Origin: a virus
DNA: 22,128 nt
Strand: one strand, 5' to 3'
IMG/VR virus record: IMGVR_UViG_3300045933_000100
Span: 1-22,128 of that record
A program made the translations under genes and the position numbers. The notes under the pieces were generated by a model, which was not told where the DNA came from, ran no database searches, and saw only the letters and a list, made by a program, of their open reading frames with translations. Position 1 is the first letter of the stretch. Each line of letters begins with the position of its first letter. Positions 1 through 22,128 of this stretch are shown here, one piece after another.

Positions 1-1302
1 TTCAGCAAGAATTGTCTGCATGTTACGTATAAACTGGTCGTTGATGAGCCCGATCCTGACCACCGCCTGCTCGCGATCGAACAATGAGCAGCCCATTGCG
101 AAGTCGCCGACCAGCCCGGTGTTCTCGGTCATCGCTTCGGACTCGACGACGGGTAGCCCCCACATAGTGGTCGCGCCGATCATCGATGGCGGCCCCATCA
201 GATAGCCGCCCAGCGTCGCCGACGCGCTGTTTTCTCGAGCCAGTCGCACGGCTTCCCAGTCGTTCGGGTGCAGCACCACCGCGGTCGGGCGTGCCTTGCC
301 GTTGACGCGCACCATCGTGCGTGCCTTGAAGATGGCATCCAGCACCGAGTCGCTGCCCAGCGCGCGCGTCTGGATCGTCGAGTTGAGGATGCCCGTGAAG
401 TTCTCGCCCGTCCCGTCGCCCGAGATGATCTGCGTCTCGAGCGCGAGGGTCAGCCCCAGGAGCAGGCGGCTGTTGATGATGCCGCGGATCTGTGGCGCAT
501 CGGCCAGCGTTTTATTCGTGACCGGAATCCAGTGCGCCAGGGTGCGGACGGGCGAGGTCTGGGTGCTGTAGGCGAGCGCCGATTCGGGTTTTGTGCCCGT
601 TGTGCCGGTCGTGACTGTGGCTTCAGCGACCATCGCGGCGTTATTGGTGAACGTGTCTTCCCTGACGTACTCGATGGTGTCCGAGTCGGTGCTCAAGCGC
701 GGGATCAGGTCGAGCACGTTGATCTCGCGCTGCAGGATGTTCAGGATGCCGGCCTGCACATCGTTCTGCACCAGGGCGCCGGCGACACCCGTACCCGAGT
801 AAACCAGCGCTTTCTGCTGCAACGCCTTCTGCCACGAGACCAGACTGGTGCCGTCCGACATGTTGACGCTGAATTCGATGCGGTTCAGCGCTGACGCAAA
901 CCGGCCCGCCTTGCGCAGCTGGGTGTACTCGCTCGAGCGGACGAACTGGTCGCCAGGGCTCAGTTGCTGCTCAGCGCGCGGGTCGCCGTTGGGCTGGGGA
1001 GGCCTGTTCGGGCGCGCGTAGCGATCGAGTCCGTCATTGATGGACCGCTTGCGCTCGAGCGCGGCGTCGAGCTTGGCTTCCCAATCGCTCAGCGCGTCGA
1101 CCGTTTGCAGATGCCGCTTGACCTGGTTCTCGTCCTCGGGATCGGTAATCACGCCTTCGTAGCGGCGCTCGATCTCCTCGGCCTTGTCGTACTGGTCTTT
1201 GATGTTCGCCTTGACCTCGGCCAACGCCATGCCCGTAATTTGCTCGGGCGTGAACAGGGCGTCGGGCTTGTAGGCCGAGATTGCGGTGCCGTTGGTGCTC
1301 AT
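1..1302 (-). CDS. HK97-family major capsid protein (3' end outside window)
   Basis: Forms the icosahedral shell. The frame is open from ATG at 1302 to the window edge, giving 434 visible residues; only the last part of the protein is missing. The N-terminal 100 or so residues are charged and helical (for example KAEEIERRYEG), like the delta/scaffold domain that the prohead protease removes. The rest matches the HK97 capsid fold: NVLDLIPRLSTDSDTIEYV, then VRTLAHWIPVTNKTLADAP, then GDGTGENFTGILN, then VLHPNDWEAVRLARE, and near the edge a stretch containing VVRIGLINDQFIRN. A GGAG stands about 7 nt before the ATG. The start overlaps the protease stop by 4 nt, giving the usual portal, protease, capsid order. 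The N-terminal cleavage site is not visible by eye. Confidence 0.95.
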   Translation of the reverse strand, partial: MSTNGTAISAYKPDALFTPEQITGMALAEVKANIKDQYDKAEEIERRYEGVITDPEDENQVKRHLQTVDALSDWEAKLDAALERKRSINDGLDRYARPNRPPQPNGDPRAEQQLSPGDQFVRSSEYTQLRKAGRFASALNRIEFSVNMSDGTSLVSWQKALQQKALVYSGTGVAGALVQNDVQAGILNILQREINVLDLIPRLSTDSDTIEYVREDTFTNNAAMVAEATVTTGTTGTKPESALAYSTQTSPVRTLAHWIPVTNKTLADAPQIRGIINSRLLLGLTLALETQIISGDGTGENFTGILNSTIQTRALGSDSVLDAIFKARTMVRVNGKARPTAVVLHPNDWEAVRLARENSASATLGGYLMGPPSMIGATTMWGLPVVESEAMTENTGLVGDFAMGCSLFDREQAVVRIGLINDQFIRNMQTILAE

Positions 1303-1946
1303 GCGGGCTCCAGCAGGTGCTTGCGCTCGAGCCGCTTACGCATGAGCCCGAGACGAAGGGTCGTAATGCTGGGGCCACGGCTCTGAGAAAGAGCCGACAC
1401 CGGCATATCCGTAGGCGTGGGCGCCTCGAGCCGTCGGAAATGCTCCTGGAGCTCGGCGAACACGCGCGATCGCGGGTCAGAAACACTCTTCACCGCGGTG
1501 ATGAGCGCTTCCTCGTTCATGGGGATGCTGACGATGCTGATCTCGAGCAGGCTGACCGACTTCAGTCGGCGAATACCCGCCTCGTCAAACTCCTGGTCCT
1601 CGGGCACGTAGCCGATCGACATGCTGTCGATCGCGCCGTCTTTCAGCAGTTGGTAGGCGTCATGGCCACGGGTGGTACGGGACAACTTGAAGTGCCCGTG
1701 CAGGCCGCGGTCGTCCTCTTTGAGCTGCAGCACGCGGCCAACCGGCTCGGCCACGTCGTGCTGCCACAACAGCTTGGGCTGGGGGCGCCGCTCGAGGCTG
1801 TCGCGGAAGGCGCCGTGCAGGACGACGTCGCCACCCTGGTCGATGTTGCCGAAGGTCGAGGCGTAACCCGAGAACGTCCACCCGTCATCTCGAGCTTTCA
1901 GGTCCTCGAGCTCGAACCCGACTGCCTTGTAGCTGATCCCAGGCAC
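1299..1946 (-). CDS. HK97-type prohead protease (peptidase U35)
   Basis: Serine protease that matures the prohead by cutting scaffold and capsid N-termini. 215 residues from a GTG start; no in-frame alternative lies just upstream. The family pattern is clear: GYASTFGNIDQGGD at about 27-40, WQHD with the probable catalytic His63, DSMSIGY with the probable nucleophile Ser110, and LLEISIVSIP with Glu135 in the usual third position. Length fits the family. It lies directly before the capsid gene with a 4-nt ATGA overlap, so the two are probably translated together. The C-terminal 50 residues are Arg- and Pro-rich and may be removed on self-cleavage; that is inference. The 77 nt between this gene and the Com-like gene upstream hold no recognisable feature. 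Confidence 0.93.
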   Translation of the reverse strand: MPGISYKAVGFELEDLKARDDGWTFSGYASTFGNIDQGGDVVLHGAFRDSLERRPQPKLLWQHDVAEPVGRVLQLKEDDRGLHGHFKLSRTTRGHDAYQLLKDGAIDSMSIGYVPEDQEFDEAGIRRLKSVSLLEISIVSIPMNEEALITAVKSVSDPRSRVFAELQEHFRRLEAPTPTDMPVSALSQSRGPSITTLRLGLMRKRLERKHLLEPA

Positions 1947-2023
1947 GCCGCAACCCCACGCGCACGGGCTGCTCGGCGGCTGCTCTGGCGCACTAGGGGC
2001 TCAGCGGCCCTCTGGGCGGATAC

Positions 2024-2173
2024 CTATCGCGTAGTTTGGCCCGTTACGGTTTTGCGGTCAAGATGGACGACGCGCAGAGCCTGGCACGTGTTGCATGCCG
2101 TTTGCACGGTGCCGACGGCAGCGTCAGACTTGAACAGCAACCGCCCGCACTGCGGACAGCGGTAGTCTTTCAA
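2024..2173 (-). CDS. Com-like small zinc-binding protein
   Basis: 49 residues, resembling phage Mu Com, a zinc-finger RNA-binding protein that activates translation of the mom DNA-modification gene. The start reads MKDYRCPQCGRLLFKSD and a second CNTC pair follows about 20 residues later, giving two CxxC knuckles. I chose the TTG at 2173 because it overlaps the glycosyltransferase stop as TTGA and gives the MK-x-x-RC opening typical of the Com family. A longer reading from ATG at 2227 is possible but overlaps its neighbour by 58 nt and adds a tail with no family likeness. No mom-like gene is seen nearby, so its RNA target is unknown. It could also be a generic zinc-ribbon protein. Confidence 0.75.
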   Translation of the reverse strand: MKDYRCPQCGRLLFKSDAAVGTVQTACNTCQALRVVHLDRKTVTGQTTR

Positions 2174-3270
2174 CCCGCCAGCGCCAGCCGCCGCTGATTC
2201 CTGAACGTCTCGATGATTGCTGACCATGCTTTAGGCCACTCGAGTACGGTGCGATCCAGGCTATGCTGCATGGCTAGTCGGCGCCGTTGGGCGCGCCACA
2301 AACGCCGGCCCAGCTCGGGTGACTCGATCAGCCTGGTCAGTTGGCGTTCCCATTCGGCCGCGGTCTCGGCGATGAGCCCGTCCTGCTCATCGGTCACGAC
2401 CGGGCCGTAGAGCGTTGGGCTGGCGACCACACACGCGCCGGCCAGGGTGAACTCCCACGCTTTGATCGGGGTCTTGCAGTGGTTGAAGGGCTTATCAGCC
2501 ACGCTGGCGCAACCTATGTCGATGTTTCTCATGCCGCGCGGGTACTCGGCCACCGACATCCACGGCAGCTGGACGAGTTGCTCGGGTGGGACCGCCGTGA
2601 CGAGTACGTCAGCCATGAACCCCTGGACCACGAAGCGGACATGAGAAAAGCGTTTAGCCAGGTTGTGCCAGGCTTCGGCGATCGGCTCGAGGTCCTCGAG
2701 GTAGCGTGCGCCGCCGGCCCAGCCTATGCTGACAGGCGCCACTGTGCGCCGCACCCCGTGCACTGCACGGCGGAACCACGAAACGTCAATACCGTTCGGC
2801 ACGATGTGCACTGGAGTGTCAACGTACTGCCGGATGACGGTGGCGAGCTGGGCGCAACTGGTGGTGACACCGTCGCAGAGTCGGATGGCGGCGATACGGT
2901 CGCGTCGGTCGCGCTCGAGGTCGACGAGGCTTTTGTTGGGTTCGGTCGTGGCACGCTGACGCGCTCCGATCTGCGGGCTGAGCACGTCATCATCCAGGTC
3001 GTAGATGACAGCCAGGCCGGCGTTATGCAACGAGGCGATCCAGCGTCGAGCAGGGATCTGATCCTGCCACGACAGCCGCGGCAAAATGACCGCGTCGAGC
3101 CGCGTGGCGGCCAGGTAGGGCCACTCCGGCGCATCCATCTCGGGATCGTCCTTATCGCGAAACCAGGCGCCATAGCCACGTCGTTGCAGCTCGGAATACG
3201 GCTGCCACACGCGCCAGAGCGTGCAGCCGTTCTCTTCGGCGGTCAGGGCCAGAACGCGCGGCCCCTTCAC
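2170..3270 (-). CDS. Glycosyltransferase, GT4-like (GT-B fold)
   Basis: 366 residues from GTG at 3270. This start overlaps the previous stop as GTGA and has GAAGGG shortly upstream; an ATG at 3312 would overlap by 46 nt. GT-B features: VIYDLDDDVLSP at about 88-99 in the N-terminal half; VPNGID at 157-162 and SIGWAGG at 181-187 at the domain junction; then a donor-side segment at 251-285 containing DKPFNHCKTPIKAWEF, with Glu273 in the place of the conserved retaining-GT4 glutamate, followed by GACVVASP. The family transfers a sugar from a nucleotide-sugar to glycan, lipid or protein. It sits between the Mu F-like gene and Com/protease in the head operon, so it is expressed with capsid genes. 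Capsid decoration or change of host surface glycan are both possible; the acceptor is not shown by sequence. Confidence 0.85.
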   Translation of the reverse strand: MKGPRVLALTAEENGCTLWRVWQPYSELQRRGYGAWFRDKDDPEMDAPEWPYLAATRLDAVILPRLSWQDQIPARRWIASLHNAGLAVIYDLDDDVLSPQIGARQRATTEPNKSLVDLERDRRDRIAAIRLCDGVTTSCAQLATVIRQYVDTPVHIVPNGIDVSWFRRAVHGVRRTVAPVSIGWAGGARYLEDLEPIAEAWHNLAKRFSHVRFVVQGFMADVLVTAVPPEQLVQLPWMSVAEYPRGMRNIDIGCASVADKPFNHCKTPIKAWEFTLAGACVVASPTLYGPVVTDEQDGLIAETAAEWERQLTRLIESPELGRRLWRAQRRRLAMQHSLDRTVLEWPKAWSAIIETFRNQRRLALAG

Positions 3271-3845
3271 ACAATCCCTTCGCGCATGACCGGCACGAGC
3301 GCGAGCGTGCAATTGGGATGGTTGAGCTGCGGACGTTCTGAGATGGGCACGATCTTTCCGTTGCGTTCGGCACAGGGAATGTCCCAGTCGTCGCCGTCGA
3401 TGATCTGGACGTAGTCGACCATGCCTGTCGCGGCGTAGCGGTTCATCGCCGACTCCACCTGAGCGTGCTGCAATTCTGTGCGGGCGATGGTTTCGGCGCG
3501 GCCCTTGTAGGTCTCCTCGAAGAGGCCCTGGATGCCGCGGTACTCGATCTCAGGGTTGCCGTTGGCGATCTCCCAGGTCGACAACCCGAGCTCCTGACCG
3601 ATCCTGAGCTGCTCGGCGATGGCCTGACGGGTCGTCTCGTCGATGCCCGCCACCCTGCGCGCCGCATCCATGAGCAGCACGTTGGTGACGCGATCGGGCA
3701 GGCGAAACTCTTCGCGGGTCAGCCCGAAGACGCGCCGCACAGCCTCGTGCACGGCGCGCAGCATGGTCTGGTAACGCGCCTCGAGGATTTCTCTGAGCCG
3801 CTCCTGCTCGGCTTCCGAGTCGTAGACGTCGTTGATGTCAGGCAC
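3267..3845 (-). CDS. Minor head / head morphogenesis protein (Mu F / SPP1 gp7-like)
   Basis: 192 residues. The C-terminal half has the Mu F-type pattern: AETIARTELQHAQVESAMNRY at about 117-137, then a beta region with IDGDDWDIPCAERNGKIVP and NHPNCTLALVPV near the end. Conserved Asp, Cys and HPNC residues are present. Proteins of this family associate with the portal inside the prohead and enter the capsid in small numbers. At 192 residues it is a short, single-domain version without the toxin-type C-terminal extensions seen in some relatives. It follows the methyltransferase by 1 nt and overlaps the glycosyltransferase by 4 nt, so all are probably one transcript from the portal gene. Confidence 0.9.
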   Translation of the reverse strand: MPDINDVYDSEAEQERLREILEARYQTMLRAVHEAVRRVFGLTREEFRLPDRVTNVLLMDAARRVAGIDETTRQAIAEQLRIGQELGLSTWEIANGNPEIEYRGIQGLFEETYKGRAETIARTELQHAQVESAMNRYAATGMVDYVQIIDGDDWDIPCAERNGKIVPISERPQLNHPNCTLALVPVMREGIV

Positions 3846-3846
3846 G

Positions 3847-4341
3847 CTATTTCACTGCCGTGCAGTACAGATCGCCGCGCGGGTCGCCTGAGAGGTGGAC
3901 GTCGAACCACGTGAGCCGGTCCATCACACTCAGAAAATCCGCAGGCTCGACGTTGCAGTAGTACTCGCCAGGACGTACCTGGTTGCCGTCGAAGGTGCTA
4001 TGTGGTGCGCGTGGCGGCGCCGCACAGGTCAGGATCAGCACACCACGCTCGGGCAGGATGGCGTGGGCGTGCTCGAGCAGTTGTGGCCATTCGGCTGAGT
4101 GCTCGAGCACCTCGCAGCACACCACCGTATCGATCGGCTCGGGCGGGGTGTAGTCAAGCGCATCGCCCACCCAATCGACATTGAACCCTGGATAGAGATC
4201 GGTCACCACGTAGGACGCCGCTGACGAAAACAATGGGCGGACAGAACCGTTGAAATTGCGACCGCCAAACTCGACCACACTGTATCTGGGCGCGAGCTGC
4301 TGGACCGCGCTCAGCACGTAGCGGTACGCCTCAGCGTGCAC
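3847..4341 (-). CDS. SAM-dependent class I methyltransferase
   Basis: 164 residues from GTG at 4341, 2 nt after the portal stop. SAM-binding motif I is SVVEFGGRNFNGS (about 21-33, a variant of the ExGxGxG loop); the second strand ends in VVTDLYPG with the ribose-binding Asp; motif IV is VVCCEVLEH; and ERGVLILTCAAP is the following strand. These are hallmarks of Methyltransf_11-type small-molecule methyltransferases. I do not see the NPPY/DPPY or PC motifs of DNA methylases, so a sugar, lipid or protein substrate is more likely than DNA. Its place between portal and Mu F-like genes, one gene from the glycosyltransferase, suggests the two may modify the same target; that is inference. Confidence 0.85.
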   Translation of the reverse strand: MHAEAYRYVLSAVQQLAPRYSVVEFGGRNFNGSVRPLFSSAASYVVTDLYPGFNVDWVGDALDYTPPEPIDTVVCCEVLEHSAEWPQLLEHAHAILPERGVLILTCAAPPRAPHSTFDGNQVRPGEYYCNVEPADFLSVMDRLTWFDVHLSGDPRGDLYCTAVK

Positions 4342-4343
4342 AC

Positions 4344-5891
4344 TCAGGCGCCCGTGACGATTCGGCGTTTGATGCGGCGCCGCTGACCGTCGAAGTAGCC
4401 TTCGAGGTCCTCGGTCGTGCCTGGCGCGGCCAGCTCGACCAGCGCTTGCAAAATCTCAGGCATCGACTCGAGCGCGCCCTGGTTGACGTCGATCGTGCGC
4501 TGCTTCTCGCCAGCCGGCAACGCGTCCTGCTCGCCGCGCTGGTTCGGGTTGGTGAGTTGCTGCAGCATGGCCCGGCCGGGCAGCTCGCTGTCGTCCAAGT
4601 CAGGCGGCAACCCGACGTCGGTCCTGGCTTCATTGGCCCTGACCCAGCCCGTCTTGACCGCGGCGTCCAGGCGTTTCCACTTCTGGTCTTCGTCCTCCTG
4701 GAAAGCGCGCAGATCGGTCACGTCAAACCCGACTTTGATCCTGTTGTCGCTGGTGAAGTCGGGCGTGAGCTGCATGTTGATGGTCGCCGCATCGAACGCA
4801 TACAGCGGCATGAGGGTCTGCTCGGCGAACATCTCGCGCGCCTCGCGGAAATTTGCATACGTCGAGCGGTCGAGGCCGGCGCCGAGACCAGCGATGATGG
4901 CCGGCACCCTGAGCACGGCCGAGATACGTTCCTCGGGGATGCGGTGCAGGCTGCGCATGTCCATCTGCTCGGGTGAGAAGCCATACGGCTCAGCCTTGGC
5001 GCCGCCCATCAGCACGCCGGTGCGGCCCCGATTGTTGCCGCCGAACCGCTCTTCGAACCGAGCCTTCATCTCCTCGGCTTGATCCTGGGAGATGCTCGAG
5101 GTCTCGGGCACCTGGATGAGCATGCCCACCGTGCCGCCGTTCTGGAGCATGCTGGTCTGCCAGTTGTGCGCCTCGTCGTCGCCGGCGACCTCGCGCACCA
5201 GCCGTGCGAGTGGCGCCGTACCCAGGCGCAGATCCTTGTCGTCGAGCACCAGGCGGAAGTGGATGATGTCCTCGGGCGGGATGCGCTCAGGGTCTTTCGA
5301 CGGGTCGTACGTGTAGGCGTACCACGAGATGAAGATGCCTTGCGCGGCATCCTCCTGGGTGGTCACGGGCACGATGCGCAGCGGTGAGATGGGCCACAAC
5401 TCGAGCACGTTGCCGCCAGGTCCTGCTCGCACCTTGCGCAGGTAGGCGTTGCCGTTGACGTGTTTGGCCCATTGCACGTAGGCCCACAGACTCTCGTAGC
5501 TCAGGTACGGGTTCGGGTAATTGAGCAACTTCTGCAAGGGGTGGTCGGGTTGCTCTTCACGCTGACCCGGCTCGCCCTCGAGAAAGACCTTGGCGCGCGC
5601 TTCGGGGAACGCCGTCGCGATCGCGTTCAGGCAGGCAAACACGGCCGAGTTGGTGTCCTCGTGATGCCAGGCGCGGTAGGTCATCTCGGTCGCGCCCGGA
5701 CCGTGCACCAGCATGCCCATGCGGATGGCGGCGTAGATATCGGGGTCGGTGGCGACCGTGGGATTCAGGTAATCCGGGTACAGGTACATACGCTGTTCGA
5801 TCACACGTTGCTGCGGCTGCTCGGGATGGAGGACAGCTCGACGTCGAGGCAAATGGTCGCCTTTCAACCATGAGACCAACGGATTAGCCAT
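4344..5891 (-). CDS. Phage portal protein (HK97 type)
   Basis: Forms the dodecameric ring at the capsid vertex through which DNA enters and leaves. I place the start at ATG 5891 (MANPLVSWLKGDHLPRR), preceded by a GCGGGAA ribosome site; it overlaps the HNH stop by 8 nt (ATGGCTAA). An upstream start at 6011 would run 128 nt into the HNH gene. 515 residues. Family features include NSAVFACLNAIATAFPEA, LLNYPNPYLSYESLW, HVNGNAYLRKVR, LWPISPLRIVPV, PEDIIHFR, LGTAPLARLVREV, and GGAKAEPYGFSPEQMDM with VPAIIAGLGAGLDRSTYANFREA. The length is slightly above many HK97 portals because of a polar C-terminal tail (RRRIKRRIVTGA). Confidence 0.94.
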   Translation of the reverse strand: MANPLVSWLKGDHLPRRRAVLHPEQPQQRVIEQRMYLYPDYLNPTVATDPDIYAAIRMGMLVHGPGATEMTYRAWHHEDTNSAVFACLNAIATAFPEARAKVFLEGEPGQREEQPDHPLQKLLNYPNPYLSYESLWAYVQWAKHVNGNAYLRKVRAGPGGNVLELWPISPLRIVPVTTQEDAAQGIFISWYAYTYDPSKDPERIPPEDIIHFRLVLDDKDLRLGTAPLARLVREVAGDDEAHNWQTSMLQNGGTVGMLIQVPETSSISQDQAEEMKARFEERFGGNNRGRTGVLMGGAKAEPYGFSPEQMDMRSLHRIPEERISAVLRVPAIIAGLGAGLDRSTYANFREAREMFAEQTLMPLYAFDAATINMQLTPDFTSDNRIKVGFDVTDLRAFQEDEDQKWKRLDAAVKTGWVRANEARTDVGLPPDLDDSELPGRAMLQQLTNPNQRGEQDALPAGEKQRTIDVNQGALESMPEILQALVELAAPGTTEDLEGYFDGQRRRIKRRIVTGA

Positions 5892-6345
5892 TTCCCGCGA
5901 CCTTTCGTGTTGCTCGTAGCCGAGCCTGATGATCCGCGTCGCATCGTTTGCATACACGGGTTCCATAACGACTATGTCTGCGTGTGTTCTGTTCGTCGAA
6001 TGGATGCCCATACTTGCAATGGGTTTGACGAGCTCGCTGCCCGGTCGGACCTTCGCCGCGCAGCAGGTTCACTCGTGTCGTGACTGGCTCGAGGTGCTCG
6101 GGATTGACGCACCGACGATTACGGCATAGATGGTCGAGTTGTAAGTCGTCGGGGATCGGTCCGACCACGAGTCGATACGCAACTCGGTGCGCATAGTCGA
6201 TTCTGCCGCCGCCGATGTTGATGCCGCCGTACCCCTTGCCATACTCAAATGCCGTCCAAACCCAGCAGCCATTCGGCCCGGACTTATCGACCTTCGGCCA
6301 GAAGCGCTGCTCGAGCGAACCACGAATGTAGGCGGCTCGGCTCAT
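5884..6345 (-). CDS. HNH endonuclease (free-standing)
   Basis: 153 residues. The nuclease core is LDHLCRNRRCVNPEHLEPVT at about 70-89, containing the DH, Asn and His of an HNH (beta-beta-alpha metal) site plus a CxxxxC pair. A second cluster follows: HCKYGHPFD and RVCKRCDADHQ, a zinc-binding tail common in phage homing-type HNH proteins. The N-terminal GCWVWTAFEYGKGYGGI and AHRVAYRLVVGPIPD are also typical. It lies between TerL (4-nt overlap) and portal (8-nt overlap), so it is fully fitted into the operon. Phages often carry HNH genes beside terminase: some support packaging-linked cutting, others are selfish. The sequence cannot decide between these. Confidence 0.92.
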   Translation of the reverse strand: MSRAAYIRGSLEQRFWPKVDKSGPNGCWVWTAFEYGKGYGGINIGGGRIDYAHRVAYRLVVGPIPDDLQLDHLCRNRRCVNPEHLEPVTTRVNLLRGEGPTGQRARQTHCKYGHPFDEQNTRRHSRYGTRVCKRCDADHQARLRATRKVAGNG

Positions 6346-7673
6346 ATGAATCGGACGTCGGTATGGCCGAGCATGAGCTCGGTGATCGCCCAGACTCGGG
6401 CATCCAGACGGTCGGGCGAAGGGTCACCTGAGTCTGGCACCCACTCGCACAATTGATCCTCGAGCGTGGGGAATGCGCCCACATGGTGGATTTTGCCCTG
6501 TTCGTCAAGGGCTGCAACAGGCTCCGCCCTGAGTTGCTTGCCGCGCGACGCTGACACCAGGCGCACGGGCACATTGGGGTCGACAGTGCGGATGGTTGAC
6601 GAGACCATGTCGCCGCCGAAGTTCTTCTCGGCGATGATGCGGTCGGCTTTCAGCTCGTGGTAGAGCTGGACGACACGCCGCGCCCAACGTTCAGGACTAA
6701 GACGCTCAGACACATCGCGGAGCACATAGCTATGACCGTCGAGTCCTCGAGCCGCGGCCACGATCCCGACTTCAGCATGGCCTTCCGTACTGCCGCCGGA
6801 GGGATCAACAGCCACGACGATTCGAGTGGCGCCACCGTCCGGCAGCGATCGCACACGATTGTTCTCGAGCGTGTCGCGGGTCCAGAGTGCGCCTGGGACA
6901 TCGGTCAGAATCTCCGCGGCCAGCTCTTGCCGGCCGAGTCGGGTGCCGCCGTATTGCTTGTACAGCTCGGCGCGCACGTCGGGATGCAAGTGCGGGTTGT
7001 CGTCGGTATGCGCGGTAGTGACCCTGGTGCGCGGGTCTTTGAGCAGCTCAATGAGCTTGGGCCGCGGCTTGGGCGTGGTCGTGATAACGACGTGTGGCCT
7101 GGGCCCGAGCCGCAGGCCGAGTCGGAGCATGTCCCAGCACGCCTTGATCTGGCGCCATGCAGCAAACTCGTCGCACCAGGCCAGGTGATGCTGCGGACCA
7201 CGTAACCGCTCGGCATCGTCGGGTGTATAGGCGCCGAAGAGCTGCGCATGTGAGCCATTGGGCCACTCGAGCTCGCCCCAGGTGCGATTGAAGCGAATGG
7301 CGCGATTGGCGGCCATCAAGCCGGTCTCACCCTCGACGCAAACCGAGCGCGCATCACCGGTGGTGGGTGCGATGATGGCGATGCGAACGCCTGGATTTTT
7401 GGTTGCGTAGGAGTCGATGTAGTGGGCGCCGGCGTCGGTCTTACCGGTGCCGCGACCGGCGATAAGCAGCCAGTACAGCCAGTCGCCATCAGGTGCTTTC
7501 TGATGCTCGAGGGGAATCCAGGGCGGGCTGGTCGATGATTCGGCTACTGCTTGCGGGGGCAGTAATAAGTCCAAGCGCCTGCGCTGCTGCGGCGACAAGG
7601 ACGAACTTATCGCCGAGAACACCGTGGGCAATGGCGAGCTTGTCGGCCTCTTGGATTCGGCAGTACTGCTCAT
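6342..7673 (-). CDS. Terminase large subunit (TerL)
   Basis: Packaging motor with ATPase and nuclease domains; 443 residues if it starts at ATG 7673. Walker A is AGRGTGKTDAGA (72-83), Walker B LAWCDEF (164-170), and TTTPKP (198-203) is the coupling motif. RNase H-like nuclease residues are VVAVDPSGG (Asp290), IIAEKNFGG (Glu349) and DRLDARVWA (Asp421/Asp424). The start is uncertain: ATG 7673 overlaps TerS by 185 nt and has no clear ribosome site; TTG 7574 would cut this to 86 nt. The segment LSPQQRRRLDLLLPP just before and after that TTG looks like a genuine TerL N-terminus, so I keep the longer form. No in-frame start exists between 7574 and Walker A. Confidence 0.92.
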   Translation of the reverse strand: MSSTAESKRPTSSPLPTVFSAISSSLSPQQRRRLDLLLPPQAVAESSTSPPWIPLEHQKAPDGDWLYWLLIAGRGTGKTDAGAHYIDSYATKNPGVRIAIIAPTTGDARSVCVEGETGLMAANRAIRFNRTWGELEWPNGSHAQLFGAYTPDDAERLRGPQHHLAWCDEFAAWRQIKACWDMLRLGLRLGPRPHVVITTTPKPRPKLIELLKDPRTRVTTAHTDDNPHLHPDVRAELYKQYGGTRLGRQELAAEILTDVPGALWTRDTLENNRVRSLPDGGATRIVVAVDPSGGSTEGHAEVGIVAAARGLDGHSYVLRDVSERLSPERWARRVVQLYHELKADRIIAEKNFGGDMVSSTIRTVDPNVPVRLVSASRGKQLRAEPVAALDEQGKIHHVGAFPTLEDQLCEWVPDSGDPSPDRLDARVWAITELMLGHTDVRFI

Positions 7674-7956
7674 CGGCGAAGACGTTCGCTTGCACGATCA
7701 TGGCGCGGACAGCACTGCGGAAGTACGTCATGACCAGCTCGGTATCGGTATCGACGTGCTTTTTTTCGATTGCAATTGGTTGCAAGCCGGCATTCACCCA
7801 ACGTGACACCACGCTCACGTCGACACCGAACTCTGCTGCCGCCTGCGCTTGTGTACTCCCGGCCAGGACCGCCGCGACGACTTGGGCGCGCAACTCGGGC
7901 GGGTGGGCAACGCCGCGGGTCATTTGGCCATTCTGAGCATGGGCTCGAGCGAGCAT
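7489..7956 (-). CDS. Terminase small subunit-like DNA-binding protein (TerS)
   Basis: 155 residues, directly upstream of and overlapping TerL. The N-terminal part holds a helix-turn-helix: ELRAQVVAAVLAG followed by STQAQAAAEFGVDVSVVSRW (about 34-53), as expected of the DNA-recognition domain of a small terminase that binds the packaging site. The remainder is helical (LAIAHGVLGDKFVLVAAAAQALGLI), suitable for oligomerisation. The Ser/Thr/Pro-rich C-terminus coincides with the overlap with TerL. A second ATG at 7923 (MTRGVAHPPEL) starts just before the conserved part and is a fair alternative start. Identity rests on HTH plus position; TerS proteins are too divergent for a firmer call by eye. 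The 115 nt before it hold no other clear gene. Confidence 0.75.
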   Translation of the reverse strand: MLARAHAQNGQMTRGVAHPPELRAQVVAAVLAGSTQAQAAAEFGVDVSVVSRWVNAGLQPIAIEKKHVDTDTELVMTYFRSAVRAMIVQANVFADEQYCRIQEADKLAIAHGVLGDKFVLVAAAAQALGLITAPASSSRIIDQPALDSPRASEST

Positions 7957-8071
7957 GGCTTCGTGTGCGGCCAGGACGTCCGGTGTGATAGCGCCGAGTG
8001 TACGACGACGACCCCGCCTTGGCCGGTGCCCTCAGTGAACGGTCGCGTAGTGACAACTGCGACAGAGAGAC

Positions 8072-8842
8072 TCAACGTCCTCGCCGATCGCTCGCCAGTA
8101 AGCGCTCATGTTCGGCTTGCAGCGTCGGTGACAGGTCCGACATGTCCAGCGACGGACGCTCCATCGCGTCGAGCTCGCGGCGCACCTCAGGCGGGATCGC
8201 CTCATCGCTTTTACTCCGACTTTGTGGGGGGCCAGCCTTACGCGGTTTTGGCGGCATACGGTGCCTCGGGGACGTGCTGAGATGGTCAGCATACGCACCC
8301 TGGAAAATCTCTGGACAGGTCGGGCATTGCGTCGCACCGTTCGGCAATCGCTCCGGCGGGACTTCGTTGGTCACCTCACCCAGCGCGCGCGGGGCCGAAG
8401 GCCCGTTACGCGCGCGCGCGCGAGAGGAAGACTTAACGGAGTCCCCTACTTCGCTAACGCTACGTAGGGGACCGGGACCGGGGGTAGGGTTTTGCTTAGC
8501 CGTTTGCTCGGCTTTTGCTTGAGCAGACGCCAAGCCACCTGCTCGACCATTTGCTCGCATGGCGGCGCGCACCGACTCGACGTGGGCGCGCGTCCGGTTG
8601 TACTCGGTGTAGTCGTGCAGTCGGAACCCGTCTTCGACCGGCACCCACAAGCCGGCGCGCACCAGCGCGACCACTGCGGCCCGTACACCAGCAAGCGCCG
8701 GCCATGCGCCGTTCGGGACAAACCCATCGCTCAGCGCGTGATCGCAGTAGCTAATCGACCATGCGTGCAGGCCCATTCCTGCCAGACCCACCTTGAGCAC
8801 TTTGGTATTGACATGCCAGCCCGTGTCTAGCCGTGCCATCAC
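8072..8842 (-). CDS. Putative phage replication protein with N-terminal winged-helix-like domain
   Basis: 256 residues from GTG 8842 (GTGATG; ATG 8839 is the alternative), with AGGAGG about 10 nt upstream inside the previous gene. The first 90 residues (MARLDTGWHVNTKVLKVGLA, then YCDHALSDGFVP, ALVRAGLWV, DGFRLHDYTEYNRTRAHV) match a module seen at the start of many phage replisome-organiser or DnaD-like proteins. A low-complexity linker (QTAKQNPTPGPGPLR, SSSRARARNGPSAPRA) follows, then a short segment with CPTCPEIFQGAYADHL, a possible zinc knuckle. It follows the RecT-like gene with an overlap, which fits a replication/recombination role. No helicase or primase motif is visible. Confidence 0.6.
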   Translation of the reverse strand: MMARLDTGWHVNTKVLKVGLAGMGLHAWSISYCDHALSDGFVPNGAWPALAGVRAAVVALVRAGLWVPVEDGFRLHDYTEYNRTRAHVESVRAAMRANGRAGGLASAQAKAEQTAKQNPTPGPGPLRSVSEVGDSVKSSSRARARNGPSAPRALGEVTNEVPPERLPNGATQCPTCPEIFQGAYADHLSTSPRHRMPPKPRKAGPPQSRSKSDEAIPPEVRRELDAMERPSLDMSDLSPTLQAEHERLLASDRRGR

Positions 8843-9612
8843 CCAGTGGCACCCTCCTGCGCCAGAATCGCGCCCTCGACCATGCGGTCGCTGGCCACGG
8901 GCAGTTTGGCCGCCTCGATCTTGCGCTTATTGATCAGCCCGGTCAGCCTGCGCCCTTCGCCGATGAGCGTCGCCAACGGGCACGGCAGCTCGAGCGGCTT
9001 GGCCCGGATCCCGAGCCCCTGGGCTTCGGATAACACCCACAGGTAGCGCTGCCATACCTTGTGGTCAGCGCTACGCACGAGGTGCCCACCATCACCAGCG
9101 AGCTCGCCGGTGGCGTGGTCGACCGCCACCGGCTGAGCGTCCGGGATGGACTCGACTTCCGATTCGTCGGTCCACCCCAGCCCACACATGGATAGCGTGA
9201 GCCTGCGTTTGGCCTTCGTCTCGGCCTTCATCAGCGCATTCGCCAATGCTTCGCCGGTCAAACCCTTGGTCGGCACGGCGCCGATGGCCGAGTCGGTCCG
9301 GCCGGTCTTGTCGATGCCGTGCGCAACCACGATGGCCAGGTCGTCGTGCCGTTCGCGCTCGAGTCGGGTCACGCTCACGCCGTGCAACTGCCTGAGCTGG
9401 TCGGTTGCATCCCTGCGCGCGTACAGCGTCAGCTTGCCATTGAGCGTGATGTACTCAAAGGGCTTGGTGAATGGGTTGAGTCCCAGCGATTCGCACACCT
9501 GGCGGTAATAGGTGACGCGCTGGGCTGGGGAAAGATCCTTCAGGTCGCCTTTGAGAACGACCGACTCGAGCACCTGGGCCGGATCCGTTGTTGCCAATTC
9601 TTGTGTGGTCAT
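8839..9612 (-). CDS. RecT-like single-strand annealing protein (putative)
   Basis: 257 residues from ATG 9612, which overlaps the previous stop as ATGA; ATGs at 9636 and 9654 would overlap further. The core reads YYRQVCESLGLNPFTKPFEY, ITLNGKLTLYARRDATDQLR, ALMKAETKAKRRLTLSMCGLGW and DESEVESIP. This arrangement (LGLNP, LNGKLxLYA, an Ala/Lys-rich helix, then TLsmcGLGW) is familiar in phage RecT/Erf-type annealing proteins, which anneal homologous single strands during recombination or concatemer formation. No exonuclease partner of the YqaJ type is next to it, but the VRR-NUC nuclease sits four genes upstream. The C-terminal 80 residues are not recognised. Confidence 0.65.
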   Translation of the reverse strand: MTTQELATTDPAQVLESVVLKGDLKDLSPAQRVTYYRQVCESLGLNPFTKPFEYITLNGKLTLYARRDATDQLRQLHGVSVTRLERERHDDLAIVVAHGIDKTGRTDSAIGAVPTKGLTGEALANALMKAETKAKRRLTLSMCGLGWTDESEVESIPDAQPVAVDHATGELAGDGGHLVRSADHKVWQRYLWVLSEAQGLGIRAKPLELPCPLATLIGEGRRLTGLINKRKIEAAKLPVASDRMVEGAILAQEGATG

Positions 9613-9815
9613 CTCGCGGCTGTTACCCCCGTCCATTCCCGTACCTTCGGGCACGTTGTGAAATGTGAAATTTCGGTCGGCTCGCCCTGCTCATTGAGGT
9701 CATACGGGCAGCGCTTGCCATTCACCGTGTAGCCGAAATAGATTGCCTGAAAGCACACTCGGCAGAACTGCACCAGCGCGAACCTGCCCGTCTTAGGGTC
9801 TTTTACTGTCGTCAT
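9609..9815 (-). CDS. Small Cys-rich protein, unknown function
   Basis: 68 residues from ATG 9815 (ATGA overlap with the upstream gene). A longer upstream reading of this frame is Arg/Ala/Gly-rich and antisense-like, so I reject it. The sequence contains FCRVCFQAIYFG, KRCPYDLNEQGEPTEISHF and TTCPKVREW: a CxxC pair followed by CP, His and CP, which suggests one structural zinc site. It lies directly upstream of the RecT-like gene in the coupled chain. Such short zinc proteins are common in phage replication regions and their role is mostly unknown. Confidence 0.75.
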   Translation of the reverse strand: MTTVKDPKTGRFALVQFCRVCFQAIYFGYTVNGKRCPYDLNEQGEPTEISHFTTCPKVREWTGVTAAR

Positions 9816-10030
9816 GCGAGCGGGTGAACCTCCTCCTCGACTCTGAGTGGACGCGCGAGTACGTCGGCCGGCAACGCCAGCCGCATCATGCGTGAGCGCA
9901 AGACGAGCGTGGCATCGCGCAACTCGCACAGGGCCAGCCACTCGGCCCACGCCCCGCGCCGCTGCGCGTGACTGATCACCTCGTCCAGGTCGACCAGGTG
10001 CTGCGCCAGCATCGCCGTCAGCGCGCTCAC
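9812..10030 (-). CDS. Small helical protein, unknown function
   Basis: 72 residues from GTG 10030, which overlaps the upstream stop as GTGA. The next internal ATG (MLAQHLVDLDEV) is the alternative start. The composition is Leu/Ala/Arg-rich and amphipathic (HLVDLDEVISHAQRRGAWAEWLALCELRDATLVL), predicting two or three helices and no membrane segment. Not recognised. Position in the coupled series of very small early genes is its only context. Confidence 0.65.
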   Translation of the reverse strand: MSALTAMLAQHLVDLDEVISHAQRRGAWAEWLALCELRDATLVLRSRMMRLALPADVLARPLRVEEEVHPLA

Positions 10031-10149
10031 GACTTGTCGTCCTGCGCCGCAGCAGCGATTTCGGCATGTTTGGCACGGCATGGCCAGACCACCAGGCATG
10101 TCGCGCAGACGAACTTGCCGTGCATCTTGACGGGCCGATGCACGCTCAC
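10027..10149 (-). CDS. Micro-protein with Cys/His zinc motif
   Basis: 40 residues from GTG 10149, overlapping the VRR-NUC stop as GTGA; an internal ATG gives a 32-residue form. The core FVCATCLVVWPCRAKHAEIA holds C-x2-C-x5-C-x3-H, enough for one zinc-binding knuckle. The end is AAAAQDDKS. Longer upstream readings of this frame run antisense-like through the nuclease gene and are unlikely. The case for a real gene rests on the stop-start overlaps on both sides and the Cys spacing. Confidence 0.6.
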   Translation of the reverse strand: MSVHRPVKMHGKFVCATCLVVWPCRAKHAEIAAAAQDDKS

Positions 10150-10520
10150 GGCTCGAGCGTCCGCAGGATCCACTTCCAGTCGCGCGGCCGGACCACACGC
10201 ACATCCCAGTGGGTCACTTTGCTGAGCTGGTCGAGCGTGGTGCGCTGGTCGAGCGTGGTACGCCCGGTGTTGGTCTTGCACTCCCAGATCAGCCCGTAGG
10301 GCGGTCTGAGGAGCACCAGGTCTGGCCAGCCCGGCGGCGAGCCGGTCGAGTCCTGCACGAAGTGGTGGCGCCAGCCCATCAGCTTGGCGAGTTGGATGAT
10401 CTGGGCCTGGAATCGTTTCTCGGGTAGCGCGGGTAGTGCACGCGGCACCGGGCGGCGCGCCAGGGCCTTGAGCCGCGGATAGGCAGGACCGGTGCGCAGG
10501 GCGAGCGCCGAGCGTCTCAC
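10146..10520 (-). CDS. VRR-NUC domain nuclease
   Basis: 124 residues from GTG 10520 (GTGA overlap with the transglycosylase stop). The domain fills about residues 33-122: EKRFQAQIIQLAKLMGWR, then GSPPGWPDLVLLRPP (Asp67), then LIWECKT (Glu80, Lys82), then a Gln in the following helix (TLDQ), ending VRVVRPRDWKWIL. This is the PD-(D/E)xK arrangement of the VRR-NUC family, which in phages is usually a stand-alone Holliday-junction-resolvase-like or flap nuclease. It fits a recombination/packaging role with the RecT-like protein downstream. Oddity: RTTLDQ is present twice in a row at 87-98 because of an 18-bp tandem duplication in the helix that should carry the active-site Gln. Confidence 0.88.
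   Translation of the reverse strand: MRRSALALRTGPAYPRLKALARRPVPRALPALPEKRFQAQIIQLAKLMGWRHHFVQDSTGSPPGWPDLVLLRPPYGLIWECKTNTGRTTLDQRTTLDQLSKVTHWDVRVVRPRDWKWILRTLEP
10227..10262. repeat. 18-bp tandem duplication inside VRR-NUC gene
   Basis: Two adjacent 18-bp units (10227-10244 and 10245-10262) reading ctggtcgagcgtggtRcg on the plus strand, 17 of 18 bases identical. It is in frame and duplicates RTTLDQ in the nuclease. Confidence 0.9.
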
Positions 10521-10942
10521 GCGCACATCCGCCACACGGCCCACTCTTTGAGCCGTCCCTGGTTGATCATCCAGCGACCAGCCTCGAGTTGGGCCGCGAC
10601 CGAGAAGATCGACTCGCCGCGGCGTCCCGGCGGGGTCTGGCGGAAGGTCGACGGCAGGAACTGTAAGTACCCACTCGCGCCACTGCGCGGGTTGACCGCG
10701 GTTGGCGTATGCCGGCTCTCATGCCAGGCCAGGCACGTCAGCAACGAGTCGATCCAGTCGCGTGTGGGCGGCACAGGCGCATGCGGCGCGGTCGTCAGCA
10801 AGTACACCCTGGGCGTGACAGCTACGGTGTCACTGGCGGCGATGAGTTCCTGAACATCCACGCCGGCTTCCGCGGCCAGCGCGTTGACGTCATCGGTCTG
10901 CGCCACCGCGACCAGCATCGCCAGACCCAGTAACGCGGCCAT
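10517..10942 (-). CDS. Secreted transglycosylase-like protein (lytic transglycosylase fold)
   Basis: 141 residues; ATG follows directly on the previous stop. Residues 1-16 are hydrophobic (MAALLGLAMLVAVAQT) and look like a signal peptide or anchor, though without a positively charged n-region. The catalytic domain spans about 62-135: LAWHESRHTPTAVNP with probable catalytic Glu75, GASGYLQFLPSTF, then a C-terminal AGRWMINQGRLKEW, the pattern of the Rpf/SLT-like 'transglycosylase-like' family that cleaves peptidoglycan glycan strands. Unusually, it lies among early small genes, far from the lysis module at 17 kb. It may act in DNA entry, or be a second lysis enzyme. Confidence 0.8.
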   Translation of the reverse strand: MAALLGLAMLVAVAQTDDVNALAAEAGVDVQELIAASDTVAVTPRVYLLTTAPHAPVPPTRDWIDSLLTCLAWHESRHTPTAVNPRSGASGYLQFLPSTFRQTPPGRRGESIFSVAAQLEAGRWMINQGRLKEWAVWRMCA

Positions 10943-11224
10943 TCAGAACGGCACCTGCTCGTCAAACAGCGCCTCGAGATCGACCTCGGCGTTGTCGGCG
11001 AAGGACTCGAAGATCGCGCGCAACCGCGCCGTGCGCCGCTCAAGCTGGCCGAGCAGTGGCACGATGTCAGCCACCTCGCGACTGGCCATCAGCGCATGCC
11101 GGCCACCAGCGTTCCACATCACCTCGCACAGCCGCGGCAGATCACTCACGTCGCCGTGCATATCGGCCATGTACTGGGCATAGCGCCGCTCGACCTCGGG
11201 CTGCATGAAGCCGACGTGCTGCAT
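10943..11224 (-). CDS. Small helical protein, unknown function
   Basis: 93 residues from ATG 11224, overlapping the upstream stop by 1 nt (TGATG); a second ATG 6 codons on is possible. Mostly helical: PEVERRYAQYMADMHGDV, LCEVMWNAGGRH, VADIVPLLGQLERRTARLRA, ending in an acidic DNAEVDLEALFDEQVPF. The acidic tail and short length recall small phage DNA-mimic or host-takeover proteins, but this is not enough for a function. Not recognised. Confidence 0.7.
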   Translation of the reverse strand: MQHVGFMQPEVERRYAQYMADMHGDVSDLPRLCEVMWNAGGRHALMASREVADIVPLLGQLERRTARLRAIFESFADNAEVDLEALFDEQVPF

Positions 11225-11415
11225 CAGCGGGCAAACCGTCCGATCCCGACCCTGTAAGGCGAGCCACCACCGCGCAGCTCGTCGCGGCCGTAGCGATCGC
11301 GCATCGCGTTCTGATAAATGCGCAGCGTGTCGAGCTCGGCCTGGACCCGTTCGATGGCATCCATTGCCTCGAGGACCTGTTGCTCGAGCGCGGCGATGCG
11401 CTGCTCGGGCGTCAC
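11224..11415 (-). CDS. Small coiled-coil protein
   Basis: 63 residues from GTG 11415 (GTGA overlap). Residues 1-35 form a heptad-like coiled coil (EQRIAALEQQVLEAMDAIER, then VQAELDTLR). The C-terminal part is basic and Gly-rich (RDRYGRDELRGGG, RVGIGRFAR). It probably oligomerises; function unknown. Confidence 0.7.
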   Translation of the reverse strand: MTPEQRIAALEQQVLEAMDAIERVQAELDTLRIYQNAMRDRYGRDELRGGGSPYRVGIGRFAR

Positions 11416-11651
11416 GGCTGCGCCTGCTCAATCAGCCACACGATGTCGTCGGGCGACTCGAGGACATGCAGCGTGTGCTCCTCGCCCACGAACTGGATCA
11501 GGGCGCCAACGTCGTTGCGGATCATCCACGCCACCTGGGCGGGGTTGATCCAGACCGGTCGCGTCTTGGACGTCGAGATCCCGTAGACCTGGGTCAACTT
11601 GACCAGCCTGGTGGACGGTGCTGCTACGCTGGTATCGGTCTGGATGGGCAT
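11412..11651 (-). CDS. Small beta-rich protein (weakly FlbD-like), unknown function
   Basis: 79 residues. Core VKLTQVYGIS, RPVWINPAQVAWMIRNDVGA, LIQFVGEEHTLHVLESPDDIV. The order 'VKLT - x - INP - V - G - I - F - V-ES-D-IV' resembles the short FlbD-like fold found in flagellar operons and in some phages, where the role is unknown. Resemblance is by pattern only. It sits in the early coupled series and has a short gap of 33 nt to the membrane protein gene upstream. Confidence 0.7.
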   Translation of the reverse strand: MPIQTDTSVAAPSTRLVKLTQVYGISTSKTRPVWINPAQVAWMIRNDVGALIQFVGEEHTLHVLESPDDIVWLIEQAQP

Positions 11652-11684
11652 GTACGTTGCCTCTCTGGACTCTTGGCCCGGCCG

Positions 11685-11828
11685 TTACGAGCGGTCGGGC
11701 TTATTCGTGTGCTCCGAGGCGGTCGGAGCGCCGTTGTTGTCGAGCAGTTCGTCGAGCCGCAGCAGCAGATGCGCACCCCACAAGCCCAGCACCAGCACCG
11801 CGACCAGGATCAACACGACGCCGATCAC
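11685..11828 (-). CDS. 47-residue membrane protein
   Basis: GTG at 11828 overlaps the Cro-like gene stop as GTGA; the stop is TAA at 11685. Residues 2-22 are a single hydrophobic segment (IGVVLILVAVLVLGLWGAHL) followed by a charged, polar tail (RLDELLDNNGAPTASEHTNK). Probably one membrane helix with the tail in the cytoplasm or periplasm. As the second gene of the lytic operon it could be a superinfection-exclusion or holin-like protein; this is inference. It competes with an Arg/Ser-rich frame on the same strand that looks like a shadow. Confidence 0.7.
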   Translation of the reverse strand: MIGVVLILVAVLVLGLWGAHLLLRLDELLDNNGAPTASEHTNKPDRS

Positions 11829-12058
11829 GCGGCCACCGGCTCAGGGCTCGGCTTGTCGGGCTTGAGCATTTCTTCGGGTACACCGAGCAGCTGTGAGAGC
11901 CGCGGGTAGAACCACTCGGGCGGCGGTCGATAGTCCGGGTCGCCATCGGCCAGCAATAGCCGATGCAGGTAGTTGGTGCTGATGCCGAGCTGTTTGGCGA
12001 CCCAGGTCAGGCGCCGACCCTGAGCAAAGACCACGCGTCGTACAGGATGATCAGCCAT
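11825..12058 (-). CDS. Cro-like / early HTH DNA-binding protein
   Basis: 77 residues; ATG preceded by AAGGA at good spacing. An HTH is visible at about 11-34 (GRRLTWVAKQLGISTNYLHRLL), followed by PPPEWFYPRLSQLLGVPEEML, as in short XRE-type proteins. It is the first gene of the minus-strand operon and faces the repressor gene across a shared control region, the classic place for Cro. It probably represses its own or the repressor promoter. Excisionase is a less likely alternative. Confidence 0.8.
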   Translation of the reverse strand: MADHPVRRVVFAQGRRLTWVAKQLGISTNYLHRLLLADGDPDYRPPPEWFYPRLSQLLGVPEEMLKPDKPSPEPVAA

Positions 12059-12080
12059 CTATCCTTCCGAGAGAGGATAG
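12059..12080. promoter_or_regulatory. Operator palindrome overlapping the lytic -10
   Basis: Perfect 7-bp inverted repeat CTATCCT-N8-AGGATAG. The right arm covers most of the -10 (12077-12082) of the leftward promoter, so a bound repressor or Cro would block polymerase. Further ATCCT half-sites at 12105-12109 and 12123-12127 lie by the two -35 boxes. Confidence 0.7.
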
Positions 12081-12105
12081 TACCCCGTCCCCTCTCGACT
12101 GTCAA
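12077..12105 (-). promoter_or_regulatory. Lytic (PR-like) promoter
   Basis: On the minus strand: TTGACA (12105-12100), 17-nt spacer, TACTAT (12082-12077). Perfect -35, 4 of 6 at the -10. Expected start near 12070, about 12 nt before the Cro-like ATG. Confidence 0.75.
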
Positions 12106-12119
12106 TCCTATAGTTGACA
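12100..12119. promoter_or_regulatory. Back-to-back -35 boxes (20-bp inverted repeat)
   Basis: TGTCAA-TCCTATAG-TTGACA. Each arm is a perfect -35 hexamer facing away, 8 bp apart. The rightward one would serve the repressor gene with a poor -10 (TTACCG at spacing 17, or TACCGT at spacing 18), giving a transcript that starts almost at the GTG codon at 12153. Confidence 0.55.
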
Positions 12120-12152
12120 AGTATCCTCGCGGGGAATTACCGTGCTCCGCGC

Positions 12153-12686
12153 GTGGACGCCCTGAGAACGATGATTGAGGACTGGATGCGTGAGCGCGGC
12201 GCTTCTCAGGCTGATCTTGCGCGCGCGAGTGGAGTGCCGCAGAACGTCATCAGCAAGTGGCTCAACGGCCAGGTCGATGAAGCCAGTCCGCGCAGCCTGA
12301 AACGCATCGCGCCCATACTGGGCCTGTCCTACGAGGATCTCTTGCGGCGTATGGGCGAGCTGCCATCCAGGCCGGACGCTGTCGACGCGGACCCACTCGA
12401 GCAATACATCCGCCAGCGCATCGCAGAGATGCGCGAGGCCGTGCGCGATACGCCGCGCGCCACATGGGCCACGATCGTCAAGTACACGTTCGACCACGCC
12501 ATTGCTGGCGCGCGAGATATGGCCCAGCTCCTGGCCGACCAGCAATCACGCGAACGCCCAGTTAGAAAGCGCACTGTAGCCCCAGCTAAAGCCTCATCAG
12601 CGCATCCTAGCTACGGCGGCACATCAGGCGGTGACCAGCTAAAGACTCGTCAACGGGTCGCCACATTGGTGCTAGCAGGCGCATAG
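12153..12686 (+). CDS. CI-like repressor (XRE-type HTH)
   Basis: 177 residues from GTG 12153 (MDALRTMIEDWMRERGASQ). The frame stays open up to a TTG at 12114, but that TTG is part of the -35 box, so I favour the GTG and a leaderless or nearly leaderless mRNA; the ATG at 12171 is another option. HTH at about 18-40: ASQADLARASGVPQNVISKW, followed by LNGQV and RSLKRIAPILGLSYEDLLR, a typical XRE domain. The C-terminal 110 residues are helical and then low-complexity, with no LexA-type Ser/Lys protease motif, so induction by RecA-driven self-cleavage is not supported. Faces the Cro-like gene; integrase follows. Confidence 0.82.
   Translation: MDALRTMIEDWMRERGASQADLARASGVPQNVISKWLNGQVDEASPRSLKRIAPILGLSYEDLLRRMGELPSRPDAVDADPLEQYIRQRIAEMREAVRDTPRATWATIVKYTFDHAIAGARDMAQLLADQQSRERPVRKRTVAPAKASSAHPSYGGTSGGDQLKTRQRVATLVLAGA
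12582..12652 (+). repeat. Pair of 18-bp direct repeats upstream of integrase
   Basis: ccagctaaagMctcRtca at 12582-12599 and 12635-12652, 16 of 18 identical. The 53-bp offset is not a multiple of 3, so the copies are read in different frames of the repressor tail and the conservation is at DNA level. Possible protein-binding (integrase arm) sites. Confidence 0.6.
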
Positions 12687-12759
12687 CCGTGCGCCGTATC
12701 GCCGCCGTAACGCTCTCAACCATCCTGCAACCCGGACGCCTTGCGTTGCCATGCTGAAT

Positions 12760-12773
12760 AGAACGACTGTTCT
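12760..12773. promoter_or_regulatory. GAAC-N4-GTTC palindrome (SOS-box-like) before integrase
   Basis: A-GAAC-GACT-GTTC-T, a 14-bp palindrome 26 nt before the chosen integrase start. The half-sites and 4-nt gap match the LexA (DinR) box core of Gram-positive bacteria (CGAAC-N4-GTTCG), though the outer C and G are A and T here. Confidence 0.5.
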
Positions 12774-12798
12774 GCATGGCAAGGGAGGAAGCCGTGTT

Positions 12799-13842
12799 GT
12801 GGACCTGAGAGATGCGGTGTCGTATCACCAGCTCGTCCTGGCGTCTGAGGGTCGATCGGTCAAGACGCAGCGGCAATACCTGATCTTCGAGCGCGTCTTT
12901 CTGCACTACCTCGAGGCGCGGCGGATCGCGCCCGAGCTCGACGCCTTGAACGTGACCAACGTGCGCGAGGCGCTGGCCTGGTATCGCGCGCAGGACGTCT
13001 CACAGCGCACGCGTAACGGCGAGGTCGCCGCCCAGGCGTTCATTGACATCATGCATCTGCTCGCTCGCTTCCTCGAGCGCGAGGGCATCCTTGAGGACGA
13101 CCCGCTGCGCGGCCTGCGGCGGGTCAAGGTGGCCAAGCGGCTGCGCCAGCCGTACTCGCAAGCCGAGGTCATCGCGTTGTGGGGCGCGTGCCGCCAGTCG
13201 CAGCAGCCAACCCGTGACGAAGCGCTGCTGTTGCTGCTACTCGACACGGGCATGCGTATCGGTGAGGCGTGCGCCCTCACGCTCGACAAGCTCAAGCTCG
13301 ATCAGCGCATGGTGCTCGTCGGTGAGCACGGCAAGGGACGCCGTGAACGCGTCGTGCCCATCGGCCAGTCCGACAAACGTGACGGCGGCCGTACCCTGCG
13401 CTCCCTGCGCCGTTATCTGGCCGAGCGGCACGACGGACCTCGAGCCGCGGGCCGGCTGTTCCTGGGTCGTGATGGGTACCCGCTCGAGGCCGGCGGCGGC
13501 AGCGACATCGTCGAGCGCCTGGGCAAAACGGCGCACGTGGCCGACCCTGGTCCGCACCGGCTCAGACACACGTATGCGACGTGGTATCTCGTGACGTATC
13601 CCGGTGACGAGATCGGCCTGCGCAGGATCATTGGCCACGTCAGTCGCGAGGTGCTCAGCGACTACGTGCACTTTGCCGAGAGCATCATCGCCGAGCGTGC
13701 GGGGAATGCCTCACTCGCGGAGCGCTGGCTGAATCCGCACAGTGAGCCGGCGAAGGTGCCGTACCAGGGTGGCGACCTGTCGAACGTTCGCAGTTTTCAT
13801 TGTCGCGACTGCCAACAGCACGCGATGCGTCACACCCATTGA
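12799..13842 (+). CDS. int: Tyrosine recombinase / phage integrase
   Basis: 347 residues from GTG 12799, which has GGGAGG 10 nt upstream; ATG 12751 lies in the SOS-like palindrome region and lacks a ribosome site. N-terminal SAM-like core-binding domain at about 5-110 (SYHQLVLASEGRSVKTQRQY). Catalytic residues: Arg153 in TGMRIGEACAL, Lys179 in GKGRRERVVPI, His253 and Arg256 in HRLRHTYA, His280 in IIGHVSRE, Tyr289 in SDYVHF. All six are present, so the enzyme should be active. Odd: after the catalytic tyrosine a tail of about 55 residues ends in HCRDCQQHAMRHTH, a possible zinc knuckle. It catalyses insertion and excision between attP and attB. Confidence 0.95.
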   Translation: MDLRDAVSYHQLVLASEGRSVKTQRQYLIFERVFLHYLEARRIAPELDALNVTNVREALAWYRAQDVSQRTRNGEVAAQAFIDIMHLLARFLEREGILEDDPLRGLRRVKVAKRLRQPYSQAEVIALWGACRQSQQPTRDEALLLLLLDTGMRIGEACALTLDKLKLDQRMVLVGEHGKGRRERVVPIGQSDKRDGGRTLRSLRRYLAERHDGPRAAGRLFLGRDGYPLEAGGGSDIVERLGKTAHVADPGPHRLRHTYATWYLVTYPGDEIGLRRIIGHVSREVLSDYVHFAESIIAERAGNASLAERWLNPHSEPAKVPYQGGDLSNVRSFHCRDCQQHAMRHTH

Positions 13843-13915
13843 AAGGATGCCGCTTGAAAGAACTATGTGCCGTTAGCGCTACCAAACATCAGTTGGCGTC
13901 ACAACCAGCGTCACA
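13827..13915 (+). repeat. Three GCGTCACA repeats, candidate attP arm sites
   Basis: GCGTCACA occurs at 13827-13834 (inside the last integrase codons), 13896-13903 and 13908-13915. The last two are 12 bp apart, and all three continue with A/C-rich bases. Direct repeats just past an integrase gene are what arm-type or accessory binding sites of attP look like. No core-overlap sequence can be named without the host attB. Confidence 0.5.
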
Positions 13916-13933
13916 GCCGGCATTAGGCTATTG

Positions 13934-13953
13934 ACCCCATTACGCAATGGGGT
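13934..13953 (+). terminator. 8-bp perfect hairpin after integrase
   Basis: ACCCCATT-ACGC-AATGGGGT, followed by GTTAGTGTT. Could end integrase transcription, although there is no clean T tract. It also falls in the spacer of a possible promoter (TTGACC at 13931-13936, weak -10 near 13954-13960), so an operator for the ParB-like gene is equally possible. Confidence 0.5.
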
Positions 13954-13974
13954 GTTAGTGTTACTGACGGAAGC

Positions 13975-14009
13975 GGGAGAGTCGCGAGATAGGGCCTCAC
14001 GACTCTCCC
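13975..14009 (+). promoter_or_regulatory. 10-bp stem-loop in leader of ParB-like gene
   Basis: GGGAGAGTCG at 13975-13984 pairs perfectly with CGACTCTCCC at 14000-14009 around a 15-nt loop. It ends 17 nt before the AGGAGG ribosome site. It may be a terminator, an RNA control element or a DNA-binding site (for example for the ParB-like protein). Confidence 0.55.
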
Positions 14010-14033
14010 TGAGCCACCCAACCTACGAGGAGG

Positions 14034-14046
14034 TCAGGTGACCTGA
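14034..14046. promoter_or_regulatory. Palindrome between ribosome site and ATG
   Basis: TCAGGT-G-ACCTGA, perfect 6-bp arms around one base, directly after GAGGAGG (14027-14033) and sharing the A of the ATG at 14046. A protein bound here as DNA or RNA could control the ParB-like gene. Confidence 0.45.
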
Positions 14047-15044
14047 TGTCGGAAGCTAGCACGCCCCAGACGGGTTTGCCATTCGGTCCACGCGATGCGC
14101 GCGTCGAAGCGAAGTTCGCCGAGTGGAACCTGAAGTACAGGTTTGAGCCGGCGCTGCCGATCGAGTCGATCCGCGTCGCCGAGTGGGCGCAAGTTCGCGA
14201 GGCTGACCATCTCGCGCCTGAAGACCAGGTCGAGGAATACCGCCAGCAGATCGCCGGCGGCGCAGTCTTCCCGCCTGTCGTGCTCATGGCGCCCGACGTG
14301 CTGATCGACGGCAACACGCGCCTGCGAGCGCATCAGAAGCTGCGTCACAAGACGATCGCCGCCTACGTCGTCGACCTGGCCAGCGTCCAGATGGCCAAGT
14401 CCCTGGCTGGCACGCTGAATCAGATGGGCGGCAAGCGCCTGACCGCGGAGGAAGCCGCCGAAGCAGCCAAGACGATGATGGACATGAACTTCACGGACGA
14501 GAACATCGCCCGTGAGATCGGCCGTTCGGTCGAGCAGGTGCGCTACATCCGCAACCAGATCGAGTTCGGCGAGCGCGCACGGCGCCTGAACCTCGAGCGA
14601 CACGTGCCCAACATCAACAAGGACGTGCGCGCGCGACTGAACACGGTCAAGCATGATCCGCCGTTCTCGGCGTTCGTCGACTTCGTGGCTGATGTGAACC
14701 CACCACGCAAGGTGGTTTCAGATGTGCTGAAGCAGGTCAACGAGGCCAAGTCCGACCCGGACGCGATTCAGATCATCGAAACCGCCAGGCAGGACAATCG
14801 GCCGGCTGGCCCTCCACCGCGGCGCCTCACGCTGTCGCCAACGATTCGCCAGATGAGCATGCATCTGCCAGGACTGCTCAGCCTCAGCTCCGACCCGGTT
14901 GCGCTGCTCGATCCGCGCGAGGACAAGCGCGACGAGCGCGTGCGTCAGTGGCGCGAGCTGGGCAACCTGTCCAGCAAGATGCTCGACCTGTACGGCGTGG
15001 GCGCGGAGGAGCGGCAAGCCACGCCTGAACTTGCCGCGGTGTGA
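14046..15044 (+). CDS. ParB-like N-terminal domain protein
   Basis: 332 residues; ATG with GAGGAGG 12 nt upstream. ParB/Srx fold at about 35-115: PIESIRVAEWAQVREAD, then VEEYRQQIAGGAVFPPVVLM, then LIDGNTRLRAHQKL with the DGNTR (ParB box II-like, GxxR-type) nucleotide-binding signature. An HTH-like segment follows at about 145-170 (FTDENIAREIGRSVEQVRYI). The C-terminus is unrecognised. In plasmids ParB segregates DNA with ParA; no ParA is seen here, and stand-alone phage ParB-like proteins can be regulators or nucleases. First gene of a plus-strand group of five with overlapping ends. Nearby hairpins are possible targets. Confidence 0.82.
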   Translation: MSEASTPQTGLPFGPRDARVEAKFAEWNLKYRFEPALPIESIRVAEWAQVREADHLAPEDQVEEYRQQIAGGAVFPPVVLMAPDVLIDGNTRLRAHQKLRHKTIAAYVVDLASVQMAKSLAGTLNQMGGKRLTAEEAAEAAKTMMDMNFTDENIAREIGRSVEQVRYIRNQIEFGERARRLNLERHVPNINKDVRARLNTVKHDPPFSAFVDFVADVNPPRKVVSDVLKQVNEAKSDPDAIQIIETARQDNRPAGPPPRRLTLSPTIRQMSMHLPGLLSLSSDPVALLDPREDKRDERVRQWRELGNLSSKMLDLYGVGAEERQATPELAAV

Positions 15045-15649
15045 CCAGCAAGCGGCAGAGCGTCCGAGGTGCAGGTCGCGACACCTCGGGCGCCACCGGC
15101 GTCACCATGCAGATCTGGTACGAGCTCGAGCAGGCCGGCGAAGCCGGTCTGTCGTTTGCAGAGATCCTAGGCAGAGTCAGTCCGCGCGTGCCAGCCGGGT
15201 ATGCCTGGCGGAAGTACCTGGCGAACCAGAGGTCCAAACGTAAACATGACATCAAGCGACGGCATGCTGCCGAAGAAGCAACCACCCCATCTTCTTCGGC
15301 AGCAATCCTTGATACCCCTGCTAACCGGATGCGAGCTGTGCGTTTCACGATTCAGGAAAGTCTGTCGAAGATGGTCGTATTGCACACCGCAATCAGGCGT
15401 CCCAGCGATCAGTACGCGGTCGGCGTTCGCAAGCCCAAGTCATATATTCCCGACGAGCAACTCGACTACGATGGCAGGATCAGCCGCGCGGCCGTGAGCG
15501 ACATGGAGCTTATCCGCGTGCTTCGTCCCGTCCTCGAACAGATCGAAACCCGGCTGGCACAACCTGGGCGCCATCATCTGCCAGCAATCAGCCAGTCACT
15601 CGCCTCAGCGCTCAAACGCTGGTTTGACGCGCACGCAGCGCACGCTTGA
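15041..15649 (+). CDS. Hypothetical protein with possible N-terminal winged helix
   Basis: 202 residues from GTG 15041 (GTGA overlap with the ParB-like stop). Residues 20-70 (TMQIWYELEQAGEAGLSFAE, ILGRVSPRVPAGYAWRKYLA) look like a winged-helix DNA-binding unit as found in phage regulators. A basic linker (RSKRKHDIKRRHAAEE) follows. The C-terminal half is mostly helical (DMELIRVLRPVLEQIETRLA). Function unknown; coupling with the ParB-like gene suggests they work together. Confidence 0.75.
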   Translation: MTSKRQSVRGAGRDTSGATGVTMQIWYELEQAGEAGLSFAEILGRVSPRVPAGYAWRKYLANQRSKRKHDIKRRHAAEEATTPSSSAAILDTPANRMRAVRFTIQESLSKMVVLHTAIRRPSDQYAVGVRKPKSYIPDEQLDYDGRISRAAVSDMELIRVLRPVLEQIETRLAQPGRHHLPAISQSLASALKRWFDAHAAHA

Positions 15650-16254
15650 TAACGCTAACTACGAGTATGTCGAGCAAACATGAAGCTGACCCACCTGCGA
15701 TAGCCACCATCCTCTACGACCAGCTAGCCAAGCAGAATGACGCCCTGCGCGCCGAGAACGAGCGGCTGCAAGATGATTTAGTCATTTGTCAGGCCGAGAA
15801 CGACCGACTCACGGTCGAATTGACCCACCGCGTCGGATGGGAAGAGCGTGCGCTGGACGCGGAAGCGACGGCTGCACGACTTGAACGCCAGAACGCCGAA
15901 TTAGCCCGCGAAGCCATCGGCATGAAGGCCGCATGGATGGATGTCAAGGCCAACGGTGAGCAACTCACACGCGACGTAAGCATCAGGGAAATACGTATGC
16001 GTCAAGCTGAGACTCGCCAGGAGGCTGCCGAAATTGAGCGTGACGCTCTGCGCACTCAGTTAGAGCAAGCCCGCGAACTGTACGCCGCAATGCTGGCTGA
16101 ATTGAACGCCCTACGTGCGGCGTTGGAACGGATCAGCCGCGAGTCAGGCCAGGTCTGTCCAGACTTCGAGACGTGCAGCCACGAGCCGTGTCAGGGAAGT
16201 CTCGCGGCAAAATTGATTGCCCTCGAAGTTCTTGGTCACCATAAGGTGGGTTAG
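15646..16254 (+). CDS. Long coiled-coil protein, unknown function
   Basis: 202 residues if started at TTG 15646 (TTGA overlap with the previous stop); ATG 15667 (MSSKHEADPPAIATIL) gives 195 residues and is the other likely start, with only a weak ACGAG upstream. About residues 25-165 are almost unbroken coiled coil (KQNDALRAENERLQDDLVI, ELTHRVGWEERALDAEATAA, EIERDALRTQLEQARELYAA). The C-terminus has CPDFETCSHEPCQG, three Cys and a His that could bind a metal. No membrane segment. The role cannot be told; similar proteins occur as accessory genes in phages of G+C-rich hosts. Confidence 0.7.
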   Translation: MITLTTSMSSKHEADPPAIATILYDQLAKQNDALRAENERLQDDLVICQAENDRLTVELTHRVGWEERALDAEATAARLERQNAELAREAIGMKAAWMDVKANGEQLTRDVSIREIRMRQAETRQEAAEIERDALRTQLEQARELYAAMLAELNALRAALERISRESGQVCPDFETCSHEPCQGSLAAKLIALEVLGHHKVG

Positions 16255-16255
16255 C

Positions 16256-16516
16256 GTGACCAACCGGCACCGACTCGCCGCCACGCTAGCCGACCATATC
16301 CCTGACGGCTTCCAGCTTGAGATCCGCCACGATGACGAGTGGCACGTGACCACCTTTCGCTACCTGCGGATTGCAGACGAAGTCTGGTGCCAACACACGA
16401 TAGCCGACATGCTCATCGAGAACGCCGTCAACAGCATCGACGCAATCGCCGATGGCATCCTCGAACAAGTGGCACGGACGTTCCGCGAGCACGATGCTCT
16501 TGGTTGTTCTTTATGA
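16256..16516 (+). CDS. Small hypothetical protein
   Basis: 86 residues from GTG 16256, with AAGGTGGG upstream; an upstream ATG at 16217 in this frame would overlap the coiled-coil gene by 38 nt. Sequence TNRHRLAATLADHIPDGFQLEIRH, FRYLRIADEVWCQHT, NAVNSIDAIADGILEQVART. Mixed alpha/beta, soluble. Not recognised. Overlaps the next gene as ATGA. Confidence 0.7.
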   Translation: MTNRHRLAATLADHIPDGFQLEIRHDDEWHVTTFRYLRIADEVWCQHTIADMLIENAVNSIDAIADGILEQVARTFREHDALGCSL

Positions 16517-16737
16517 CCGTCAAGCTTGAGTTGACCGAGGAGGAGGCCGCGTGGCTCTCACGGTGCCTGAGCCTGGTGATGATGCTCTCGCGGCACTGGG
16601 ATGACCTGCAGCCTGACACGCCCGACTACGGCAACCGCATCCTGGCCAGGCTGTCCCTGGCGCAAGCCGTCACCGCGGCCGGAATGGACGCCGATGAGTG
16701 GCTCAAGCGCTACAGGGGCGAGACGTTTACAGGCTGA
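16513..16737 (+). CDS. Small acidic helical protein
   Basis: 74 residues from ATG 16513 (ATGA overlap). KLELTEEEAAWLSRCLSLVM, MLSRHWDDLQPD, LARLSLAQAVTAAGMDADEW. Three predicted helices and no known motif. It is the last gene of the plus-strand group and its end overlaps by 11 nt the end of the opposing small membrane protein gene, so the two transcription units converge here. Confidence 0.7.
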   Translation: MTVKLELTEEEAAWLSRCLSLVMMLSRHWDDLQPDTPDYGNRILARLSLAQAVTAAGMDADEWLKRYRGETFTG

Positions 16738-16939
16738 TCTGGAACACGTTCCAGAGCACCAGCAGCACCACGATCAGCCCGCCCAGCAGCAAGCCCACTG
16801 ATACCACCGTGCCTTCCCACTTCTGGGCGAGCAGGGCACGCTTGCGCTGATAGCCGACGGCGATCGAGATCTCGAGCCTGAAGCTCGAGCCACGCTGGTG
16901 CTCGTCGTCGTCTATGGGATCAGTTGTGCCGCCGCCCAT
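16727..16939 (-). CDS. Small membrane protein, holin/antiholin candidate
   Basis: 70 residues from ATG 16939. An acidic N-terminus (TTDPIDDDEHQ), a basic amphipathic middle (YQRKRALLAQKWEG), and one strong membrane segment near the C-terminus (VVSVGLLLGGLIVVLLVLWN). It lies at the end of the minus-strand operon after the other membrane protein and the putative endolysin, so a role in lysis is likely by context. A single C-terminal anchor also fits a spanin-like or Rz-type protein. It overlaps the neighbouring gene by 28 nt. Confidence 0.7.
   Translation of the reverse strand: MGGGTTDPIDDDEHQRGSSFRLEISIAVGYQRKRALLAQKWEGTVVSVGLLLGGLIVVLLVLWNVFQISL
16738..16755. terminator. Palindrome at the convergent gene ends
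   Basis: TCTGGAAC-AC-GTTCCAGA, 8-bp perfect arms, starting immediately after the stop of the plus-strand group (16735-16737) and lying inside the last codons of the minus-strand membrane protein. Suits a bidirectional terminator but lacks a T tract on both sides. Its core also resembles a GAAC..GTTC operator with a 2-nt gap. Confidence 0.5.
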
Positions 16940-17055
16940 ATCGCCAGCCCAAGCGGCACAAGACTCACGCTCCCAACGTTCACGCCGAACGCGGCGAGCA
17001 CGAACACAATCACGGCGATCAATACGAGCACCCGGCTCACCGTTACATACGCCAT
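16912..17055 (-). CDS. Two-helix small membrane protein, holin candidate
   Basis: 47 residues from ATG 17055, with GGGGAG about 9 nt upstream; the longer reading of this frame overlaps the endolysin gene and adds a polar tail without family support. Two hydrophobic stretches (RVLVLIAVIVFVLAAFGV and SLVPLGLAIWAAAQLI) joined by a tight turn, as in small class II holins. It follows the putative endolysin by 22 nt. Holins make the membrane holes that release or activate endolysin. Confidence 0.72.
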   Translation of the reverse strand: MAYVTVSRVLVLIAVIVFVLAAFGVNVGSVSLVPLGLAIWAAAQLIP

Positions 17056-17077
17056 ATCCAATCGCTCCCCTCGCTCT

Positions 17078-17560
17078 TTACCAACTGTTGAACCACACCG
17101 CGGACCAACTGCCGAGGTTGTCGTAGTCATCGGGAAACAGCACCTGGTCGACGTCCTGCCACCCAGGTGCCGGATTCATCAGCGCCAGCGCATTCGGTAA
17201 ACGCTGCGGCGCCGGCGCAGGCCCCATGCGCACGGCCACCCAATGGCACCAGGCTCGACCACCGATCACCATTGGCTGGTAGCCGGCCGCCGCGACCAGC
17301 TCGTCCCAACTCGCGTCCGGATTGTTATCGGCGTTGACACCGATCTCAGCGAGCCACTCGACCAGTCCGGCGCCACTCGCATCGAGCAACCCATACACCG
17401 GGTTGATCCTGCTGGGGCCGAGCCCAACAATCACGTCCTGCTCCGAATAGTCCCGACCAATGGTCCGCAACGCCCATGCAGTCGAGGCCGCGCTGCAATC
17501 CCACGGATAGTCTTGTAGGTCTTTCGCCAGTAACCAGTTCCAATCCTGCAGGCCCATCAC
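17078..17560 (-). CDS. Papain/C39-like cysteine peptidase, putative endolysin
   Basis: 160 residues from GTG 17560 (GTGATG; overlap with the upstream stop). A likely catalytic triad: Cys22 in YPWDCSAASTAWALRTIG, His106 in GGRAWCHWVAVR, Asn129 in ALALMNPAPGW. This Cys-His-Asn order with a Cys at the start of a helix is the C39-like or NlpC-related papain fold. SEQDVIVGLGPSRINPVYGL between them is typical of C39-like peptidases in phages. With two small membrane genes downstream it is the best endolysin candidate: it would cut peptide bonds in peptidoglycan. No signal peptide or cell-wall-binding domain is seen. A structural-protein maturation role is the alternative. Confidence 0.68.
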   Translation of the reverse strand: MMGLQDWNWLLAKDLQDYPWDCSAASTAWALRTIGRDYSEQDVIVGLGPSRINPVYGLLDASGAGLVEWLAEIGVNADNNPDASWDELVAAAGYQPMVIGGRAWCHWVAVRMGPAPAPQRLPNALALMNPAPGWQDVDQVLFPDDYDNLGSWSAVWFNSW

Positions 17561-17877
17561 TCAGGACACTCGATCAGCAGGTACGGCGCCCACACCTTAT
17601 TGGCCGCCACCTCGAACTGGATCACCAGCCGATAGCGTTTGCGCGGCAGCAACGACGTCACCGTCGCCGTTAGCTCAGCACCGGCCACCGACACCGTGCC
17701 CAGCAACCCCTCGGCACTGACGTCCTCGCCGTTATCGATGCGCACGAGTTGCGCCTGCGCCCAGGCGATCGTCTCGCCCTCGAGCAGGATAGACGTCGCG
17801 TCGAAGCTCAGTGGCAGCGTCTCTTGTGACGCCATCTCAAAGACGTTGGGCGATACCTGAAGTTGGGTGCAGCTCAT
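17557..17877 (-). CDS. Small tail-tip/fibre adaptor-like structural protein
   Basis: 106 residues from ATG 17877 (overlap with the upstream stop). All-beta sequence: TLPLSFDATSILLEGETIAW, AQLVRIDNGEDV, GLLGTVSVAGAELTATVTSL, LPRKRYRLVIQFEVAANKVW. This arrangement, with a 'LxxGxxYrlvixfe' final strand pair, is that of the small phage fibre-tail adaptor proteins (Ig-like fold) that lie after tail-fibre genes. Position next to the repetitive tail protein agrees. Confidence 0.65.
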   Translation of the reverse strand: MSCTQLQVSPNVFEMASQETLPLSFDATSILLEGETIAWAQAQLVRIDNGEDVSAEGLLGTVSVAGAELTATVTSLLPRKRYRLVIQFEVAANKVWAPYLLIECPE

Positions 17878-18953
17878 CGCGCCTCCACCGTGAAACGAAC
17901 GCCGCGGCGCGCGACACTGAAGTCGCCGCGGCGGCCAGACACAACAAATTCTCCATCCCGATCAATGACGATGAACCCGCGCGCCGGCGCGCCGGTGCCC
18001 GTCATGATCAGACTCAACGCCTGGGCCACGGTCGTGCTCACCACGAGCTCCTGGAACGGCGTGACGTCCTGCACGTCCAGACTCACGGATGTGCCCTGTA
18101 CGGCCCCTACAGCGCGTTCTACGGCCATCGTGCACGACGCCACGGTCGGCACCACCAGCGTCCGTACCCAGCCGAGCGCCTGCTCGACATAGGCGTGCTG
18201 CGCCTGCTCGATGGCGCGCGCGACCGTCATGGCCAGCTCGAGTGCCAGGCTGCGCGTCTGGACGGTCGTGACCGCCTCGAGCTGCACGGGCAACCCCGAA
18301 CCGCTGACGACCTGGCCGACCGTCACCGTCCGAACGAGCTGGATCTGCTGTCTGAGCGCTGGCCGTGTGATGACCGTCGCCCGCAGTGTCCGTCCGAGGA
18401 CACGGCCAAGTCGGACACTCATCGCGACGCGGCGATTGCCGGTCAGCCGCACCAGGAGCATGAAGGTCTTGCGCAGGCTGACGGCCTGGCCCTGACTCGC
18501 CGTCACCGTGCGCCGATAGCCGCGGCTGAGCGCGACCGTCGCCACGTGCGTGACTGTGGCGGCCAGGACGAGCTGCTTGGCCAGCCCGAGCGCCACGGCC
18601 TGCGCGACCTGGACGCTCAGCGACAGCGTGCTGCTCGAGCCGAGCGCCACCGTCTGCGGCTGAGCCGCCGTGACCGTCAGCGGATGGGTGACAGGCCCAG
18701 TGATGACTGTCGTCTCGAGCGCAACTGCGGTGCCCTGCCCGAGCGAGACGGTGATCGGGTACTCGAAGCCACCGGGGATGTATTCCGTCTCGAGCGCGAC
18801 TGCCGTGGCCTGCGACGCCGAGACCGTGGCGCCCAGGATGATCTTCAGATCGACGGTGACGCCGAGCGCGCCCGTCTGACGGTTGAGCGTGATGTCGGGT
18901 CGCCGGTCCAGGTCGACGTTGATGCCAACCGCGCCAGTCCGGCGATCCGTCAT
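17874..18953 (-). CDS. Repetitive beta-strand protein, probable tail fibre/spike component
   Basis: 359 residues. Residues 1-35 hold a duplicated unit (RRTGAVGINVDLD, then RQTGALGVTVDLK). From about 40 to 170 come degenerate repeats of 19-27 residues with the core TVxxxQxxAVALE (VSASQATAVALETEY, VSLGQGTAVALETTV, TVTAAQPQTVALGSS, VQVAQAVALGLAKQ, TVTASQGQAVSLRKT), then weaker copies. This suggests a beta-solenoid-like or repeated sandwich fibre. The C-terminus is FIVIDRDGEFVVSGRRGDFSV. DNA copies also repeat, for example around 18714 and 18787. Among tail genes, so a structural role is likely; receptor contact is inference. Its long antisense frame is a shadow. Confidence 0.7.
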   Translation of the reverse strand: MTDRRTGAVGINVDLDRRPDITLNRQTGALGVTVDLKIILGATVSASQATAVALETEYIPGGFEYPITVSLGQGTAVALETTVITGPVTHPLTVTAAQPQTVALGSSSTLSLSVQVAQAVALGLAKQLVLAATVTHVATVALSRGYRRTVTASQGQAVSLRKTFMLLVRLTGNRRVAMSVRLGRVLGRTLRATVITRPALRQQIQLVRTVTVGQVVSGSGLPVQLEAVTTVQTRSLALELAMTVARAIEQAQHAYVEQALGWVRTLVVPTVASCTMAVERAVGAVQGTSVSLDVQDVTPFQELVVSTTVAQALSLIMTGTGAPARGFIVIDRDGEFVVSGRRGDFSVARRGVRFTVEAR

Positions 18954-18963
18954 GGTCTGGGGC

Positions 18964-20031
18964 TCAGCGGACGGTCGTGCCCGCCTCGAGCGCGGTCACG
19001 GCAGCAGTCGTCCAGGCCGCGCTCGTGTCGGGATCGGTCTCATACAACTGGCGGTAGTACGCCCCGCTTGTCGTCAAACTCTGGGCCGTGCCCTCGTTGG
19101 TGGTCGAACCCGACTTGACCGTCAGGCCGAGCGAGCCGGCCCCGGCATCACTGTTCTGTGCGTAGGCGAGGACTTCGACGCAATTGACAGCCCATGTGCC
19201 CGCCGGTACGTCGTCGAGCGCGTAAGTGTCTCGAGTCGCTGCGGTCGCCGAATACACGTAGTCTGTCAGTGAGGGCGGGCGTTCATCGACTTGCGACCAG
19301 TTGGCGCCGCTGTCCGTGCCGCCGCGCGTCTGACCTGTATTCGACCCCGCCCCATTCGGTTTGAGCAGCACGACACGCCCGTCGTAAATCTGGCCATTGT
19401 TGATGCTGCCTGCTACGTCATTGACGGCGAAGTCGTCGATGCCCAGATACGAGGCGGTTGTCCAGGTAAACCCACTGCCCCCGAAGACAATGCCCTGAAC
19501 GTTGAGGTTCGCCGTGTTGGTGTTATCCACGGCAGTGAGATTGATCCAGCGCGTGCCATCAACCCAGACTTCCACAATGCCATCGGTTGAACTGGTTGTC
19601 GTTGTGGCTTTCCAGCGAAGCTCGAGGGTATGCCAGGCATCCTGCGTCATCTGCGTCGGCGAGCTCGTGCCAAGCAATGTTCCGCCGCTCACATCTCCGC
19701 GATACGCACGCAAGAGTGAGTCCGTCGGGGTATACGACACGGTCATTTGGCGCGCGCCCGCAGAGTCAGCGAGCCCGACGATGGCGAGTTCAGTCGCAAA
19801 GTGTACGTAGCAGGACACACGCACCCAGAGCTCAGTCTTGCTGGCGGCGAGTGTGTAGGTGCGAATGGACTGCCCGTTCGCCGTAACCGTGCACTTCAGG
19901 CAATACGAACCGGGTGAGCGCGGTGTAGGGGTTGAGGTGACGACCGTGATGGCAGCGTTGGTTCCGCTGGTAGTGCCGGTGCGTTCATTGATGTCGCCCG
20001 TCTCCCAGCCGCACGTGAGCAGCCTGGTCAC
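18964..20031 (-). CDS. Concanavalin A-like lectin-domain tail protein
   Basis: 355 residues from GTG 20031 (GTGA overlap). The N-terminal 190 residues follow the LamG/ConA-like jelly roll used in phage tail-tip proteins: LTCGWETGDINERTG, ELWVRVSCYVHF, WHTLELRWKATTTT, GIVEVWVDGTRWINLTA, ASYLGIDDFAVND. The second part (VDERPPSLTDYVYSATAATR, TWAVNCVEVLAYAQNSDAGAG) is the repeated partner domain found in many siphovirus proteins annotated as tail or minor structural. Probably binds sugars on the host surface. It is Thr/Ser/Gly-rich, as expected for a virion-surface protein. Confidence 0.8.
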   Translation of the reverse strand: MTRLLTCGWETGDINERTGTTSGTNAAITVVTSTPTPRSPGSYCLKCTVTANGQSIRTYTLAASKTELWVRVSCYVHFATELAIVGLADSAGARQMTVSYTPTDSLLRAYRGDVSGGTLLGTSSPTQMTQDAWHTLELRWKATTTTSSTDGIVEVWVDGTRWINLTAVDNTNTANLNVQGIVFGGSGFTWTTASYLGIDDFAVNDVAGSINNGQIYDGRVVLLKPNGAGSNTGQTRGGTDSGANWSQVDERPPSLTDYVYSATAATRDTYALDDVPAGTWAVNCVEVLAYAQNSDAGAGSLGLTVKSGSTTNEGTAQSLTTSGAYYRQLYETDPDTSAAWTTAAVTALEAGTTVR

Positions 20032-20423
20032 GTGTACTGAACGCGCGCCGTGAACTGGATCGAGTCGCCGCTGTTGAGGGCCTGGCTGAGTCCGTCGAAG
20101 ATGGCATACAGCACCCCACCACTCGGCGGTGAGCCCGTGCCCGCGGCGTCAAAAATGCCCAGGTTGGTGATCGTCTTATTGGCGTTGGCGGTGAGCGTGC
20201 CGACGACCTGGTGGGTGTCATTGGTCACGCTCGTGGTGTACTGCGAACTGGTGCCCGTCGCGCGCGCCTCGGTCGCGGCCGTCGACACGTCGGTGCTCGA
20301 GGCTGAGCCGGCGGTCGCGCCGGTGCCCCAGCCCAGGTAGCGCGGCTCGGCCTGCGACGGCGTCGAGCCAAACATGCGCCCACTGATCACTGCCTTGCCT
20401 ACGTTTGGCACAAGAGAGGACAC
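20028..20423 (-). CDS. Tail fibre-like structural protein
   Basis: 131 residues from GTG 20423; AGGGGGT lies 9 nt upstream. Contains YLGWGTGATAGSASSTDVST, TEARATGTSSQYTTSVTNDT, HQVVGTLTANANKTITNLGI, FDAAGTGSP and SGDSIQFTARVQYT. This whole order (WGTGtTa, EaR, vTNDTyqvvGT, ItevGlFDa, l-l-gDSIqFT) is that of a widespread small phage tail protein seen next to lectin-type and fibre proteins. It follows the site where the homing endonuclease gene entered on the other strand, with starts 34 nt apart. Confidence 0.8.
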   Translation of the reverse strand: MSSLVPNVGKAVISGRMFGSTPSQAEPRYLGWGTGATAGSASSTDVSTAATEARATGTSSQYTTSVTNDTHQVVGTLTANANKTITNLGIFDAAGTGSPPSGGVLYAIFDGLSQALNSGDSIQFTARVQYT

Positions 20424-20444
20424 GTCAGTTTACCCCCTGTGGTG

Positions 20445-20450
20445 TAAAAT
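20445..20450 (+). promoter_or_regulatory. Possible -10 for homing endonuclease gene
   Basis: TAAAAT ends 7 nt before the ATG at 20458, so transcription would start almost at the A of ATG (leaderless mRNA). No good -35 is seen at 16-18 nt (ACGTCA), so this is tentative. Confidence 0.35.
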
Positions 20451-20457
20451 TGAAGCC

Positions 20458-20976
20458 ATGCTGAAGGGTTCGCGGCTGGGCCGCCCGGCGGCCCCGAAAC
20501 GACTCAGAAAACTCAGCGAGGACCAACTCGTCGAGACTTATGCACGTGTCGCACAGGGCATCCCAGTGCGGCAGGTAGCCGAAGAGTTGGACATGAACCA
20601 ATCGGCGCTTGGTCGCTTGTTGAAACGTCGATTCAACTATCAAGCGACTCCATACAGGCGACCGACACTGGCCATGCCATCCGATGTTGCGACTCTCGCT
20701 TACATTGCCGGGCTGTTCGACGGTGAAGGATCGATCATGTTCCTGAACAACCATTGGTGTGCCAAGGTCGGAATGACTGATGAACCCGTTATTCGCTGGC
20801 TGGCGACGTTTGGTGGGTTGTTCAGTGCCGAGCAACGTCAGCCGCCACGAAAGCAACCCTTCTACTGGTCGGTGCACCGCCGCCTCGACCTGATTCATCT
20901 GCTCACCGTTCTCTTGCCATATCTACGGGTCAAACACGACCTGGCTAACCGTGTACTCGCCGAGATTCAGCTATGA
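20458..20976 (+). CDS. LAGLIDADG-type homing endonuclease with HTH
   Basis: 172 residues from ATG 20458; an upstream ATG in the frame (20374) would run antisense into the tail gene and is unlikely. Residues 19-56 look like a resolvase-type HTH (LSEDQLVETYARVAQGI, VRQVAEELDMNQSALGRLLK). Residues 79-93, TLAYIAGLFDGEGSI, are a clear LAGLIDADG motif (LAGLFDGEG). One motif only, so it should act as a homodimer. It stands alone and opposite to the tail operon, and contains no CTCGAG although its surroundings do. Likely a selfish mobile gene that cuts phage lacking it. Confidence 0.85.
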   Translation: MLKGSRLGRPAAPKRLRKLSEDQLVETYARVAQGIPVRQVAEELDMNQSALGRLLKRRFNYQATPYRRPTLAMPSDVATLAYIAGLFDGEGSIMFLNNHWCAKVGMTDEPVIRWLATFGGLFSAEQRQPPRKQPFYWSVHRRLDLIHLLTVLLPYLRVKHDLANRVLAEIQL

Positions 20977-21180
20977 CGTTCGGAACCAGCGAAGCCATTT
21001 AGGTGTACTCCCTTCAGGTGGTGGTGTGTCGTCATGGCGAATCTGAAAGCTCGCGATCTCGCCGAGATCCTCGACTTTTCTCCGCGGGCAGTCGAGGCGG
21101 CATTTATTGTGGTGTTTCGGACAGGCGCGGATGAGCTTCGCGCTGAGACTGCCCGAGGTCGGCTGCGGCGCATCGCTCAT
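20971..21180 (-). CDS. Small Cys/His-containing protein in tail operon
   Basis: 69 residues from ATG 21180 (ATGA overlap with the preceding tail gene stop). SAKLIRACPKHHNKCRLDCP holds C-P-x-H-H-x2-C-x3-C, a possible zinc site, followed by a charged and Pro-rich tail (HDDTPPPEGSTPKWLRWF). Its stop overlaps by 6 nt the 3' end of the homing endonuclease gene. Not recognised. I prefer it to the overlapping plus-strand frame at 21034-21303 because of strand, start overlap and codon use. Its last 20 or so codons are less G+C-rich, perhaps altered by the insertion next to it. Confidence 0.6.
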   Translation of the reverse strand: MSDAPQPTSGSLSAKLIRACPKHHNKCRLDCPRRKVEDLGEIASFQIRHDDTPPPEGSTPKWLRWFRTS

Positions 21181-22128
21181 CCGATGATCGTCGCCAATCG
21201 GGCAGGGATGGCCACCGCGGGCGTGACAGGGTACGGCACGCGCACACGGAAGGTGAGCGCCAGCCCGAGCATGATCTCAGCTGGCCACTCGGTTGTCGGG
21301 TAGGGCGCCGTGATCGGTCCGTCGTCGGCCTCGAAGACGCGCGCCGTCAGGTGCACGAGTCCGGTGCCTGGCGGATCATCGGCACTATCGACCGCGTGGT
21401 CGGGTGTCACGTGCGTCTGGCACACCTGCACCATGAGCGTGCTGCTGCCCTTGGCCCACGTCTCTTCGTGCAGCACGGTAAGCGGGTCGACCGGGGTCGT
21501 CGCGCTCAGGTCGGCCACAGTGATGCTCGACGGATCGCCGTAGCTCGTCGGCCCAGCGTAGGTCAGGATGTGCAGCAGCAGATCGTCGCTGGTATTCAGG
21601 TCGAGCGGCGGCACCTCGAGCGTCTGCTGCCCAGTCGACAGGTCGGCGATAAAGACATAGTCATCGTCCGGGTCCGGCGGCCAGTAGGCCAGGTCGCTGG
21701 GCAACAGATGCCCGTCCGAGCCGTTGTAGGCGAAGTAGCCGCCCAGCCCGTCGTACCTGGTGCCGACATTCTCACGCTTGCTTCTCGAGCCCGTCGCCAC
21801 CCACCAGAACACCTGGCTGGTCTTGAGCGACATCGCACCCGTGCCGCCATACGGCAGATAGTCGAGAAAATTGCCTGACCAGTCGTTGGGCTCGAAGCAC
21901 AGGGCGAAGCCGCGGTAGTCGTATTCAGAGTCGAGCGGATTGTTGAGCGTGAAGCTATAGCTCGAGAGCTCGGTGCCGTCGACCGGACGCCCAACGGCGG
22001 TCAGCGACGACATCATGTTCGGCTTCGTCGGCGTAATCGGGGTGGGGGCAGTTGGCGGGCTCGCGATCCACGAACTGATGAATGGCCAGCGCTGCCGCAC
22101 GGTGGCGTTGCCAGGCGTGTCGTAGCCG
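21177..22128 (-). CDS. Tail-region structural protein (5' end outside window), unknown fold
   Basis: The frame is open to the window edge (first visible residues GYDTPGNATVRQRWPF), so the gene probably begins upstream; GTG 22100 is only the first start codon in the window. At least 317 residues. Rich in Asp, Tyr, Trp, Pro and Gly: PNDWSGNFLDYLPYGGTGAM, SQVFWWVATGSRSKR, YWPPDPDDDYVFIADL, ending in beta segments with LMVQVCQTHVTPDHAVD and TGLVHLTARVFEADDG. The composition is typical of virion-surface or baseplate proteins. Function not recognised; placement upstream of fibre-like genes on the same strand supports a tail role. Confidence 0.7.
   Translation of the reverse strand, partial: GYDTPGNATVRQRWPFISSWIASPPTAPTPITPTKPNMMSSLTAVGRPVDGTELSSYSFTLNNPLDSEYDYRGFALCFEPNDWSGNFLDYLPYGGTGAMSLKTSQVFWWVATGSRSKRENVGTRYDGLGGYFAYNGSDGHLLPSDLAYWPPDPDDDYVFIADLSTGQQTLEVPPLDLNTSDDLLLHILTYAGPTSYGDPSSITVADLSATTPVDPLTVLHEETWAKGSSTLMVQVCQTHVTPDHAVDSADDPPGTGLVHLTARVFEADDGPITAPYPTTEWPAEIMLGLALTFRVRVPYPVTPAVAIPARLATIIG

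Follow-up and report, generated by a model that had tools for sequence, protein, structure and literature searches.

In the O_R region of phage lambda a strong lytic promoter and a weak repressor promoter diverge, as in the locus described here, and interference between polymerases at PR and PRM is known. Lambda CI proper carries a self-cleaving S24 domain whose action is triggered by RecA, although other switches of this sort can be without one. The cI message of lambda is leaderless and, according to the available part of PMC3017554, was the first of its sort to be described. In mycobacteriophage BPs, as far as the available text of PMC4557955 describes it, the gene order is int-rep with a divergent cro, attP is located inside the repressor gene, immunity depends on integration, and one operator is situated inside a promoter, between its -10 and -35, with another at a second promoter. 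Moreover, overlapping promoters can give a switch if their activities differ and if the regulator affects both unequally, as stated in the available portion of PMC4207663. The pLS20 conjugation switch of Bacillus treated in that portion has divergent promoters of unequal strength, like the present locus, and one regulator; its core promoters coincide or overlap, whereas those described here stand back to back.

The locus and its relatives

The DNA analysed, referred to below as the window, is one viral record of 22,128 bp. As judged from its genes and signals, the interval under study most likely controls the cro and repressor genes of a temperate phage, similar in its working to lambda O_R. 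It is a further instance of a lambda-like divergent immunity switch, and the kind itself is familiar and ordinary. The genes concerned are the following.

11825-12058, minus strand: Cro-like HTH protein of 77 aa, first gene on the leftward (lytic) strand; HTH_31 match (E=7.6e-5) under Pfam's curated cut-off
12153-12686, plus strand: CI-like repressor of 177 aa with a GTG start; HTH at the N-terminus (HTH_3, E=1.4e-9) and matches to transcriptional repressor PHROGs
12799-13842, plus strand: tyrosine integrase (Phage_integrase, E=1.7e-26) with a strong SD

The two divergent HTH regulator genes flank a short control region, and the integrase gene follows directly after the repressor gene. The leftward direction was taken as the lytic one because the terminase, portal, prohead protease and replication-initiation genes are carried on the minus strand. 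Unlike in lambda, the integrase stands directly after the repressor, and no match to the peptidase S24 domain was found in the repressor by profile search (E up to 0.1). A tblastn search of the phage collection at E 1e-5 gave nothing for the repressor, the PDB contained no sequence relative of it at E 0.01, and megablast with the whole window gave no match. Terminase matches were present in 374 phage records and portal matches in 759, all of them below 60% identity and from mixed hosts.

Four further loci were obtained when IMG/VR was scanned with repressor and integrase, namely L002/L007 (two ends of one contig with a 19-base overlap, hereafter L002), L004, L009 and L010; in the last two the contig ends within the integrase. 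One more pattern match, L006, fell within a 783-aa ORF on an unrelated-looking contig and was dropped. The cro-like gene has the same position in all four relatives, and the order cro(-), repressor(+), integrase(+) was found in 5/5 loci. The divergent lysis-lysogeny control region proposed in the initial annotation is thus borne out by HTH genes on both sides, by the integrase after the repressor and by this common order. The gene order and the co-directional rep and int of all five loci also resemble BPs, as the available account of that phage (PMC4557955) presents it.

Divergent promoters

The following promoter and operator features were recognised.

12059-12080, no strand assigned: dyad O1, CTATCCT-N8-AGGATAG, with arms at 12059-12065 and 12074-12080
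12077-12105, minus strand: leftward promoter, TTGACA (12105-12100), 17-bp spacer, TACTAT (12082-12077)
12100-12119, no strand assigned: TGTCAA-N8-TTGACA, outward -35 pair and also a 20-bp dyad with the 6-8-6 build of O1
12109-12114, plus strand: TATAGT, alternative rightward -10 without a recognisable -35, 5/6 positions; its leader would be about 30 nt
12114-12143, plus strand: rightward (repressor) promoter, TTGACA, 18-bp spacer, TACCGT; TACCG is equally far from the start in L002
12122-12136, plus strand: O2, operator-like site TATCCTCGCGGGGAA between the rightward -35 and -10, a partial second copy of O1

The two outward-facing consensus -35 hexamers claimed in the initial annotation are present, TGTCAA at 12100-12105 and TTGACA at 12114-12119 with 8 bp between them, and the pattern TGTCAA-N0-30-TTGACA was not obtained in any of 20000 dinucleotide shuffles of the 94-bp spacer. 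Similarly, an equally good outward promoter pair (each promoter >=9, together >=19 of 24, -35s 0-20 bp apart) arose in 0/5000 such shuffles. The outward promoter pair is far above chance for DNA of such composition. The leftward promoter, described there as strong, agrees with the consensus at 10/12 positions and is the one match that scanning 11000-13400 for promoters gave (expected 0.2). As had also been noted, the rightward promoter has a poor -10, the best hexamer being TACCGT, which together with the -35 reaches 9/12. By consensus match, then, the leftward lytic promoter is predicted to be strong and the repressor promoter weak; these scores measure the match to a sigma-70-type consensus, which may not be that of the host.

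When lambda PR/PRM (record J02459) was scanned by the same scripts, the -35s were 12 bp apart vs 8 bp in the window, and the predicted starts 83 vs 80 bp. A lambda-like switch can thus be expected to show back-to-back -35s and a near-leaderless repressor, and neither is a novelty. It had further been supposed that polymerases would exclude each other and make the region a toggle even before protein binding. Exclusion itself is plausible, and the 8 bp here are tighter than the 12 bp of lambda. However, a toggle in which a bound polymerase keeps the other away, so that the region is already switch-like without a regulator, is highly improbable: by reasoning, exclusion alone is a competition without memory and with a single steady state, the overall spacing in lambda is nearly equal, the core promoters here abut without overlap, and their unequal predicted strengths would let one side mostly win. 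In addition, the perfect -35 hexamer pair is absent from the spacers of all four relatives and is a detail specific to the present phage.

The exact geometry was also considered as a means of recognising immunity switches. A scan of IMG/VR with ANNNTA-N17-TGTCAA-N8-TTGACA-N17-TANNNT matched at least 120 stretches; among the 120 matches listed, 52 were flanked by divergent ORFs and had no ORF >=100 aa running across them, 20 did have such an ORF across them, and the median GC was 0.39, with 10 above 0.55. The 104 proteins flanking the 52 listed loci included 12 with HTH_3 and 14 with Terminase_2 (E up to 0.01). With this mixture of flanking proteins among the listed matches the geometry does not single out immunity switches, and its use as a marker was rejected.

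Candidate operators

The palindrome that the initial annotation had placed as an operator over the leftward -10 does lie there, its right arm overlapping the -10 and its left arm GGAAGGA, a weak SD-like sequence belonging to the cro-like gene, but alone it is unremarkable, with a 7-bp-arm dyad as long in 7.2% of 1500 shuffles (P=0.07). Its significance is raised because the half-site recurs at O2 and because TATCCT/AGGATA occurs three times (any 6-mer was so frequent in 2.3% of 1500 shuffles). O2 and the reverse strand of O1 (TATCCTCTCTCGGAA, 12079-12065) are identical at 12/15 positions, which was reached in 71/2000 shuffles; the lambda operator region, used as a positive control with the same pair statistic, gave 12/15 and 56/2000. 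Elsewhere in the window there was one O1-like dyad, with 3 mismatches. As O2 is located in the rightward spacer, there is one candidate operator per promoter, and O1 and O2 might be read by both regulators. Lambda has three annotated operators whereas two are recognisable here, and the sequences are unrelated. Compared with BPs, as described in the available text of PMC4557955, the positions are reversed, since in the window the spacer operator belongs to the repressor side and O1 to the lytic one.

A third operator could be seen in TGTCAA-N8-TTGACA, which would then serve chiefly as a dyad for CI or Cro, with only the leftward -35 a true promoter element. Its arm and spacer lengths are those of TATCCT-N8-AGGATA in O1 (two separate perfect dyads with one common spacer length arose in 16/5000 shuffles, a test picked post hoc), and its centre is 22 bp from that of O2, taken as 20 bp, comparable to the 23 and 24 bp that separate the annotated lambda operators. 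We consider this reading unlikely, given that its half-sites have only 3/6 bases in common with TATCCT, that each hexamer is a perfect -35 with a -10 at a workable distance, and that this dyad too is missing from the spacers of the four relatives. The preferred reading is still that of two promoters with O1 and O2 as their candidate operators.

Start codon and leader of the repressor

In the alignment of the homologues, 12 residues precede the aligned HTH glycine in L002 (start taken as ATG 5977), 18 in L004, 18 in L009 and 14 in L010. In the window the same glycine is preceded by 15 residues from GTG 12153, 9 from ATG 12171 and 28 from TTG 12114. GTG 12153 is the best start because these counts fit the starts of the four homologues. 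TTG 12114, suspected in the initial annotation to be wrong, is indeed so on the same grounds (28 residues vs 12-18), and it coincides with the opening triplet of the rightward TTGACA.

The claim of a leaderless or near-leaderless repressor message was likewise upheld in its second form: from GTG 12153, which agrees with the starts of the relatives, the message is probably near-leaderless. A TANNNT hexamer was found 9 nt ahead of the repressor start in the window, 7 nt in L004, 7 nt in L009 and 15 nt in L010, and L002 has TACCGG, without the final T, 9 nt ahead; the distance from the end of the repressor -10 to the start codon is 6 nt in lambda vs 9 nt in the window. The anti-SD pairing of the repressor was -5.5 kcal/mol in the window and -6.8, -7.9, -3.3 and -7.1 in the relatives, and none of the five repressor SDs went beyond the 5% quantile of random 22-mers (-8.0; 25% quantile -5.0). 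The integrase SD was strong in 5/5 loci (-10.2 to -14.7). The region upstream of lambda cI gave -7.4 in the same test, so that an SD value of such size is compatible with a leaderless message and is not proof of one.

Transcription could also start rightward from TATAGT at 12109-12114, giving an ordinary leader and leaving the TTGACA at 12114 unused in that direction. This hexamer matches the -10 consensus better than TACCGT does; however, it has neither a -35 nor an extended -10, no clear SD precedes GTG 12153, and -10-like hexamers stand 7-9 nt ahead of the start in L002 (TACCGG), L004 (TACCCT) and L009 (TAGACT). Such a start is therefore distinctly unlikely, and the near-leaderless message is retained below.

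Conservation of the control region

Among the relatives the layout is kept, the sequence letters are not. Beside the cro start, where the window has O1, L002 carries another perfect dyad, GTGTGTG-N10-CACACAC, which is simple sequence (P=0.11). The longest dyads of L002, L004, L009 and L010 were not significant (P=0.11, 0.22, 0.97 and 0.24), nor were the four relatives outstanding in the repeated-15-mer test (P=0.37, 0.87, 0.81 and 0.08, 200 shuffles each); the L002 spacer in these tests was 90 bp long (start 5980), and is 87 bp with ATG 5977. In the dyad scan with arms >=6, no dyad was found in L009, nor in lambda. L004 and L009, whose HTH is 75% identical, shared no significant common operator (13/18, reached in 12/60 shuffles). 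Between the window and L002 the identity was 27% in the HTH, 32% in Cro and 60% in the middle of the repressor; a diverged HTH and Cro together with differing dyad arms (CTATCCT vs GTGTGTG) and a better-kept repressor middle are what would be expected for immunity types.

Working model

Transcription from the strong leftward sigma-70-type promoter would lead to the cro-like gene and the strand with the replication, terminase and portal genes, and that from the weaker rightward promoter to the CI-like repressor and then the integrase. On phage entry the left promoter would dominate, and the right one, its message being near-leaderless, would give little repressor. Repressor bound to O1, over the left -10 and the SD, could turn lytic transcription off, and occupation of O2, whether by the repressor itself or by an antagonistic Cro-like protein, could limit repressor synthesis. 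Polymerases at the two promoters probably impede one another, so that repression of one would favour the other, and the memory would be supplied by the proteins, not by polymerase exclusion.

The repressor 3' end and the integrase upstream region

The features downstream may be more interesting than the promoters. Two of them are listed here.

12558-12652, plus strand: repeats with a GYTAR core (read by eye) in the 3' end of the repressor, at -237, -213 and -160 relative to the integrase start
12761-12772, no strand assigned: GAAC-N4-GTTC dyad (GAACGACTGTTC), SOS-box-like, 38 nt ahead of the integrase start

Between the window and L002, 25/29 four-fold sites were kept in the last 59 codons of the repressor and 105/176 in the integrase (Fisher P=0.006), and 5/10 and 5/10 in the earlier parts of the repressor. 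Direct repeats CCAGCTAAAGNCTCNTCA were observed at 12582 and 12635 in the repressor 3' end, together with a related GTTAG site. In the 330 bp ahead of the integrase, TTAG/CTAA occurs 3 times in the window, 2 in L002, 6 in L004, 7 in L009 and 1 in L010, against record means of 0.31, 0.06, 0.18, 0.13 and 0.10, respectively. Other (overlapping) intervals reaching the count numbered 12/705 in the window, 0/356 in L002, 0/316 in L004, 0/116 in L009 and 11/112 in L010, so that, taken singly, the counts in the window and in L010 are nothing exceptional. The repeat spacings of 24 and 53 bases recur in the window, L004 and L009, and that of 53 also in L002. The repeats are candidate arm sites of the integrase within the repressor gene. 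Through these candidate sites the integration signals seemingly extend into the repressor 3' end, as would be BPs-like according to the available text of PMC4557955. Because no position for the attP core could be fixed in the window, membership in the BPs type is not claimed; no attL/attR or attB was seen, the two scans of genome contigs for relatives being empty. A GTGAC block (GTAAC in the window, 12707-12711) between the repressor stop and the integrase is aligned in the five loci and is a possible attP core. After the integrase, at 13923-13958, a CCCCATT/AATGGGG inverted repeat stands between two TTAG copies and could be a terminator or further att sites. The repressor C-termini of the five loci are LAGA, LAGA, ALSH, VAAA and YRAA, alanine-rich in 4/5, and no clear ssrA-like degradation tag was found among them.

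GAAC-N4-GTTC stands 38-50 nt ahead of int in 5/5 loci, four copies being exact and that of L010 having one mismatch, and the copy at 12761-12772 is the sole exact one in the 22-kb window. According to the available part of PMC3323433, LexA in Gram-positive bacteria has this motif. With its flanking bases the site reads AGAACGACTGTTCT (12760-12773), a Gram-positive-type SOS-box-like dyad ahead of the integrase. A perfect GAACGATCGTTC was also observed in L010 at 3060-3071, inside the cro-like gene. SOS control acting through the integrase is a reasonable guess from these sequences, made because the repressor has no match to a self-cleaving domain.

Based on these features, integration-dependent immunity might extend beyond the cultured actinobacteriophages, with integrase sites in the repressor 3' end, integration altering the C-terminus of the repressor, and an integrase promoter under SOS (LexA) control; we regard this as doubtful, a conjecture with the balance of probability well against it. 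If it were true, the SOS-controlled integrase promoter would act as damage sensor in place of the missing self-cleaving repressor. What the locus adds is a lambda-like geometry, in spacing, near-leaderless repressor and unequal promoters, in an uncultured phage family with diverged operators and HTH domains. The constraint on the downstream DNA is a lead, in that phages without a recognisable self-cleaving repressor might tie integration and DNA damage to the switch.
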